The position numbers and the translations under genes were made by a program. A stretch of 64,000 bases of DNA from Planctomycetota bacterium. Its GTDB lineage: Bacteria > Planctomycetota > Phycisphaerae > UBA1845. The DNA is taken from contig JAJRPG010000054.1 in the NCBI GenBank assembly GCA_024280855.1, positions 1 through 64,000 on the forward strand, given 5' to 3'. The notes under the pieces were generated by a model, which was given only the letters and a program-made list of their open reading frames with translations, was not told where the DNA came from and searched no databases. This document shows, one piece after another, positions 1 to 64,000 of this stretch. Positions within the stretch are counted from its first letter, which is position 1. Each line of letters starts with the position of its first letter.

Positions 1-164
1 CGTTATCACCAGATAATGTAAATCACCCAACTCAGCCATGAAATGTGTCGATTTAAGAGATAACCAGGTTCGCGGAATGACGTCATGTGCGTACGGATTG
101 TGCATATCACGGGCAGTCAAAATCAGGCGAACTGGCTTATACCGATTCGGGGGAGCTGTTTGTA

Positions 165-1214
165 ATGGGAATATGGGATAAATTCTGGTCGTGGATGACT
201 GACGAATCACCGAGTCAGGCTACACCCCAACAAAAAGCTACGTCTACAGCCACTCTTGCGAATCCGGAGGCTGAAGGGGAGAGTTGCGACGCCGAAAATG
301 ACATTCTCTGGTGGCAACCATCCGGTGACACATTAACGCAATTAGCTGGTATTCCAATACCAGAGCTTACCCCGGAAGCGGTGGCCATTGAAAACCTTCT
401 CGTTTCTTACTTCGATGGTCATGACCTGAATATGCCGCCTCTTTCGCATGTCACGGAGCGCGTACTGAAGCTTTTACGCAGCAAAAAATCAAGCATGGCT
501 AAAATCTCGGAGACTCTTTCCGAAGACCCTGTCCTCGCGGCCTCCATCCTGCGCATGGCGAACTGTCCCCTTTACCGAGGGCTTAGCAAAATAACGGCGG
601 TCACGCCAGCGGCTACCCGGCTTGGCGCTAAAGCGGTCAACACGCTGATGATGCACGAGTCGCTACGCTCTACGATGTTCCCAGGAAACAAGGGCAACGA
701 AACGAATATGGCTGAAAGATTATGGTCACGCTCGCTCGTCTCAGCTCATGTGATGCGGGCACTGTCGAGGTTTACCAAAGTCGATGAGGAAGATGCCTAC
801 TTGCTGGGCTTGCTGCACGACATTGGCTGCGTGGTTGTACTCCGAATTATTCTAAATGATAAAACTGTCAGCAGCTTTGACCCCGACGAAAACACTTTTG
901 AATACTTGTGCGCAGAATGCCATCAGGAATTCGGCGAACTCATCGCCACCGAATGGAACCTGCCCGACGACGTTAAAGCTATCATCACGGACCATCATTC
1001 GTTCCCCAGCGATGAAGACCCTTTGCGTATGCAACGCCTTCAGCTTCAACTCACTGACATGATCGTGTCCTTGCAACACTTTAAGCCGTTTTACCCCTAC
1101 GACCTTCTAAACACTGACGTGGTTAAGGCACTAAACCTCAACACGCAGCCTAACTTCGTGTCTTTCCTTGAGAACGTGCCAAGCATCATCGACGATGCTT
1201 TCGCATCATTTTAG
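165..1214 (+). CDS. HDOD domain signalling protein
   Basis: A 349-residue cytoplasmic protein. After a variable acidic N-terminus of about 85 residues comes a typical HDOD domain, with the segment reading MPPLSHVTERVLKLL, then SILRMAN, then the HD-like LLGLLHDIG and a later ITDHHSFP. HDOD proteins are usually non-catalytic relatives of HD phosphohydrolases that work in signalling, motility or cell-cycle regulation; the partner here is unknown. The reading frame is open from 87, but I prefer the ATG at 165 because a GGGGGAG ribosome site lies about eight bases before it and the extra 26 residues look unstructured. It stands alone: the next gene is convergent. Family call is firm, role is not. 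Confidence 0.85.
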   Translation: MGIWDKFWSWMTDESPSQATPQQKATSTATLANPEAEGESCDAENDILWWQPSGDTLTQLAGIPIPELTPEAVAIENLLVSYFDGHDLNMPPLSHVTERVLKLLRSKKSSMAKISETLSEDPVLAASILRMANCPLYRGLSKITAVTPAATRLGAKAVNTLMMHESLRSTMFPGNKGNETNMAERLWSRSLVSAHVMRALSRFTKVDEEDAYLLGLLHDIGCVVVLRIILNDKTVSSFDPDENTFEYLCAECHQEFGELIATEWNLPDDVKAIITDHHSFPSDEDPLRMQRLQLQLTDMIVSLQHFKPFYPYDLLNTDVVKALNLNTQPNFVSFLENVPSIIDDAFASF

Positions 1215-1259
1215 GATTGTACTTAACCACACGCCGATGCCAGGCGTCTCGCAACGAAA

Positions 1260-1973
1260 CTACGAGGCTACAGATAGCGGTGCTTTACGGGTCGCCTTTG
1301 AATCCTCAGCTTTGGCCTTCTGCTGCAGCGGCTGCGCGGCGTCTTTTTTCGTAGCGTGAATAAACTTCGATGGCGCACGCTCCACAGCTTTGCGCCACGC
1401 ACGACGCTCAGCCCGGGTCATCAAATCTGAAAGCTTGGGACGCATCCGCGCCGCCTTGGTACGGTCCCACGCATCCTGCAGGCCAGTGTCATCATGACAT
1501 AACCCATCGTCCATCAGGCGTGTGAGTATACGAAACATGACGTATCCCATCTCAGGCGTGATTAGCTCTAAACGAATCTCCCGATATAAACGATCCATAG
1601 CCTGACCAACGGCGTGGCGAGACGTCAATTTTTTCAGATACCCGTCAGGCATGCGCGTTAAAGAACGCCGGTGACGCTTTTCCGGGTCTTGTCGGCTAAG
1701 CTTTCGCTTGGCGATGATAGCGGGATCATGAAAAACACAGAAATCGCAGTTTCCGCGTACTTTACCCAGACACCGCGTACCGTCTTTTTTCCGCGCCCGG
1801 CATTGTTGATCAAAAGGTAGACGCTGATTACCGCCAGCTAGATTGCTTGGCTCTGCCCCGGATGGAGACTGAGCAGACGGTCGCGCATTAAGCATTTCCC
1901 AAAACAGCATCGCTATGCCTCCCAACACGCAGCGATATACAGCTACGCGAAAGTGACTTCTGCCACGCGACAT
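1260..1973 (-). CDS. hypothetical protein with small CxnCxnCxxCxxxH cysteine cluster
   Basis: No precise family recognised. At about residues 57-82 it has the pattern QCRARKKDGTRC followed by CDFCVFHD, which resembles the short zinc-binding cysteine/histidine knuckle found in many small bacterial and phage-associated proteins of the type C-x-A-x-(x)-x-G-x-x-C...C-x-x-H. The rest is rich in Arg and Lys with a helical middle (DRLYREIRLELITPEMG) and a basic tail, so nucleic-acid contact is plausible but inferred. Two starts are possible: 1973 (AAGGAAGG directly before it) or 1910 (GGGAGG seven bases before it, 216 residues); the latter has the better spacing. It is convergent with the HDOD gene. 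Confidence 0.6.
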   Translation of the reverse strand: MSRGRSHFRVAVYRCVLGGIAMLFWEMLNARPSAQSPSGAEPSNLAGGNQRLPFDQQCRARKKDGTRCLGKVRGNCDFCVFHDPAIIAKRKLSRQDPEKRHRRSLTRMPDGYLKKLTSRHAVGQAMDRLYREIRLELITPEMGYVMFRILTRLMDDGLCHDDTGLQDAWDRTKAARMRPKLSDLMTRAERRAWRKAVERAPSKFIHATKKDAAQPLQQKAKAEDSKATRKAPLSVAS

Positions 1974-2351
1974 CCTTCCTTGAAAAGTCGAGTGGAATGA
2001 GATTTTACATCAAATACAAACGCCATCAGCAGCCAATCATCCGTTGATTCACCGCAACAGCTCTGTCAAACTATAGTCGCCTCCTAGAAGTGCCGTAACT
2101 ACGGCACTCACCGGTCTAGGAATTCAAAAAAACACCTATAAGGCCACTCAGTCACTTTCATTTTACAAAATCTTTCAACAACGACAAGCGAAATTGATAA
2201 ATTCCCCATTCATTCATCATGCGCGCGGCCTTACACACATACACAATCGGCCATAAACTCAGCACAGTAACAAGGTTGCAACGAACAAGGATAAAATGTC
2301 ACAGAGGCAGACTAGGTAAGCAGGCTAATCTCGAAACTTTTTTGTAAAGCA
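1974..2351. other. intergenic region with one palindrome
   Basis: Gene-free stretch between two leftward genes. It is AT-richer than its surroundings and carries a 20-base palindrome at 2089-2108, listed separately. I see no RNA gene or convincing coding frame. Confidence 0.5.
2089..2108. promoter_or_regulatory. 20-bp palindrome, possible operator
   Basis: Arms AGTGCCGTA and TACGGCACT are perfect inverted repeats with a two-base centre. It lies about 116 bases upstream of the leftward gene starting at 1973. The short spacer suits a dimeric regulator better than a terminator, and no T-run follows. Function is inferred. Confidence 0.35.
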
Positions 2352-2855
2352 TTAGGTCTTTGGCGACGACGTTTGCGATTCTTTTTTCGCAGCGTATTCG
2401 CCCATCACCTCGTCAAATACTTTACCGTTATTTACGACCAGAATATATTCACGCGTCAGTAAAAAGACATGACAAGCCAGCACGACCATCGCAGCGACAA
2501 GGTGCATTCGTGCGGGAAGTCCATCACGCCAATGCACTGCCCCCGAAGCAGTTCCCAACACAACGCTCGCAAAAATTCCGCCTAAGCAATACGTCATTGA
2601 ACGCTTCAAACTTTTCACCTCAGCCATGCGATCAAGGCCCATATGGCCAAGGTGCATCGCCTGGGCCATCATTTTTCCTGTCACTGTAAAATAAGTGAAA
2701 GTGATTACCTGAACCAGAGCGCTAACCATCAACGCGAATACCGCGAGCAACACATGGCGGTCCGGTGTTTCATCAGGCTTGAGCAAACCCAACGCAGCCA
2801 CACCGAAAAAAACGATGAGGTTGCTAACCGCAAGACATGTAAAAACCCTGGCCAT
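2352..2855 (-). CDS. small four-helix membrane protein, unknown function
   Basis: A 167-residue integral membrane protein with four hydrophobic spans at roughly residues 3-24, 35-58, 87-109 and 117-140. A cytoplasmic-looking loop between spans 2 and 3 contains GHMGLDRMAEVKSLKRS. The C-terminus is short and polar (EYAAKKESQTSS). I do not recognise a family or any catalytic motif. It reads in the same direction as the TPR-like lipoprotein gene upstream, with a 47-base gap, so the two may be co-transcribed. The coding call is supported by the regular hydrophobic pattern. Confidence 0.6.
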   Translation of the reverse strand: MARVFTCLAVSNLIVFFGVAALGLLKPDETPDRHVLLAVFALMVSALVQVITFTYFTVTGKMMAQAMHLGHMGLDRMAEVKSLKRSMTYCLGGIFASVVLGTASGAVHWRDGLPARMHLVAAMVVLACHVFLLTREYILVVNNGKVFDEVMGEYAAKKESQTSSPKT

Positions 2856-2902
2856 AACGTCGCTGCGAGATCAAGCTAACAAGCAGGTCTGCGCCTTTGC
2901 TG

Positions 2903-3748
2903 CTATCGAATAGCATTAGCTGATAAGTGTTTTTTGGTTATCTCGTCAATACGACGAACGGCAAAACGCACATTACCCTCGTGGGCGGACTCTTTAGCAA
3001 TGACCGCTTGATAAAGTTCCAAAGCCAAGTCTCTATCGTGCAAACGGTAATCATAGACGACTGCCGCCTGGAACCTAGCGGGATGCGGTGTCTCAGGATT
3101 CCACGCCCAGGCCCGTTCATACCACTTCACCGCCAGCGTTTCCTGGTCAGGCAGATATTCCTTATGGATTTCGCCACAATAAAATGCGGCGTCATCAATT
3201 TGATCGCTATTGGGATACGTTTCAATTAAATCTCGGAAAACTCCCGCAGCTTGCACCATTAAATCTCGACGGAATAAACCCGGCACGCCATGCCCGCCAC
3301 GCTTCATTAAATCAAGCCCTTTAGCTAGCAGTGCATCAGCCTCTGGGATACTCGTGTCTGCTCGCAACTGATCTGACGGAATCTCAGCATCCATCAAGAA
3401 TCGAAATGCTTTGACTGATTTTAATCCGTCAATCTCAAACGCAGCCCACTTAGCCTTTTCGGAATAACCTTGCACTTCATAGTAGTCATGCAATCGGCCT
3501 AGGCTCTCATGGTACTTCGCTCTGTAGTCAGCCATATTCTCTACGAGATCAACCTCGCGTTCATCAGCTATTGTAATATCAACTGCCTTACTCGATTGAG
3601 TGGACGCGAGCAGGACCGGCATTTTGATAGCCGGCGTTGTTCGTGAATGTCGGTCTCGATACACACCGTCAACATTGCAGCCAGTCGCCGCTACGCAAGC
3701 GGCAGCTATCACGGCAAACATCACTCGATTACTCTGTGTTGTGTTCAT
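2903..3748 (-). CDS. TPR-like lipoprotein
   Basis: A 281-residue predicted lipoprotein. The signal peptide runs to a lipobox-like AATGC with the acylated Cys near residue 24. The C-terminal half has helical repeats of TPR type (MVQAAGVFRDLIETYPNSD, then KWYERAWAWNP, then RDLALELYQAVIA), similar to the repeat region of tol-pal/YbgF or BamD-like outer-membrane accessory proteins. That similarity is in fold style only, so I do not assign a role in assembly. It is followed closely by a small membrane protein gene on the same strand. Confidence 0.65.
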   Translation of the reverse strand: MNTTQSNRVMFAVIAAACVAATGCNVDGVYRDRHSRTTPAIKMPVLLASTQSSKAVDITIADEREVDLVENMADYRAKYHESLGRLHDYYEVQGYSEKAKWAAFEIDGLKSVKAFRFLMDAEIPSDQLRADTSIPEADALLAKGLDLMKRGGHGVPGLFRRDLMVQAAGVFRDLIETYPNSDQIDDAAFYCGEIHKEYLPDQETLAVKWYERAWAWNPETPHPARFQAAVVYDYRLHDRDLALELYQAVIAKESAHEGNVRFAVRRIDEITKKHLSANAIR

Positions 3749-3905
3749 GGCTAATTCCCAGCCTCGCTATTAAGGATTTGTGACTCCGTTCCCCGCGCTA
3801 CATCTCTGACCTCATTACACCCTCGGCCAACGATCATGTCAACGCGAAAAAGCCTACAAAAACTGGCCTTTCAACACTTCACAAACAACTCACAGATTCC
3901 GCCGC

Positions 3906-4634
3906 CTACCACTGTGCCTCATCGAATATGCCCAATTTAGGCGCGGCTTTTGCGGGACGTGTTTTTATGATCGCCTGAGCGAGCGAGAGGTCCGCCCTGC
4001 TTGTGATTTTCAGATTCAGGGGACTCGAATTAACTACCGTCACCAAATGCCCCGTCTGCTCTACCACCTGAGCGTCATCGGTTACATTCGCCCCTTCCGC
4101 AAGCTTGGCGTAGGCATCAACCAAAATCGATTTGAGAAAAACCTGCGGCGTCTGGGCTTCGTACAAATTGTCACGAGATACGGTTTCTTCAATTCCACCC
4201 TGGCCCATACGTTTGAGTGTGCCGGTTAGTGGCGTCGCAAGAATCGCAGCACCACTTTTAACCGCTTCAGCAAATACGTCGCTAATCATCGCTTCGGTCA
4301 CACAAGGACGAGCGGCATCATGTACCGCTATGTGCGTCGCGTCCTCGCTTACACGCTCAATGGCGTTTTGAACGGTCTGCCAGCGCTCCGCGCCACCTTC
4401 AACCAGATTCACGCCCATAAAACCCAAATTCGCGCCAAACTTGGATTTCATTTCGTCCATATCTTCCGGTGCGACGGCAAGTATCGTCTGACACACATCG
4501 TCACGTCGCGTAAAAGGCTCTAACGATCGCAAAAACAACGGCCGGCCATCAAGCTTAGCGAACGTTTTTTTCTCTTTGCCGCCAAAGCGTTCACTCTTTC
4601 CCGCAGCCACAATAATCACCGAAAACTTGCTCAT
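3906..4634 (-). CDS. ispD: 2-C-methyl-D-erythritol 4-phosphate cytidylyltransferase
   Basis: The enzyme transfers CMP from CTP to methylerythritol phosphate in the MEP isoprenoid pathway. The N-terminus SVIIVAAGKSERFGG is the nucleotide-binding loop of the family. Further family blocks are HDAARPCV, RDNLYEAQTPQVF and NVTDDAQVVE, and the C-terminal LNLKITSRADLSLAQAI closes the domain. Length (242 residues) is normal, with a short extra tail ending DEAQW. I start at the ATG at 4634, preceded by GGGAGAG, rather than the GTG one codon earlier. It sits 26 bases downstream of the PIN-TRAM gene, an arrangement known from yacL-ispD in Firmicutes. Confidence 0.93.
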   Translation of the reverse strand: MSKFSVIIVAAGKSERFGGKEKKTFAKLDGRPLFLRSLEPFTRRDDVCQTILAVAPEDMDEMKSKFGANLGFMGVNLVEGGAERWQTVQNAIERVSEDATHIAVHDAARPCVTEAMISDVFAEAVKSGAAILATPLTGTLKRMGQGGIEETVSRDNLYEAQTPQVFLKSILVDAYAKLAEGANVTDDAQVVEQTGHLVTVVNSSPLNLKITSRADLSLAQAIIKTRPAKAAPKLGIFDEAQW

Positions 4635-4660
4635 CACAACTCTCCCTACCTTCAGGCAAA

Positions 4661-5788
4661 TTACGCATTACGTCGTTCTGGGCTACCGTCCAAACGGCCA
4701 AATATCATGCGCCCCGCAGATGTCTGCAATACGCTGGTCACACCTAGCTGAACGGTATCGCCAATTCGCTCCCTACCACCTTCCACAACGACCATCGTAC
4801 CGTCGTCGAGATAACCAATCCCCTGCCCAGACTCTTCGCCCGGTTTTACAATTTTGATAGCCATCCCCTCACCGGGAAGCACTACCGGCTTGAGCGCACT
4901 AGCAAGGTCATTGATATTTATCACGACGACGCCACGAAGCTGCGCGACTTTGTTCAAATTAAAATCGTTCGTAACAACCTTGCCGTCCAACTGTTGGGCG
5001 AGGTCAACCAGCATCTCATCAACGCCGGCATCTGGAGCGCTTCGTTCCGGCTTGACCTCAAGTATCCTGATATCCACTTTTTCATTGGTCTGTAGCTTAT
5101 TCAGCATATCCAGCCCTCGCCGGCCTCGAATGCGTTTGAGCTTGTCGTTGCTATCTGCAATGGTCTGCAACTCCTGCAACACAAATCTTGGCACAATCAT
5201 TTCCGCATCAAAAATTTTCGTATCAGCAATATCCGCGATGCGGCCATCAACAATCGCGGAGGTATCTAAAACCATAGGCCGAGAGCCTTTGGTCTGTTTG
5301 GTGAACTCCACATAGGGAATGACAAAGCGAACATCATCCTTGGTTTGCATGATAAAACTGACCGCCATGTAACAGCACACGACCCCCAGCGCCAGCTTAA
5401 TCGCACTCACGACCGAAACCGAGCCGGGATTATCCATATCAATCGCACCGGCATTAGCCTCAGCCAGTAGGTCAATCACCAGAGACAAGCCATAGGCCAC
5501 GACCATGCCGACGACAAGCCCGAAAAACAAACCAGAAATCGCCGAGAGCGACTTGCGTGGCATAAAAACATCCATCGCAATCACAATCAGCGCCGTTCCG
5601 GCAAAAGCTAACATAATCAGGTCACGATGGTCCGATAGCTGCTTGGATAGCAATCGCTCTTCCGAAGCCAGATTCCAGCCGACCGCTATCAACACGAGCG
5701 CGAAAACAACGCGCAGTATGAGAAGAAATAACATGCTCGACCTGGCGGCATGTGCGCGATCAGAAACGCTAATTGGTGCATCACTCAT
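4661..5788 (-). CDS. YacL-like PIN and TRAM domain membrane protein
   Basis: A 375-residue protein with four hydrophobic spans in the first 150 residues, then a PIN domain (VLDTSAIVDGRIADI, later VDEMLVDLAQQLDGKVVTND with the acidic metal ligands) and a C-terminal TRAM domain (about residues 300-362). PIN domains are Mg-dependent RNases and TRAM binds RNA, so a membrane-tethered RNA nuclease is the likely activity, though the natural substrate of this family is not settled. AAGGA lies seven bases before the ATG. It is the first gene of a two-gene unit with ispD. Confidence 0.88.
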   Translation of the reverse strand: MSDAPISVSDRAHAARSSMLFLLILRVVFALVLIAVGWNLASEERLLSKQLSDHRDLIMLAFAGTALIVIAMDVFMPRKSLSAISGLFFGLVVGMVVAYGLSLVIDLLAEANAGAIDMDNPGSVSVVSAIKLALGVVCCYMAVSFIMQTKDDVRFVIPYVEFTKQTKGSRPMVLDTSAIVDGRIADIADTKIFDAEMIVPRFVLQELQTIADSNDKLKRIRGRRGLDMLNKLQTNEKVDIRILEVKPERSAPDAGVDEMLVDLAQQLDGKVVTNDFNLNKVAQLRGVVVININDLASALKPVVLPGEGMAIKIVKPGEESGQGIGYLDDGTMVVVEGGRERIGDTVQLGVTSVLQTSAGRMIFGRLDGSPERRNA

Positions 5789-5942
5789 TATGTATCCTTA
5801 GTTATAAACATCTCTCGTATAATCAATCTCAGTATTATTCCGTTCCCGTATCCTATCGAGTATAGCCTTGATACATCTTGTATCAACGAAATGTAGCTAA
5901 AAACATCGTTTCTCGCCACAAAACGGGGGGAAAGCTGCCTAC

Positions 5943-7505
5943 ATGACCGAGCTTAGCCAACGTCAATCAGATATCTCGACAACACTGGGCAAGAGGCGCT
6001 CGCCGCCATACTGTGTACTATGCCAACCTCGCGAACGGTATCTCGATCAAACTGAAAGATCGAACGTGTTGCGACGACTAACGCCCCTGGTAAATGATAT
6101 GGCCGACGCCCCTTCGGGTTCTAAAAATAGCGACCAACCAAGCGAGTCGAAATCGTCGGCTATTGTCTCCGCCCCTATCCGCCGCACCCTCTTCATCCTG
6201 GCTATCCCCGTCCTGGGCGAGCAAATGCTCAACGCGGCTGTCGGGACTTTTGACGTTTTTCTCGCAGGCCGACTTAGCCACACCGCGACCTCAGCTATCG
6301 GACTTGGCGCTTACGTCGCCTGGCTGGGTTCTATGATAGCTATGCTAGTCGGGACCGGCACGACAGCGCTCGTCTCTCGCTTCGAGGGTGCGGGCGACCA
6401 CGAACAAGCCAATCGTTTCGCCAACCAGTCCATCACCCTCGCAGCTATTGTAGGCCTGGGCATTTTTCTATTCATCTACTCCCTCGCCCCGTGGTTTGCC
6501 CACTACTGCCGCATGACCGGCGAGGCCTACACGATTACCGTGAACTATCTGCGTTTCGACGCTATCGGATTATTCTTCCTTTGCATCACACTCGTCGGCA
6601 GCGCCGCCCTTCGCGGGTTGGGCAATATGCGAACGCCCATGCTTATTTTCACGGCTATCAATTTGGTGAACATGCTCGTTTCTTACTTGCTCGTTTTTGG
6701 ACCCGGACCAATACCGAAGCTTGGCGTGACCGGCATCGTAGTGGGGACCGTTACCGCCCAATGTCTTGGGGCTATGTTGATGATAACCGTCCTTGCCCGA
6801 GGAACCACAGGGATCGAACTTCAAGCCCCCTTACTCAAACTTCGCAAGCTGGACGTGAAGCGCATACTCAACATCGGAACCCCTGCGGCTGCGGATGGCA
6901 TGATCATGTGGTCAGGACATTTTGTTTTCCTGGCTATTATCTCTCGTTTAGCTGCGCCACAGGAAAGCCAAATTCTTTTCGCCGCTCACATTGTAGCTAT
7001 TCGCGTCGAAGCTATCACTTATCTCCCCGCCGTCGCCTGGTCCACGGCTACGGCGACGATGATTGGCCAGTCGCTCGGCGCAGCTAACATCGACCGCGCC
7101 CGACGCATCGCTCACGAAGCCGTTTTTCAATGCGGCATTCTGTCATTGGCTGTCGCAGCTTTTTTCTACTTCGGTGCAGACCTGATTTACAATGTGATGA
7201 GCACCGACGAAAAAGTTCGTCTAGCCGGAGCGGATTCCTTCAGATACTTAGCATTTCTACAACCCATACTCGTCGTAGCTATCATTTACATCTGGGCGTT
7301 ACGCGGGTCCGGCGACACAAGATATCCGCTGCTAATCACCATAGTTGGCGTCAACATCCGTATCCTAACGGGCTATGTCTGCGGCATCGTATTAGAAGGC
7401 GGATTGCTCGGAGCTTGGATGGGCATGTTCGCCGACAACATATGGCGCGGGACTGCGGGACTCACGCGCTATTGCCGAGGGAAATGGGTTCATACGAAAG
7501 TCTAA
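5943..7505 (+). CDS. MATE family efflux transporter
   Basis: A 520-residue multidrug and toxin extrusion protein, with twelve hydrophobic spans beginning near residue 80. Family signatures include LAIPVLGEQMLNAAVGTFDV at the first helix, GLGAYVAWLGSMIAM, and the repeated half starting ILNIGTPAAADGM. These exporters expel cations or drugs using a Na+ or H+ gradient; the substrate cannot be read from sequence. The first 60 residues are polar and unlike the family, so translation may start at a later ATG (6099), but a G-rich ribosome site favours 5943. It is divergent from the PIN-TRAM gene. Confidence 0.9.
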   Translation: MTELSQRQSDISTTLGKRRSPPYCVLCQPRERYLDQTERSNVLRRLTPLVNDMADAPSGSKNSDQPSESKSSAIVSAPIRRTLFILAIPVLGEQMLNAAVGTFDVFLAGRLSHTATSAIGLGAYVAWLGSMIAMLVGTGTTALVSRFEGAGDHEQANRFANQSITLAAIVGLGIFLFIYSLAPWFAHYCRMTGEAYTITVNYLRFDAIGLFFLCITLVGSAALRGLGNMRTPMLIFTAINLVNMLVSYLLVFGPGPIPKLGVTGIVVGTVTAQCLGAMLMITVLARGTTGIELQAPLLKLRKLDVKRILNIGTPAAADGMIMWSGHFVFLAIISRLAAPQESQILFAAHIVAIRVEAITYLPAVAWSTATATMIGQSLGAANIDRARRIAHEAVFQCGILSLAVAAFFYFGADLIYNVMSTDEKVRLAGADSFRYLAFLQPILVVAIIYIWALRGSGDTRYPLLITIVGVNIRILTGYVCGIVLEGGLLGAWMGMFADNIWRGTAGLTRYCRGKWVHTKV

Positions 7506-8000
7506 TATCATAAAATGATATATGTGGCAGGCGGTTCAGCAGTCAACCCCGTGACACCGTGACTTCTCCCCGGAGCATCCGGGTTTATCCCTCATGATTG
7601 GCAGAATCGGGCTGCTGTGTTATGATGCACTGCTTGGATAGGTGTCGAAGCTCGTATTGCTACCCTACAATGCCGCGAATCGAATCACCTCACCCCGTAT
7701 GTACCGCCACATGAGCGACATATACCCGCAGGCTATGGTACCTGCCCTTAAGACGAACCGGCTATTGTATTCGTAGATAGTCGTGCCTGCGGATACACCG
7801 CGGAATCGGGGCGGTCCGTGACTCGCATCCTGCATCGTTGAAGGACGGTGGCCGCTGAATTTGGCCACTCCAGACTGTTCTGCACCCATCGTGTGATGGG
7901 AAATAGCTCTTCGTGTAAGATACAGGAACGGCTGGAGGAGGCTCGGCAGGACACGCAAATTACGGCCACGCTTTACATAAAAGAGAAGAAGGCAACCCAC
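7506..8000. other. intergenic region before lipid cassette
   Basis: About 495 bases without a convincing gene. A CCCGGA-gca-TCCGGG hairpin followed by TTTA lies near 7569-7587, perhaps a weak terminator for the MATE gene. Long frames exist on both strands in 7665-8033 but lack family features and overlap each other, so I treat them as chance. Confidence 0.45.
7569..7587 (+). terminator. possible weak terminator of MATE gene
   Basis: A six-base-pair GC-rich stem (CCCGGA / TCCGGG) with a three-base loop and a short TTTA tail, 64 bases after the MATE stop codon. The U-tract is too short for confidence. Confidence 0.3.
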
Positions 8001-8867
8001 ATGGTTAGAAAAAACGGTTCCAGGAGATATCATGGTAAAGAAAAGGTGTTGCCGTTGCTATTGGATTCATGTGATCCCGGCGATGGTTTGATTACCACGG
8101 CTCTTCTCTTGGCCGCTGGTGCAGGGACGCGTCTGCAGCCGCTGACGAACAAATCTCCAAAATGTCTAACTGAAGTGCATGGCATTCCCATTCTAAAAAG
8201 GCTTCTCTCTTGCCTGGTGGAGGAGGGTTTCAGGCGCTTGGTTGTTGTCGTCGGTTACCGCGACGCGCAAATCCGCGACTATCTGGAACGGCATTCATCC
8301 GGGCTTACGATTGACTTTGTGGACTGCCGTGAGTATGCGACGACGAACAACATCTACTCCCTTTGGCAGGCTCGTGAACAGATTCGAGAACCGTTCGTAT
8401 TAATCGAATCGGATTTGATATTTGATTCGCATCTGCTGGGCATGATGCGAATACGGGATCGTATCGCCGTTTCCCGCTTTCAGTCGCCCATGCTCGGTAC
8501 GACTGTCTCGATAAACGAGTTTGGGCGTGTTTTATCTTTCCGTGTCGGCTCCGATACCGGTGCCCCCGAATTGGGACATAAGACCGTCAATGTGTATAGC
8601 CTATCGAAGGCGACTTGGCTTGAGGTCGTCCGCCGGCTAGATCAGCGCATCGCCGCAGGTAAAGTGCATGACTACTACGAAGTCGTGTTCGCTGAAATGG
8701 TCTCCGAAGGTCAACTGGCGTTGCAATCGGTTCATTTTGACGAAGGACGCTGGTGCGAGATTGACACACTCGACGATCTCCGAACTGCCGAACAAATCTT
8801 TCTTGATCCGCGAGGTGCGTACGGACCACAGGTAGCGAAACATTCGCGCTCCCTGCGGGCATCATGA
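8001..8867 (+). CDS. CTP:phospho-head-group cytidylyltransferase (LicC/PntC/IPCT-like)
   Basis: A 288-residue nucleotidyltransferase. The binding loop LLLAAGAGTRLQPLT is at residues 35-49 with PKCL after it; TTNNIYSLWQA, the metal-binding ESDLIFD and a final WCEIDTLDDL follow. The NNIYS block is typical of enzymes that make CDP-choline, CDP-aminoethylphosphonate or CDP-inositol, not of ordinary sugar nucleotidyltransferases. I infer that it activates a phospho- or phosphono-alcohol with CTP. The frame is open from 7848, but the ATG at 8001 has GAGAAGAAGG at the right distance. Its stop overlaps the next start (ATGA), and the third gene is a CDP-alcohol phosphotransferase, which fits a CDP-activated product. 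Exact substrate is unknown. Confidence 0.8.
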   Translation: MVRKNGSRRYHGKEKVLPLLLDSCDPGDGLITTALLLAAGAGTRLQPLTNKSPKCLTEVHGIPILKRLLSCLVEEGFRRLVVVVGYRDAQIRDYLERHSSGLTIDFVDCREYATTNNIYSLWQAREQIREPFVLIESDLIFDSHLLGMMRIRDRIAVSRFQSPMLGTTVSINEFGRVLSFRVGSDTGAPELGHKTVNVYSLSKATWLEVVRRLDQRIAAGKVHDYYEVVFAEMVSEGQLALQSVHFDEGRWCEIDTLDDLRTAEQIFLDPRGAYGPQVAKHSRSLRAS

Positions 8868-9835
8868 TGGCGGCGCAACGTGCAACTGACCATTGCGAAG
8901 TCACTACCGCCGCAGAGACGCCGCTTCAACTCGATTACACGAAGGTCCAGGCGTACTGGAAAAGCGCTAGGCCGTCGATGCTCGGCCCCTACATGATGGA
9001 CGGGTTCGGGTTCCCCATCGGCGCCGGACGTTTTCGCTTTCGAGGCGAAGTAGAGACGGTCGCAGAAGCGACAAGAAACCTCGACCCTGACACGTCGGTT
9101 CTGGACCTGGGCAGTGGCGTAGGCGTATGGGCCGAGTATTTTGCACAACGCTTCGCAAGAGTGGTTGCGGTAGAGGCAAGCTCAACCCTTTACACGGCGT
9201 TGAAGGATCGATGCTCACCCTATCCGAACGTGACCACACACAACGGCGACGTGTTGTCCTTCGAGCCGAACAACGATCGCGCGGCCACTGAGGGGTTTGG
9301 GTTGGTTTTTCTCGGCGGCTTGTTGATGTACCTGAACGATGACGATGTTTCGACCCTCATGCGCAGGCTCATACCATACCTTAAACCGGGGGCAATCGTA
9401 CTGTGTCGTGAATCCACGATTCGCAAAGGCGTCAAAACGTTGCAGGGCGATTATCAGGTGGTCTATCGCTCAGTTGAAACATATCGGAGCATTCTTGTGA
9501 ACGCTGGTTTCGACGTCGTGAGCACACAGGCCAACAGCGCTTATATCAGCGTACAAATGGCCTGCGAACTTGTTAAGAAATGGAAGGCGATTGTGCCGGA
9601 GCGATTCCGATGTCTCCCAGTCGTCGGGCGCCTTGCGTACTGGGGGCTTCGCCTGGGCTACCCGTGGAACACGAGGCTGATCCCTTGGTTGCTGTCTGGT
9701 ATGGGATACGAGTTCCCGTCATTGACAAACCACTTCTTTGTTCTTCAGCCAAGCATACCTGCTGCTGCGGACCGGCCGGACGCGCAGGCGCACGATATGC
9801 AGCCCGCGCAAGAGAGGATGCAGACCGCGCGTTGA
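8864..9835 (+). CDS. class I SAM-dependent methyltransferase
   Basis: A 323-residue methyltransferase of the Rossmann type. The SAM-binding motif I is DLGSGVG at residues 81-87, followed by the acidic VVAVEAS (motif II) and later LVFLGGLLMYLNDDDV (motif IV region). A C-terminal extension ends in a hydrophobic LTNHFFVLQPS. It lies between a cytidylyltransferase and a CDP-alcohol phosphotransferase with four-base overlaps on both sides, so the likely acceptor is a head-group amine or the lipid made from it, as in phosphoethanolamine or phospholipid N-methylation. This is inference from context; other acceptors are possible. Base composition is GC-richer than the surrounding genome. Confidence 0.75.
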   Translation: MMAAQRATDHCEVTTAAETPLQLDYTKVQAYWKSARPSMLGPYMMDGFGFPIGAGRFRFRGEVETVAEATRNLDPDTSVLDLGSGVGVWAEYFAQRFARVVAVEASSTLYTALKDRCSPYPNVTTHNGDVLSFEPNNDRAATEGFGLVFLGGLLMYLNDDDVSTLMRRLIPYLKPGAIVLCRESTIRKGVKTLQGDYQVVYRSVETYRSILVNAGFDVVSTQANSAYISVQMACELVKKWKAIVPERFRCLPVVGRLAYWGLRLGYPWNTRLIPWLLSGMGYEFPSLTNHFFVLQPSIPAAADRPDAQAHDMQPAQERMQTAR

Positions 9836-10503
9836 ATACACCGCTAAAACTCCTCTACCGCAATCTCCCAAACGTAGTCTCGTTCGTTGGTGTGCTGCCG
9901 CTCGTCATCCTTCTGCGGGAGGAAGCGTTTATTTATCTCGGCCCGCTCATCGTCTTCAATAACTTCATGGATGATCTGGACGGGATTCTTGCCAAGAAGT
10001 TGGGCCTCTGTAGTGAGTTTGGCGCGGATTTAGACAACGTATGTGACGCGGTCGCGCACATCCTGATTGCGATGGTTGTCGGCTCTCATTATGGCGGAGT
10101 TGTGCTAGCCGCGAGCCTGGTATCGGCCATTGCGATTCTCATCCGCGTTGTTCAGCGGATTTCTCCGTCACACACGGCAAGCACCGGAACGCCGACGAAT
10201 GAGTTGATGCGCCACATTCTGATGCTGACTGCGCTCCATCATCTTTTTGGCTTCGACATTACTCCTTACCTTATCACCGCGTACCTTCTGAACTCGTTAT
10301 CTATGCTCGTCCCGTTCGCTATGCCTCACCTTGTCCGCACGAGAACCAAGTCGGCGACGGCGATCCTGGGGGTGAACGTGGCCCTTGCGGTAACTTGGTA
10401 TGCCCCGGTAACCGCGCCTTTGATGGCAGCATCTTTTTTGGGGACATATCTCTACTCGTTCGCGGTTGGCGCTGTCGGATGGCTCCGAAGGGCGAATGCG
10501 TAG
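9832..10503 (+). CDS. CDP-alcohol phosphatidyltransferase family protein
   Basis: A 223-residue membrane enzyme. The family signature DxxDGxxA(R)x8Gx3Dx3D is complete at D47, D50, G51, A54, G64, D68 and D72, except that the usual Arg at 55 is Lys. Several hydrophobic spans follow. The enzyme joins a CMP-activated alcohol to a lipid or polyol. Because a head-group cytidylyltransferase is encoded two genes earlier, the reaction is probably CDP-head-group plus diacylglycerol, as in the Kennedy pathway. I place the start at TTG 9832, which forms a TTGA overlap with the methyltransferase stop; the longer frame from 9580 would run inside that gene and has no family resemblance there. AGAGAGGA lies upstream. 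Confidence 0.8.
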   Translation: MNTPLKLLYRNLPNVVSFVGVLPLVILLREEAFIYLGPLIVFNNFMDDLDGILAKKLGLCSEFGADLDNVCDAVAHILIAMVVGSHYGGVVLAASLVSAIAILIRVVQRISPSHTASTGTPTNELMRHILMLTALHHLFGFDITPYLITAYLLNSLSMLVPFAMPHLVRTRTKSATAILGVNVALAVTWYAPVTAPLMAASFLGTYLYSFAVGAVGWLRRANA

Positions 10504-10624
10504 CGGCTCCCTGTCGAGGGGAAAGGGTTCATGCGAAGGTTTGTGAATTGGAATGCTTAATGATGCCGGAGCCTGACCGCGTGCCCGGCTGTCAACGCGC
10601 CTCACACTGCGAAATTATAATATC

Positions 10625-10653
10625 TTTGGTTTTAATGGGCATAACGCTATAAT
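10625..10653 (+). promoter_or_regulatory. sigma70-like promoter of DUF5678/retropepsin pair
   Basis: A perfect TATAAT at 10648-10653 with a weak -35 (TTTGGT) 17 bases before it. The ribosome site AGAAGG and the ATG at 10674 follow within 21 bases of the -10, leaving a very short leader. Confidence 0.45.
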
Positions 10654-10673
10654 AGACGGTAGAAGGTGACCAA

Positions 10674-10889
10674 ATGAACGATGTAGATTTTGCCTGGTTA
10701 ATCAATAACGGCCCACAGATATACGAGAAGTATGCGGGCAAGTGGATTGCTGTTCACGAAAGTAAAGTGGTTGGCGTAGGGGCAACAGCTACAGAGGCTG
10801 CGACTCATGCACGAAAAGCTATCGGGTCAGACGAATTTATTTTAGAAGCTGTCGATTCTGAGAGTGACGTCATCTATGCCGACCTATAG
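10674..10889 (+). CDS. DUF5678 domain protein
   Basis: A 71-residue protein matching the DUF5678 pattern I know: an aromatic N-terminal helix, then YEKYAGKWIAVHESKVVGVG, a helix (ATEAATHARKAIG) and a final strand. The domain has no established function. Genes of this type often precede a retropepsin-like protein, as here: the downstream gene begins inside this one. Ribosome site AGAAGG is seven bases before the ATG. The small size and overlap suggest an obligate partner for the downstream protein, but this is inference. Confidence 0.75.
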   Translation: MNDVDFAWLINNGPQIYEKYAGKWIAVHESKVVGVGATATEAATHARKAIGSDEFILEAVDSESDVIYADL

Positions 10890-12006
10890 TTGGCGAAGTC
10901 GCCCAACAAAACATTTCGGCGATACATACGTCCCATTTGCACAAGTGAGCCTCCGTGCCAACGATTCATCATTTCATGCACTGGCGCTACAAATTGACAC
11001 GGGCGCAGTGGTCTCCTTGTTAAGACAATCCATGGCTGAGCTTCTAGGCATTGAGCTTGAGTCCGGTCGCCGTGTCGAGTTGGGAAGTATTGGTGGCACG
11101 CAAACCGTAGCTTTTGTTCACAATATTTGTACGAAGTTTTGTGCGGACATCGAGTATGTAGTTCCCTATGCCATTGCGACGAATGAGATAGTGCCGAATC
11201 TGCTTGGGCGAGCCAACGCGATTGATACTTTGCATTTTGATTTCGATGGTACGCTACAGGAGACGAGATTGACTGCGCCTTGGCTATCACCTGAATCAGT
11301 AGTCATGCGAAATGCAGTCATTGATGCAGAGCAGTATATTTTAACTAATTGGCAGAAGCTTAAGTTTTCCGATGCCACGCAACGAGTTGCAAAATTGTTT
11401 ATCGATCGTGCCTGTCAATTATACGCTAGCGCCGAGTCGCTCATGCGAATGCACTGCACATATGGCGGACCGCTATTCGTTCGATCACTCTTTGAATTGG
11501 CTGTACAATATCAGTATTTGATGGATGATCCGGATAATCGTGCGAAAGACTACATAGATTTTTCACATATTACCAAATACCATGAGGTAAATGCCTCAAC
11601 GGCTAACCCTAGCGGTTCGGTTTCACAGTATTTGGCAACTCATCCACAACTTCCCCAGCACGTTGCAATAATTGAAGAAAATTATCATCGAGTACTGCCA
11701 CGATTTAAGCGACCAAATAATAGAGAACATATCAATTGGTATAAAATGGGTATTGCTAAATTGGCCGAGGAGGTCGGCTGGCTTGGCGAGTATAATCTAA
11801 TTTATAAATCAGTAGCAGGTTGGTCACACGGTGATCCTTATTCAACACAGCAAAAGACGAATATATTTAGCATCCACGAACAGCTTTTTACTTTTTGCAT
11901 GCATTACTATGCGAGAATTCTTCTAACTATTGCTGACAAGGGAATGCTCAATCTACCCCAAGAACTATACGCAGTGCTAAAAACGCTTAGTGCCGAATTT
12001 TCTTAA
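10876..12006 (+). CDS. retropepsin-like aspartic protease domain fused to DUF5677-like helical domain
   Basis: A 376-residue two-part protein. Residues 1-130 look like a single-motif retroviral-type aspartic protease: ALQIDTGAVVSLL carries the catalytic DTG at 41-43, and the paired LLGRANAIDTLHFDFD closes the fold. Such domains act as homodimers. The rest is helical, with FVRSLFELAVQYQYLMDDP and a late WSHGDPYS, resembling DUF5677, whose function is not settled. I start at ATG 10876 (GAGAG upstream); a GTG at 10864 is an alternative. Either start overlaps the DUF5678 gene. Composition is AT-richer than the cassette just upstream, suggesting separate acquisition. No other defence or toxin genes adjoin. 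Confidence 0.7.
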   Translation: MPTYSWRSRPTKHFGDTYVPFAQVSLRANDSSFHALALQIDTGAVVSLLRQSMAELLGIELESGRRVELGSIGGTQTVAFVHNICTKFCADIEYVVPYAIATNEIVPNLLGRANAIDTLHFDFDGTLQETRLTAPWLSPESVVMRNAVIDAEQYILTNWQKLKFSDATQRVAKLFIDRACQLYASAESLMRMHCTYGGPLFVRSLFELAVQYQYLMDDPDNRAKDYIDFSHITKYHEVNASTANPSGSVSQYLATHPQLPQHVAIIEENYHRVLPRFKRPNNREHINWYKMGIAKLAEEVGWLGEYNLIYKSVAGWSHGDPYSTQQKTNIFSIHEQLFTFCMHYYARILLTIADKGMLNLPQELYAVLKTLSAEFS

Positions 12007-12424
12007 AAAGACGAAGAGGGCCATTCCCCTTCTTCCCGGACATGGGGGGGTGTCGATGATTTACGCCCAGCATTATTCTCGCGCACTTGCAAAGATATGA
12101 CGCACCAGACAATTCGCTAATAACGATTCCCCCTGGCTTACCGAGCGGCGAGCGCTAGCGACCCGTGTCTTCAAAACGCTATTCACGTCACCATCCTGAA
12201 GAATATTCGTGATGATTATTATCAATCGAAGACACCGGGCGCTGGCGCTACCGGCTCTGAAAATGCGGGATAACCAACATTCCCTACTAAAGTAATTAAT
12301 CATTAGGAAATCAACAGAATATGCGTTAAAGTGTCTTTTTCGCTTGCTTTGGTACACAAGTTGCACAGCGAATATGGGATATTAGTGCGCATCGGCCAAG
12401 CCGATTGGAAACGAGGAATTAATC
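12007..12424. other. intergenic region, possibly degenerate
   Basis: About 418 bases without a gene I can support. A leftward frame at 12073-12366 has no recognisable features. The strand content shifts between AT-rich and GC-rich patches, which could be remains of a decayed gene, but I cannot name one. A GAGGAA ribosome site for the next gene is at the right edge. Confidence 0.4.
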
Positions 12425-13735
12425 ATGCCCAAGAAAAAAATTGACGAAACAAGCGTGGAGAGCGGTTATCGTACTCGCAGCCGACTTATTCATGGCCGAA
12501 GTCATTCTCACCGCTGGGACTACAACCATCATGTCATTCCGCCTATGACTTCCAGTGCTACTTTCCGACTAGATTCCGTGGAGCGTGGCGCCTTGGGCTT
12601 TTCCGAATTTGCGGGCACAGCTATGGAGTCTGAAGGGCATCACCCCATCTACATTTACGACCGCCTTGGCGAGCCAAACGGCGATATGCTCGAAGAAAAT
12701 CTGGCCATCGCCGAGGGTGGAGAGATGGCTTTGTGCTTTGCCTCCGGGATGGCTGGCATTGCCGCAGCTATTGGCTCGCTCGCGAAGTGTGGCGAACACA
12801 TTGTCGCCCACAAAATTCTCTATGGCTGTACCTATTCGCTGCTGGAAAACTGGCTTCCGCGATTTGGCATAAACCATACCTTAGCTGATATGACAGACCT
12901 ATCAGCTACGCGCAGCGAAATCACGCCACAAACACGCATCCTATATTTTGAAACACCCGTGAATCCCCATATGTGTTTGATCGACATTTCCGCAATGCGC
13001 GACATGCTCGACGACATTAACAAGACCCGCCCGGCTAACGAGCGGGTACACATGGTCGTAGACAACACCTTTGCCACCCCCTACTGCCAACGTCCTATCG
13101 AACTTGGCGCGGACCTTGTGTGCCAATCTCTTACCAAAGCCATCGGCGGGTTCGGGACAGATATTGGCGGCGCGGTGATTGGGCCCATGTCTATGTATCA
13201 CGACTTGATTATGTTTCGTAAAGATTTCGGCGGCGCACTATCGCCCAAAAGCGCCTGGCCTGTTCTCGTTCACGGCTTGCCTACCCTGTCCACACGCATG
13301 GCTAATTACCAAAAATCCGCGATGAAGGTAGCTAAGTTCTTAGAATCTCACCCGAAAGTCGAAAGGGTCTTTTACCCGGGACTGGAATCTTTTCCACAAT
13401 ACAAGCTAGCTAGAAAACAAATGCGAAACGACAAAGGCCGCTTCGCGCCAGGGTCCATGCTGTATTTTGTGGTTAAAGACGCGGATGATAAAGGCGAGCC
13501 AGCCACGAAATTAATCGACTGGGCAGCAACGCACGCCTACACCTTGACGTTAGCGGTCTCACTGGGACAGATTAAAACCCTCATCGAAGCCCCTTACTCC
13601 ATGACGCACGCGGCTTTGCCAGAAGACCTCAAGCGAGCGCGAGGCCTAGCGCCTGGCGGCATCAGAATAAGCATCGGGCTGGAAGACTGGCAGGATATTA
13701 TCGCTGACCTCGACGCGGCGTTGGCTCAGATATAA
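12425..13735 (+). CDS. Cys/Met metabolism PLP-dependent trans-sulfuration enzyme
   Basis: A 436-residue fold-type I PLP enzyme of the cystathionine gamma-synthase/beta-lyase/methionine gamma-lyase family. The PLP lysine is in CQSLTKAIGGFG; upstream are FASGMAGIAAAIGSL and YGCTYSLLENW for cofactor binding, and VVDNTFATPYCQRP is the family block around the PLP-binding Asp. C-terminal LAVSLGQIKTLIEAP matches the substrate-binding region. It would act in methionine, cystathionine or homocysteine metabolism. Sequence alone does not separate lyase from synthase here, so I give no symbol. The start has GAGGAATTA before it. A MITE-like repeat begins five bases after the stop. Confidence 0.88.
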   Translation: MPKKKIDETSVESGYRTRSRLIHGRSHSHRWDYNHHVIPPMTSSATFRLDSVERGALGFSEFAGTAMESEGHHPIYIYDRLGEPNGDMLEENLAIAEGGEMALCFASGMAGIAAAIGSLAKCGEHIVAHKILYGCTYSLLENWLPRFGINHTLADMTDLSATRSEITPQTRILYFETPVNPHMCLIDISAMRDMLDDINKTRPANERVHMVVDNTFATPYCQRPIELGADLVCQSLTKAIGGFGTDIGGAVIGPMSMYHDLIMFRKDFGGALSPKSAWPVLVHGLPTLSTRMANYQKSAMKVAKFLESHPKVERVFYPGLESFPQYKLARKQMRNDKGRFAPGSMLYFVVKDADDKGEPATKLIDWAATHAYTLTLAVSLGQIKTLIEAPYSMTHAALPEDLKRARGLAPGGIRISIGLEDWQDIIADLDAALAQI

Positions 13736-13740
13736 AACGG

Positions 13741-13920
13741 GTGCCCCATTCTTCGGGTACTCCCGAAGGGTGGGGGGAAGGATCGGTTGTTCAATTCACT
13801 ATCAAAATTTTAGTAGATGACCAATTTCTGTAAACTAATAATGTTCCAGTATTGCTTTCTCAACTTCTCATCAGTGCTGTTCGTCCCCCACTCTTTGCCA
13901 GTAGACAAACAATGGGGCAC
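13741..13920. repeat. MITE-like repeat, copy 1
   Basis: A 180-base element with terminal inverted repeats GTGCCCCATT and AATGGGGCAC. It opens with a perfect hairpin (CTTCGGG-TACT-CCCGAAG). A second copy with closely matching interior is at 17731-17907. It encodes nothing. No target duplication is evident. Confidence 0.8.
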
Positions 13921-13995
13921 CTATCATGCCCTTGCTTTAGATGCAGCGATGACCGCAGCCAAGACACAAGCGGTGTAAGCGACTAAGCTAGCGCC

Positions 13996-16179
13996 ATGGA
14001 CCGCTCAGAAATATGTGATAAATTTCTGGATTCGCTTGAATTCGACCTGTATCCGTTCCAGGAAGAGGCTTTGCTCGCTTGGTTTGAAGCCGAGGGAGGC
14101 GTACTCATCGCAGCTCCGACGGGCATGGGCAAAACGCTCATCGCAGAAGCAGCTATCTTTGAAGCATTGCACACCGGCACGAAACTTTATTACACCACGC
14201 CGCTCATCGCGTTGACCGATCAAAAATTTCGTGAGTTTCAAGACGCGGCTGAGCGTTGGGGCTTCCCTCGAGAAAGCGTTGGCCTGATGACGGGGAATCG
14301 AAAAATCAACCCCGACGCCACCATTCGCGTAGTCGTCGCGGAGATTTTACTCAATCATATTCTCAGCGAAGAAGATATGCTCACCGGAGTTAGCGGTGTG
14401 GTCATGGATGAGTTTCATTATTTCAACTCGCACGACCGAGGCATTGTCTGGGAACTTTCTCTGTCGCTACTACCTCATTCGATTCGCCTGATGCTCCTCT
14501 CAGCGACGGTCGGCAATAGCGTCGAATTCACCCAATGGGGCAAGGCAAAACATGACAGGCAATTGACACTAATACAATCCAATGAACGACGTGTGCCTTT
14601 GGAGTATATCTGGGTCGGCGACAAACTCCTCACTGAACACCTTGTTGGGATGGTTAGCGATAACGACGCGGACAACCGTTCGCCCGCTTTGGTCTTTTGT
14701 TTTAGTCGAGATGAATGCTGGGACGTCGCCGAGAGACTCAAAGGCCTCAAACTCATCAATGAAGCTGCCCGCAACGAAATCGAACAGCGTATACCGACCG
14801 AGCTTTTTCTATCTGGCATCGGGCCAAAGCTTCGGCAGATGCTCATTCGCGGCGTCGGCGTACATCATGCAGGCATCCTGCCAAAGTATAAGGAGGTTAT
14901 CGAGAATCTTTTCCTGGCTAAGCTTACGCCCTTCGTTGTCTGCACTGAAACATTAGCTGCGGGTATAAATCTTCCGGCAAGATCGGTTGTAATCAACTCG
15001 CTCTTAAAAGGAAAGCCCAGAGAGAAGAAACTCATCCCCTCTTCAGACGCCCATCAAATGTTTGGACGCGCAGGTCGGCCTCAGTTTGACACATCAGGAT
15101 ACGTCTACGCGATGGCTCATGAGGACGACGTCAAAATAGCCAAGTGGCATAAAAAGTACGAAAAAATAGACCCAAAATCAAAAGACCCGAACCTCATGCG
15201 GGCCAAAAAACAGCTCGAACGAAAGAAACCTAAACGTCGCACGACGCAGCAATACTGGGCTGAGGGGCAACTGGATACGCTCGTCAAAGCTGGGCCGGCG
15301 AAGCTGCACAGTCGGTCCATGATTCCTTATCAGATTTTGATCTACCTCATCACGCAGCAAGGATCACTAGCTGGGGTTCGAGATTTTTTGAGTAAGCGAT
15401 TTAACGAACCTGCCCGATTGGAAAAATTTCAATCTCAGCTTGACTGCATGATCGCCAACCTGGCGAAACTTGGCTATCTCACCTTCGATGAGAATGACGA
15501 TAGCGTGACACTCAATGAAAGCATACACGAGCTAAAAGATTTCCGTAGCGTCGATCCTCTTTTTGGCGCGTTTCTGGTAAAGCAATTATCCCGCGGGCAA
15601 ATGGAGGAAAAGCTTGAGGCGTTAGAATCCGTACTTCCCATGCCCCCTGCTGTGCGCCGCGCGGTCGCGCCGATGGAAGATAGGCCTGCATCATTATTAG
15701 AAATCGAAGTGCTTACGCCACAACTCTTAACGCGCGGACTTGCACTCCCCCACCCGGAAGGTGGATTAGCTGCGATTGAAGAAGACCTCGGCGCGGACTA
15801 CATGGCTGAGGATTATGGGCCCAGGAGGATTCGGCTGCCGGAAATGCTGCGTATCTTGTTCGAGTCGCACCTCGCCTCACCGGAAATTGTCATAGCTGAC
15901 GAGAAGTGGATCGCAGGCGGCATTATCGATTTAGAAGGCGACTTCGAGAAATTTGTCCGAACGCGAAACTTACTTAAAAATGAGGGGCTGGTGCTACGTC
16001 ATCTGCTGCGACTGGTGATCCTAGCCGGGGAGTTTCACGAGCATTCCGCGCAAGACCCCGACTATAAACGCATTGAAGAACTCGTTACGCAAATTTGCCA
16101 GAGCATCGACCCGCGATACACCGACAGGTTCCTGGAGTCAGACGCAGAAGCGAAAAATCTTGCAAAGGAGAATCAGTAA
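13996..16179 (+). CDS. Ski2-type DEAD/DEAH-box helicase
   Basis: A 727-residue superfamily 2 helicase. Motif I is APTGMGKTLIAEA (residues 35-47), motif II is DEFHYF, motif III LLSATVGN, and motifs V and VI are CTETLAAGINLPARS and QMFGRAGRPQFD. The block GVGVHHAGILPKYKEVIENLF before motif V is typical of Ski2-like RNA/DNA helicases. The C-terminal 300 residues are helical and not assigned. It would unwind structured RNA or DNA using ATP, in the cytoplasm. The ATG lacks a clear ribosome site. The gene stands alone and ends convergently with the gene at 16198; a GACGATT-TGC-AATCGTC stem between them may serve both ends. Confidence 0.88.
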   Translation: MDRSEICDKFLDSLEFDLYPFQEEALLAWFEAEGGVLIAAPTGMGKTLIAEAAIFEALHTGTKLYYTTPLIALTDQKFREFQDAAERWGFPRESVGLMTGNRKINPDATIRVVVAEILLNHILSEEDMLTGVSGVVMDEFHYFNSHDRGIVWELSLSLLPHSIRLMLLSATVGNSVEFTQWGKAKHDRQLTLIQSNERRVPLEYIWVGDKLLTEHLVGMVSDNDADNRSPALVFCFSRDECWDVAERLKGLKLINEAARNEIEQRIPTELFLSGIGPKLRQMLIRGVGVHHAGILPKYKEVIENLFLAKLTPFVVCTETLAAGINLPARSVVINSLLKGKPREKKLIPSSDAHQMFGRAGRPQFDTSGYVYAMAHEDDVKIAKWHKKYEKIDPKSKDPNLMRAKKQLERKKPKRRTTQQYWAEGQLDTLVKAGPAKLHSRSMIPYQILIYLITQQGSLAGVRDFLSKRFNEPARLEKFQSQLDCMIANLAKLGYLTFDENDDSVTLNESIHELKDFRSVDPLFGAFLVKQLSRGQMEEKLEALESVLPMPPAVRRAVAPMEDRPASLLEIEVLTPQLLTRGLALPHPEGGLAAIEEDLGADYMAEDYGPRRIRLPEMLRILFESHLASPEIVIADEKWIAGGIIDLEGDFEKFVRTRNLLKNEGLVLRHLLRLVILAGEFHEHSAQDPDYKRIEELVTQICQSIDPRYTDRFLESDAEAKNLAKENQ

Positions 16180-16197
16180 TTAGACGATTTGCAATCG

Positions 16198-16644
16198 TCA
16201 TCGGTATTGCTTAATGCACCTCAAATACCATTTATTATCGAGTTGCTTGACGAAATCAAAGTGTATGCGTCCAAACCGCAGGTCATGACCTCCAAGTGTC
16301 CAAGAGTATGCATACTTCCACCCCTGCCCCTCATGTAATAATTTTACATAATTCAAATTTTCGTTCTGCTGGAAAATCAACTCGAATGGCACACTTGTCG
16401 GAACGTGACATAACTCTTTGAGTGTATTTTCGTCCCGATCTTCGATAGCCCAACATATTTGCGTAATTAATTCTTCAAGCGATTCATAGCCCTTCGTGGT
16501 GCGAGTCAACGCGACAACCGCAGTCACTGCTCCAACAATCACCACAGCACGAACTATAAGCCTAAAATTTCGTTTGCCGCGTAGCATAGTTACCTCAGTT
16601 TCAAGCCTTACATACGCGATATTAGACGAAAAGTAATTCCTCAA
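16198..16644 (-). CDS. hypothetical single-span membrane protein
   Basis: A 148-residue protein I cannot place. One hydrophobic span at about residues 30-46 (LIVRAVVIVGAVTAVVALT) follows a basic N-terminus, so the C-terminal 100 residues are probably extracytoplasmic or periplasmic. That part has no recognised motif; it contains a regular mix of polar and aromatic residues (WKYAYSWTLGGHDLRFG) that resembles a small beta-rich domain such as those of the NTF2-like or DUF4878 kind, but the match is only by eye. Translation may begin at the internal ATG at 16587 (MLRGKRNF), 20 residues later. Confidence 0.5.
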   Translation of the reverse strand: MRNYFSSNIAYVRLETEVTMLRGKRNFRLIVRAVVIVGAVTAVVALTRTTKGYESLEELITQICWAIEDRDENTLKELCHVPTSVPFELIFQQNENLNYVKLLHEGQGWKYAYSWTLGGHDLRFGRIHFDFVKQLDNKWYLRCIKQYR

Positions 16645-16726
16645 GTTCCCCAGAAAACCATTTTCCCGACATTTTTTTATTTGGGTGGGGCAAATCTAAC
16701 CCCAAAAAAATCCGCAATCCGCAAAC

Positions 16727-16777
16727 GTCAGGCAATAGCCTGACCGACGAAGAATGGATACCCGCCTGCGCGGGTAT
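16727..16777. repeat. two adjacent REP-like hairpins
   Basis: GTCAGGC-aata-GCCTGAC at 16727-16744 and ATACCCGC-ctgc-GCGGGTAT at 16758-16777. The second is a widely seen type of bacterial intergenic palindrome (GGATACCCGC...GCGGGTATGACGG). It lies between two leftward genes. No coding role. Confidence 0.6.
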
Positions 16778-16832
16778 GACGGAGGTTAACGGCATAACTC
16801 AAGGTTATGGATATGGCGTTGGACTGGTCGTC

Positions 16833-17660
16833 TTAGAGCGATAATTGCAGTAAATTCTTAACGCGTTCGTTGCTAACTTTTTTGCCTTGTGTGGGCTGAT
16901 CGTTGTCCGTCCACTGGATTGGCTTCAACTTTGCGCCGGCTATAATAGTGTCATACAGTTGTCGCCTAGTCTGTGGATTGTCACTGGTTACGTTTAGCAG
17001 GCCATGATGGTTGACGGGCAGAAGTTTTGTCATGACCGTTACGATATCGTCCAGATGAATTAAGTTGATATACGCTTGACCATCGTCGCGCGTCTGCTCG
17101 GCTAGTATCAGGATACGCGGGGACAATTCTCTTAGCGGGCCATGTATCCCGCCTAATCTTAACACGGACACATCAACCGATTGTCGCTGGGCGTTGCTTA
17201 TACCATTCAACAACACGCGCTCGGCTTCGACGAGCAACTGACCTTTCTCATCGCTCGAAGTTGTCGGTGATGTTTCGTCAACCCAATCCCCGTCGTTTTG
17301 GCCATAGACCCGGGTGGAGGATGTGTAGATGATGCGGCGCAATGATGAGGATGAAACGGCTTCGACAATACTGCGAGCGCCTTGCACATATACGCGTTTA
17401 TAATCTCCGTTTCTACCTGCGCCATAGGTGAGTATCGCGGCGTCTCGATCGGCTAATAGGTCATGTAGTTTGTCTGCCTCTTTTAGTTCAATCCTGTGTG
17501 GCGTCATGCCGACTTGCTGAAGTTCATCCATACGTGATTGGCTGGTCGTGGTAGCTGCGACGTCGTGACCTATCGCGGCGAGTTTTTGGCCTACGGCGAG
17601 GCCGACGTAACCACAGCCTATGATGGCGATGCGTTGTGTTGGGGGCGTAGTCATAGTCAT
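16833..17660 (-). CDS. SDR-family NAD(P)-dependent epimerase/dehydratase-like protein
   Basis: A 275-residue extended short-chain dehydrogenase relative of the YeeZ type. The Rossmann motif is IIGCGYVGLAVG at residues 12-23. The IYTSSTRVYGQ block holds the catalytic Ser and Tyr position seen in epimerases, but the usual YxxxK is not clear, so activity is uncertain. A substrate-binding C-terminal part ends in VKNLLQLSL. It is upstream of nothing on its strand and is divergent from icd; a MITE-like repeat lies in the shared upstream region. Confidence 0.78.
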   Translation of the reverse strand: MTMTTPPTQRIAIIGCGYVGLAVGQKLAAIGHDVAATTTSQSRMDELQQVGMTPHRIELKEADKLHDLLADRDAAILTYGAGRNGDYKRVYVQGARSIVEAVSSSSLRRIIYTSSTRVYGQNDGDWVDETSPTTSSDEKGQLLVEAERVLLNGISNAQRQSVDVSVLRLGGIHGPLRELSPRILILAEQTRDDGQAYINLIHLDDIVTVMTKLLPVNHHGLLNVTSDNPQTRRQLYDTIIAGAKLKPIQWTDNDQPTQGKKVSNERVKNLLQLSL

Positions 17661-18133
17661 CTACACTATCGACGGTTCGCGTTTTGGATAGCTTATTGCT
17701 CACTTACCGCATTGAAAATATCCCGGTCTGGTGCCCCATTCTTCGAGTACTCCCGAAGGGTGGGGGAAGGATCAGTCGTTCAACTAACTATCAAACTTTT
17801 AGTAGATGACCAATAGCTGTAAACGAATTATGTCCGGTATGGCTTTCTCAACTTCTTATCTGTGCTATCCGTCCCCCCGCTTTGCCAGTAGGCAAACAAT
17901 GGGGCACCCGCGCGGGCTAAAAGCGGTGGCAGATAAGACCTGGCCACAAATGAGCGATACCCTCCATTTCGTTGACGATCGTACGAATGAAACGTATATT
18001 GCCACGCTTAAACGCGAGGGAATTACCCCATGTCTTTAGTATTATACGGATGGGGTCTCGACTTTCGCCGAAGATGTATGAATAAGGACTTTCACGCGAC
18101 TATTTCACTAGCTAGGACAAGGACCATCTGACT
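17661..18133. other. intergenic region with MITE-like copy 2
   Basis: Holds the repeat at 17731-17907. The segment 17907-18039 can be read as a short frame ending in ITPCL that looks protein-like, but it has no start outside the repeat; it may be a decayed gene end. Confidence 0.45.
17731..17907. repeat. MITE-like repeat, copy 2
   Basis: A 177-base element with the same GTGCCCCATT...AATGGGGCAC ends, the same first-40-base hairpin and largely the same interior as the copy at 13741-13920, differing by scattered substitutions and short indels. It lies in the divergent region between the SDR and icd genes. Confidence 0.8.
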
Positions 18134-19438
18134 ATGTTTGAGAACCTCACGCCACCGACTGCGGGCACAGCGATTACCATGAACCAGGGGGAGCTAAACG
18201 TTCCCAATGACCCGATTGTTCCTTTTATCGAAGGGGACGGTATTGGCCGAGACATCTGGAAGGCGGCGGTAACGGTGTTCGACGCGGGGGTCGAAAAAGC
18301 GTATGGCTCCGATAGAAAACTCAACTGGTTTGAAGTCTATGCTGGCCAAAAGTCCTATGATAAATATGGCACCTGGTTGCCTGATGATACTATTAAGGCT
18401 TTCAAAGAATACATCGTGGGTATTAAAGGCCCTTTGACCACGCCAATCGGCGGCGGCATTCGTTCGCTTAACGTAGCCCTTCGTCAGCAGCTTGATTTGT
18501 ATTGTTGTATTCGTCCTGTGCGACATTTCGCGGGGATACCTACGCCTGTGAAGCGTCCTGAAAATGTTGACATGGTCATTTTCCGTGAGAATACGGAAGA
18601 CATTTACGCTGGCATCGAATGGGAAGCTGGCTCGCCTGAGGCCAAGAAAGTTATCGCGTTTTTTCAAGATGCGATGGGCGTAACAAGTATTCGCTTCCCG
18701 GAAACTTCTGCGATTGGTGTTAAGCCTGTCAGTAGTGAAGGTAGTAAGCGTCTTGTACGAGCGGCTATTGAGTATGCCGTTGCCAATGGCCGAAAAAGCG
18801 TGACGCTGGTTCATAAAGGCAACATCATGAAGTACACCGAGGGTGGCTTCCGTGATTGGGGTTATGAGCTTGCGGAAAAGGAATTTGGCGACAAAACATA
18901 TACATGGTCACAGTGGGAACGCACCAAGAAAGATAAAGGCGAAGAAGCGGCAAACGCTGAACAAGAGACGGCGCTGAGCGGCGGGAAGATTCTTGTTAAA
19001 GACGCCATCGCTGATATTACTTTGCAGCAAGTGCTAACTCGGCCTCGTGAGTTTGATGTGATTGCGACGTTGAACCTCAACGGTGATTATCTATCTGACG
19101 CCCTCGCGGCTCAGGTTGGCGGCATCGGTATCGCACCCGGCGGCAACATCAATTACGCTACTGGCCATGCTATTTTTGAAGCAACACACGGCACGGCTCC
19201 TAAGTATGCCGACCAGGACAAAGTGAATCCGGGTAGCGTGCTGCTGTCTGGCGAGATGATGTTTCGATACATGGGCTGGACCGAGGCCGCAGACCTTATC
19301 ATTAAAGGTATCAACGGAGCCATTGGCGCGAAGGAAGTGACCTACGACTTTGAACGACTCATGCGGGCTGAGGGCGAGACGGCTAAGCTTCTGAAATGCA
19401 GCGAGTTTGGACAAGCTGTGATTCGACATATGGGATAG
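18134..19438 (+). CDS. icd: NADP-dependent isocitrate dehydrogenase
   Basis: A 434-residue enzyme of the E. coli type that oxidises isocitrate to 2-oxoglutarate in the TCA cycle. [12 protein letters not shown] starts the fold; [11 protein letters not shown] contains the Ser that binds substrate and is phosphorylated by AceK in enterics; [14 protein letters not shown] and the C-terminal [24 protein letters not shown] are cofactor and substrate blocks. Length matches the family with a 15-residue N-terminal addition; the inner ATG at 18179 is an alternative start. AAGGA precedes the first ATG by about ten bases. No aceK is seen nearby. Confidence 0.95.
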
Positions 19439-19517
19439 GGATACGATTGCGAAAGCGAAATAGGAAAATTAGCTCCACCGTTTGTTGGTACATAGATAAT
19501 TACGCTTGGAGTTAATT

Positions 19518-20213
19518 TTGTTAGCCGTAGCGCCGTTTACGCCTATCTTGTTAGCCGTCCTTATATGCTGGGTTTTCTCAGTATGTATTCACGAGTACGC
19601 GCACGCCATCGTGGCTTACGTTGGCGGGGATAAAGGCGTTAAAGAGCGAGGCTATCTATCTCTTAATCCGCTTGCGTACCTGGACCCCATCACGTCCATA
19701 TTTCTTCCGCTGCTCATATTGACTATGGGCGGTATTCCGCTGCCCGGTGGTGCGGTGCTTATTGATAAGCGCGTGTTGCCGAATCGTCATTGGCGGGCGA
19801 TGGTGAGTGCGGCTGGTCCGTTATCGAATTTTCTTCTGTTCCTCATTTTGGCATTCCTCGTTCATCCAACGACCGGATTGGTTGGGCATAGCTCTTTTAA
19901 CAAACCCATGTGGGAGATATTGCTGGGTACGATGGTGGTTTTGGAGTTGCTATCTGTACTGTTTAATTTGATTCCGATACCACCGTTAGATGGCTATGGC
20001 ATCATTGAGCCTTACTTACCACCCGCGATTCGAGCCGCCGGCAATAATCTCGGCTCGCAGGGTTTTGTCATTATTTTCCTGCTGTTTTTTCTGATGGATG
20101 GCCCACTGCATTGGCTCATGGAAATTGAGCGCAATATACTAGATTTCTTTGGGCTGCCGTATGAAACGACCTGGCGCTGCTACAACATCGCGTTATTCGG
20201 CTCTTCTGAATAA
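19518..20213 (+). CDS. site-2 protease family (M50) membrane metalloprotease
   Basis: A 231-residue membrane protease. The zinc motif is CIHEYAHAIVAYVGGD (HExxH), and the second signature LFNLIPIPPLDGYGII supplies the Asp. Several hydrophobic spans surround both. Such small site-2 proteases cut membrane-embedded substrates such as anti-sigma factors; the substrate here is unknown. No ATG is available near the N-terminus. I choose TTG at 19518, with GGAG six bases before it; TTG at 19506 is the other option and adds four residues. It follows icd by 79 bases. Confidence 0.82.
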   Translation: MLAVAPFTPILLAVLICWVFSVCIHEYAHAIVAYVGGDKGVKERGYLSLNPLAYLDPITSIFLPLLILTMGGIPLPGGAVLIDKRVLPNRHWRAMVSAAGPLSNFLLFLILAFLVHPTTGLVGHSSFNKPMWEILLGTMVVLELLSVLFNLIPIPPLDGYGIIEPYLPPAIRAAGNNLGSQGFVIIFLLFFLMDGPLHWLMEIERNILDFFGLPYETTWRCYNIALFGSSE

Positions 20214-20277
20214 TAAATATTAACCATGACTATTCGCAGCAGTCTATTGCAATGCTTGTTTCTAGCACTCTCTAGGA

Positions 20278-20337
20278 GTAGGTCGGGGCATCGACCCGGC
20301 ATGAGTCAAGAAACGTCGGGTCGATGACCCGGCCTAC
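20278..20337. repeat. GGGTCATCGACCC palindromic repeat, copy A
   Basis: A 60-base imperfect palindrome: GTAGGTCGGGGCATCGACCC at the left and GGGTCGATGACCCGGCCTAC at the right, around AAGAAACG. It includes the stop codon of the leftward ctpA gene. A related copy lies at 55034-55096 and a half copy near 43225. Confidence 0.7.
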
Positions 20338-21638
20338 GGTTTGGTAAACACTTGAATCGCCCGGGCGATTTGTCGGTCTCTTATCACCGCAAGTGGTTTA
20401 TCGTCTGGCGCGTTGTAATCGCCTGTAATCTTTTCAGCATCGATGCGTGATAGCTGAATCGCTCTTGACTCCGCATCGGAAAGTTCTACTACAAGATTAG
20501 GCAACACGCCCCAATCTCCGCTCTTTTCCGTTTTTGGGTTGCGATGCACGATTCGGCCTTTGGGTAATCTATAATACGCCGTCGTGAGTTTAATCGCAGC
20601 CTCTATACTTTGTAGGTGAATGAGATGTTGCACGCTACCTTTTCCGAAGCTTCGCGTACCCACAATCGTCGCTCGCTCATGATCTTGCAACGAACCAGCT
20701 AACACTTCCGCAGCGCTCGCGGAAGCTTGGTTGACAAGAACGACCAATGGCAGTTTCTCCGCTAGTGTCTCTGCTGTGGCACGGTATTCACGAGTGGCTA
20801 ATCTTCTTGTGACTGTTGACACGATCACCCCCTCGCCAAGAAATAAGTCTGCAATATAAATGGCCTGCTTGAATAACCCCCCAGGATTGAATCGCATATC
20901 CAAAATCAAACCCTTGGCATCAGCGGCTAACACCTCTCGCAAGGCGGCTGCGAAATCTGTGCCTGTGGGCCGTAAGAAATTGCTGATGCGGATGTAGCCT
21001 ATAGGCATAGCCGAATCGAGCATGAACGACCATTGGCCATCTGCTTTTCGGTATGATCCGCGAACGGTTTCAATATTGATCGATTCGGGAATCATATCCA
21101 CCGTGCGTTTTTCGCCGTTATCAAGTTGACGGATAGTAATCGTAACGGATTTTCCTTTTTCACCTCGTAATAAAGCCTGCAATTCCAGCACGGACTTATT
21201 ATGCACGCGGGTTCCGTTTATCGATAAGATAGTATCCCCAGCGAGAATGCCCGCGCGGGCTGATGGACCTCCTGGGGACGCGGCGATGACGGTGGGCTTA
21301 TCGTGTACGAAGCCAACATCGATGCCGATGCCCATGTAGGCCCCTTCGTTATGGTGTTCCAGGTTCGCAAGTTCGGCCTTGTTGAGAAACCCGCTGTAAG
21401 GGTCGAGTCGAAACATCATGCCGCGCAGCGCACCTTCTACGAAACGATTATCTTTAATCGGTTCTACGAAGTGCTGACGGGCAATGGCATCCACTTCGAC
21501 CAAGGCTCGAAATGCGCCGAAAACAGTATCTTGTTCGGCGGCCATCGGGGGTAGGCGCATGAGCATCACCGCGATGAGGCCGAACATAACTACCCACGCC
21601 CAGCTTTGTTTAGATTTTGATTCTTGTATCTCTGGCAT
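20334..21638 (-). CDS. S41 family C-terminal processing protease
   Basis: A 434-residue exported or membrane-anchored CtpA/Prc-type protease, with one N-terminal span near residues 14-30. A PDZ domain (YMGIGIDVGFVHDKPTVIA to about residue 185) precedes the catalytic part; the Ser is in NQASASAAEVLAGSL and the general base Lys in RSFGKGSVQHL. These enzymes trim C-termini of periplasmic or envelope proteins. Length is normal. The stop codon lies inside a palindromic repeat, so the last residues may have been changed by its insertion. Confidence 0.9.
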   Translation of the reverse strand: MPEIQESKSKQSWAWVVMFGLIAVMLMRLPPMAAEQDTVFGAFRALVEVDAIARQHFVEPIKDNRFVEGALRGMMFRLDPYSGFLNKAELANLEHHNEGAYMGIGIDVGFVHDKPTVIAASPGGPSARAGILAGDTILSINGTRVHNKSVLELQALLRGEKGKSVTITIRQLDNGEKRTVDMIPESINIETVRGSYRKADGQWSFMLDSAMPIGYIRISNFLRPTGTDFAAALREVLAADAKGLILDMRFNPGGLFKQAIYIADLFLGEGVIVSTVTRRLATREYRATAETLAEKLPLVVLVNQASASAAEVLAGSLQDHERATIVGTRSFGKGSVQHLIHLQSIEAAIKLTTAYYRLPKGRIVHRNPKTEKSGDWGVLPNLVVELSDAESRAIQLSRIDAEKITGDYNAPDDKPLAVIRDRQIARAIQVFTKP

Positions 21639-21884
21639 GGGTCTACAATCGAAATATCCTATACTTATTGACGGCTAGAGCGCACCGCCGCCTCAATCTT
21701 CATCGACAGGCGTACGCACGCTAAAGAGTGGTGATAGCCCTTAACTCGCTTAGCCCGATAAGAAAGCTTACATCGACAGTCCTGCTCAATTGGATACACT
21801 GCCTCGACGTGATGACGGCTTAGGATATCGGTCGTTAGATTGATGATGAATTGACTAACGCGGATTCGCAAATAGGGTAAAGCG

Positions 21885-22307
21885 ATGGCTAAAGAAAAGT
21901 GGTATGTCGCGGGGCTTAGTTTCGAGTGTACGCAGTGTGGTAACTGTTGTAGCGGTGAGCCTGGGTATGTCTGGGCGACTAAGGAAGAAATAACCGGCAT
22001 TGCGAAATTTCTAGGCCGAACCGACGGAACCCTTGATAAGAAACATCTACGACGGGTAGGTCTGCGATATAGTTTGACCGAAAAACCTGATGGAGACTGC
22101 ATTTTCCTTAAACGCGAAGATGGGAAATCGATGTGCGGTATCTACCCCGTTCGCCCGCTGCAATGCCGCACTTGGCCATTCTGGAACGATAACCTCAAAT
22201 CAGCCAAGGCATGGAACGAGGCGAACCTGAATTGCCCAGGACTCAATCGTGGTGAAAAACGAGATTTTGTGCAAATTGAAACCATTCGTACCCAAAAGAA
22301 GTGGTAA
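21885..22307 (+). CDS. YkgJ family cysteine cluster protein
   Basis: A 140-residue protein with the UPF0153/YkgJ cysteine pattern: FECTQCGNCCSGEPGYVW near residues 13-30 and later CGIYPVRPLQCRTWPF. The cysteines probably bind an Fe-S cluster or zinc. The biochemical role of the family is not settled. It is cytoplasmic by sequence. It starts between a leftward ctpA gene and a lipoprotein gene, with no obvious operon partner. Confidence 0.85.
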   Translation: MAKEKWYVAGLSFECTQCGNCCSGEPGYVWATKEEITGIAKFLGRTDGTLDKKHLRRVGLRYSLTEKPDGDCIFLKREDGKSMCGIYPVRPLQCRTWPFWNDNLKSAKAWNEANLNCPGLNRGEKRDFVQIETIRTQKKW

Positions 22308-22396
22308 TCAAGAAATTATGGCTTATACGCGGCGTTGAGTGGCGTTCTAGTTGACAGTAAACCGTCCAATGCTACTATTTGAGTGTGAGAATGGCT

Positions 22397-22414
22397 CGTG
22401 TCAACGCTGACACG
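22397..22414. promoter_or_regulatory. palindrome upstream of small lipoprotein gene
   Basis: CGTGTCA-acgc-TGACACG, a perfect seven-base inverted repeat, 38 bases before the lipoprotein ATG. It could be an operator or an mRNA hairpin in the leader. No T-run follows. Confidence 0.35.
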
Positions 22415-22452
22415 GGCACAGAACGGGGTTCGTTAAGTTGAGGAGAGTCGAT

Positions 22453-22707
22453 ATGAAGTCAGCACGCGTTGTGCTTCATACTGTAGCGATAACAGGTTTG
22501 CTCCTAGCGGGAGTGGGTTGCGCTAAAGGCACTGAAGGTTTATGGTATCCTCATCGTCACAATCAAACGATGTCCCAGTCTAGCGAAGATCACGCTAACT
22601 ACATCTCCGATATAGCTGAACATGACCGTCGCGCACTAGCTGATGATCTCGACTTACTGTTCATGACAGATCGCCCTACGCGACTGTCCCGTTGGCATAG
22701 TCGTTGA
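22453..22707 (+). CDS. small lipoprotein, unknown function
   Basis: An 84-residue predicted lipoprotein. Its signal peptide ends in LLAGVGC with the Cys near residue 23, and a polar, His- and Asp-rich tail of about 60 residues follows (DIAEHDRRALADDLDLL is helical). No family recognised. The ATG at 22453 has AGGAGAG six bases before it, so I prefer it to the TTG at 22438. Confidence 0.65.
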   Translation: MKSARVVLHTVAITGLLLAGVGCAKGTEGLWYPHRHNQTMSQSSEDHANYISDIAEHDRRALADDLDLLFMTDRPTRLSRWHSR

Positions 22708-22945
22708 TCGTTTTACAATTACTTACATTCTAACCAATTAGAACCGCACCACCTTCAGAATGATCTGTGGCCGACGCTTCCTGACGCCCCCATTCTACAT
22801 TGGTTGTTTAAGAGCCAGCCTCGTTGCGTTAAACGCTCGCTGTAACATTTGCCTCCACAAGACTGAGCCTTTAATCTACCCATCGCGTGAGAACCGTCAG
22901 CTGCTGCCAAGTAGCTTTTGTTTTTAACCTATCGGAGTTCGACTT

Positions 22946-24787
22946 GTGAATGTGAATCTACTAAATCTTCGCCTGCGTATGATGCGTCCGACACTCATTA
23001 TCTGTTCACTGCTCGTCTTGTCTGGATGCAGCACGGCACTGGAACAACGATTCCAATCACACATCGACTACCTAGCCAGTGACGAACTCCAGGGGCGTCG
23101 CGTTGGCACCGAAGGATTGGAGTTAGCTGCAAAGTATATTGAAGCGCAGTATAAAGAAATTGGCCTGCGTCCTGCGGGCGATGATGGCTCCTTCTTTCAA
23201 TCTTTCCCTATTACACTCGCAAGAAAATTGACCGAAAATAGCTACCTGACCGTAGCGACGGACAGTACGCCGCGTCAATTGAAAAAAGATTTTGTACCAT
23301 TCCCCTTCTCGTCGAACCAATCGTTTGAAGGAGATGTCATTTTCTGCGGATATGGCATCACAGCCACGGATAAACAACATGATGATTTTGTACATGTAGA
23401 TGCCAAGGACAAGATCATTCTCATGCTTCGTGGCAAGCCTGCCGACTGGTCGGACGAAGGCGGATTCATGCGAGATTACGGCAGCTTCCGCAATAAAATT
23501 TACAACGCCAAGGACCGTGGCGCGGTAGCTGTTCTGATTGTGAACCAGGCCCCCCTATCAGGGCATGATGGCAAGCTGTTTGATTTCGATCAGCATGGCG
23601 CATCCGACTATGGCATCCCGGCCTTTCATGTCTCGCGTGCTTATGCCCAGACAATGCTAAAGCTTGGCGGAGCCGATTCTCTTGAAGAACTACAACGTCG
23701 CAATGATACAAGCAGTTACGTCTCGGCGGCATTGACCAATGTGAAAGTCAGCGGTCACGCAGCGATTGAAAAGAAAAAAGCACCGACCCAAAACGTCGTC
23801 GGGCTTCTGTCAGGGAGCGGACCTCTTAAAGACGAATACGTTGTCATTGGCGCCCATTACGACCATCTAGGCCTCACCCGACCGATGATGCGAAAATTCA
23901 AAGATGGCAAAATCGTCAGAGAAAAATCAACACCGCAAATTCATAACGGCGCAGACGACAACGCTTCAGGTGTTAGTGGCCTGATAGAAATCGCGAGGGC
24001 TTTATCTGAGAAAAAAGGTCCGCGACGAGGCGTATTGTTCGTGGCATTTTCAGCAGAGGAAACGGGATTACATGGCAGCAACTATTATGTGAAGCATCCG
24101 CTCGTCCCTCAGCCTGACACCGTCGCGATGCTCAATTTGGATATGATTGGCCGAATGCCAGTGAATGGAAACATACTCGAAGTATTCGGTGCGAATTCTG
24201 GTGACACGTTCGAGGCATATCTCACCAAGGCAGCCAAGCCTTTGGGGATTAAAATTGCACCATCACCCGACACGGGCGGACGAAGTGACCATGCGCCGTT
24301 TGTGCGAGAAAAAGTCCCGTCCATGCACTTTTTCACTGGACAACATAGCGACTACCACAAGCCTACGGATGATGCGTATAAAATAAATGCCCCAGCTGGT
24401 GCGAAAGTAATTCGATTGGTTTCTCAGGTCGCCAGCGACCTAGCCTCTTCACCTTCCAGACCAAAATTTCAAGAAGTCGATCAGGCCAAATTACCATCTC
24501 CCGGCGGCACACCGACCTATCGCGTGGTCATGGGCCTGGCGCCTGGTTATGGCGATGATGGTAGTGAAGGCATGAAAGTCGAGGCGGTCAACCCGCAAGG
24601 ACCAGCCGACATCGCGGGCATCAAGGCTGGCGACCGCATTATTAGCATAGACGGCAAGAAAGTAGCAAACATTTACGACTACATGGCTTCCACGCGCAGC
24701 AACAATCCCGGCGACACCGTGGACGTTGTGGTCGTCCGCGATGGCCGGGAAATTTCTATCAAAGTGACATTGTCCGGAGCTGGGTAG
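22946..24787 (+). CDS. M28 family zinc aminopeptidase with PA and PDZ domains, lipoprotein
   Basis: A 613-residue exported protein. The signal peptide ends in the lipobox LLVLSGC at about residues 22-28. A PA-type insert (about 130-230) precedes the M28 core. The core carries the zinc ligands in order: IGAHYDHLG, GADDNASGVSG, FSAEETGLHG, NLDMIGRM and SDYHKPTDD. A C-terminal PDZ domain (GDRIISIDGKKV) ends the protein. It probably removes N-terminal residues from peptides at the cell envelope. No ATG fits the signal peptide; GTG at 22946 follows a CGGAG site. Confidence 0.88.
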   Translation: MNVNLLNLRLRMMRPTLIICSLLVLSGCSTALEQRFQSHIDYLASDELQGRRVGTEGLELAAKYIEAQYKEIGLRPAGDDGSFFQSFPITLARKLTENSYLTVATDSTPRQLKKDFVPFPFSSNQSFEGDVIFCGYGITATDKQHDDFVHVDAKDKIILMLRGKPADWSDEGGFMRDYGSFRNKIYNAKDRGAVAVLIVNQAPLSGHDGKLFDFDQHGASDYGIPAFHVSRAYAQTMLKLGGADSLEELQRRNDTSSYVSAALTNVKVSGHAAIEKKKAPTQNVVGLLSGSGPLKDEYVVIGAHYDHLGLTRPMMRKFKDGKIVREKSTPQIHNGADDNASGVSGLIEIARALSEKKGPRRGVLFVAFSAEETGLHGSNYYVKHPLVPQPDTVAMLNLDMIGRMPVNGNILEVFGANSGDTFEAYLTKAAKPLGIKIAPSPDTGGRSDHAPFVREKVPSMHFFTGQHSDYHKPTDDAYKINAPAGAKVIRLVSQVASDLASSPSRPKFQEVDQAKLPSPGGTPTYRVVMGLAPGYGDDGSEGMKVEAVNPQGPADIAGIKAGDRIISIDGKKVANIYDYMASTRSNNPGDTVDVVVVRDGREISIKVTLSGAG

Positions 24788-24957
24788 TCGCCAAATTACT
24801 CTACCAATGCAGGATGAATCGAGGTCATGGAGAATACGCGCTCGACGATGCTTTCATCCACATGAATGCTCGTATCACCGTGCATCCTGAGCGTACCATA
24901 TGAATCGCTGATACCAATGAGCGTTGCTGCGGCGTCGGATGCGACGCTAGCGCCAAC
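24788..24957 (-). other. protein-like in-frame extension after the radical SAM stop codon
   Basis: Read leftward, the frame of the radical SAM gene continues after its TGA for 53 sense codons to a TAA at about 24799. The translation looks protein-like, including ISDSYGTLRMHGDTS and SIVERVFSMTSIHPAL. It has no good start codon of its own. A perfect stem GCGTCG-catc-CGACGC (24932-24947) lies ten bases after the TGA. It may be a separated C-terminal domain, a gene remnant or a readthrough product. Confidence 0.4.
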
Positions 24958-26907
24958 TCATGACGGTAGTATCGATAATGAAAAATCTGGCTTATTCACT
25001 CTACTTGCAGACGCGGCAGCCAAATCGGTCGGCGTCTTAGCTGCATCTTGGTCCACATCTATCTTAGGCTGCGGAATATAATCAGTGGGCTGATTCCGAA
25101 TCGCCCATTGAATTTCACATTTTTTATGGGCATCAACCATTGGAATGCGTGCGGGAAGCATACCTTTCCACGGCTGAATGGGGCCTTGCTTTAGTTTGCG
25201 TGACCAGAGCCATAGTTTTGGCGCGGTCATCGCAATTCCAATTTGCCCAATAATTTGAAACAAAAGCTTCTTAGCTGACATCGAACTTTTGCGCCAATTC
25301 AAAATCACGCGCATGGTATTGATTGGATTGTAAAAAGTCGAATAAGCCCGGAGAACGTTCATCTGATGAGCCCACGGCGCTTTCGTCTTGGAAGCAACTA
25401 CATGATTCCCATCCAGAAAAGCCTGAGGAACTGACTCGCCACCGACCTCCAGATAAATCAGGCCTTCCTCAGCCATCTCTTCGAAAGATCGTGTGCCAAC
25501 CGCCGGCGAAAGATTAGTACATTGATAAGAAACCGCGCCATTGTCGAATAAAAACCGCGCCTGGTTCAACAACCCGCGTAGGTCACCTTTAGGTGCGTGC
25601 AACGGTTGATCGTCGCTATGCATCATCATAGCCATCGGTTCTATGCCAATTTCGTTGAGCCTTGAAAATAAAGCCTCTGTCTTAACGCCGCTTTGCCCTT
25701 TGTTGATAAGCTCAGCCGACAAATCTTCGATGCCGAACCATATCGCGCTCATCCCCCCACTTTTACACAAGGGTAGCACGTCAATATTTTTGCAAACATC
25801 AAACTCAGTCGCTTCAGTGTAAAACCGGATGCGCTCGCCGAGCGGCGTGCCATCCGAAAGCTTAGTCTCAGACATCGCGGTCATCAATGCCACCACGGTG
25901 TCACGACTATTGAAAAAGTTATCGTCAGTACTGAAAAATTCTACAATACCAAAGTTTTCATAAATGTGTTTAATTTCATCGGCTAATCGCTGCGGGCTTT
26001 TGTGTCGCCAGGTGCGCTGGTTCACCGCAGGAATAGGACAATAGCCACAATTAAATTTACAGCCATGCGTCGATATGACGGAGGAAATTAACGAAATCTT
26101 CCCAACTTTATTTGCAGGGCAAGGCTGAGCCGCCAGTGTACTTCGACGGTGAGGCGCTTCCAGCAATCGATAGCCCGCGTCCGGCATGGGTAATTCGTCG
26201 AGGTCTTGCAGAAGCTGTTGCACCCCTGTATTGATAGCTTGAGGTTGCTTTGGTGTTGATTTTGGGTCCATGAACACAAGGCCCGGCACGTCGTCGAGGT
26301 CGCCGCAATCACGAGCGAGTTGAAATGCAGTTCTAGCGATGCCTGGCTCTGGATGATCTTCTTCTAAGCCATGCTTAGCGATCTTCCTAAGAAAATCGAG
26401 AAGAACATAAGCTTCGCCAGTAACCACACAGTCAGCCCCGCTGTCAGACTCATCGCCTAACTCAAGAAAGTCCGTCGGCTCATAAATCGCTTTAGGCCCA
26501 CCCGCCAAAATCAACGGTCGCCTTTCGCCAAGACGGTGCGCGTCTCGAATTAAATTGTACGCCGGTTCCGCATGAACCTGCATCGCGGACACCATCAACA
26601 CGTCGATCGGCTGCCCGTCGAGGATAGCTTCACTAGGCTGAAACCGCGGGTTCCATTGTTGTAGTATGATGCGTAAATGCTTGAAGCCCGCTGCGTTCAA
26701 AGAATCGCCAATAGTCCGCACGGAACACGGAGCCATGCGTTTGTCGCAGTACCAGTAAGGAAGCATGCGTGTTCGGAAGTCGAACGCATAAACGATCGCA
26801 ATACGAAGCGACTTCAACCCGGGACACATGCTTAAATCGGAAAGCGCTTGCGTGAACGCGCCATCAGGAAGAAACGTGTCCGGCCCATCGCGTTTGGGAA
26901 GTTCCAT
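24958..26907 (-). CDS. B12-binding domain radical SAM protein
   Basis: A 649-residue enzyme of the class B radical SAM type. The N-terminal 260 residues resemble a cobalamin-binding domain (IDVLMVSAMQVHAEPA, LILAGGPKAIYEP). The Fe-S motif HGCKFNCGYC at about residues 290-300 is CxxxCxxC, and a C-terminal tail of some 150 residues follows. Such proteins often methylate unreactive carbons or rearrange rings in cofactor, lipid or natural-product pathways. I cannot name the substrate. It lies downstream of an orphan response regulator on the same strand, with a 138-base gap. The stop codon is followed by more open frame, described separately. Confidence 0.85.
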   Translation of the reverse strand: MELPKRDGPDTFLPDGAFTQALSDLSMCPGLKSLRIAIVYAFDFRTRMLPYWYCDKRMAPCSVRTIGDSLNAAGFKHLRIILQQWNPRFQPSEAILDGQPIDVLMVSAMQVHAEPAYNLIRDAHRLGERRPLILAGGPKAIYEPTDFLELGDESDSGADCVVTGEAYVLLDFLRKIAKHGLEEDHPEPGIARTAFQLARDCGDLDDVPGLVFMDPKSTPKQPQAINTGVQQLLQDLDELPMPDAGYRLLEAPHRRSTLAAQPCPANKVGKISLISSVISTHGCKFNCGYCPIPAVNQRTWRHKSPQRLADEIKHIYENFGIVEFFSTDDNFFNSRDTVVALMTAMSETKLSDGTPLGERIRFYTEATEFDVCKNIDVLPLCKSGGMSAIWFGIEDLSAELINKGQSGVKTEALFSRLNEIGIEPMAMMMHSDDQPLHAPKGDLRGLLNQARFLFDNGAVSYQCTNLSPAVGTRSFEEMAEEGLIYLEVGGESVPQAFLDGNHVVASKTKAPWAHQMNVLRAYSTFYNPINTMRVILNWRKSSMSAKKLLFQIIGQIGIAMTAPKLWLWSRKLKQGPIQPWKGMLPARIPMVDAHKKCEIQWAIRNQPTDYIPQPKIDVDQDAAKTPTDLAAASASRVNKPDFSLSILPS

Positions 26908-27045
26908 ACGGCCTCCGTTCCGTTAGTCGATCATGAATCAATACACAGCCATCCTGCATAAGGTTCATAGCATTCTAACGCGAAGCCGTCAAGCGTATAC
27001 GATGAATCGCGAGCATGGCGCACCGTCATTTCGCTAGGGACCAAA

Positions 27046-27651
27046 CTAAAGCCCAGCCATAAGTTCTGAAACTTGCAAACCGAGCGAGTTACTAATCCGC
27101 GCAAGCGCCCAAATCGAAGCCGCGTTCTTCCCCAACTCAACCTGAGACAACTGCGACGTAGTCAAATCGGTACGATCCGAAAGCTGTCTTAGCGTGAGAT
27201 TTTGATTGAGACGATGGCTACGAATACGCTGCCCGATGAGACGATTCAGTTCATGCTCATCAGTATAGATAATCCCCATGCGCTGACACGCACGATCCAC
27301 GGCTTCGACTAAATCTTCCTGCTTGAATGGCTTAGCGATATAATCACATGTACCGTGACGCATCGTTTCCGTAGCACTATCCAAATCAGGGTAAGCCGTC
27401 ATGACAATACAGCTCATCCGATCATCAATAACTTTTAACCGCTCCACAACCTCAACACCATTCATTGCTGGCATGCGCAGATCGATTAGCGCAACCTGAA
27501 ACGATTCCTCCTCAGCCGAGGCCAAAGCAGCGCCTGGGTCCGAAAATGTCGAGGGGTTAAACCCATGATCCTCCAGCAGCAGCCCAACGGTCTTGCAGAT
27601 GGACGGATCGTCGTCTATCACTAACACTTTAATGTGATGTCGAACGCCCAT
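27046..27651 (-). CDS. response regulator with XRE-family HTH output domain
   Basis: A 201-residue two-domain protein. The receiver domain starts IKVLVIDDDPSICKTVG and holds the phosphorylatable Asp in VALIDLRMPAMNG, the Thr in VMTAYPD and the Lys in IAKPFKQED. The C-terminal 70 residues form a Cro/C1-type helix-turn-helix (IGQRIRSHRLNQNLTLRQLS, then TTSQLSQVELGK). That is an uncommon output domain for response regulators. No histidine kinase is encoded nearby, so it is an orphan in this window. I prefer ATG 27651 with AGGGA before it; the open frame extends to a TTG at 27693. Confidence 0.83.
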   Translation of the reverse strand: MGVRHHIKVLVIDDDPSICKTVGLLLEDHGFNPSTFSDPGAALASAEEESFQVALIDLRMPAMNGVEVVERLKVIDDRMSCIVMTAYPDLDSATETMRHGTCDYIAKPFKQEDLVEAVDRACQRMGIIYTDEHELNRLIGQRIRSHRLNQNLTLRQLSDRTDLTTSQLSQVELGKNAASIWALARISNSLGLQVSELMAGL

Positions 27652-27954
27652 ACCGGTTTCCCTCGCTATCTTGTAGCCAACGTAGCTAAGCAACGCCTAG
27701 CTTCTTCTTTATTCACAAACGCTTGGCGCACGAACGACGCGCGCACTGTCAGTGTCCTCAATACAGCGTCACACGATAATAGCCACTGAAATTACGAGAT
27801 TCAAGCGAGAATATAATTTTGTAAAAATAGGCAGGAGACGGCGTCTACAAGGCAATTAGCGGACTTATGGAAATTGTCACTGCCAATATTACACCATAGA
27901 TTCATTATCGCATGGCAGGGAATTCACCTAGCACCGCCGTTTTGTCGGTCAATT
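27652..27954. other. intergenic region, no feature seen
   Basis: About 300 bases between two leftward genes. I see no RNA gene, terminator or strong promoter. It would carry the control region of the response regulator. Confidence 0.4.
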
Positions 27955-30258
27955 CTACTCTAATTCGTCAAGCGACACTGTCAGGCGGGCGGCCTCAGAC
28001 GGTTTGATTAGGAAGATTTCATCACCGTCGTCGATCCTCGAATACGCCCCTTTATCTGGGTCGCCAGGGCAAACCATTTCAGAGATTGAGAGCGACACAG
28101 ATTTCCCTTCGCTCATTTGCACACGCACTAAGCGAGAAGGCTTGGCCAAGCCATAGGCGGCCGAGTCCTTAACCCCGTGAGCTACGAATCGGCTCGCGCG
28201 TAAATCACGAACTTTAAGCAGCAGATTTTTCACCTTGGCTTCATCCAGCGGTAGATCAGGCTCCCAACGATACGTCCATTTCTCACCCGCTCGAATAAAC
28301 TCGTGAACGGTTTCACCTGATGATATCGAAAACTGAGTGACATCTTCCTCTGAAAAATCGAATATCTTTTCCTGGCGATATTCCAACATCGATTGCTTAT
28401 AGAGAGCATCCTCGACCTGGTAGATCACATTTCCATCCTCACGCTTAGCGAAGTATTGGCCATCATGATCGCTCACCAGCAGAACGAAAGTTTCATCCGG
28501 CGATTCACATGTAATGTCCAAACGTATAGCCGGTTCTTGCAGTCCATAAGCCGTGAGCTGCGAAGCGTCTGCAACGAGGGCCATCGCTTTCAAATTTCCG
28601 AGTATGTCTAATAAGCTGGTGAACTGCCCCTGACGAACCGACCGCTTCGCGGGTAATGTCATTGCCCATTGGCCGAAGACTTTTTTATATGTGTTTACGA
28701 AAAGCTGCTCAGCATACACTGTTTTCGTGGTCATCTTCAAGCCGGTAAATCGCTTACTATCAATGTTAAAAATAGTTCGATCACGATAAGCTCGTGGAGA
28801 TCGCAGCAACTTATCAACGTCCGCAACTTTCACCTTAGCAATGGAAACTGACTCGTTGCGTTTTACATAAACCAAACGCTTGGCTCGACGATCCGTGAAC
28901 GAACCTATAGTCACACGCTCGATATGATCCTGACCAGGAATAGTCAACTTTATCTGTGCTTGCGGTTCATTCAATCCATACGACGCCGCATCGCTACTTG
29001 TTGCATCTACATAGGCAACCGCTTCAAGCTCAGCTAGCGACATTAACATTTCTGTGACAGATTCGCCCTCGGCTTGAGCGCCATCATCAAATCGCCAACG
29101 ATCGTTCTCACGAACTAAAGTGGCAGCGCCTTCCGGCGTGGTAATCTCAACCCGAGTCGCAGATGAAACATTGGCCTCGGTGAATTTCATATCACGCCAC
29201 TGCGACATCACAGGGATGCACTTATCAGCTACGCTTTTCATTATCATGCCCACAGCGGAGCCTTGATTGGTGCGAATATAAACCAGCGAATCCTCACCGA
29301 TGGGAGACTGTTGCGATAAATGCAGCACATATTCGGTTTTCGTGATCTCAATTTTTGGCGCAACTTCAGAATCCGCACCTTCCGCATCAGCAGGTAGGCT
29401 AATCTGTTTTTCTTCAGTCAGCCTGATGGTATACGCAGAATTGCCTACGCCATAAGCGTCAAACGCCTTCGGATCATCATCAACCCATCTCTTCACGCGA
29501 AGCCTAGCTAGGGCTGCCACCAGATTATTCACACGTCTCGTCGCCTTAGCGACAGCTGGCCTTTTCATCTGCCATTGACCATCTTCGAGCGCAAAAACAT
29601 ACTCAACCGGACCCGCATCTTTTGTGCGATCCGTAATTTCTATACGCTTCACATCAAGATTTGAAATCAGCCATAGTTGCGTACTGCGATAATCGACCGG
29701 GCGACTTTTGACCAAATCGCGTAACGAAGTTTGCCCGACGATTATTTCATCTTGCCCGACGATGCGCAGGTAATGAGTATCATCAGATTCGGGTCTGCCG
29801 ATCGCTACGGATTCCGTTCGTCCCTGGTCGTCAGTCAACGCAATCACAGTCGCAGTCGAACCAACGCCAGCTTCATCGGCTGTCATGCCGCCGTCACTTC
29901 CAGGCTTAAAACTTACTTCATATTGCAAAAGGCTAAGTGCCTTTTCAATACGATCGATTTGATATTTATCAACTACCAATTCCTGCGGCGATGTCATCTT
30001 CCAGCTATATTTATTGCCTTTACCTTCTTCTATCTGCTTTTCAAACACCCAATCACTTTGTCCCGCGCGCGTGATCGTTAGGTTGACCACGTCACCCAAT
30101 GGAGGATCAAATAAATTTTTAGCCACGGCAGACACCGGCTCTCGCGAGAGAGTTGTATCCTCGCCGGGCTTAGCAGGCTGAGGTTGAGGCCGCCATAAAT
30201 AAGCCATGCCCAGCACCGCAAATGATACAGCTAAAAGTAATGTTGTTTTGACGTTCAT
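27955..30258 (-). CDS. DUF4340 domain-containing protein
   Basis: A 767-residue membrane-anchored protein, with one N-terminal span (residues 5-22) and the rest extracytoplasmic. It contains repeats of the DUF4340 type, recognisable by recurring LARLRVKRWVDDDP, AYGLQEPAIRLDIT and AAYGLAKPSRLVRV segments, about three or four copies. The fold is beta-rich and has no known catalytic site. It is the last gene of a leftward set with GldG-, GldF- and GldA-like genes. The same grouping is common in bacteria without gliding, so a substrate-exporting or envelope role is possible. Function of the set is not established. Confidence 0.82.
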   Translation of the reverse strand: MNVKTTLLLAVSFAVLGMAYLWRPQPQPAKPGEDTTLSREPVSAVAKNLFDPPLGDVVNLTITRAGQSDWVFEKQIEEGKGNKYSWKMTSPQELVVDKYQIDRIEKALSLLQYEVSFKPGSDGGMTADEAGVGSTATVIALTDDQGRTESVAIGRPESDDTHYLRIVGQDEIIVGQTSLRDLVKSRPVDYRSTQLWLISNLDVKRIEITDRTKDAGPVEYVFALEDGQWQMKRPAVAKATRRVNNLVAALARLRVKRWVDDDPKAFDAYGVGNSAYTIRLTEEKQISLPADAEGADSEVAPKIEITKTEYVLHLSQQSPIGEDSLVYIRTNQGSAVGMIMKSVADKCIPVMSQWRDMKFTEANVSSATRVEITTPEGAATLVRENDRWRFDDGAQAEGESVTEMLMSLAELEAVAYVDATSSDAASYGLNEPQAQIKLTIPGQDHIERVTIGSFTDRRAKRLVYVKRNESVSIAKVKVADVDKLLRSPRAYRDRTIFNIDSKRFTGLKMTTKTVYAEQLFVNTYKKVFGQWAMTLPAKRSVRQGQFTSLLDILGNLKAMALVADASQLTAYGLQEPAIRLDITCESPDETFVLLVSDHDGQYFAKREDGNVIYQVEDALYKQSMLEYRQEKIFDFSEEDVTQFSISSGETVHEFIRAGEKWTYRWEPDLPLDEAKVKNLLLKVRDLRASRFVAHGVKDSAAYGLAKPSRLVRVQMSEGKSVSLSISEMVCPGDPDKGAYSRIDDGDEIFLIKPSEAARLTVSLDELE

Positions 30259-30296
30259 AATACTTTACCCACGACGAATTACCTACGTTCGTAGGA

Positions 30297-32453
30297 TTAT
30301 CTGCGTCGAACCCACCAAACCAATCCGCCACAACACAGAATCATCGCGGGCCAAACGAAGATGGTCAGGGCCTGCACGAGCGTCTCAGTTGATTTACTGG
30401 CGATTTGCAAAACGCCCGACTCGATCGGTTGCCCCAGCGACATAAACTCTTCGTTATCGTTTAGCCAATGCATACTGTTCACAAATAAGGCTACGTTGCC
30501 CGGATTGATCGCTCTAAGCACAAAACCCTGCGGGCCAAGGCTCATCTGCCGGGCAAAGGCTACGCTATCCAGTGCAAAATGGATGGCACTCACGACAACG
30601 ACCTTAGCCTCACCATTCACACCGCTCACTGCTAAGTCGAAAGGCCCTTCTATATCCGTCTCAACTTTGCTTAGAAATTCCTGGTCGCGCATTTGATCTG
30701 CATAAGCCTGGATATTCTTAATGCCCCACACGCCATCACGAGCCGGCTGAGTGATAAGCCTGTCAATCGAAACGCCCTCCGGCAGAGAATCTGAAATTTC
30801 CAGCGGCGCACATGACGGAAAGGATAAGTTTCTAGCTGACGCCCCACTCACAATCGCATGATCGGAGACGTCAAGATCAGACATCGTACTAAAATCTTGT
30901 CGCGTCACGGCATATCTACCTGGCGCAACATTGGTCGTTTCTATAAGTAGCGAAGATGTATCAACATGAACGCCCCACGTCTCTTTGAGATATTCGTTAT
31001 ACTCGTAAGTTGATGGAACCGGGCCAAAAGGACCAGGCGCCCAGCCAGTTATAAATAGTGCCCTGCCGCTGTCACCAATCGCGGCAAGCACAGCCTGCTT
31101 TTCCGGATCGCCAAACGGCGGCGCCTGACTTGGCTGACCAAACTGCCCCTTGGGAGGCGGCGTTGGTTTGAATACGACATAAATCGTTCGTACCGGATCA
31201 GGATCGATCGTAGGAGGCGACTTACTTGCCTGAACATCCCACTCGCTCACCGCAAAATTAATGTCTTCCAGATGGTCTTTCATCTGAGCATACGGCGCAC
31301 CAGGCTGACCTGGCAACATGCCCCCAGCCAATAACGGCGGGCCACCAAAACGGACGAACACAATAGCTGTCTGCTCTTTGCTGGTGGCACGAACAATCGC
31401 AGCCGTCAATTCCTGCTCGCCCTTGAACGCCCGCTCTTTGAATCTCGCCTTGGCGCCAAGCTGAGGATTCATCGAGGGCCAAATGTCGCCAAAATCCAAA
31501 ACTAACGCTTCGTCATCTGTTTCAATGACTAACGAATTGCTCGTTGGAACCAACTTGCGTAACAGGCCGTCGATCTCAAGAGGCATCAGCGCTTCCATCG
31601 CAGACTGCTCAGACTCAAGTGTCGCGACGATATTGGCGTAGCGATTGCCCGCACCCAAAAGAATTTCAGACTCCTCCGGTGAAAGCGAAGCCAGCGATGC
31701 GCTTTGGGTAGTAGCAAAACCAGCGACATCCTTCAAACTCTTGCTCAGCGAGCGGTACAGATTTTCTAACTCAAGTTTTACAGAAGCGAGCAATGGATTA
31801 TCCGCTGAAGTAGCTACTTCGATACGCTGCCCGGTGGCTTCAAGCTCCTGTTGCAACTGCTGAAAAAATGAGGCTACGCGACGAAGAATCTGTTGGGCAT
31901 CTGTCACTGTCGCCCCCGCAGCAAGGCCGACCTGAGTAGCCTGAATGCGATTCGCTTCATCTTGAACCAAGGTCACCAACTGTGGCAGTATATCACTCTT
32001 GAATTTTTCGATGCGTTCGTTGTACTGCTCGATCGTAACTTTAAATTCGCTTTTATTACGGAGACGGTCAATGAGTTTATGAACTTTGTCTTGATCCTTG
32101 ATCGGGTTTATCCACTCCGCGACGATTTTACCACGGTTAGACGCCTGATAAATCTCAATCAAATCCTGCACAGCCCTACGATAGCGAGGCTGGTCCTCTT
32201 CTTCTAATTCTGTCTCAAAATATAGCGACGTCAGCCGAACGTTAGAGGATAAACTCTTCAATAACTTTTCGCTGCCCTCACTCAGGCTATTCACACCTGT
32301 CGTAGACATATCCACGCGAAGCGACGTGGAGAAAAACAACATCTGCATCACCACAACAATACCAGCCACCAACGCGACGGAAATGACAACGTTACTGCCG
32401 ACCTTAAATCGACGCCCCGTCGCTGATGACGAATTTGGTTGATCTACTGCCAT
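30297..32453 (-). CDS. GldG-like ABC transporter accessory protein
   Basis: A 718-residue protein with an N-terminal span (about 22-45) and a C-terminal span (about 690-715, ending WWVRRR). The large periplasmic part begins RVDMSTTGVNSLSEGSEKLL, typical of the ABC_transp_aux/GldG family, and has a coiled middle (about 80-270) and a CPL-like sugar-binding fold later. It overlaps the permease gene by ten bases, so the two are translated together. It would pair with the GldF-like permease and GldA-like ATPase. Confidence 0.8.
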   Translation of the reverse strand: MAVDQPNSSSATGRRFKVGSNVVISVALVAGIVVVMQMLFFSTSLRVDMSTTGVNSLSEGSEKLLKSLSSNVRLTSLYFETELEEEDQPRYRRAVQDLIEIYQASNRGKIVAEWINPIKDQDKVHKLIDRLRNKSEFKVTIEQYNERIEKFKSDILPQLVTLVQDEANRIQATQVGLAAGATVTDAQQILRRVASFFQQLQQELEATGQRIEVATSADNPLLASVKLELENLYRSLSKSLKDVAGFATTQSASLASLSPEESEILLGAGNRYANIVATLESEQSAMEALMPLEIDGLLRKLVPTSNSLVIETDDEALVLDFGDIWPSMNPQLGAKARFKERAFKGEQELTAAIVRATSKEQTAIVFVRFGGPPLLAGGMLPGQPGAPYAQMKDHLEDINFAVSEWDVQASKSPPTIDPDPVRTIYVVFKPTPPPKGQFGQPSQAPPFGDPEKQAVLAAIGDSGRALFITGWAPGPFGPVPSTYEYNEYLKETWGVHVDTSSLLIETTNVAPGRYAVTRQDFSTMSDLDVSDHAIVSGASARNLSFPSCAPLEISDSLPEGVSIDRLITQPARDGVWGIKNIQAYADQMRDQEFLSKVETDIEGPFDLAVSGVNGEAKVVVVSAIHFALDSVAFARQMSLGPQGFVLRAINPGNVALFVNSMHWLNDNEEFMSLGQPIESGVLQIASKSTETLVQALTIFVWPAMILCCGGLVWWVRRR

Positions 32454-33163
32454 CGCCGTACCTCCAGCAACTTCACGCTAAGAAACAAAAAGAAGCCTGT
32501 CGTCGTAATAAAGAAAACGCAATGATTCATATCCAACATGCCGCGAACAAAATCATGATAATGCGTGCGAATGGAAATCTGCTGCAACACCACCCGAGGC
32601 CAGCCTTCCAGTTGGGTGGCTAGGGCATGAGACGCAAAGGTCATTAACGCGAGCAAGGAAAAGCTGAACAATACCGCCACCACCTGATGCTTGGTGAGCG
32701 TACTAAAAAACAAACTCACCGCGATATATAACGACCCCACTAAAACCATGCCAATATAGTGGCACAACAGCAGCTTCAAATCGATGGGGCCAAAGCTAGC
32801 TAAGATGATGGGAAACAATAGCACGGTAGCTAGCAGCACAAAGTAAAAGCCCAGCGCACCGAAAAACTTCCCGAATATAACCTCTGCCTCCGTCACCGGC
32901 GCGGTCATCAAAGTTTCGATCGTACCGCTACGAAATTCTTCGCTCATGAGCCTCATACACAGCATGGGCAGCACAAACACCAGAATTAGGAGCATCCAGA
33001 AATCCAGCATGTCACGAAGCGAGGCCTCTGCGCCAGACTTAAACGTGCCCAACGCGAAGGCTAACCCTATCGTAAACAAAAAGATGGCGTTTACAGCGTA
33101 GGCGATGGGCGAAAGGAAAAACGCCCCTAATTCACGCCGGGCCATCGTGACTATGTTTTGCAT
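32444..33163 (-). CDS. ABC-2 type permease, GldF-like
   Basis: A 239-residue membrane permease with six spans. The N-terminal ARRELGAFFLSPIAYAVNAIF and RLMSEEFRSGTIETLMTAPV are the signature of the ABC-2/GldF family. The protein would form the channel of an ATP-driven exporter together with the ATPase encoded just upstream (40-base gap) and the accessory protein downstream. Substrate unknown. Confidence 0.85.
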   Translation of the reverse strand: MQNIVTMARRELGAFFLSPIAYAVNAIFLFTIGLAFALGTFKSGAEASLRDMLDFWMLLILVFVLPMLCMRLMSEEFRSGTIETLMTAPVTEAEVIFGKFFGALGFYFVLLATVLLFPIILASFGPIDLKLLLCHYIGMVLVGSLYIAVSLFFSTLTKHQVVAVLFSFSLLALMTFASHALATQLEGWPRVVLQQISIRTHYHDFVRGMLDMNHCVFFITTTGFFLFLSVKLLEVRRWQ

Positions 33164-33203
33164 CTGTGATGCCCTCTTGTAAAACTAAACTCAAACGAAA
33201 AAA

Positions 33204-34148
33204 CTACGCACTCTTCAATCGCTGCTGAGCCGTTACTTTGATAAAGAAATCTTCCAACGTCGCGCCATCGCGCCGAATCTCTCGAAGCGACCAACCCTTC
33301 GCTGAAGCCAGCTTAAATATATCTTCACGCACATCGCTTTCAGGCTGCATTTCGACGGTAACTTTCACCCAACCTTGATCCGATGAAGACTCAACACCCG
33401 TAACACCTTTAAGCGCACGAATGCTTTTTCCCACATCATCTATAGGCCCACGCAACTCCGCTACGATTTTCCCCTGGGCACTAAATTTTTCCCGCAACTC
33501 TTTCGGCGAACCGCTAGCCACAATTTTACCGTTAGCAATAATAATAGTGCGCGTGCAAACTTGTTCTACCTCATGAAGAATATGAGAACTCAACAAAACC
33601 GTATGCTCTCGGCCTAGCTCTTCGATAAGATTTCTTGTTTCACGAATCTGCGTCGGGTCCAGACCGACCGTAGGCTCATCAAGAATAAGCACTTCAGGGC
33701 TGTGCATAATCGCGTCGGCTAAACCAACGCGCTGCTTCATCCCCTTGGACAATTGCCCAATAGGCCGATTAATAAACTCGCCCAGCCAACAGCGATCGGA
33801 AGCACGTTTAATAGCTGAGACCCGCTCGTCATGTGTTAGCCCGCGAAGCTTGCCACGAAATTGTAAATACTCACGAACGCGCATCTCAGGGTATAAAGGC
33901 GTTGATTCGGGAAGATAGCCAATCCGCCGCCGCACTTCGACAGAATCCTTAAACACATCCAAACCCGCGATGTGAACAGAGCCGCTGGTAGCCGGGTGAT
34001 AGCAGGTTAAAATGCGAATGGTCGAAGTCTTGCCTGCACCGTTTGGACCAAGAAAACCGACGATGCCGCCCTTCTCGATATCAAACGATATATTATCAAC
34101 CGCAAGCACGGCTCCATAGCGTTTCGTCAGTTGGCTTACACGAATCAT
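33204..34148 (-). CDS. ABC transporter ATP-binding protein, GldA-like
   Basis: A 314-residue ATPase. Walker A is GPNGAGKTS (residues 34-42), the signature is LSKGMKQR, Walker B is VLILDEPTVGLDP and the switch His is in LLSSHILHE. A C-terminal extension of about 90 residues (VTVEMQPESDVREDIFKLA) resembles the DUF4162 tail of ABC-2 ATPases. It is the first gene of the four-gene leftward set and would drive the GldF-like permease. Confidence 0.88.
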   Translation of the reverse strand: MIRVSQLTKRYGAVLAVDNISFDIEKGGIVGFLGPNGAGKTSTIRILTCYHPATSGSVHIAGLDVFKDSVEVRRRIGYLPESTPLYPEMRVREYLQFRGKLRGLTHDERVSAIKRASDRCWLGEFINRPIGQLSKGMKQRVGLADAIMHSPEVLILDEPTVGLDPTQIRETRNLIEELGREHTVLLSSHILHEVEQVCTRTIIIANGKIVASGSPKELREKFSAQGKIVAELRGPIDDVGKSIRALKGVTGVESSSDQGWVKVTVEMQPESDVREDIFKLASAKGWSLREIRRDGATLEDFFIKVTAQQRLKSA

Positions 34149-34726
34149 CGTTGTTTCCGCCCCGATCTATCCCCGCTGGACTACCTATAAACCAAGCCCC
34201 GTAACATTAAACTAAGCAGGCTACATACATAAACGTCCTGAGTCGAGAAAGTTATCAACTCGCCGGTCAATGTCAAGATGTATACACATGTCTACGACGT
34301 AACAGGCAGAACAGTAACGGTGTCCTCGAATCAGTTGCGGGTACCCCATTCTTCGTGTCACTTGATAACACGCCGTTTGTAATATAGTGGTTCGGTGACG
34401 CGAAGGGTGAGAGACGATCATGCTCCAACGTCCGTCCCCTACCCTTCGTGAGTACCCGAAGAATGGGGCACCCGGCCTGCGTTTCGTATCGCGATAACTG
34501 CCGAAAATAACCGCCCGGAACGAAGCCCGAAAATATACTGACGATCATCACGGTAACTCCCTGTCAAAATCGGTCCATTTATGGGAACTAATCTAATAAA
34601 CGATGCCACAAATTATTCACATATAAAGTGACTGTTTCAGAAGCCAGGGCAATGGATTTACCGCACCGTAGGATTTTCCCCAGCATTTAACTTGCTCGTC
34701 GAATCGTGATATCTGATCTTTGGGGC
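34149..34726. other. intergenic region with a repeat element
   Basis: Divergent region between the ABC operon and the flagellin gene. It contains the repeat at 34341-34472. Short frames here are products of the repeat. I see no RNA gene. Confidence 0.5.
34341..34472. repeat. GTGCCCCATT-family repeat, variant with different interior
   Basis: A 132-base element with ends GTACCCCATTCTTCG and CGAAGAATGGGGCAC, perfect but for one base. Read on the minus strand, its first 40 bases match the opening of the copies at 13741 and 17731, but the interior is unrelated. It lies in the divergent region upstream of the ABC operon. Confidence 0.7.
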
Positions 34727-35527
34727 ATGATAACACCTGTAACCAACGTAACGAGCCTGACGGCTCAACGGTATTTGGGGAATAGCCAGAAAGGCTTGAA
34801 CACGGCGCTCACACGTTTGTCTACCGGACGTAGAATCAACTCCGGTAAGGACGACCCAGCCGGTTTGATTTCCTCAGAAAGACTCGCAGCCGCGCTTCGG
34901 ACGTTAGAGGCAGAGTCGAAAGGCTATCAACGACAAAGCTCCAATGCCAACATATCCGATGGCCGAATCTCAGAATTGTCTACACTATATCGAGACCTAC
35001 AAGGACTGGTCGTAGCTAGTGCCAACACCGGCGGATTAAGCTCCGATGAAATCGCAGCGAACCAAACCCAAGTCGATAGCATTGTATCCAGCATCCAACG
35101 TTTTTCTAACGAAGCCGTTACTTCGCTCGACGGCATCGCGCTCCCGGGCACGGGCAATGCGGACGTCGCCAACGCACTCAACCAAGCGGCTGCCTCAGCG
35201 GCTACCGTCGCTTCTGGTGGAGCCAATTCATTAAACAGCGGAAATCTCGCCGCAGCGCAAACGGCGCTAAACTCTGCGATAGACGGCATTTCCACATCAC
35301 GGGGCACGATCGGCGCGTACCAAAAATACGACATCGCGCCACGCATAACTAGCGGACAGATTGCTTATGAAAATATCGCAGAAAGCCGTAGCATAATTGC
35401 GGATGCCGATTACGCCGTCGAATCCAGCAACCTCACACGCTCTCAAATACTCACGAAATACGGCATCAACCTGTTAAAAATCTCGCAGCAGCAAGGTAAA
35501 AGCGTGCTTGATCTTATCAGCAAATGA
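34727..35527 (+). CDS. flagellin-like protein (short, D0/D1 type)
   Basis: A 266-residue flagellin. The N-terminal helix reads MITPVTNVTSLTAQRYLG, then LSTGRRINSGKDDPAGLIS; the C-terminal helix reads ESRSIIADADYAVESSNLTR and ends SVLDLISK. Both are the parts that pack in the filament core. The central region is short and rich in Ala, Ser and Gly, so no surface domains are present. I start at ATG 34727 because it fits the family N-terminus; a GTG at 34706 is possible. No other flagellar gene is in the window, so whether it builds a filament cannot be judged. Confidence 0.85.
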   Translation: MITPVTNVTSLTAQRYLGNSQKGLNTALTRLSTGRRINSGKDDPAGLISSERLAAALRTLEAESKGYQRQSSNANISDGRISELSTLYRDLQGLVVASANTGGLSSDEIAANQTQVDSIVSSIQRFSNEAVTSLDGIALPGTGNADVANALNQAAASAATVASGGANSLNSGNLAAAQTALNSAIDGISTSRGTIGAYQKYDIAPRITSGQIAYENIAESRSIIADADYAVESSNLTRSQILTKYGINLLKISQQQGKSVLDLISK

Positions 35528-35548
35528 ACGGCACCTATCGGCCAATCG

Positions 35549-36136
35549 CTATCGTTGAAGCCGTTGATCGATGACTTCTATCAGTTCAGGCAAAGAGCGC
35601 TTCTCATAGCCAGGAATTACCGGCAGCGTGCGTGACGCAATCCGAATATGTTGTTCGGACATCACCTGATTGCGTACTTCCGCCCCGCAAACGACCTCAT
35701 CACCACCATCAAAACCGACACGCACCAACCATTGTGCCACCAAAGTGGCATCGTCAGCCCCATAACTAATCGCAGTCACATGCGATAGTTGATACTCGTA
35801 AACCCGCGTCACAATCAACGCCGCGCGACACGGCAACGGCTCACCGTCTGCATGTTTAACAATGGCTTGATAATCTAATTGCGCCTGCTCTGCATCGCCT
35901 CGCAAAAAAGCTATGGCTTCATCAGCTCGACTGGCAAAGTTTGTCGTCCCTCGCAGATAAAGCGAACCATCTTCATCCACACGGCTAATCTCATAGGCCT
36001 TGCCGTCTGCATACTCCTCGTGTGCAAGCAGTATCGCTATTTCGCCAGCGGTGTACCCCACATTTGCGTGCGTGCCAAAATCAAAAACATATAGGCCAAG
36101 ATAACGATCAGGCTGATGGACTCTTGGTAATTTCAT
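35549..36136 (-). CDS. hypothetical protein
   Basis: A 195-residue protein I do not recognise. It opens MKLPRVHQPDRYLGLYVFDF and has no signal peptide or membrane span, so it is probably cytoplasmic. It is acidic with an even mix of strands and helices, and the mid-part has four Cys-poor blocks without catalytic motifs. It is 41 bases downstream of tyrS on the same strand, so it is probably co-transcribed. It is convergent with the flagellin gene. Confidence 0.6.
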   Translation of the reverse strand: MKLPRVHQPDRYLGLYVFDFGTHANVGYTAGEIAILLAHEEYADGKAYEISRVDEDGSLYLRGTTNFASRADEAIAFLRGDAEQAQLDYQAIVKHADGEPLPCRAALIVTRVYEYQLSHVTAISYGADDATLVAQWLVRVGFDGGDEVVCGAEVRNQVMSEQHIRIASRTLPVIPGYEKRSLPELIEVIDQRLQR

Positions 36137-36177
36137 GGGCGAACCAGTTGATCTGTCACACGCGCGGCTTCGCGATA

Positions 36178-37407
36178 CTAAGAAATGACCAGACGAATAA
36201 AACGGCGTTTTCCACGTTGCAATATATCCCCGTTGTTAATCTCAATGGGCTTGGTCGCTTCTTCAACAACCTCGCCATTCAATCGAATACCTCGCTCACC
36301 GACAATACGCCGGGCCTCGCCTCGAGATTTTTCAAAGCCGCAAGATACCAACAAATCAACAGGCGTAGCCCCATCACCACTCAACAGTTCCGCGGGCACT
36401 TGCCACTCCTCAATGTCGTCGGGCAGCCCCTGACTACCCCCACTATGCACACGGCGAAATTCCTCCGCGGCTTTATCCGCAGCATCCGCCGAGTGATATT
36501 GCCGGATAATCTCCTTGGCTAACCGCTCCTTACTATCACGCGGGTTGCACTGGCTCACGTCCACCAACACCGAAACTTCGTCTTCCGGCATATCCGTAAG
36601 AAGCTCAAAGTAATTGCTCATCAACTCATCTGGAATGCGCATGGTCTTGCCGAACATGTCCGTAGGCGAATCGGCTATGCCAATATAATTACCGAGCGAC
36701 TTGCTCATCTTTTGCACGCCGTCGGTCCCGACGAGAATCGGCATCACCAAAACTATCTGCGGCTGCTGACCGACGTTACGCTGATAATCTCGCCCGCACA
36801 AATTATTAAAAGTCTGATCCGTACCACCCAGCTCGACATCTGACTCAATCATGACACTGTCATAAGCCTGCATGATCGGATACAGCAACTCGTGCATATA
36901 TATTTCTTTACCCTCAGCCTGTCGTTTGGCAAACGTATCACGCTCCAACATGCGGGCCACCGTCATCTGAGCCATGAGCGCTAAAATGTCTTTGAGTTGC
37001 AAAGGCTTTAGCCATTCACTATTGCGACGAACCTCCAGCTTGCTCTCATCCATGTCGATGATTTTTCCAGCTTGTTCTAAATAGGTCTTAGCATTGGCAT
37101 CAACCTCGTCCTCAGTGAGTATAGGCCGAGATTTAGTGCGACCCGTAGGATCACCAATCATAGCTGTATAGTCGCCAATAATCAGCACAGCCTTGTGACC
37201 GCAATCTTGAAACTGTCGCAATTTTCGCAGAACAACGGCATGCCCCAAGGTGAGATCAGGCGCAGTCGGGTCCAAGCCAATCTTAACGCGAAGCTGTTTT
37301 TTCTTCCCCAACCGTTCAGCTAGCTCCTTAGCTGAGTACACGGTGTCCGCGTCACGAATGAGTAATTCCAAAGTAGATGTATTTTGTATATCGTTCATCG
37401 CAGTCAC
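36178..37407 (-). CDS. tyrS: tyrosyl-tRNA synthetase
   Basis: A 409-residue class I aminoacyl-tRNA synthetase charging tRNA-Tyr. The HIGH-type motif is LTLGHAVVLRKL near residues 53-64, and the KMSKS loop is KMSKSLGNYIG. A C-terminal S4 RNA-binding domain (about 345-405, KSRGEARRIVGERGIRLNG) is present. Length fits the TyrRZ-like long form. The start overlaps the stop of the upstream metallophosphoesterase gene by four bases (ATGA); a second ATG is three codons in. Confidence 0.95.
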   Translation of the reverse strand: MTAMNDIQNTSTLELLIRDADTVYSAKELAERLGKKKQLRVKIGLDPTAPDLTLGHAVVLRKLRQFQDCGHKAVLIIGDYTAMIGDPTGRTKSRPILTEDEVDANAKTYLEQAGKIIDMDESKLEVRRNSEWLKPLQLKDILALMAQMTVARMLERDTFAKRQAEGKEIYMHELLYPIMQAYDSVMIESDVELGGTDQTFNNLCGRDYQRNVGQQPQIVLVMPILVGTDGVQKMSKSLGNYIGIADSPTDMFGKTMRIPDELMSNYFELLTDMPEDEVSVLVDVSQCNPRDSKERLAKEIIRQYHSADAADKAAEEFRRVHSGGSQGLPDDIEEWQVPAELLSGDGATPVDLLVSCGFEKSRGEARRIVGERGIRLNGEVVEEATKPIEINNGDILQRGKRRFIRLVIS

Positions 37408-38204
37408 GCACCCTCAGGAAGGTCCATGCGAATACGCTCCACATGCGATGCCTTACCAGTGGCACTATCCACCGTCACAAGAATGCCGCACATCCTCGCA
37501 TCATCGGTAGCCACATCAAACTTACTCGGCACCCCACTTACCATCGTCCCCACCACCCGCGACTTATCACGACCCAGCACAGAATCATACGGGCCTGTCA
37601 TACCCACATCTGTAATATACGCCGTCCCTTTCGGCAACACGCGTTCGTCTGCCGTGGCGATATGCGTGTGCGTGCCGAAAATCACGCTCACGCGACCATC
37701 AAGATACCAGCCCAGCGCAATCTTTTCGCTCGTAGCCTCGGCGTGCATATCAATCACAATAATTTTAACATCCGGCGGCATCGCAGATAACAACCGGTCA
37801 GCCGTAGCGTATGGGCAATTCGATTGGATACGCATAAACAATCGACCAAGCAGCGAAATCACCGCGACCCGACCACCGCTAGCAAGTTCGTAAAATGCGA
37901 CATCTTTACCCGGCGCAGTCGTCGGCAGATTCGCCGGCTTGACCATTCTCTTAGAAGTTTCCAGGACAGGAATGATATCTCGACGCCTGTAAATATGGTC
38001 GCCCAGCGTAATCAGATCAACGCCATAATTCAAAATTTTGTCGTACAAGTTAGCCGTGAGACCGCTACCAGCGGCACAATTTTCACTGTTTACAATGACG
38101 CAGTCGATTTGCCGCGACGCCCTGATGCGCTCCAAACCATCACGCAGCGCATGACGACCAGGACTGCCGACCACATCTCCAATACACAGCAGCGTTATGT
38201 CCAT
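37404..38204 (-). CDS. ymdB: YmdB family metallophosphoesterase
   Basis: A 266-residue member of the TIGR00282/YmdB family of cyclic-nucleotide phosphodiesterases. Blocks are CIGDVVGSPGRHALRDGL, VNSENCAAGSGLT, HAEATSEK and GTHTHIATADE, giving most of the dinuclear metal site. The usual GNHTWD block reads GDHIYR here, so one metal ligand (Asn) is Asp. In Bacillus, ymdB lies next to rny as it does here, and both affect RNA-linked regulation. GTG at 38213 would add three residues. Confidence 0.88.
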   Translation of the reverse strand: MDITLLCIGDVVGSPGRHALRDGLERIRASRQIDCVIVNSENCAAGSGLTANLYDKILNYGVDLITLGDHIYRRRDIIPVLETSKRMVKPANLPTTAPGKDVAFYELASGGRVAVISLLGRLFMRIQSNCPYATADRLLSAMPPDVKIIVIDMHAEATSEKIALGWYLDGRVSVIFGTHTHIATADERVLPKGTAYITDVGMTGPYDSVLGRDKSRVVGTMVSGVPSKFDVATDDARMCGILVTVDSATGKASHVERIRMDLPEGA

Positions 38205-38295
38205 ACAAAGCACACTTTTCTATAAATCAAAGCAGATTGGCTGCGCGCACAGGCGAAATAGTTAGCGACAACTATTTTATGACAACATATTGACA

Positions 38296-39903
38296 CTATC
38301 GCGCATGCGAAACCGCTCGAACTTCTCTCAACACGGTAATCCTAATCTCACCGGGATAGGTCATGTTCTCTTCGATTTCCTTGGCAACATCACGAGAAAT
38401 TTTCGCGGCGGTCGCATCATCCACGCTCTTGGCATCCACAATAACCCGCACCTCTCGACCAGCCTGAATCGCATAGGCCTCTTTCACACCGTTGGGCGTC
38501 TTCGCAATCGTTTCCAATTGCTGCAAACGCTGCACATAACGGTCCAACGATTCACGACGACCACCAGGACGAGACGCACTAATCGTATCCGCAGCCATCA
38601 CAATCGGCGTATAGGGACTCGTAGAAGGAATGTCAGCGTGATGACCCTCAATCGCATTAAGCACTTCCGGCCGCTCATTAAATCGCTTACAGAAATCGGC
38701 CCCAATTTTCGGATGACCACCTTCCATATCGTGATCGATAGCCTTACCAATATCGTGAAGCAATCCACATCGCCTAGCCAATCGCCCGTCGAAGCCCAAC
38801 TCGTCCGCGATAATCTGGCAAAGGAAAGCCACCTCTAAACTATGTTGTAAAATGTTTTGCCCATAACTCGTGCGATATTTTAGTCGGCCAAGAAGATCAA
38901 GCTGCTTGCGATGCAATCCACCAACATTAGCCTCCAACGCAGCCTTCTTCCCGGTTTCCAGACATTCCGTTTCTACATCTTTCCGAACTTGGACCACCAA
39001 CTCTTCAATGCGGCCTGGATGAATACGTCCGTCCTGTATCAGCGTTTCCAACGATCGGCGAGCCACCTCACGACGAACGGGATCAAACGCGCTAACCAAA
39101 ACCAGGCCCGGCGTATCATCAACGATAACGTCTACCCCGGTAGCCTTTTCAAAGGCTCGGATATTACGCCCTTCTCGCCCGATGACGCGCCCTTTCATAT
39201 CATCGGAGGGAATCTCAACACTAGACACAACACTATCGCAGGTATGGTCAGAGGCGTAACGTTGAATAGCGGTAAGAACGATTTCTCGTGAGCGAGACAT
39301 AGCCTCGTCCTTGGCCGCCGTGACACTCTTATCAATTAAATCTGCGGCTTCAAGGTCCAACTCGGACTGCAATTCATCAAGAACCGTGGTCCTGGCTTCG
39401 TCCATCGACATGCTACTTATGTTTAACAACGCCTCACGACGCTCTTTGACCATTGTCGCTAGCTCTTCCTCACGAACTGTAATAACCTTGCCTCGATCAT
39501 TAAGCTTCTCTTGAGATTGTTCAAGATTGCGTTCCTTGGTGACAAGCGTATCCAGCTTGCCTTCGAGATTATCCTCGCGCTTTGCCAGCCGAACCTCGGC
39601 CTTCTTGATATCGGCTCGCGCCTCGTCGCTCTCACCACGAAGCTCTTCTTGCCGCTTGATAAACTCAGCCTTCGCATCAACCTCAGCCGTCTTGCGCGTA
39701 ACATCCGCTTCGGTACGAGCTTCGTTTAGTAGACGGTCAACATCCTGCTGAGCAGTCGCCAAGCGTGATCGCCCCAGCCATTTGACATACATAAAACCAA
39801 CGAGAATGCCCATAGCTACGGCAAAAACGATGGGGATTGAATACGTCACAATGACGGAAGTATCGCCCTCAGCTAAAAGAACCGGGATTAAAAAACTTTG
39901 CAT
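38296..39903 (-). CDS. rny: ribonuclease Y
   Basis: A 535-residue membrane-tethered endoribonuclease that starts decay of many mRNAs. After one N-terminal span (about 22-42) comes a long coiled coil (about 45-200), then a KH domain (MKGRVIGREGRNIRAFEKAT) and an HD domain (LLHDIGKAIDHDMEGGHP). Order and length match the Bacillus enzyme. The downstream ymdB and tyrS genes read in the same direction. A long region free of genes lies upstream. Confidence 0.95.
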   Translation of the reverse strand: MQSFLIPVLLAEGDTSVIVTYSIPIVFAVAMGILVGFMYVKWLGRSRLATAQQDVDRLLNEARTEADVTRKTAEVDAKAEFIKRQEELRGESDEARADIKKAEVRLAKREDNLEGKLDTLVTKERNLEQSQEKLNDRGKVITVREEELATMVKERREALLNISSMSMDEARTTVLDELQSELDLEAADLIDKSVTAAKDEAMSRSREIVLTAIQRYASDHTCDSVVSSVEIPSDDMKGRVIGREGRNIRAFEKATGVDVIVDDTPGLVLVSAFDPVRREVARRSLETLIQDGRIHPGRIEELVVQVRKDVETECLETGKKAALEANVGGLHRKQLDLLGRLKYRTSYGQNILQHSLEVAFLCQIIADELGFDGRLARRCGLLHDIGKAIDHDMEGGHPKIGADFCKRFNERPEVLNAIEGHHADIPSTSPYTPIVMAADTISASRPGGRRESLDRYVQRLQQLETIAKTPNGVKEAYAIQAGREVRVIVDAKSVDDATAAKISRDVAKEIEENMTYPGEIRITVLREVRAVSHAR

Positions 39904-40733
39904 GATGATCTATATCCGTAGTAATCGGACAAACACCGCCGTCGTAAAAGGCAATCCGCAACGCTCATCCTACGATGAGACGGACCGCAACCGAACGCCA
40001 GGAACAGCGCACAGCCGACCGCACGATGACTCTTTAACTATGTTCTCTCACGAGAGTAAGGAATGAAAATTCTGGAAGAAAAATCGACCGGCATAGCCCA
40101 CGCAATCACGACGCCCGTCACGCACAGCAAACGGCGACGCTGCGCTACAGCTTTCACGATACGACTAAGGTCAACTTGGTGTTTCTCTTTAGGCAATCGC
40201 TCACTATAGCATCGCGTACATCGCGGCGCTCAATCGGTTACAAGAGAAGCCGTAGCAACGACTTACAGCCGCCACACTCGAACAGGGCAAACGGCAAAAC
40301 ACCCTGAAACCAACCAAGCCACTGCGCCGCTTCCCCAATCAGCGCCCTAGGCCGGGCCAAAATACGTCAATCAATTTCCAGCGGTTATGGCGGCTAATAA
40401 CGCCGCAAAAACCAAATCTCAATTACAACTCTCGAACTCCACCGCCTAACAATACCAAACAGGCAAGCAAAGTGTCACAGTACAAGTTACATTAAAACCT
40501 TATCCATGGCAGACCTAGCCACCATCTCCGGAGGAGAGTATAGCTGAGACACTTTTCTGTCAACAAAATGGGCCCATTGGACCTGTCATTGCTATGGCAA
40601 TAGACAAGGCTCGATGTTCACGGACTTGTTTGTACAATATAGTAAGATTATGAATCGATTCCTAGCTCGGACGTATATACTTCCATGAGGATCGACGGAA
40701 AGTAGAAATTTTTCAAAACGGAATCATCAGCCA
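39904..40733. other. 830-bp divergent intergenic region
   Basis: The largest gene-free stretch here, between rny (leftward) and the DsbD-like gene (rightward). It is neither a repeat nor a coding region by my reading. On the minus strand it has a GCGGC-gttatta-GCCGC stem near 40390-40408 and GC-rich stretches that could be a structured leader or small RNA. I checked by eye for RNase P, tmRNA and SRP RNA signatures and found none. Confidence 0.45.
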
Positions 40734-43151
40734 ATGACTCGAACTCTCTATATTACCATTTGCGTTCTCATTCAGGCTGCGTCTTCCCAGATGCTTGTCG
40801 CCCAAACGGTGCCGACCAAGGCCAAGATTCAGCTTCTTGCCGAAGTGGCCAACGTCGTACCTGGTCAACCATTTGAAGTTGGTCTTGAATTTGTCATCGA
40901 CGACCACTGGCACATCTATTGGAAAAATGGCGGCGACGCCGGCATTCCTCCGATAGTCACCTGGGAACTTCCCGCTGGATTCACCATTGGAGATTTGCAG
41001 TTTCCCGCTCCCACCAAATACGTCGATAAAGCCGGGCTTGTAAGCTTCATTCACGAAGACCGAGTGATGCTCATGGCTAAGGTGACTCCACCGTCTTCGA
41101 TTACCGAATCCAATGTCACGATTAAGGGCCATGTGAAGTATCTGGTGTGTGACAAGATTTGCCTTCGCCCAGACGCCGACGTCACGCTATCCCTTCCCGT
41201 AGCGAAGTCGGGCAGCGAATCGAAACCGGCTAATGCGGAAGCATTCTCTCGAGCGCATCGCGCACAGCCACTGACTGAGAGCAAGTACGTCACCGCCAGC
41301 GCCAGCACTACCGTTTCTAAGTTTCCCGTCGATACGACATTCGACCTGATGCTCAACGTCACTATTGCTAAGGGCCATCACATTCAGTCGAACACGCCGT
41401 TCAATGAAGCGTTCGTAAAATGCGAAGTCTTCATGGAGCCAGCCGGGGAGATTTTCTTTGAGGCACCGTCTTATCCCAAACCCAATATCCACCCTGTGCC
41501 CACGCTTGGAAAAGTAAGCGAATTTGCGGGTAACATTCAGATTGAAATTCCGGGGGAAGTATACGAAGCGCCGAAGTCTTATCCGGTTCGATTTGGCGGC
41601 GTCATAAAATATCAGGTCTGTACCGACAAAGGCCGTTGCTATGCACCGGAAGCACTGGCGTTTTCAGTCGAGGTGGGCAAACCATCTGGTAGCAAAGTCG
41701 GCTCAGCCATTACCTCACCAACTGGTACAACCCCCACCGACGTTTCGCCAGCTCTGGGTAGCACTAATGTCGCAGCCGACAGTGACATGCCTCAGACATT
41801 CTTTGGCCTACTGGCCTTCGCGTTTCTCGGCGGACTCATCCTCAACATTATGCCATGCGTGTTACCCGTTATTTCGATAAAAATCCTTAGCTTTGTGCAG
41901 CAGTCTAAGGAATCTCCGAGGCGCGTTGTCGGGCTTGGTTTATCTTTCGCAGCTGGTATGGTCATTTCATTCTGGGCATTAGCTGGTCTTATCATTGCTC
42001 TCAAAGCTTTCGGGAACGAGATCGGCTGGGGATTCCAGTTTCAGTCGCCGCGATTCGTTCTCATCATGATAGCTGTCATCTTCGCCTTTGGTCTAAGCCT
42101 GCTCGGCGTTTTTGAAATCACGCTTCCCGGCGCTACAACAACAAAACTCTCTGCGGCTCAAGAGCGTGAAGGATTTACCGGCGCATTCATGAAAGGTGTG
42201 TTGGGAACCATCCTGGCTACGCCTTGCACCGCTCCGTTTCTTGGCCCAGCATTAGGCGTTGCGTTCAAGAGTAGCAACACAGAACTGTTCGCCATATTCA
42301 CTGCTATTGGTTTCGGCATGGCTAGCCCGTTCATCGTTCTCAGCGCGTTCCCATCCTGGCTACGGTTTATGCCAAGACCCGGTGCGTGGATGGAACACTT
42401 CAAACAGGCGATGGGCTTTATGCTCATGGGCACAGTCGTTTGGCTAATGTTTACGTTAGGCGACCAAATCGGTGCGCCGGGCTTGGTGTGGACAGCGATG
42501 TTCCTCATCGCCCTTACGATTGCATGTTGGATTCTCGGCAAACAAACCCCGTTGACACCTGTCGGAACACGACTAATTGCATGGACATTCGCGTTAGGAT
42601 TCGCAGTCGGTGGTTGGTGGCTATCGTTTGAAGGTGGCTGGAATAAAAAGACAACGGTTGATGTATTCGTCCAGGATGTCCGCGATTCTTGCCTGTGTGC
42701 CTATTCAGATGCTCCGCCAAATATCCCTCAGTCCGCTTGGGACGATGGCATCCCGTGGCAGCGGTGGAACAAAGGTTGGCCTGAGCGTTTAGCGGCTCAG
42801 GGATACACGGTTTATGTGGATTATACAGCTACATGGTGCGCGACATGCTTAGCCAATAAGAAGGCTACACTTGAGACAGAGCGCGTGCGTAATTTCATGC
42901 GTGACAATTGCGTAATTCCTATCAAAGCAGATTTCACGCTTGAAAACCCGGACATCCTTAGCGACTTGAATTCGTTTGATCGTTCCGGTGTGCCGCTGAA
43001 CATCATCTACCCTGCGAATCAGCCGGAGCAACCAATCGTCATGCCTGAGCAACTCGTAGGCCGCACGACTTTGGTAGTTGATAAGCTTAGTGAAGCAGGC
43101 CCATCTGAATACTGTACGCAAACGGCGCTAGCGACTTCGCCTATTCAATAA
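40734..43151 (+). CDS. DsbD/ScsB-type protein-disulfide reductase
   Basis: An 805-residue membrane protein that would pass electrons from cytoplasmic thioredoxin to the periplasm. After a signal peptide (about 1-23), the N-terminal 300 residues hold a ScsB-like domain (DDHWHIYWKNGGDAG) and a Cys pair at CDKICLRP. The membrane part has the two key Cys in NIMPCVLPVIS and ATPCTAPFLGPA. The C-terminal thioredoxin-like domain has the active site ATWCATCLANK. It would keep envelope thiols reduced. It is alone in its direction before a long non-coding gap. Confidence 0.88.
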   Translation: MTRTLYITICVLIQAASSQMLVAQTVPTKAKIQLLAEVANVVPGQPFEVGLEFVIDDHWHIYWKNGGDAGIPPIVTWELPAGFTIGDLQFPAPTKYVDKAGLVSFIHEDRVMLMAKVTPPSSITESNVTIKGHVKYLVCDKICLRPDADVTLSLPVAKSGSESKPANAEAFSRAHRAQPLTESKYVTASASTTVSKFPVDTTFDLMLNVTIAKGHHIQSNTPFNEAFVKCEVFMEPAGEIFFEAPSYPKPNIHPVPTLGKVSEFAGNIQIEIPGEVYEAPKSYPVRFGGVIKYQVCTDKGRCYAPEALAFSVEVGKPSGSKVGSAITSPTGTTPTDVSPALGSTNVAADSDMPQTFFGLLAFAFLGGLILNIMPCVLPVISIKILSFVQQSKESPRRVVGLGLSFAAGMVISFWALAGLIIALKAFGNEIGWGFQFQSPRFVLIMIAVIFAFGLSLLGVFEITLPGATTTKLSAAQEREGFTGAFMKGVLGTILATPCTAPFLGPALGVAFKSSNTELFAIFTAIGFGMASPFIVLSAFPSWLRFMPRPGAWMEHFKQAMGFMLMGTVVWLMFTLGDQIGAPGLVWTAMFLIALTIACWILGKQTPLTPVGTRLIAWTFALGFAVGGWWLSFEGGWNKKTTVDVFVQDVRDSCLCAYSDAPPNIPQSAWDDGIPWQRWNKGWPERLAAQGYTVYVDYTATWCATCLANKKATLETERVRNFMRDNCVIPIKADFTLENPDILSDLNSFDRSGVPLNIIYPANQPEQPIVMPEQLVGRTTLVVDKLSEAGPSEYCTQTALATSPIQ

Positions 43152-43658
43152 TTTGCCGGGCGTGACATCGCTTTGTCAGAACCGTCCCGATGTACATCGG
43201 GACAGTTCTGTTTGAAACAGCCCCTGTAGGGCGTGGTCATCGACCCGCCTTGACCGTGGCGACAATAGCTTTATACGTTTTGCGGCTTTTGGTACGTTTG
43301 TTAAACGGTACATCTTTTATTGGGTACACAGTAGTGATATGCGCTTCTATAGTTCAGGCAGGTCAACCTTCCGCTAGTAAGCAAATGAACGACCGCGCCC
43401 TACCGGTCTGGCTTGAGTGGGCCTAAAATATCGGCCCATTGGCTCAATTGACACTTCATTTCGTGCTTGAAATGAAAAGATTATCTTGCTAAGATGGTTA
43501 ATGTTCGGGGCGCAAGTAACGCTTGAGAGGGGTTTGAAGGTTGCATGGCCTGGTCGAAGGTCGTGTTGCGCTTGGTCATTTTTTTCACCACTTGCTCACA
43601 TAACCTCAACAAGCGTCCAGTCTCACAGAAGGTGCGAACGATTCGGAAAGGTGAAATT
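43152..43658. other. intergenic region with palindrome and half repeat
   Basis: Holds a 34-base palindrome (43178-43211) and a half copy of the GGGTCATCGACCC repeat (about 43225-43250). A frame at 43190-43426 is made largely of these and is not convincing. Confidence 0.5.
43178..43211. repeat. 34-bp near-perfect palindrome
   Basis: CAGAAC-c-GTCCCGATGT is followed directly by its inverse ACATCGGGAC-a-GTTCTG. The arms are 17 bases with one mismatched pair and no spacer. It lies 26 bases after the DsbD-like stop. It could form a strong RNA stem but lacks a T-run. Confidence 0.6.
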
Positions 43659-45047
43659 ATGTCAAGTATGCGTCATCGTTTTTTGTCTGTTAACATTGCC
43701 AGCGTCATCATGTTTTGCGGAGCGATGGGTTTACCCGCTTTTGCTCAGGTGGATTGCCTCACGCTATCCAATCGTAGTCCTACTATGCCCAACCCAGTAA
43801 GTGGGTCACCATTCATTACCGGTGCCTATGATAGCATTCGTCAGGTGACCGTTTTTCATCAAAATATAGCGACAAATAGTAACGTTACATGGGAATGGGA
43901 TGGCGCTGCCTGGACGCAAGTTAGCACAGCCGGCCCCGATATAGCTGGCTTTAATTCTTCATTGACTTTTGACATGGTCTTCGATTCAAGTCGCGGTGTT
44001 AGCGTCATGCTTATTTTTGGTGTTGTGTGGGAATGGAACGGTGCTACATGGACCCAGCGCACGGACGTACTTGATCCGCAACCTCTGACCACTAGCCATG
44101 ATTTGGCCTTCGATTCCAAACGTGACGTCGTGGTGACTTTTGGTGGAAGAATCGACACAGCCGGAAACACCGGCAATCAGACTTGGGAGTATGACGGGAC
44201 AAGTTGGGCACTGCTTTCTCCTGGTAATCCACCACCTGCACGATCCAAACATAGGATAAGCTATGATTCGGACAGAGATGTTATCGTATTGTTTGGCGGG
44301 CTCACTTCTGGCGGAGTCGTACTGGATGATACATGGGAATACGATCGAGTTCTTGATACCTGGCAACAACGTAACATAGCCGTCGGGTCTACAGTGCCAC
44401 CTGCTCGTCTTTTTCATGGCATGGTCTATGATAGCGAACGGGGAGTCACGACGATGTATGCCGGGTTTGATGCGACCGGCACCGGGACGAGTTTGGGTGA
44501 TATTTGGGATTGGGACGGACAGGAGTGGACGTTACGTGGGCCTACGCTAGATGGCGTCTTACTAAGTGAATTAAATCGAGGAAAGCCTGTGGTGGTTTAT
44601 GACAGTGCCCGGCAGCGCACCGTGATGATTGGCGGGACATTATCAGACGCTGATAACCTGGTTCTTGAACTTTCTGCCCCACCAAGGCCTCAAATAACAC
44701 TCCAGCCGGTTAGCCAAACAGTTGTCGCAGGGCAGCCAGTGGTTTTTACAGTCGAGGCGACCTCATCTGAAGCATTGGCTTATCAATGGCGATTCAACGG
44801 CGTGGACATTGTGGATGCCACGCAAGCGAACCATGCTATCGGCGCGGCTTCTATGGCGGATGCCGGGGTATACGATGTCGTCGTGGGCTTAGCGGGCCAT
44901 GATCCGTTTGCTTGTCCTGAGGCAATTAGTGATCCGGTAATCTTGAACGTCAATCAAGCCGTGGCCGGTGATGTCGATGGCGACGGCGATTTTGATCTGG
45001 ACGACTTAGCTATGTTATTGCCAGGCTTTACCGGCCCGCTACCATAA
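43659..45047 (+). CDS. secreted Kelch-like repeat protein with Ig-like domain and dockerin-type end
   Basis: A 462-residue exported protein. The signal peptide ends near GLPAFAQ. Residues 50-320 carry five or so Kelch-like repeats of the form WEWDGATWTQ and DVVVTFGGR, which usually make a beta-propeller. An Ig-like domain (about 340-425: ITLQPVSQTVVAGQPVVFTV) follows. The end is GDVDGDGDFDLDDLAMLLPG, half of a dockerin-type Ca-binding repeat, common at the C-terminus of Phycisphaerae surface proteins. I start at ATG 43659, after GAAAGGTG, not at 43545. Confidence 0.75.
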   Translation: MSSMRHRFLSVNIASVIMFCGAMGLPAFAQVDCLTLSNRSPTMPNPVSGSPFITGAYDSIRQVTVFHQNIATNSNVTWEWDGAAWTQVSTAGPDIAGFNSSLTFDMVFDSSRGVSVMLIFGVVWEWNGATWTQRTDVLDPQPLTTSHDLAFDSKRDVVVTFGGRIDTAGNTGNQTWEYDGTSWALLSPGNPPPARSKHRISYDSDRDVIVLFGGLTSGGVVLDDTWEYDRVLDTWQQRNIAVGSTVPPARLFHGMVYDSERGVTTMYAGFDATGTGTSLGDIWDWDGQEWTLRGPTLDGVLLSELNRGKPVVVYDSARQRTVMIGGTLSDADNLVLELSAPPRPQITLQPVSQTVVAGQPVVFTVEATSSEALAYQWRFNGVDIVDATQANHAIGAASMADAGVYDVVVGLAGHDPFACPEAISDPVILNVNQAVAGDVDGDGDFDLDDLAMLLPGFTGPLP

Positions 45048-45080
45048 TGCGTAGATCGGTTAAACAAGGAGGCATAAGCA

Positions 45081-47294
45081 GTGGGCAAGTATGTTCCATT
45101 AACGTTATTCGTCGTGGTTACGCTTTGTGGGTGCGCACCGTCCTCTGCGCCTACAGGTTCCGGCGGCAGTGGTTCGTCAGTTTTTCCTATTGACTCAGGT
45201 GGCGAAATCGAATTCCCAGAGGGAAGTATCGCCACGAGCGCTAAGCTTAAAGTGGCCAAAGCTGATTCGCCATCGCTCCCATTAGGGGTGGACGCGATCG
45301 GCGAAACGCTGTCGATTTCTCTGGATGTGTTAGCCTCGCGCCCCATGACACTCCGTCTCCCGGCCCCCGAAGGTGTTGATTTAGATCAAGTGTCAATTTT
45401 CCAGGTTGAAAGCAATGGCGATACGACGCTGTTGAGTACTGAAGTCGTCGATGGTTTTCTCGTCGCAGCTACGGACCACTTTACCACGCCTCCAACCGGT
45501 GCCGTAGACTCTACGTCTTTGCAGACGATCGATATCGAAGCCATAAAAGCCGCACTGGGAATTCGTAACGAAACAACATCAGTCCCCGATATTTCACCGC
45601 CACGCAATGGGCGTATTGTCGGACCGGCGTTTTTGCAACCCGGGCAATCCGCATTATACACGCTCTCGGAATTTGATGATGTCAGCGGTGAAGCGCTGCA
45701 AATCGAATGGAATCTATTTGGCACAGCGACGCTGGCACTGCCCACCGATACATCCGATTCCACAGATGATGTCGTGCTATTTGCCACCCGCAGCAGCCGA
45801 GTTGATGCCACTTCTGCAGGGCGAGTTGACCTGACAGTATCCTATGTCGACCCTCGTTCAGGAATGCGCGGCTTTGCTTCCAAGGCGATTTCCATTCAGG
45901 ACGACGAAAGCGGTGGGCTGGTTCTTAGCTACTTGTCGGGTGCTACTGACCGCGTTCAGGGAGTTGAGGAAAGCGGATTTTTCGTTGGCGTCCTAAATCG
46001 TCCGAGTGGCCTGGTTACTTTTGAATGGGATTATGGAGACGGTAGCGCTACGGCTATCGACTCTCAAGACCCGGCGGATTCGTTAACCGTTCGAACGCCA
46101 TCGTACTCTTACGAGGAAACGGGAAGCTTCACAGCCATCGTTCGTGCCACGCATGATGATGGCGCGACAGGCGAATTGGAGATACCCGTCACCGTCAGAC
46201 CACTCGAGCTTGAGCTACTGGTGGACGGGCTAGGTACAGCGACACCTGCTACATCGGCCTTTGACACTCACGATTATACGATCCGCATCATGAACGGTAC
46301 CCCGGAGTACCAGATTGACTGGGAGCTACTTCCCGCCATTCAGAATGACTCCATAATGACTAGCGAGAACGAACACGTCGCGACGCTTTCATTCTCCGAA
46401 CCTGGGACGTACATCTTCACCGCGAAAGTACAGGATTCTTTTGATGGGGGATTAGCAGGCCCTCTCTCCAAAACCGCTCAGTACGCACGACCTATTACAG
46501 TGACCGGCGGCAACCCGTTGACGATGTCCTTTGACGCAGACACAACGGCCGCCGATGTGGACCAGATCATCGGCTTCACTTATGCGGTCTCCGGTGGGCT
46601 GCTCATTTCAAATGGCCAACAGCAGGACTACAGATTTGAAATTGATTGGGGCGACGGCGAAATGTCAAGCCTAACACTGCCTTCCGAAGGTACTAAAACG
46701 ACCATTCAAGATGCGATAGCACATGAATATAAGATAGCAGGAACATTTGAGGTAGATGCCAAGGTTATCGACGCGACTGGCGATGGTGTTACGCAAAAAG
46801 CTACTATCACGGTGCAGGACAACTCGACACCGCCCGACTCTGGAGAGCCATGCGGTCTCTCAGAATGGGTATTTCAATTTGCCAGTATTCCCGGCAGCGG
46901 AGTGCCATTCACTTGTGGAACGGCGGACGTTTTGTTATCTGATAGTGGAACTGTCGGAGGCCCGGACACACTGATCTTCTATCCGATGACCGTACTCTTT
47001 GAAGAAGATTTGGACAATAACGACGATCCAGCGCCACCAATCACGGGCGGGCTGCCTCTGGACGGTTTTTCCTTCGAGCTGACCGAGGCCAATGAAGAAT
47101 TAGCATTTGATAACTTTAAGAGACTACGCCTTCCGGATGTTATCACATGCCCTGCGCCAAACGATGGTAGCACGAGTTACATGCAACATTATGATATCAC
47201 ATTAATTGATTGCAGTAATAGGGCAGTGTCAAAAAGGTCTCTAAGTGTCAAATGCTGCATGGAAGGCGACTTCGGCTGTGGAAAGTGTCCATAA
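45081..47294 (+). CDS. secreted lipoprotein with PKD-like domains
   Basis: A 737-residue exported protein. The N-terminus has a signal peptide with lipobox-like VVTLCGC. It has at least two PKD-like domains: FEWDYGDGSATAID with YSYEETGSFTAIV, and FEIDWGDGEMSS with HEYKIAGTFEVDA. A Cys-rich tail ends CCMEGDFGCGKCP. Such proteins often bind surfaces or polysaccharides. It follows the Kelch-like gene by 33 bases with AGGAGGC-type spacing (ACAAGGAGGC), so the two are likely one operon. Start is GTG 45081. Confidence 0.75.
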   Translation: MGKYVPLTLFVVVTLCGCAPSSAPTGSGGSGSSVFPIDSGGEIEFPEGSIATSAKLKVAKADSPSLPLGVDAIGETLSISLDVLASRPMTLRLPAPEGVDLDQVSIFQVESNGDTTLLSTEVVDGFLVAATDHFTTPPTGAVDSTSLQTIDIEAIKAALGIRNETTSVPDISPPRNGRIVGPAFLQPGQSALYTLSEFDDVSGEALQIEWNLFGTATLALPTDTSDSTDDVVLFATRSSRVDATSAGRVDLTVSYVDPRSGMRGFASKAISIQDDESGGLVLSYLSGATDRVQGVEESGFFVGVLNRPSGLVTFEWDYGDGSATAIDSQDPADSLTVRTPSYSYEETGSFTAIVRATHDDGATGELEIPVTVRPLELELLVDGLGTATPATSAFDTHDYTIRIMNGTPEYQIDWELLPAIQNDSIMTSENEHVATLSFSEPGTYIFTAKVQDSFDGGLAGPLSKTAQYARPITVTGGNPLTMSFDADTTAADVDQIIGFTYAVSGGLLISNGQQQDYRFEIDWGDGEMSSLTLPSEGTKTTIQDAIAHEYKIAGTFEVDAKVIDATGDGVTQKATITVQDNSTPPDSGEPCGLSEWVFQFASIPGSGVPFTCGTADVLLSDSGTVGGPDTLIFYPMTVLFEEDLDNNDDPAPPITGGLPLDGFSFELTEANEELAFDNFKRLRLPDVITCPAPNDGSTSYMQHYDITLIDCSNRAVSKRSLSVKCCMEGDFGCGKCP

Positions 47295-47490
47295 AATCAT
47301 GGCCTGCGACATCTTCTCGCATATTGTTATTATCCTCTACACCCCAAACAAAATATGTGGGGCATCTCTTGTCGGAAATAACCGGCCCCAGGGGTAGCGA
47401 TCCGCGATAGAATCAATGAATTTTCATCAGTCAAGACTTCGATTAGTATATAATACAGACCATAGCGTATTTGAAAAAGATGTGTTGAAC

Positions 47491-48174
47491 AAAATGAATA
47501 GACGGACAATAAAGAAACATATTTTTCCCTTTACGATTGGCTTCTCATTAGCGATCAGCTCACTCGCACTAGCTGGCGACATTGAATCCAAGTGGACCGA
47601 AGTCGATGCGGGCAAGGTTCATTATCTTCAAGCCGGCCCGACGACGGGTTTGCCAATTTTGCTACTTCATGGCGGACGGTTTCAAGCGGAAACATGGCGT
47701 GAGACTGGAACGATAAAAACATTGTCAGCTAAGGGATATTTTGTCGTCGCGGTTGACCTGCCGGGATTTGGTCAGACGCCCGCTTCAAAAATCAAACCGG
47801 GCGATTGGCTGGGGAAATTGCTCGACGCGCTGAAGCTTGATCGGCCAGTCCTGGTCTCGCCGTCGATGAGTGGCCGATTCTCTCTGCCATTTGTTGTAGC
47901 CCATTCCGACCGCTTGCGTGGGTTCGTGGCCGTAGCTCCGGTGAGCATCGGTCGGCACGAAAAAAACCTGTCTAACATCAAGGTTCCGCTGCTGGCGATA
48001 TGGGGAGCCAAGGACACGCTGATCCCTATTAGCCACGCCGATCTGTTATTGAAGCACGTTTCGGATAGCCGCAAGGTGGTAGTACCCAAAGCCGGGCACG
48101 CACTGTACATGGACGACGCCAAAACCTTCCACAAGGAATTGATCCGCTTTTTCAAACCTCTGGAAAAATATTAG
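47491..48174 (+). CDS. exported ABHD14-like alpha/beta hydrolase
   Basis: A 227-residue protein with a signal peptide (ending near LALAGD). The mature part matches the ABHD14/CIB family: ILLLHGGRFQAETWRETGT, VVAVDLPGFGQTPAS, then VLVSPSMSGRFSLPF with the nucleophile Ser, and IWGAKDTLIP with the Asp. The closing KAGHALYMDD holds the His. Family members are hydrolases or deacetylases; the substrate here is unknown. The ATG at 47491 fits the signal peptide; the longer frame from 47416 does not. Confidence 0.8.
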   Translation, partial: KMNRRTIKKHIFPFTIGFSLAISSLALAGDIESKWTEVDAGKVHYLQAGPTTGLPILLLHGGRFQAETWRETGTIKTLSAKGYFVVAVDLPGFGQTPASKIKPGDWLGKLLDALKLDRPVLVSPSMSGRFSLPFVVAHSDRLRGFVAVAPVSIGRHEKNLSNIKVPLLAIWGAKDTLIPISHADLLLKHVSDSRKVVVPKAGHALYMDDAKTFHKELIRFFKPLEKY

Positions 48175-48212
48175 GCCAATCGGTTCACACCTGTAACTTT
48201 CCGATTCGTACC

Positions 48213-48253
48213 GGATGCCCAATTTTTCGGGTACTCCCGAAGGGTGGGGCACC
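48213..48253. repeat. GTGCCCCATT-family repeat, short form
   Basis: A 41-base stretch containing TTTCGGGTACTCCCGAAGGG and ending TGGGGCACCC. It is the first 40 bases of the element closed directly on its own end, giving a simple hairpin. It follows the hydrolase gene. Confidence 0.65.
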
Positions 48254-48360
48254 CGCCATATGCCGATTCGTTAACTTGACTAAACAGCTACCGAGAAGCA
48301 TGGCTGCGATGATTTGGGCTTGACGGAGTCTTAGCGCGCTGATCCAATGCCCCTCGCGAA

Positions 48361-48433
<73 letters not shown>

Positions 48434-48484
48434 GTTCACATACCTGGACGATTTGGGGCCCTTTTTGAACGGGAGAAAATAACG

Positions 48485-48967
48485 ATGAAGCGACACGCAA
48501 TAGCCTTGGGATCAGTAGTTGGTGCTATGGGATTATCGATGATAGGCGTTTGGACGATTTCTTCGCCACAGGCATCAGCCCACTGTCAGGTGCCTTGCGG
48601 CATTTACGACGACGCAGCCCGAATTTCTCGATTAAAAGAAGACGCCGCGACGATTCACAAAGCCGTCGATCAGATCAATAAATTGGGCAGCGGGCACGAT
48701 GTGACAAGCATCAACCAAGCCACGCGCTGGATTATGACCAAAGAGAAACATGCCTCACATATTATCGAAGTCGTATCTCAGTATTTTCTAACGCAAAAAG
48801 TAAAGCCCGTAGCGACTGGTGCGGATGGGTATGATGGCTATCTCAAGAAACTCGCGGATCATCATGCGGTGATGTCAGCTGCGATGAAGACTAAGCAAAC
48901 CGTTGATATGGAAAAAGTAGACGCGCTATCTGCAGCGATTGACGCGATGGCGAAGCACTATAAATAA
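48485..48967 (+). CDS. sodN: exported nickel superoxide dismutase
   Basis: A 160-residue precursor. The nickel hook HCQVPCGIYDD matches the conserved HCxxPCGxY of Ni-SOD. The preceding 32 residues form a signal peptide ending in SPQASA, so cleavage after Ala32 would expose His33 as residue 1, which the family needs for nickel binding. The rest is helical (AATIHKAVDQINKLG, MTKEKHASHIIEVVSQYFLT). The enzyme disproportionates superoxide, here in the periplasm or outside the cell. No separate SodX-type protease is seen nearby, so signal peptidase may do the maturation. GGGAGAAAA precedes the ATG. Confidence 0.9.
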   Translation: MKRHAIALGSVVGAMGLSMIGVWTISSPQASAHCQVPCGIYDDAARISRLKEDAATIHKAVDQINKLGSGHDVTSINQATRWIMTKEKHASHIIEVVSQYFLTQKVKPVATGADGYDGYLKKLADHHAVMSAAMKTKQTVDMEKVDALSAAIDAMAKHYK

Positions 48968-49024
48968 GGTCACGAAACGCGGGCGAACGCGAATATTTCC
49001 TCTTTTAGAGATTGATTGCCCCGG

Positions 49025-50635
49025 ATGGACGTACTACCCAACAAAGTTGATATAGCTAGCCAAACGTTTCGGGATAACAAGCTGCACATGCAGGCCGTTG
49101 TCGCGGAACTGAAGGAACGTGTAGGTCAGACCAGCCAAGGTGGTGGGCAAGCTTCGGTTGAAAAACATACCAAACGCGGCAAGATTTTTGTCAGCGAAAG
49201 AATCGAAAAACTTCTTGATCCCAACAGCCCTTTCCTGGAGTTCAGTCAACTCGCGGCTTGGGAGATGTACGACCAGCGCGGGCCTCGTGCGGGCGTCGTA
49301 ACGGGCATTGGCCGGGTTCATGGCCGAGCTTGTGTGATCGTAGCTAATGATGCGACGGTAAAAGGCGGCTCCTATTTTCCTTTAACCGTTAAGAAACATC
49401 TGCGGGCACAGGAAATCGCCCAGGAAAATCATCTGCCTTGTATTTATCTGGTGGACTCCGGTGGCGCGTTCCTTCCACTTCAAGACGAGGTTTTTCCAGA
49501 CAAAGAACATTTCGGAAGAATATTTTTTAACCAGGCGCGGATGTCAGCCTTGGGTATTCCGCAGATTGCGGTGGTCATGGGTTCGTGTACAGCAGGCGGC
49601 GCGTATGTGCCTGCGATGAGCGATGAAACGGTCATCGTCAAAGAGCAGGGAACCATTTTTCTCGCAGGCCCACCGCTGGTCAAAGCTGCGACTGGTGAAG
49701 TGGTAACCGCTGAGGCGCTAGGCGGCGCAGATGTTCATTGCCGAACGTCTGGCGTGTCAGACCATTACGCCACCAACGATGAAGACGCCCTAGCTATTAC
49801 TCGCAACATTGTCGCTCACTTAAACCTCCCCTACCTCGCACCGCTAGAGACGCAGCCGGTGGAAGAACCGTTGTACCCTGCGGAGGATATTTACGGGATT
49901 ATCAATAAAGATATTCGCCAGCCTTACGACGTGCGAGACGTCATCACCAGGCTCGTTGACGGCAGCCGATTCCACGAATTCAAAGCTTTATACGGCACGA
50001 CGCTAGTCACTGGGTTTGCTCATATCTGGGGATACCCAGTCGGCATCGTAGCGAATAACGGCGTACTATTTTCCGAGAGTGCCTCCAAGGCGGCACACTT
50101 TATCGAAATGTGTAGCCAGCGCGGCGTGCCACTTGTCTTCTTGCAAAACATCACCGGCTTCATGGTTGGTCAGCAGTATGAATCTGGCGGGATTGCTAAA
50201 GACGGGGCAAAAATGGTCGCGGCTGTTTCCAATGCCGCTGTGCCAAAGTTTACGGTGATTATTGGCGGGTCATATGGCGCAGGCAATTACGGCATGTGTG
50301 GCCGGGCGTATGCACCTCGGCAACTTTGGATGTGGCCTAACGCCCGAATCTCCGTTATGGGCGGCGAGCAGGCAGCCGGCGTGCTATTGACAGTAAAAAA
50401 AGACCAACTAGCGGCTAAAGGTGCCAAGCCGATGTCGCCTGAAGAAGAGGCAGAATTCCAAAGACCTACGCTTGAAAAATATGAAAAAGAAGGTAGCGCT
50501 TATTATAGTACGGCGAGACTATGGGATGACGGTGTGATCGATCCGCTGGACACCCGCATGGTATTAGGTTTAGGCATCGCGGCATCGCTCAACGCACCGT
50601 TCCCAGAGCGGCGGGCTAGTTTGTTCCGTATGTAA
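49025..50635 (+). CDS. methylcrotonyl-CoA carboxylase carboxyltransferase (beta) subunit
   Basis: A 536-residue acyl-CoA carboxyltransferase that carboxylates 3-methylcrotonyl-CoA in leucine breakdown. Family blocks are [36 protein letters not shown] and [16 protein letters not shown], and the sequence [17 protein letters not shown] is the MCC type. It is the first gene of the operon at 49-55 kb. I use the ATG at 49025; a TTG three codons earlier is possible. The specific substrate is strongly supported by the neighbouring hydratase and HMG-CoA lyase. Confidence 0.9.
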
Positions 50636-50667
50636 GATCGTTCATTATTGAAAAGGTATTAAGACAG

Positions 50668-51456
50668 ATGTCTCAGTTCGTCACTCAATCCATCGACGCC
50701 AAGATAGCGACCGTCACGATCAATCGGCCGGAGCTTCATAACGCATTTAACGAAGTCGTCATTACCGAACTCACCGAAGCATTCGTTACGCTAGGCCAAT
50801 CTGACGAAGTGCGCGTCGTCATACTCGCTTCTGAAGGCAAGTCGTTTTGCGCTGGCGCGGACATCAACTGGATGAAACGGATGATAGACTATTCGTTTGA
50901 AGAAAACGTCACCGACGCCAACGCCATGGCCCTCATGCTAAGAAAAATACGCGAGTGCCCCAAACCTGTTATCGCCCGCGTGCACGGCGCGTGCATTGGT
51001 GGCGGCGTAGGCCTGGCTGCGGCGTGCGATATTGTCGCGGCGGTGGACAAAGCGTTCTTCTGCTTGAGCGAAGTAAAACTCGGCATCTTACCCGCTGTAA
51101 TTTCACCTTTCGTCATGGAAAAACTAGGCTCAGGCCAAACGCGACGTTATGGCTTAACCGCTGAACGATTCAATTCGGAAACGGCTAAGCAACTTGGCTT
51201 GGTCCAGGAAACATTCGCCGACGCTGACGCGATGGACGCATGGATTCAGGAAATTTCCCAGGTATTAATTGGCAACGGGCCAACGGCGCTCGCACTGTGC
51301 AAACGAACATTAAGTGATGTAGCTAACCTGCCGTGGGACAATGTTCAGGCACTAACAAGTCGGCGGATTTCCGCTCAGCGCGTCTCCGAAGAAGGTCAGG
51401 ATGGATTGAAATCCTTTCTGGAAAAACGTAAACCTAACTGGGTCAACCCATTGTAG
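50668..51456 (+). CDS. methylglutaconyl-CoA hydratase-like enoyl-CoA hydratase
   Basis: A 262-residue crotonase-family enzyme. KSFCAGADINWMKRM at residues 52-66 is typical of the AUH/LiuC branch, and HGACIGGGVGLAAACD gives the oxyanion hole. It would hydrate 3-methylglutaconyl-CoA to HMG-CoA, the step after the carboxylase. It follows the carboxyltransferase by 32 bases and precedes the biotin carboxylase by six. Confidence 0.88.
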   Translation: MSQFVTQSIDAKIATVTINRPELHNAFNEVVITELTEAFVTLGQSDEVRVVILASEGKSFCAGADINWMKRMIDYSFEENVTDANAMALMLRKIRECPKPVIARVHGACIGGGVGLAAACDIVAAVDKAFFCLSEVKLGILPAVISPFVMEKLGSGQTRRYGLTAERFNSETAKQLGLVQETFADADAMDAWIQEISQVLIGNGPTALALCKRTLSDVANLPWDNVQALTSRRISAQRVSEEGQDGLKSFLEKRKPNWVNPL

Positions 51457-51462
51457 AATTTT

Positions 51463-52956
51463 ATGTTTCGTAGAGTACTCATAGCTAATCGCGGTGAAAT
51501 CGCCGTTCGCGTCACGCAGACGCTTCAACAATTGGGCATCACAGCCGTGAGTGTCTACGCCCAGCCCGACCGCTGCGCCATGCACGTTCGACAGGCCGAC
51601 GAGGCTTATCTGCTGGAAGGTGAAACCACTGCCCAGACTTATCTTCGCGGTGAAAACATCATCGCAATCGCCAAAGCTCACAACATCGACGCCATCCATC
51701 CGGGCTATGGCTTCCTTTCAGAAAACGCCGAATTTGCCCAAATGTGCCAGGACAACGGCATCACATTCATCGGCCCAAGCCCTGAAGTTATCACCAACAT
51801 GGGCGATAAGCTCATAGCTAAGAAAGTCATGACTGACGCAGGTATTCCTGTCGTGCCCGGCTTAACCGTCTCCGTGAAAGACGCTGAAACGATTCGCAAA
51901 GACGTAGCTAACATTGGCTATCCTGTGCTGGTCAAAGCGGCGGCGGGCGGCGGTGGAAAAGGCATGCGCCTGGTCGCTTCAGAAAATGAGCTAGCCGATG
52001 CGATGGCTGCGGCTCAGCGTGAAGCGAAATCCGCCTTTGGCGATGATCGCGTTTTCATTGAAAAATATATTGACAAACCCCGACATGTTGAGATTCAAAT
52101 TTTCGGAGATACGCACGGGAATGTCGTGCATCTTTTTGAACGCGAATGTTCGATTCAACGTCGCCACCAAAAAATAATCGAAGAGTCTCCGTCTCCAGCG
52201 ATATCATCCGAATTGCGACAGCAAATGGGAGAGTCAGCCGTCCAGGCAGCTAAGGCGATTGGGTATACAAACGCGGGAACGGTCGAATTCATTCTCGATC
52301 AATCAGGCAAGTTTTACTTCCTGGAAGTCAACACACGGTTGCAGGTTGAGCATCCCGTCACAGAATTCATCACCCAGCAAGACCTGGTTCACGCTCAGCT
52401 GCTCGTCGCTGATGGACAAGCCTTACCCTTCACTCAGGACTCTCTAAAGCAAACTGGCCATGCGCTTGAAGCGCGTATTTATGCGGAAGACGCTGAGCGA
52501 AATTTTCTTCCCTCAACCGGAACCATTATTCATTACGTCCCCCCATCCGCACCTTACGTTCGCGTCGATAGCGGCGTGTCAACGGGGTCAGAGGTTACGG
52601 TTCATTACGACCCCATGTTAGCTAAGCTCATTGTCTGGGGCGCGACCCGCGAGGAATCGCTACGCAGAATGAGCTGGGCTTTACAACATTTCGTCGTCAT
52701 GGGCGTCACGACAAATATAGAATTCTTACGTCAGGTGATTGAACACCCTGCTTTTCAAAAAGGCGAATTGCATACACATTTTCTCGAAGAACATGAAGTA
52801 TCCCCGCCGCCAGATAGCCAAACTCCAGACGCCGTCTTAATAGCCGCCGCTTATGGCAGTAAACAATCATCACACCAAATGACAAACGTATCATCCTCAC
52901 CAAACGCAGAATCAAACAACCCTTGGCTAACCGGCGGATCGTGGAGGGCGTTCTAA
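51463..52956 (+). CDS. biotin carboxylase subunit of methylcrotonyl-CoA carboxylase (alpha, N-terminal part)
   Basis: A 497-residue ATP-grasp biotin carboxylase. IANRGEIAVRVTQTL starts the fold, KAAAGGGGKGMRLV binds ATP, and FIEKYIDKPRHVEIQIFGD and FLEVNTRLQVEHPVTE are the catalytic blocks. It ends at NPWLTGGSWRAF and lacks the biotin carrier that usually follows in one chain. The next gene supplies it, with a TAATG overlap and a one-base frame change, so the usual MCC alpha chain is split in two. Either a natural split or a frameshift in an ancestral fusion would give this. Confidence 0.9.
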   Translation: MFRRVLIANRGEIAVRVTQTLQQLGITAVSVYAQPDRCAMHVRQADEAYLLEGETTAQTYLRGENIIAIAKAHNIDAIHPGYGFLSENAEFAQMCQDNGITFIGPSPEVITNMGDKLIAKKVMTDAGIPVVPGLTVSVKDAETIRKDVANIGYPVLVKAAAGGGGKGMRLVASENELADAMAAAQREAKSAFGDDRVFIEKYIDKPRHVEIQIFGDTHGNVVHLFERECSIQRRHQKIIEESPSPAISSELRQQMGESAVQAAKAIGYTNAGTVEFILDQSGKFYFLEVNTRLQVEHPVTEFITQQDLVHAQLLVADGQALPFTQDSLKQTGHALEARIYAEDAERNFLPSTGTIIHYVPPSAPYVRVDSGVSTGSEVTVHYDPMLAKLIVWGATREESLRRMSWALQHFVVMGVTTNIEFLRQVIEHPAFQKGELHTHFLEEHEVSPPPDSQTPDAVLIAAAYGSKQSSHQMTNVSSSPNAESNNPWLTGGSWRAF

Positions 52957-53480
52957 TGTTAAGTGTTACCCTCAAACCAATACATAGCGATGACAATTTT
53001 GACATCACCTTGTCACAAGACAACGCCTCCGGCAATAACCTATTCATATTCCAATGTAGCGACACTCACCACGAAGTGCGTGTAGATGCCACAGGCCACG
53101 GCGCAGGATGCCTTAATTTACACGGCAAGACCATCCCCTTCTACACAGTCAAGCAGGGCAACGAATTATCAGTGTGGGTAGAAGGCCGGATTTACAAATT
53201 CGACATCGTCGATCAAACCGCGCAGCGTGGCAGCGCCGTCGCCCAGCAGCATTCAGGCAACGAAATCAAAGCCGCTATGCCCGGCACCATATTGCAAATC
53301 AACGCGAAGCCCGGCGACACCATCGAAGCCGACCAATCTATTATCATCATGGAATCGATGAAAATGGAAATGTCGCTAACCTCACCCAGAAAAGGTGTCA
53401 TCGCATCTATCACATGCGAGCCAGGCGACATGGTCAGCATGGGAGACATCTTGGCTACGCTTACCCCTCAGGATGATTAG
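52956..53480 (+). CDS. biotin carboxyl carrier protein part of methylcrotonyl-CoA carboxylase
   Basis: A 174-residue protein whose C-terminal biotinyl domain carries the attachment motif MESMKMEMS, the Lys being between the two Met. Before it is a linker (SAVAQQHSGNEIKAAMPG) and an N-terminal region of about 90 residues corresponding to the BT domain of MCC alpha. Start ATG 52956 shares its first base with the stop of the carboxylase gene. The protein carries CO2 on biotin between the carboxylase and the carboxyltransferase. Confidence 0.88.
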   Translation: MLSVTLKPIHSDDNFDITLSQDNASGNNLFIFQCSDTHHEVRVDATGHGAGCLNLHGKTIPFYTVKQGNELSVWVEGRIYKFDIVDQTAQRGSAVAQQHSGNEIKAAMPGTILQINAKPGDTIEADQSIIIMESMKMEMSLTSPRKGVIASITCEPGDMVSMGDILATLTPQDD

Positions 53481-53482
53481 CT

Positions 53483-54391
53483 ATGAGTCTTCCTAGCAAA
53501 GTTACGATTGTAGAAGTTGGCCCGCGCGACGGATTACAAAACGAATCCACGCCCATCCCCACACAGACAAAACTAAACTTTATCGCCAAGCTCATCGACG
53601 CAGGCTTAACGCACATAGAAACAACTTCATTCGTAAACCCCAAAGCTATCCCCCAACTAGCCGACGCAGCCGAGCTAACAAACCAGCTTCCACAACATGA
53701 TAATGTCACGTTCTCGGCACTTGTCCCCAACGAGCGAGGCTTGGACAGCGCCCTTGAAAGCGGCCTCAATCGCCTAGCCTTCTTCACCGCAGCTTCTGAT
53801 TCCTTCACGAAAAAAAACATTAACATGACGATAGCTGAGTCCATCGACGCCTTCAAACCCCTTATAAAACGCGCACTCTCAGCCGGCGCAACCGCGAGAG
53901 GTTACGTCTCAACCTGTTTCGTCTGCCCTTTCGAAGGGCCAATCAACGAGAATCGCGTGCGAGAAGTTTCTCAGCAGCTTTTAGATTTGGGTGTGGATGA
54001 AATCGCTATCAGCGACACCATCGGCGCAGCCGTCCCCACCGACGTAACCCGAACCGTGACTCACCTGCTCAACACCATCCCCGTAGAAAATATCGCACTA
54101 CATTTTCATGACACCTACGGCTGCGCGTTAGCCAATGTCTTCGCAGGTTTGCAACTCGGCGTCACCACCTACGACGCCTCAGCCGGGGGACTTGGCGGAT
54201 GCCCTTACGCACCAGGCGCATCGGGGAATCTCGCCACCGAAGATTTGGTTTACATGCTCGATCAGATGGGAATCCATACAGGCGTTAACCTTGAGCGTGT
54301 TATCGAGGCAGCCGACGTCATTGCCAGCGTCTTGAAAAAACCGCTCAACAGCAGTCAATGGCTACGACTTCGCAACCAGTGTCAGTCGTAA
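53483..54391 (+). CDS. mvaB: hydroxymethylglutaryl-CoA lyase
   Basis: A 302-residue TIM-barrel enzyme that splits HMG-CoA to acetoacetate and acetyl-CoA, the last step of leucine degradation. VEVGPRDGLQNES starts the fold, FTKKNIN and STCFVCPFEGPINENRV follow, and AGGLGGCPYAPGASGN holds the signature Cys. It starts two bases after the biotin carrier stop codon, in a tightly packed operon. Confidence 0.93.
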   Translation: MSLPSKVTIVEVGPRDGLQNESTPIPTQTKLNFIAKLIDAGLTHIETTSFVNPKAIPQLADAAELTNQLPQHDNVTFSALVPNERGLDSALESGLNRLAFFTAASDSFTKKNINMTIAESIDAFKPLIKRALSAGATARGYVSTCFVCPFEGPINENRVREVSQQLLDLGVDEIAISDTIGAAVPTDVTRTVTHLLNTIPVENIALHFHDTYGCALANVFAGLQLGVTTYDASAGGLGGCPYAPGASGNLATEDLVYMLDQMGIHTGVNLERVIEAADVIASVLKKPLNSSQWLRLRNQCQS

Positions 54392-54401
54392 GGCATTAAC
54401 C

Positions 54402-55016
54402 ATGTTAGCCTTTCACTACGACACCATTGATTCCACCAACGACGAAGCCAAACGGCTACTCGACCAAAAAAAAATCACCGAAGATGCGTTCATCATCGCC
54501 CGTGAGCAAACCGCAGGCCGAGGCAGGCTAGGCCATCGCTGGTCATCACCGCTCGACGCTGGCATCTACCTGACCGTGATCCAGCCAGGCGAACGCGAAG
54601 TCCGGCCTGAAACCACCACCCTAACACTCGCAGCTGGCGTAGCGTGTGTGAACGCGATAAGTAAAGAGGTTAGCCTAGACGTTAAACTCAAACCCATTAA
54701 CGACCTTGTCATAGAAAATAAAAAGCTAGGCGGCATCCTCACCGAGTCGATCATCCAACATGGAAAAATGCTAGCTGTGCTGACGGGCATCGGTATCAAC
54801 GTGCATCCGACTGATAGACAAGTTGTAAGCGGCGCACTACCACCCACATGCTTAGCCGATCATCTATCAAATAAGCAAATGCAACAGCTAAATGCCAATG
54901 CGCTAGTCGCAAGAATCGTCACAGAAATTTTAGCCTGGAACAACCGAGTCTATGACGGCCATATCGAAATGGTAAAAGAGGCCTGGGAAGAACATTGCAT
55001 TGATGTAGAAAGCTAA
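54402..55016 (+). CDS. birA: biotin--protein ligase (catalytic domain only)
   Basis: A 204-residue ligase that joins biotin to carrier proteins via biotinyl-AMP. QTAGRGRLGHRWSSPLDAG is the biotin/ATP loop, and KKLGGILTE and AVLTGIGINVHP are further blocks. The usual KWPND reads KPIND here, so one conserved Trp is missing. The N-terminal repressor domain is absent, and the C-terminal domain is short or missing. It closes the operon and probably modifies the carrier two genes upstream. Confidence 0.85.
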   Translation: MLAFHYDTIDSTNDEAKRLLDQKKITEDAFIIAREQTAGRGRLGHRWSSPLDAGIYLTVIQPGEREVRPETTTLTLAAGVACVNAISKEVSLDVKLKPINDLVIENKKLGGILTESIIQHGKMLAVLTGIGINVHPTDRQVVSGALPPTCLADHLSNKQMQQLNANALVARIVTEILAWNNRVYDGHIEMVKEAWEEHCIDVES

Positions 55017-55033
55017 TGCATCGCAACCATCCC

Positions 55034-55096
55034 GTAGTTCGGGTCATCGACCCGGCACTTCACGAGCCAAGAAACGTCAGGGCGATGACCAGACCT
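55034..55096. repeat. GGGTCATCGACCC palindromic repeat, copy B
   Basis: A 63-base related copy of the repeat at 20278-20337: GTAGTTCGGGTCATCGACCC at the left, AAGAAACG in the middle and GGCGATGACC at the right. It lies between the convergent ends of the biotin ligase and protease genes. Confidence 0.65.
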
Positions 55097-55119
55097 ATGC
55101 GACTAGGATCGATAAGATA

Positions 55120-56595
55120 TTATGGACCGATCCACTTGGCAGTCCATGGTATGTCAGAAACAAAAGCAAAACAATTAATTGGACGTTGATTTTCAGGGGG
55201 AAAGGCACTAATTCTACCTGATAATCGCTCACCACTTGAGTCTGGACAAGAGTCAGCAAACACAAAGAAACTTGAAAGATTATCTTCGTTTTGTTCCCAG
55301 CCAATACCAAAAGTACAATTGCTCATTGGTCTCGTACAGCCAATACACGCTTCTTCAGCAATATCAATGTTACAAAAACTGTTGGTTGCTCTGTAGCCAA
55401 ACCTAAAATCTGTAGCGAAATTATCGCCAGTTCTAAATGAAATCATTTTTCCTTGGCTGGTAGTGCCAGACCATCTACCAGGACGTACGCCAGTGATATT
55501 AATAGGTGTTGTATCAAGCTCCGAAACTAAACCGGCCTCAATCATTTCTAATAACCCAAGTAGCGTGTCAATACGTACAGAAAATCTATTTGTACCAGCC
55601 ACGTCAATAGTACCCGACGAGTGAATAGCTATGACTGTACCCAGTTCAGAGATAACAGGGCTTCCACTTGTACCTTGTGTCGTCGGGACGGCGAGTTGTA
55701 CTAATTGAGTGTTTGTTGCCGTCGCAGGTTGTGATGGATCAAATGGACGAAGTGAACTTAACGTACCGGAGAAACAAGTTGCTCGCGGTCGAAAAATGTC
55801 GCCTAGTTCGAAGTTTACAAAATCAATGGCAATAGATACATCTCCTGGGAATCCACAAATAGTAACTGGGTCAAGTATTTGCAAATCTTCATATTCTGAC
55901 CTACTTGCTAGTGGCATCCACGATGGAAGCATTTCAACAGTTTCAATCACGCCCACGTCTGGGCTAGTACTTGAGATATCATTGTAGTCAGGGTGTGCAT
56001 AGACCCTCACGATTTCTCGAACCGTTCCAGTTTCATGTTGAACTACTAAAGCCCTGCCTTCAGTACGCCCTAATATCCCCGCCAGTGGTAAAGTGACATG
56101 TGCATTTGTAGCCAATTGTGTATCGCTAATGGCAAAGGCAGAAGCGAAGAAACTAACTGTAGGGTCAGAGTCGTCGAAACCGAATACCTGATACGTAGCA
56201 GGAAGAATGGTTTCAATTTCAAAATCATCAACAGAGCCAACGTCATCGATCGGAGTTGGTATAGTTACCGCAGGCTGACTTTGACAAAGTTCAACTGGTA
56301 GCGAAAAATCAATACATACATCAGCTATTTGATGACATGCGTCATCATCCATTAATGTAAAATTCTCTGGGCAACATACCGATTGTTTAGGACAAGGTAC
56401 ACACACATTTCGATTTGCAATAGTACCTGGACCGCATGGGGTAGCATTGCTCGATGAATCAATAGTATCTTCAGTTGTGCTATTGGGTGGAATGCCCATA
56501 GATCCAGTTTGATTCCCACATCCAAGCGGTAAAAAAATCAGTAAAGTAAAACCTAAAGAGAGAACTCTAAGCAGTTGAAGTGTTCGATTTTTCAT
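55120..56595 (-). CDS. trypsin-like serine protease, lipoprotein
   Basis: A 491-residue exported protease. The signal peptide has the lipobox FLPLGC near residue 26. A Cys-rich stretch follows (CVPCPKQSVCCPENF). The catalytic triad is spread as in trypsin-like enzymes: TNAHVTLPL (His), PDVGVIETV (Asp) and GTSGSPVIS (Ser). The C-terminal 130 residues are Cys-containing and unassigned. I start at ATG 56595, with GAGGGAGAA just before it. The gene is AT-richer than its neighbours, which suggests later arrival. Confidence 0.8.
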   Translation of the reverse strand: MKNRTLQLLRVLSLGFTLLIFLPLGCGNQTGSMGIPPNSTTEDTIDSSSNATPCGPGTIANRNVCVPCPKQSVCCPENFTLMDDDACHQIADVCIDFSLPVELCQSQPAVTIPTPIDDVGSVDDFEIETILPATYQVFGFDDSDPTVSFFASAFAISDTQLATNAHVTLPLAGILGRTEGRALVVQHETGTVREIVRVYAHPDYNDISSTSPDVGVIETVEMLPSWMPLASRSEYEDLQILDPVTICGFPGDVSIAIDFVNFELGDIFRPRATCFSGTLSSLRPFDPSQPATATNTQLVQLAVPTTQGTSGSPVISELGTVIAIHSSGTIDVAGTNRFSVRIDTLLGLLEMIEAGLVSELDTTPINITGVRPGRWSGTTSQGKMISFRTGDNFATDFRFGYRATNSFCNIDIAEEACIGCTRPMSNCTFGIGWEQNEDNLSSFFVFADSCPDSSGERLSGRISAFPPENQRPINCFAFVSDIPWTAKWIGP

Positions 56596-56824
56596 TTCTC
56601 CCTCAATCCAGAAAGACAAAGACTAGAACGCTAATGATACACGAAACGAGAGAAATCTGCAAGAAAACGTGTATTATAACTTGATTCATATACCATTCAG
56701 GTTAATTAATTGCGTATCTTGATACTCCTTGAAGTTATAGGTCGTTCGAAGTGTGACCTACTTTGCCTAACGTCCACCACGCTCAAATTGCAGCAGATCA
56801 CGATGCGTCCCACGCTGCCAATCT

Positions 56825-58495
56825 CTATCGTTTCTTCAACTCGGCTAATCCCACCCACTCATCGCGCAGTTCTACATCGATTTTCTTCTCGCGCATGGCC
56901 GCGAACAATCGCAGATTAACCTCCCACCGCAAGCCCTCCGGCGCACCTTGAGCCAATAGCCACACGCGGCGACCTTGACTGATCGCTTCATCAATGCGTG
57001 CCATCATCTTGGCAACATCATCGCTTAACTTCTTCGCGTCGGCTAATTCTTCTTCAGCATCATCCCAACATAGCTGACGATCGTGACTGCTTGGAAACGA
57101 AACGACCTCAGCCGCAAACCCCATCAGCCGCCATTCGTAATCCATAAACCATTTATACATGGACAGGCTAACAACCAAATCGTTTTCACCCACAACCGAC
57201 GCAATGCGCTCCGCGCGATCATGCGTATCACTCGAAGGCTTAACATGTTGTTGATTCGCCAAGACGCTGGCGCTGCAAGCTGTCATAATGATTAAGAAAA
57301 TCCCCGCAACCCACGACGCAGCCTTATTCGATCGCGTACACCGCACAGCTAAAGCATTCACGCCAATCGCAAACAACACGATAATCGCTGGCAAAGTTAT
57401 GAGGTCATATCGCCCTACAATATAAGCCGGTGTCACCATCGCGGCATAACCAGCCATGCTCACCAAACCAGCGGCAGCAAACCCACCCAGCCAAGCCGTC
57501 ACAAGAATCGGCGACAGGTTCCCAACGCTATCATCAACCGCGCCCTCCCTTTTCGCCGGTTTCATAAACACAACACAAACCAGCCCCGCTATCATGAACA
57601 CAACAGGCAGGAGAAATACAGAATAAGCACAGGCCCCGCCCCACTGTTCTTTCGCAACGCCCATCGCCGCCCCCAGTGTGCCGAGATAATTCGGATAGTC
57701 CGCCGTGGGCAACATCACCTCAAACGATTTCAAAATCGCAAGCGAAGGAGGAGTTTCCAGCCAGGTTTGCTCAAGCCATTGTCGTGGCCCTTGATGACCA
57801 AGCGGAATGACATAATAAATAACGACAGGAATCATACCCACAGCTAGGATGGCGTAAGACATAAGCCATTGCCGCAGCGCCTTACCTCGCTGCCCGGCAA
57901 TCAAAACGCAACAAGCACTAGCCGGTAAAAAAAACAGCGTATGATAGTGAAGGGAAACGCACGCACCCGCAGACAGCACACTAGCTATCCACCATCGCCA
58001 GTGAAGTGATCGCGCCGCCCGCTGAAGGCACCATAGCCAAACCGTTGATAAAAATATCCACCAAGCGTACACCCGCGCCTGTTGGCTATAGTGAATCAAC
58101 ATCGGATTCACGGCGGCTAGGGTCATCGACAGCATCGCCACCCGCCGCCCGGCAAGTGATCCGCCAAGCAGCCCAATCCCAATGACAGCAAAACATCCCC
58201 CGATAGCCGAAAAGCTCCTCAGCCCCCAGGCATCTTGGCCAACCATTTGGGTCCAAATCGACAAGGCCCAGAAATACGGCTTATGCGCGACGCTCGTCTC
58301 CCGGTCAGGACCATCGTCTGGCCAATCTCCCCAGTGACCGGCTACATAAGAGGTGCAAGATTCGTCGATCCATATTTCCTGCTCAGCCAATCCCGAAAAC
58401 CGTAGTACACCAGCCAACAGGACAATTAGGGCCAGCGATAGCCACCAAAGGTGCCATTTTGGCGACGAAACAGCATTTTCAGTCATCTCAGCCAT
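56825..58495 (-). CDS. ArnT-like glycosyltransferase family 39 membrane protein
   Basis: A 556-residue membrane protein with ten or more spans. The first loop holds AEQEIWIDESCTSYVAG, the Asp-Glu pair typical of GT39/GT83 lipid-linked sugar transferases, then HKPYFWALSIWTQM. Such enzymes move a sugar from a polyprenyl carrier to protein or lipid outside the membrane. The acceptor cannot be read here. The ATG at 58495 has GGGAG seven bases before it. It is divergent from rpmI. Confidence 0.8.
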   Translation of the reverse strand: MAEMTENAVSSPKWHLWWLSLALIVLLAGVLRFSGLAEQEIWIDESCTSYVAGHWGDWPDDGPDRETSVAHKPYFWALSIWTQMVGQDAWGLRSFSAIGGCFAVIGIGLLGGSLAGRRVAMLSMTLAAVNPMLIHYSQQARVYAWWIFLSTVWLWCLQRAARSLHWRWWIASVLSAGACVSLHYHTLFFLPASACCVLIAGQRGKALRQWLMSYAILAVGMIPVVIYYVIPLGHQGPRQWLEQTWLETPPSLAILKSFEVMLPTADYPNYLGTLGAAMGVAKEQWGGACAYSVFLLPVVFMIAGLVCVVFMKPAKREGAVDDSVGNLSPILVTAWLGGFAAAGLVSMAGYAAMVTPAYIVGRYDLITLPAIIVLFAIGVNALAVRCTRSNKAASWVAGIFLIIMTACSASVLANQQHVKPSSDTHDRAERIASVVGENDLVVSLSMYKWFMDYEWRLMGFAAEVVSFPSSHDRQLCWDDAEEELADAKKLSDDVAKMMARIDEAISQGRRVWLLAQGAPEGLRWEVNLRLFAAMREKKIDVELRDEWVGLAELKKR

Positions 58496-58667
58496 GAACA
58501 GACTCCCGGATGTACTTCGACTCGTTGCGATCATACGGGAAGACTTTGAAACCTGGGATAGCTACGTACTTCAACATCTCTTCATCTGGCCCGAATTGGT
58601 AGAAATTCCGCCGATATGGCCACTAGTGCCCTACCTAATTCGTCTGCAACTAAGGTGCTTCGTGAGG

Positions 58668-58695
58668 TTGCAGGAATAGGATTGATCTGTATAAT
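58668..58695 (+). promoter_or_regulatory. sigma70-type promoter for rpmI-rplT
   Basis: TTGCAG at 58668-58673 and a perfect TATAAT at 58690-58695, spaced 16 bases. About 40 bases of leader precede the AGGAG ribosome site of rpmI. Confidence 0.6.
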
Positions 58696-58742
58696 ACGCC
58701 GCTCTTGTGATTTTTTGACTCCATGAGGAGAAGGTTGTTGCT

Positions 58743-58940
58743 ATGCCAAAAATGAAGACCCATAAAGGCCTTAAAAAGCGTGTTCGTGTCACTGCGAGTG
58801 GCAAGATACGCTATCGTAGCTCGTTCACTGGCCACTTGATGAGCGGAAAGTCTGGCAACAGACGTCGTCAGTTGCGTAAGCCTAATATGCTCCATAGCAG
58901 CTTGGCGAAACGGATAAGAATAGCACTCGGTAAAGCCTGA
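58743..58940 (+). CDS. rpmI: 50S ribosomal protein L35
   Basis: A 65-residue basic protein of the large ribosomal subunit. MPKMKTHKGLKKRVRVTASG at the start and MSGKSGNRRRQLRKP in the middle are the family pattern. It is followed by rplT in the usual order, but infC, which commonly precedes it, is not here. It has its own promoter. Confidence 0.95.
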   Translation: MPKMKTHKGLKKRVRVTASGKIRYRSSFTGHLMSGKSGNRRRQLRKPNMLHSSLAKRIRIALGKA

Positions 58941-59011
58941 GATATTTATTGCAGTATTAGCCGGCGGCAAGCTATGTGCTTGTAGCCGAATCGATCAAGG
59001 AGATTTTCGAC

Positions 59012-59383
59012 ATGGGAAGAGCGACTTACGGCGCAGCGAGACATCGCAAAAAGGTGCGTATTCTTAAAGAAGCGCGCGGACGCCGGGGTGCGCCCGGCAA
59101 ACGATGGCGTTTAGCCAAGGAGGCGTTAGTTCGCTCTCGTGTTTTCGCCTATGTCGGTCGTCGTCTGCGAAAGCGTGATTTCCGGGCGTTGTGGATCACA
59201 CGAATCACAGCTGCCTGCCGTATGCGTGGCATTAACTACAGCCGATTTATCTATGCCCTGAACGAGTCGGGGATTGAATTAAACCGAAAAATGCTCAGCG
59301 AAATGGCCATCCACAATCCTCAGGATTTCGATGCGATTGTCGAGCTTACGAAGCAGCATCAACCAAAAGCTGCTGCCGCCTAA
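59012..59383 (+). CDS. rplT: 50S ribosomal protein L20
   Basis: A 123-residue protein needed for early assembly of the large subunit. MGRATYGAARHRKKVRILKE, then GKRWRLAKEALVRSRVFAYV and the C-terminal INYSRFIYALNESGIELNRK match the family. ATG 59012 follows AAGGAG; the longer frame from 58976 is not credible. In many bacteria L20 also represses its own operon; the leader here shows no obvious mimic of its rRNA site. A terminator follows. Confidence 0.95.
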   Translation: MGRATYGAARHRKKVRILKEARGRRGAPGKRWRLAKEALVRSRVFAYVGRRLRKRDFRALWITRITAACRMRGINYSRFIYALNESGIELNRKMLSEMAIHNPQDFDAIVELTKQHQPKAAAA

Positions 59384-59412
59384 TTTCGGCAAAATTAATT
59401 TCAAGTACAACT

Positions 59413-59439
59413 AAACCGACCTTCGGGTCGGTTTTTTTA
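59413..59439 (+). terminator. Rho-independent terminator of rpmI-rplT
   Basis: CCGACC-ttcg-GGTCGG with a stable UUCG tetraloop and a run of seven Ts, 30 bases after the rplT stop. Confidence 0.9.
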
Positions 59440-59653
59440 TAGGCCCATCGCCCGAAAGCTGCAACTATTGCAGTAACTCTGTAATTGCGTCTGCCTTCCT
59501 CCCATCTTATATGTAATAACCCGTAAATTACAGCTCCGTGCCTCAAAAAAGTCTTTCAATTGGCTATTCATACTTGTAAAATAGGTTGCAAGCCTCCACA
59601 GCGTTTTACTGGACGGTAATTGTTGGAATTGTTTGGAATTTAAGGATGGGAAT

Positions 59654-62404
59654 ATGTCGCAGATGAAAAGTAATTTATTGGCAGGATTAGCGCTGTTTGC
59701 GCTATCAACTTCAACCTTGTTGGCTATCCCACCGGGAATGAAAGCCAGACGCCCTTCCTCGGATCGTGCAACAGCGACAACGACTTCGACGCAGAAAGAA
59801 ATTGGCTCAGCAGCGTTAAACCTTAATGCCGCTTTGGTTGATGATTGCTCTCTGCAAGTTTTTACAGGAAATGATGTTTGCGCCACGGCCGTGGATCATC
59901 CCATTACGGTTGGCCCTCTCGGCTCCCCTACGTTGGTCACCATCTCAGGAGATAGCACATCAATCAGTGGCCCAGATGCTTGTGGTAATTTGAACATGTG
60001 GTGGGAGTCATTTACGCTCGATGGACCAGCTGATGTCACCCTGGATTTCTGTTGCACTGGGGGTGGTGCTGACATGTTCAATGTTGTGTTCGACGCCTGC
60101 CCAGTCGGAAACAACTGCACAGGTTTTGTTTTTCAGGACACGACTGGTTTTGGTGCGCCAGTATGCGACGATAACGGTGGATGGCGAACGTTTAGTGGAC
60201 TAGCTGCGGGTACATACTATATTCCGATTAGCACAAGCGGTGTCTACCAAATGCATATTTCTGCCGTCGAACCCGTGGGCGCTTGCTGCGATCTCAATAG
60301 CTCATCATGTATTGAAAGCCAAACCGAATCTCAATGCAACACGCTATTCGCAAGCAATAAATGGAGTCCTGGACTCAGCTGTATGTTCGCCGAATGCGAC
60401 GCACCTGGGCCTTCCGGATTTTCATCAAACAACGTAACTCTGCTAAGCCATGTACAATTTAGCGACTTTCCAGACGCCCCTACAGCGGCTAACGATGTAT
60501 GGAGCTATGTGTCTCCTTCCGGTCGAGAATATGCACTTATAGGTTTGGAATGTTCTGTTGGCGTAGTTGAGGTCACTGACCCGGTCAACCCAGTTGTTGT
60601 CGGCGTAGTGGCTGGGCCATGCTCCATCTGGCGCGACATGAAAGTTCACGGCGAATACGCCTACAATGTAATTGAACAGACCGGCAATGGTATGCAGGTC
60701 ATCGACTTGACGCAGGTTGATAGCGGGACTGTATCATTGTCGTCTACTGAGACCTTTGGCGGTGCGCTCTCCTCTAGTCACAACATCGCGTACAACCCTG
60801 ACAGCGGTTTTCTCTACTTAGGTATACCGACGATTAATTCAGGAAGAGGCATCACAGCTATCGACGTTACCGATCCCATCAATCCTGTCATAGCCGGGCA
60901 ATGGAATCCTAGCTCGGGTATCAACTGCCACGACATCCACATTATTACTTACGATACCGGCATTTATGCCGGACGCGAGATTGCATTCTGTTTTGGCGAG
61001 AGCGTAGGATTCGCTATTGTTGACGTGACGGATAAGCAAAACATGTTTCAGATGGCTCAGCGTGGCTACCCCAATGTTACCTACTGCCATCAGGGATGGA
61101 CTACAGAAGATCACAAGTTTTTGTTTATTGGCGACGAACTTGATGAAAGAGACAATGCGAATGTTATAGAAACGACAACCACAGTGTATAACATCGAGAA
61201 CCTCAACCTGCCTCAATTGGTCATTCAATACTCGAACGGAAAGGCAGCCATTGATCACAACCTTATTATTCGTGGCGACCGAGTCTATCAAGCGAATTAT
61301 AGCACGGGCATGCGTGTGACCGATATTTCAGATCCGACCAACCCAGTAGAAACCGGATTTTTCGATACGTTCCCAGCAGACAACAGGCAAGACTTCGTTG
61401 GGCTTTGGGGCGTAGACCCCAGCTTGCCTAGCGGAATTATTCTCGCGTCCGACGATTTGCTCGGGCTTTTCGTTTTACGCGACGACACTGCTGGCCCCGT
61501 AGCCCGCTACTCCCCATCGCTCGCTGCCCCGCTAACAGGACAATCCGTCATGTTCGACGGTTCACTTTCCATGCACCCCACGCCACCGCGTACTATCATC
61601 AGTTACGAATGGGATTTCAGTTATGACGGCCTCACATTCAATGTTGAAGACACCGGCATGGTCGTTCCGCATTCTTTCGCCACTGGCGGAACATTCGCAG
61701 TCGCCCTTCGTGTGACCGATGACGATGGCGTAGCCAAGACAAACATTATGAATAAAGACATGGTCGTAGAGTTAGGGCTTTTTGCTCCTGCAACGCTATC
61801 CGGCGAACTTGGCTATACGAAGGATCGATATATCTCGTACGACCCAAGTACCAATAGCGAAATCGTAGCGTATCGCGTGACGCGCGCTGGCGGCGGGGCG
61901 ACGTCTTGGTATGTAAGCTGCACGCTCACCGACCTTGGCGCGGAAGGCATGTTCTCAACCTTGGTTCAAACGCCGGAGTTTTGCAACTGGTCTGCTATCC
62001 CCGAAGTCCATGTGAATGGCTGTATTTTAGTACCCGGAAATGAATATGTGGTAGAAGCCACAGGTGACAACGCTGTTTTCGGAGACTCATTGTCGATATT
62101 TACGACGGCTCCTCAGTTTGCGGCGGGACGACAATTCGGCGACATCGTTGGTGGCTTTATTGCAGGACAATGGACTGCACCTGATGGATTAGTTACCTCA
62201 AGTGACGTGGTTGCAGTCGTTCAAAAATTCGCACTGGTTGCATCTGCGGCGCACTTAGCCCGATTGGATAATGATGGGCAATTGCCTAACGTAGTGATTT
62301 CCGCGGGTGATATCCTGCGAGCGGTTCAAGCCTTTGCAGCCGAACCCTTTGGCATGGGCGTTACGGATTGCCTCACAGGAATCTGTGTGCCAAGCTGTCC
62401 GTAA
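59654..62404 (+). CDS. secreted choice-of-anchor-B type protein with PKD and dockerin-type end
   Basis: A 916-residue exported protein. The signal peptide ends near STLLAIP. The first 190 residues hold a Cys-rich beta domain (CCTGGGADMFNVVFDACPVG). Residues 210-610 carry repeats of the LVIVD kind (VGVVEVTDPVNPVVVGVV, ITAIDVTDPINPVIAG, MRVTDISDPTNPVETG), the hallmark of choice-of-anchor B proteins. A PKD-like domain (EWDFSYDG) and two dockerin-type halves at the C-terminus (DGLVTSSDVVAVVQKF and VVISAGDILRAVQAF) follow. Role probably surface display or adhesion. ATG 59654 follows AAGGATGGGA. It ends CVPSCP. Confidence 0.78.
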   Translation: MSQMKSNLLAGLALFALSTSTLLAIPPGMKARRPSSDRATATTTSTQKEIGSAALNLNAALVDDCSLQVFTGNDVCATAVDHPITVGPLGSPTLVTISGDSTSISGPDACGNLNMWWESFTLDGPADVTLDFCCTGGGADMFNVVFDACPVGNNCTGFVFQDTTGFGAPVCDDNGGWRTFSGLAAGTYYIPISTSGVYQMHISAVEPVGACCDLNSSSCIESQTESQCNTLFASNKWSPGLSCMFAECDAPGPSGFSSNNVTLLSHVQFSDFPDAPTAANDVWSYVSPSGREYALIGLECSVGVVEVTDPVNPVVVGVVAGPCSIWRDMKVHGEYAYNVIEQTGNGMQVIDLTQVDSGTVSLSSTETFGGALSSSHNIAYNPDSGFLYLGIPTINSGRGITAIDVTDPINPVIAGQWNPSSGINCHDIHIITYDTGIYAGREIAFCFGESVGFAIVDVTDKQNMFQMAQRGYPNVTYCHQGWTTEDHKFLFIGDELDERDNANVIETTTTVYNIENLNLPQLVIQYSNGKAAIDHNLIIRGDRVYQANYSTGMRVTDISDPTNPVETGFFDTFPADNRQDFVGLWGVDPSLPSGIILASDDLLGLFVLRDDTAGPVARYSPSLAAPLTGQSVMFDGSLSMHPTPPRTIISYEWDFSYDGLTFNVEDTGMVVPHSFATGGTFAVALRVTDDDGVAKTNIMNKDMVVELGLFAPATLSGELGYTKDRYISYDPSTNSEIVAYRVTRAGGGATSWYVSCTLTDLGAEGMFSTLVQTPEFCNWSAIPEVHVNGCILVPGNEYVVEATGDNAVFGDSLSIFTTAPQFAAGRQFGDIVGGFIAGQWTAPDGLVTSSDVVAVVQKFALVASAAHLARLDNDGQLPNVVISAGDILRAVQAFAAEPFGMGVTDCLTGICVPSCP

Positions 62405-62431
62405 TTACTGTTAACTATCATTTAGCTACAA

Positions 62432-62464
62432 GAAACGCCGCCCTGCTGGGGTGGCGTTTTTTTA
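62432..62464 (+). terminator. Rho-independent terminator after the secreted protein
   Basis: AACGCCgCCC-tgct-GGGgTGGCGTT followed by a T-run, 28 bases after the stop codon. Confidence 0.85.
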
Positions 62465-62537
62465 TAGCTACCCGCATTGACCATACGAAACATTCACTTG
62501 ACTAGCCCCCATTCCGCTGCACGGTTACGATGAGTCC

Positions 62538-64000
62538 ATGGATGGCGTTACAAGCCGGCAAACCGACTCGCGCAACATGCGATGGACAACTTGCGCGGTT
62601 CTTTTATGCACAGGTACGATCCTCTATCTAATGCGCCGACACGCGTTTGATGTCCCCCTCGAAACCGACGAATGCAATTACATCTACATCGCACAGCGAC
62701 TGCTCGCAGGCGACCGACTTTATGTAGACGTCTGGGACCATCAGCCATTCGGCATTTTCACTTTTTTCGCCGGCGTCATTTCCATTTTTGGCCATGAACC
62801 ACTCGTCTTTCGCAACCTAGCTGTCGTCGCTAGTTTAACTTCGCTATCGCTTGTATACATCATCGCTCGGCGCAGTGGCGGACTTGCTGCCGGCGTCGTA
62901 GCCGCCATTTGCTTCGCGCTCGTCTCCAGTGATCCTGGAACCGCGGGCGAGGGATGCAATCGCGAAATTTTCATGAACCCGCTCATCCTGTTATCGTGGT
63001 ATCTGATAGGAAACGATAAACACTATCGCTTCGGGCATATTTTCCTTGCAGGTCTATCACTAGGCCTTGCTTCTTGCTTGAAAACCGTAGTCGTCATCCA
63101 CTGGCTTTTGCTTGCGGTTTGGATTGTCTGGGATGCTGTACGACACTCGAATAAGCCTCCAAAAACCGCAGCAATAACTCGCTCTATCATATGGTTCGCC
63201 GCAGGACCAACGGTCATCTGGCTATCTACGACTGGTTATTTTTGGCTCACTGGTCGTCTATGGGAATTCATAGACGCCGTGTTTCTTTTTAATATGCAGT
63301 ATAGTCAGGATAGTGGCAGCAGCCTCTCTCGCTTCTGGCAGTTTTTCGCGCCACAGGGCCACCCATTTATTTTCGACAGCGCCCTCCTCCTTTGGCTGGC
63401 AGCGATCGCCGCTACGCCCTGGCTATTATGGGTGAGTATTTCTCGACGCATCCACAACCGTGCGGGCATCTTGTCGCCACTGCTCATCGCAGGCTATATC
63501 GCCGTGTGTCTACCGGGTCGAGCGTGGCCACATTATTACTACCTGATGATCCCCACACTTTGCATCGCTATCCCTGTTTGCTTATCGCACTTGAGCGCTT
63601 ATATTCACAATGCCACATCATTGGCACATTTGCAAAAACCCCTGCAAGTCATAGTATCTACCTCTCTCGTCCTTGCACTTCTTTGGACCCAATACACCGA
63701 CTACATTAGTCAGCCCCCCTTTGGCATTACCATCACACGATATTTCTCTAGAGATTTTTGGGGCAAAGCCGTTGGCGAAAAAATTAAATCCGTGACCGAC
63801 CCTGGCGACAGCATTTTTGTGTACGGAAACGAAGCGGAAATGTATTATTACGCCGAACGAAAGTGTGCCTCCCGATATACGATGATTACAGGACTACGCG
63901 TGGGCGACCCCACTGCCGCTGAACGGCGCAAACAATTGATAGATGACCTGAAGCGCGATCCGCCTCGAATTATCATCATACTGTTCGACGAAAAACCATT
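62538..64000 (+). CDS. GT39-type membrane glycosyltransferase, cut by window end
   Basis: An open frame running to the window edge (487 complete codons). The N-terminal part has one span (about 20-32), then LETDECNYIYIAQRLLAGDR and VDVWDHQPFGIFTFFAG, the acidic loop of dolichol-phosphate-mannose type glycosyltransferases, and more spans after. At the edge it reads PPRIIIILFDEKP, still in frame. The second such gene in this window; together with 56825-58495 they flank the ribosomal and secreted-protein genes. The start codon choice rests on ATG 62538 being the first ATG in frame. Confidence 0.8.
   Translation, partial: MDGVTSRQTDSRNMRWTTCAVLLCTGTILYLMRRHAFDVPLETDECNYIYIAQRLLAGDRLYVDVWDHQPFGIFTFFAGVISIFGHEPLVFRNLAVVASLTSLSLVYIIARRSGGLAAGVVAAICFALVSSDPGTAGEGCNREIFMNPLILLSWYLIGNDKHYRFGHIFLAGLSLGLASCLKTVVVIHWLLLAVWIVWDAVRHSNKPPKTAAITRSIIWFAAGPTVIWLSTTGYFWLTGRLWEFIDAVFLFNMQYSQDSGSSLSRFWQFFAPQGHPFIFDSALLLWLAAIAATPWLLWVSISRRIHNRAGILSPLLIAGYIAVCLPGRAWPHYYYLMIPTLCIAIPVCLSHLSAYIHNATSLAHLQKPLQVIVSTSLVLALLWTQYTDYISQPPFGITITRYFSRDFWGKAVGEKIKSVTDPGDSIFVYGNEAEMYYYAERKCASRYTMITGLRVGDPTAAERRKQLIDDLKRDPPRIIIILFDEKP

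Follow-up and report, generated by a model that had tools for sequence, protein, structure and literature searches.

A conserved three-gene cassette of marine bacteria and its possible role in Kennedy-like lipid head-group activation

In a 64,000-nucleotide stretch of DNA from a Planctomycetota bacterium (hereafter, the window), the genes for a nucleotidyltransferase (NTase), a SAM-dependent methyltransferase (MT), and a CDP-alcohol phosphotransferase (CDP-AP) were found to form one unit, and both the existence of this operon and its conservation are secure. As to its function, we consider the chances evenly balanced that it is a self-contained operon, disseminated by horizontal transfer, for a Kennedy-like route to a lipid, in which CTP would activate the head group and not diacylglycerol. 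Transfer of a CDP-activated amine head group by CDP-AP is well supported but indirectly so, and a methylated ethanolamine is our best guess for the head group.

Results

Organization of the operon

The three genes are co-directional, and each junction consists of a 4-bp overlap, as listed below.

8001..8867, + strand: NTase, a LicC/PntC-type CTP:amino-alcohol-phosphate cytidylyltransferase by family, 288 aa
8864..8867, + strand: ATGA overlap of the NTase stop and the MT start, read from the sequence
8864..9835, + strand: MT, with a phosphoethanolamine-N-methyltransferase-like core and a conserved C-terminal extension, 323 aa
9832..9835, + strand: TTGA overlap of the MT stop and the CDP-AP start, read from the sequence
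9832..10503, + strand: CDP-AP, a membrane protein of 223 aa (PF01066, orthologue alignment A6)

The NTase start at ATG 8001 was backed by the aligned N-termini of orthologues, and all close orthologues of CDP-AP align from TTG 9832; a longer CDP-AP reading frame from 9580 was thus rejected as an artefact. Pfam assigned NTase to NTP_transferase (2.9e-10), MT to Methyltransf_25 (5.5e-12), and CDP-AP to CDP-OH_P_transf (5.2e-10). Together with the overlaps and the NNIYSLW motif of NTase, in which N116, N117, S120, L121, and W122 are invariant (alignment A4), these assignments confirmed the three overlapping genes for an NNIYS-type cytidylyltransferase, a SAM methyltransferase, and a CDP-alcohol phosphotransferase read in the first-pass annotation. 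None of the three proteins reached an NCBIfam curated cut-off, and hence none is a named equivalog.

The gene directly downstream of the operon (window 10864-12006) encodes a retroviral-type aspartyl protease-like N-terminus and a DUF5677 domain in one protein.

Conservation and distribution

Scanning with the MT alignment yielded 57 loci, and 44 of these were testable in having room on both sides of MT. The order NTase-MT-CDP-AP on one strand was observed in 43 of these 44 loci of other genomes, an arrangement far beyond chance, and the separation of the genes that would have refuted the first-pass annotation was not seen. In the single exception (L063), NTase is missing beside MT and CDP-AP; this locus (1-1620) belongs to a Rhodospirillales single-cell genome that also encodes a PEP mutase fused to a long partner. 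No further gene recurred as a neighbour of the three-gene unit in the 57 loci.

Marine bacteria from seven or more phyla carry the cassette, the locus labels comprising Planctomycetota, Nitrospirota, Nitrospinota, Pseudomonadota (including two Hahella), Myxococcota/Deltaproteobacteria, Verrucomicrobiota, Acidobacteriota, SAR324, and one Scalindua (anammox) bin. Some of the bin labels are questionable: L072 carries the label Bacillota, but its contig is identical to that of G353 from the window's own phylum. Within the phylum the distribution is patchy (8/392 genomes sampled). Among 150 relatives of the window genome, eight members of the same family gave full or long matches to CDP-AP, and G109, from another family of the order, gave a short one at a contig edge; a tenth match (G103) was discarded as a different, inositol-type locus. 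The order and overlaps were repeated in most matching relatives, while the flanking genes varied. In G002, the operon is inverted within the same gap between a MATE transporter and a Cys/Met-metabolism PLP enzyme (L011 6516-12963 against window 5943-13735; same genus), and the counterpart of the downstream gene at 10864-12006 was not seen in L011 6516-12963.

The pairwise identities of the three proteins were correlated (Spearman 0.81, 0.73, and 0.75; permutation p 0.001), as expected if the genes travel together. The phyla were intermingled in the MT tree, with several supported mixed clades, which is consistent with horizontal transfer, bin contamination being possible in individual cases. 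No CDP-AP relative was found in either viral contigs or plasmids. At L051 7131-10245 (Nitrospina sp. LS_NOB), MT and CDP-AP are separated by an insertion that encodes a myo-inositol-1-phosphate-synthase-like protein, an IPCT-DIPPS fusion, and an HD-type protein.

Substrate pocket of NTase

A profile of 44 NTase sequences retrieved LicC (1jyk, 9.4e-26) and PntC (6pd1, 2.7e-21) as the best solved relatives, above the inositol/sugar nucleotidyltransferases. LicC was likewise the top PDB fold match of the AlphaFold model (pLDDT 84; E 3.1e-17, TM 0.88 to target), IPCT-type structures also being among the matches. The GxG(T/S)Rx4-8PK signature and the metal acids are present (GAGTRLQPLTNKSPK), and R44, K54, D138, E253, and D255 were found in 44/44 rows, the metal acids of LicC used for the comparison being D107, E216, and D218. 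A tree of the NTases with LicC, PntC, and IPCT was too deep, with long branches and few supported forks. The residues of the putative pocket are as follows.

8406..8414, + strand: E136-S137-D138; D138 corresponds in the alignment to LicC D107, the metal Asp, and E136 to PntC E104 / LicC D105; E136 and D138 in 44/44 rows
8580..8591, + strand: K194-T195-V196-N197 signature in 44/44 rows, common to the rhizobial and NTase-CobD-fusion relatives and not in LicC or PntC
8679..8681, + strand: E227, aligning with PntC E196 / LicC D192, in 44/44 rows

In PntC, Glu104 and Glu196 lie close to the AEP amine; the equivalent residues of LicC are both Asp, and LicC also has an aromatic box for choline (PMC6697681). 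The Asp/Asp arrangement of LicC was not seen here, both positions being Glu in 44/44 rows, as in PntC. Two residues ahead of the metal Asp, the cassette enzymes have E (44/44), LicC has D, and PntC has E; three IPCT-type enzymes have C, M, and M there, and two PEP-mutase-fused NTases likewise have a non-acid. In this acid the pocket resembles LicC and PntC rather than the inositol enzymes, so that the pocket match to a sugar nucleotidyltransferase which would have refuted the first-pass annotation was not seen, and the invariant E136 and E227 favour an amine-bearing substrate. Judging from the Glu/Glu pair against the larger Asp/Asp pocket of LicC, the substrate is perhaps smaller than phosphocholine, and K194 and N197, with K194 as a putative pocket Lys, might read a carboxylate.

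K194 and N197 are also present in NTase relatives from rhizobia, Rahnella, Priestia, and Fusobacterium. On named plasmids these relatives often adjoin a CDP-AP, and on two rhizobial plasmids the relative is grouped with aepX, an aminotransferase, and a CDP-AP. The Rahnella relative is fused to a CobD-like domain (threonine-phosphate decarboxylase family) and followed by a CDP-AP, and those of Priestia and Fusobacterium are fused to a PLP domain. These PEP-mutase and CobD-fusion contexts point to amino-alcohol or amino-acid phosphates or phosphonates, and the plasmid-borne relatives partly favour phosphonates, against the ethanolamine-phosphate reading. The rhizobial plasmid loci L106 600-7354, L117 2655-6358, and L105 4746-9136 hold a PEP mutase, an aminotransferase, a LicC/PntC-like NTase, and a CDP-AP (broken in L105), with no phosphonopyruvate decarboxylase annotated, and may encode a phosphonoalanine lipid or conjugate pathway. 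LicC-type NTase-PLP-domain fusions (CobD-like where tested) were seen at L112 5947-8425, L115 4959-6782, L113 5965-7797, and L120 152-1975, and are candidate one-protein makers of CDP-amino-alcohols.

Relationship of MT to phosphoethanolamine methyltransferases

A profile of 43 MT sequences matched the plant phosphoethanolamine methyltransferases (PMTs) 5wp5 (4.7e-27) and 5wp4 (3.2e-26) and the nematode PMTs (3e-18 and 7.6e-13), the next unrelated family being KsgA (1.4e-12). The fold search was unspecific, FPP methyltransferases and NTMT1 outranking the PMTs, and identification of MT from the fold alone was consequently dropped. Two motifs are shared with the PMTs.

9320..9334, + strand: LLMYL motif, also found in plant and nematode PMTs, in their first domain; M155 and Y156 in 43/43 rows
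9407..9415, + strand: R182-E183-S184 (RES) motif, common to PMT first domains

A YR motif is also common to MT and the first domain of plant PMTs. The Asp128/His132 pair of PfPMT is not conserved, being replaced by Gly/Tyr in a hand alignment, and the PMT His position corresponds to Y156, as in the plant and nematode first domains; of the ligand set compared (PvPMT Y16, H129, Y24, Y157, R176, and Y178), only this His position could be mapped safely at such distance. MT is thus PMT-like in its sequence, with a distinctive and conserved C-terminal extension, and a phospho-base is its predicted substrate.

Loss and decay of MT

In G404 (91% complete), NTase and CDP-AP are intact and no MT was found anywhere. 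MT is reduced to a 39-residue remnant in G386, lacks its middle in L075/G560, and is frameshifted in G353. As G404, G386, and G353 belong to one family, these cases, all from draft bins, represent perhaps one or two events of loss in addition to L075. The persistence of NTase and CDP-AP where MT is lost indicates that a methylated head group is not obligatory; if the losses are real, the two enzymes work without methylation, which suits an NTase accepting the unmethylated amine.

An XRE-type regulator-like gene lies ahead of NTase in one planctomycete family whose MT is lost or carries a frameshift (L087 4656-5999, L088 1622-3004, and L086 9052-10395). In G022 (L015 8332-9869), a decayed copy has all three genes broken, one deletion fusing NTase to mid-MT and another fusing the MT end to CDP-AP.

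Signature of CDP-AP

The solved relatives of CDP-AP were distant class I enzymes only, and its signature deviates from the usual one.

9970..10047, + strand: CDP-AP signature D47xxD50G51xxA54...G64xxxD68xxxD72; D/G/A positions in 47/47 rows, the usual 'AR' Arg replaced

All four metal aspartates were present in 47/47 rows. The 'AR' arginine was found in 0/47, position 55 being A, K, G, T, I, V, or N, and K56 was found in 39/47. Eukaryotic class II enzymes (CHPT1/CEPT1) carry the catalytic Glu and His of the G2ExxD3H motif, E129 and H133 (PMC10182977), and these are replaced here by A65 (46/47, S in one) and N69 (47/47). That CDP-AP would take a polar CDP donor was deduced from its operon partner.

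Supply genes in cassette genomes

The search for supply genes covered Psd, PEP mutase, MIPS, choline kinase, and Pcs. Psd was detected in all 30 genome sets searched, which represent 29 genomes (G532 duplicates G002). PEP mutase exceeded the cut-off in 7/30 and 2/27 genome sets, or 9 of about 51 genomes after de-duplication. None was found in the window genome (G000, 96% complete), whose sole relative of the enzyme lacks the EDKx5NS motif, and the MT-less or MT-damaged G404, G386, and G353 gave no match at all; since the Mesorhizobium enzyme passed the cut-off and has the motif, the threshold appeared sensible. MIPS was found in 8/29 genomes and not in the window genome, choline kinase (PF01633) exceeded the cut-off in 1/29, and Pcs was found in 0/32.

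These counts for choline kinase, MIPS, and PEP mutase leave the kinase-dependent, inositol, and phosphonate versions of the pathway without supply genes, and a route fed by choline kinase was rejected on the PF01633 count. CobD, considered as a source gene for ethanolamine phosphate, was uninformative, since matches to HisC paralogues occur everywhere. The supply genes searched revealed no obvious origin for ethanolamine phosphate, and it is here that the preferred reading is weakest.

Discussion

Proposed pathway and alternatives

Upon the established genes, families, invariant residues, gene order, co-inheritance, and MT-only loss, we infer a substrate, an acceptor, a stage and number of methylations, and a product. 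NTase would convert CTP and a small phosphorylated amino alcohol, likeliest ethanolamine phosphate and/or its N-methyl forms, to a CDP-amino-alcohol, from which CDP-AP would transfer the phospho-amino-alcohol onto a lipid alcohol, most likely diacylglycerol, with release of CMP. MT would N-methylate the amino group in a dispensable step, acting most likely on the phospho-base or the CDP derivative, and the product would be mono- or dimethyl-PE or phosphatidylcholine. The CDP-activated, methylated lipid head group of the first-pass annotation is partly supported: the data favour a soluble CDP-alcohol formed by an amine-type cytidylyltransferase and handed to a CDP-AP, with MT in one operon with both, whereas methylation is not obligatory, MT being lost in some lineages. 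We tentatively suggest, as a possibility we would not yet rely on, that the cassette represents one more way for bacteria to make phosphatidylcholine or partly methylated relatives of it, combining de novo phospho-base N-methylation, LicC-type activation, and an AR-less CDP-AP in a multi-phylum three-gene unit.

The possible reading of a carboxylate by Lys led us to retain O-phosphoserine, or a similar amino-acid phosphate, as a rival substrate, which would pass through CDP-serine to a lipid, with MT methylating either the amino acid or what its decarboxylation yields. Being a housekeeping metabolite, phosphoserine would pose no problem of supply; moreover, the invariant K194/N197 is common to the CobD-like fusions and to the PEP mutase-aminotransferase operons that have no annotated phosphonopyruvate decarboxylase. 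This substrate nevertheless seems unlikely to us, as the cassette contains no decarboxylase and MT resembles enzymes acting on ethanolamine phosphates. It is also distinctly unlikely that MT is a PmtA-like N-methyltransferase of the finished lipid, or modifies something unrelated: its sequence profile strongly favours the soluble PMTs and its position is always between NTase and CDP-AP, although its dispensability in some lineages, unspecific fold match, and distinctive C-terminal extension would accord with such a role.

A phosphonolipid, whose 2-aminoethylphosphonate or phosphonoalanine would come from elsewhere in the cell or from seawater by uptake, would accord with the PntC-like Glu/Glu pair and the NTase relatives standing with CDP-AP in aepX operons. 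The scarcity of PEP mutase described above, down to the motif-less relative in the window genome and the empty searches of G404, G386, and G353, makes it very unlikely; a phosphonolipid made with the cell's own PEP mutase was rejected, the gene being absent from G000 and about 42 of 51 cassette genomes, and the phosphonolipid branch of the first-pass annotation is accordingly disfavoured. Hardly probable at all is a sugar or inositol nucleotide pathway, in which NTase would supply a CDP-polyol to CDP-AP, as happens in di-myo-inositol phosphate synthesis. The fold matches include IPCT-type structures, IPCT-CDP-AP fusions exist, and a MIPS/IPCT-DIPPS set lies inside the L051 cassette; however, IPCT lacks the acid two residues before the metal Asp, MIPS is infrequent and missing from the window genome, and L051 has its IPCT-DIPPS as a separate protein, and on these grounds this route was set aside.

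Relation to known systems

To our knowledge, eukaryote-style activation of the head group for lipids is not generally known in bacteria, and our literature search found no paper joining CDP-alcohol phosphatidyltransferase, phosphocholine cytidylyltransferase, methyltransferase, and bacteria. Bacterial phosphatidylcholine has been credited to Pcs, PmtA, and GPC acylation, in addition to the unusual CDP-choline pathway of Treponema denticola (PMC8590670, PMC10434233), which employs a fusion of choline kinase and LicC (LicCA) and CPT (PMC8590670). Likened by enzyme types, the latter is the closest described bacterial case, likewise pairing a LicC-type cytidylyltransferase with a CDP-alcohol phosphotransferase, whereas here no choline kinase was found in the PF01633 search and an MT gene lies between the two enzymes instead. 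Lic-1 (licABCD) has the LicC-type NTase in common, but neither LicA, LicB, nor LicD adjoins the cassette in the 57 loci, and the transferase here is a membrane CDP-AP.

PntC and the rhizobial operons of aepX, aminotransferase, NTase, and CDP-AP share a homologous NTase, the Glu/Glu amine side, and, in several plasmids, a CDP-AP partner. In contrast to them, the cassette has no PEP mutase or aminotransferase, and the rhizobial CDP-AP is PssA-like and was missed by the cassette CDP-AP profile. The plant, nematode, and Plasmodium PMTs are the closest solved relatives of MT, with LLMYL and RES of the first domain in common, but MT is a single-domain protein with a C-terminal extension, is encoded in a bacterial operon, and does not keep Asp128/His132 of PfPMT. 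As in the eukaryotic Kennedy pathway (CEPT1/CHPT1), the CDP would be on the head group and not on diacylglycerol, whereas NTase is of the NTP_transferase fold family and CDP-AP lacks both E129/H133, the pair defining eukaryotic CDP-APs, and the AR Arg. Our best reading is that the cassette works like the Kennedy pathway with enzymes that are not members of the eukaryotic families.

If this is true, a mobile, kinase-free CDP-head-group cassette would change the reading of environmental lipid head groups for hosts such as Planctomycetota, Nitrospirota, Nitrospinota, the anammox Scalindua bin, and marine Pseudomonadota. The cassette offers a defined three-gene test of this reading, and Hahella ganghwensis is a cultured carrier.

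Follow-up and report, generated by a model that had tools for sequence, protein, structure and literature searches.

The Ni-SOD gene and its predicted product

The stretch of DNA analyzed here (the window, 64,000 nucleotides in full) carries on its forward strand a gene for the precursor of a nickel superoxide dismutase (Ni-SOD), with the following features:

48471..48475, forward strand: likely ribosome-binding site GGGAG, read from the sequence, 9 nt before the ATG
48485..48967, forward strand: Ni-SOD precursor gene, open reading frame including the stop codon, 160 aa, match to PF09055 at E 6.7e-31
48485..48580, forward strand: predicted signal peptide (32 codons, last residues A-S-A), with Sec-type features in its hydropathy and at positions -1 and -3
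48581..48607, forward strand: predicted nickel hook HCQVPCGIY, with His1, Cys2 and Cys6 as the ligand positions
48581..48964, forward strand: predicted mature four-helix domain of 128 aa, from an AlphaFold2 model whose best PDB matches are Ni-SODs

The open reading frame runs from an ATG at 48485 to a stop codon at 48965-48967 and encodes a product of 160 aa. The start is credible because GGGAG lies 9 nt upstream and because close relatives share the same beginning: MKRY also opens the proteins of loci L061 and L070, and the start at locus L062 reads GTG-AAG-CGA-TAC. A tRNA-Lys (CTT) gene (48361-48433, forward strand) ends 51 nt upstream of the Ni-SOD ATG. The Pfam family PF09055 (Sod_Ni) matches the protein with 107.9 bits (E 6.7e-31) at a gathering cut-off of 25, and the NCBIfam sodN equivalog TIGR02753 reaches 37 bits, below its cut-off of 90, thus identifying a divergent Ni-SOD; judged by sequence, the product is a clear yet divergent member of Sod_Ni. 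A sequence search of solved chains returned none at E 0.001, and the nearest named relatives, among the best 80 of at least 555 found in a scan, belong to the Planctomycetota, mostly the Phycisphaerae. The initial annotation had described a Ni-SOD precursor with a hook directly after an A-x-A site, and the coordinates, the residues and the PF09055 match all agree with that description.

The 128-residue mature form was modeled with AlphaFold2 on an alignment of 77 sequences, made up of the window protein and the proteins of 76 scan loci (out of the best 80 of at least 555, with L062, L075, L084 and L130 excluded). The model has four helices and a mean pLDDT of 94, with the hook as its least certain part (residues 1-10, mean pLDDT 62). 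In the 77 aligned mature sequences H1, C2, P5, C6 and G7 are invariant and Tyr9 is nearly so. Foldseek ranks 1-11 are all Ni-SODs with TM-scores (query) of 0.62-0.71 and a probability of 1.00, at weak E-values of ~0.03 or worse, while VIA-align gives Z-scores of 14.0-14.4 against Ni-SODs over 105-109 residues (11-15% identity) and 11.6 for the best non-Ni-SOD fold, a flagellar chaperone. Because helical bundles naturally score high, the argument rests on this margin and the conserved hook, and not on Z alone. Changes in the second shell, at positions presumably equivalent to Glu17 and Arg47 of the S. coelicolor enzyme, were dropped as an argument since the 14 propeptide forms vary at those positions too.

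Leaders and the cleavage site before the hook

The window protein begins with MKRHAIALGSVVGAMGLSMIGVWTISSPQASA, followed by HCQVPCGIYDD, which makes the hook histidine residue 33. The 32 leader residues are laid out as an early KR, a hydrophobic segment and a closing SSPQASA, and thereby combine the features expected for Sec export and signal peptidase I: n-region charge, a hydrophobic core and small residues at -1 and -3. The maximum 10-residue mean hydropathy of this leader is 2.07, compared to 1.58 or less in 14 leaders of the propeptide type. Hydropathy served here to assign leader type, together with the -1/-3 rule (A/G/S at -1 and A/V/S/T/G at -3), and leader starts were picked by a simple rule, as a result of which the leader of L062 was shortened to 9 aa instead of 32.

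Merging identical mature sequences reduced 113 leaders to 110, which are highly variable in sequence and length (median length 27). Despite this variability, the -1/-3 rule is satisfied at the hook in 94 of the 110 distinct relatives (a set drawn in part from the best 80 of at least 555 scan loci), as opposed to 0-27 of the 110 at the 24 other offsets from -12 to +12 and a mean of 16 (maximum 28) in 2000 shuffles of the leaders. The cleavage site at His1 therefore appears, from these sequences, to be held by selection. Among the 16 leaders that break the rule at the hook, eight have Ala at -1 and Leu, Ile or Pro at -3. The three members of family f37 (L044, L048 and L049) have 10-17 residues between the likely cut and the histidine, with no A-x-A before the histidine, and are nested inside the leader branch of the tree. 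Thus direct exposure of His1 is not universal across the leader branch, and for the f37 forms one has to assume either a further cut or a hook that stays blocked; the scan, as the best 80 of at least 555 relatives, does not give the frequency of such exceptions. The f37 arrangement may have arisen secondarily, through the gain of an extracytoplasmic pro-extension.

Two other assignments of the leader were considered and rejected. The Tat motif [ST]RRx[FLMVI] is absent from all 110 leaders, only five of which contain an RR at all, and the window leader likewise has no twin-arginine motif; this speaks against a Tat substrate and makes folding and metal binding ahead of export unlikely. A lipoprotein was also rejected, as there is no lipobox and the residue before the hook Cys2 is His, not Gly, Ala or Ser.

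Two kinds of Ni-SOD, sodX and the genomic context

PF09055 is present in 46 of 294 genomes of the phylum, and 48 complete N-termini were obtained from 50 matches after dropping a partial match at a contig edge (G035) and the second fragment of G072. Based on hook residue 3, these separate into 34 HC[EQ] forms with Gln or Glu and 14 HCD forms with Asp. The HC[EQ] forms have a hydrophobic leader (maximum 10-residue hydropathy 2.07-3.35, n = 34), while the HCD forms have a short non-hydrophobic propeptide (-0.44 to 1.58, n = 14), without exception. Short propeptides of this kind are familiar from the Ni-SODs of Streptomyces and cyanobacteria. With TIGR02754 matches at E of 1e-4 or below counted as sodX-like, 13 of the 14 HCD genes have such a gene no more than 1 kb away, as opposed to 0 of the 34 HC[EQ] genes (Fisher p 7e-11, uncorrected for kinship); the remaining HCD gene (G102) begins 87 bases from the end of its contig, on the side expected to hold sodX. 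No sodX-like gene was detected anywhere on the contigs of the 34 HC[EQ] genes. A sodX profile made here from five HCD neighbors and searched against flanks of ~0.1 to 6 kb at all 128 Ni-SOD loci matched the same 13 HCD loci and none of the 114 HC[EQ] loci, and found nothing in the flanks of the window gene. Both kinds coexist in three genomes (G100, G169 and G191), and sodX there adjoins only the HCD copy. A tree of 123 sequences places the two kinds on opposite sides of one branch (support 99/96) that was recovered in 99% of 200 bootstrap trees, though the alignment has few columns (135) and the bootstrap is unsettled.

Two further features of the leader forms should be noted. At least four histidines occur in the last 25 residues of 21 of 109 leader-form and 0 of 14 propeptide-form Ni-SODs (e.g., L016, L027 and L051); these His-rich C-terminal tails, which may gather metal, are absent from the window protein. 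At locus L052 (G006) a leader-form Ni-SOD domain fronts a fusion protein of ~450 residues.

The leader form extends beyond the phylum. The named-genome scan used HC[QE][VI]PCGI and one other motif as its seeds, and the best 80 of at least 555 relatives were kept, of which 79 have a visible N-terminus (L130 does not). These 79 leader-bearing members fall under about twelve phylum names, including the Planctomycetota, Pseudomonadota, Thermodesulfobacteriota, Verrucomicrobiota, Campylobacterota and Myxococcota. As the query derived from leader-bearing sequences and an HC[QE] pattern, the count covers that branch only. Most scan loci are from metagenome bins, and one contig labeled Alphaproteobacteria (L071), near-identical to L069 of the Phycisphaerae, is probably misbinned. 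The leader form is also carried by the named isolates Ferrimonas futtsuensis, Neiella marina and Desulfogranum mediterraneum, and so is not merely a binning artefact.

The genome to which the window belongs is a draft of 4.56 Mb in 112 contigs at 96% completeness, and absences within it are accordingly soft. Its best TIGR02754 match, on a contig other than that of the window, scores 17.1 bits against a cut-off of 63.25, and an S26 signal peptidase was found. The genome encodes one Fe/Mn SOD, which starts MAHEVPALPYDF and has no leader, and a search of it for Cu/Zn SOD found none, which suggests a division of labor with Fe/Mn SOD inside and Ni-SOD outside. Replacement of SodC by the leader-form Ni-SOD would fit this genome and is a weak lead, as the count across the phylum (SodC in 3 of 34 leader-form genomes vs 52 of 260 others, p 0.16) is not significant; SodC occurs in five of the 11 genomes that have the propeptide form alone. 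Two nickel importer families, NicO and HupE_UreJ_2, had no match in the draft genome. Their absence, seen for two families in a draft genome, would suit nickel loading from outside.

The neighborhoods of 79 relatives and the window gene contain no recurrent family that is a plausible partner. As a clue to nickel supply they were set aside, because just one family exceeds 10 loci, and it is an artefact: a reverse-strand open reading frame that overlaps the Ni-SOD gene. Those found at 5-10 loci comprise generic ABC proteins, sensor kinases and response regulators, along with two families that each occur in five Phycisphaerales loci. Directly downstream of the window gene (49016-55013, forward strand) is an operon-like run of genes resembling leucine/isovalerate degradation (carboxyltransferase, enoyl-CoA hydratase, biotin carboxylase, biotin carrier, HMG-CoA lyase-like protein and biotin ligase), a link that does not recur at the other loci examined. 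Additionally, a DsbD-type thiol:disulfide interchange protein (40734-43151, forward strand) lies 5.3 kb upstream of the Ni-SOD gene; it might keep envelope cysteines reduced, and has a match at only one of the 79 relatives' loci (L103).

Predicted biogenesis and relation to known systems

The window gene very likely encodes a nickel superoxide dismutase that is exported and matures without a dedicated peptidase. Its precursor would leave the cytoplasm unfolded via Sec, and signal peptidase I would cleave after A-S-A, a single step that would both release the enzyme into the envelope and free the alpha-amino group and the side chain of His1. The apo-protein would then fold as a four-helix bundle and, still outside the cytoplasm, bind nickel via His1, Cys2 and Cys6; there the enzyme would remove superoxide from the envelope while the leaderless Fe/Mn SOD would serve the cytoplasm. 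The initial annotation had proposed that ordinary signal peptidase both exports and matures the enzyme, with nickel loaded outside the cytoplasm. Comparison with relatives supports this in part, through a Sec-like leader with the site fixed at His1 and the lack of a linked SodX, and export and maturation by signal peptidase I can be strongly inferred from sequence; nickel loading outside the cytoplasm would follow logically from Sec export. A linked sodX gene, which the same annotation had named as a result that would speak against it, was found neither here nor at the other leader-bearing relatives examined, but only beside propeptide-type Ni-SODs. A Streptomyces Ni-SOD has reportedly been expressed with a pelB leader; the literature search found no paper describing this.

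It could be argued that the leader is a long propeptide or a membrane anchor and that the protein remains in the cytoplasm or associated with it, where a SodX-like or other intracellular peptidase would free His1, in the manner of Streptomyces and cyanobacteria. An A-x-A before the hook also occurs in the propeptide-type Ni-SODs of the phylum, so that A-x-A alone is no proof of signal peptidase I, and S26-type proteins do occur in the window's own genome. Yet the hydrophobic core is present in 34 of 34 leader-bearing and 0 of 14 propeptide-kind relatives of the phylum, sodX is linked to the propeptide kind only, and no sodX over the cut-off was found in the genome itself, all of which makes an intracellular maturation highly improbable. 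Alternatively, the protein could be exported and cut at His1 but bind a metal other than nickel (e.g., copper), or be a metal carrier and not a dismutase. This would be in line with the copper/nickel binding of other secreted N-terminal-His proteins reported in the available part of PMC12537917, with Gln or Glu at position 3 vs Asp in the 14 HCD forms, and with the lack of NicO and HupE_UreJ_2 importers in the genome. The invariance of Cys2, Pro5, Cys6 and Gly7 across 77 sequences, the near-invariance of Tyr9 and a predicted fold closest to Ni-SOD argue against it, and a different metal or function is considered improbable.

The reading of the window protein as an exported Ni-SOD can be extended to its relatives. 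The leader-bearing HC[EQ] Ni-SODs probably constitute a separate, SodX-independent envelope subfamily across many phyla, in which general signal peptidase would act as the maturase and nickel would be inserted outside the cytoplasm. The usual picture of Ni-SOD is of a cytoplasmic and SodX-dependent enzyme, and a large exported branch cut by general signal peptidase would break that rule. There would then be at least two unrelated routes of Ni-SOD biogenesis that free the same histidine, a nickel enzyme would join the periplasmic dismutases, and nickel metallation outside the cytoplasm would become directly testable. Further, a missing sodX combined with a signal peptide could then no longer be taken to mean an inactive Ni-SOD.

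The canonical SodN/SodX system (Streptomyces coelicolor, PDB 1q0d/1t6u, and marine cyanobacteria) shares with the window protein the HCxxPCGxY hook, the four-helix fold and the need to free His1, though identity to the canonical structures is just 11-15%. As described in the part of PMC3919588 available, canonical SodN has a short propeptide and is processed by a cognate peptidase encoded by sodX, which adjoins sodN, whereas the window protein has a signal peptide and no sodX. Cyanobacterial Ni-SOD is treated as cytoplasmic in the accessible portion of PMC8346466, where strains without sodX are regarded as possibly unable to use Ni-SOD. The algal ubiquitin-NiSOD fusions (PMC6332867) also have an N-terminal partner before the Ni-SOD domain, but that partner is ubiquitin and not a signal peptide. 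Its cleavage would presumably likewise free His1. Neither the sodX contrast nor the f37 exception was found in the literature searched, which covers older work incompletely. The closest counterpart is the planctomycete Sod_Ni protein of Roseiconus lacunae (WP_230780104.1), which has a Sec-type leader ending at the hook histidine. In the accessible text of PMC12537917 (2025) this signal peptide served as a search seed that retrieved many Ni-SODs, and no SodX contrast, survey or Ni-SOD biochemistry was found in that text. Since a signal peptide of this type was used there, the kind is already in print, and the window gene is another member of it.
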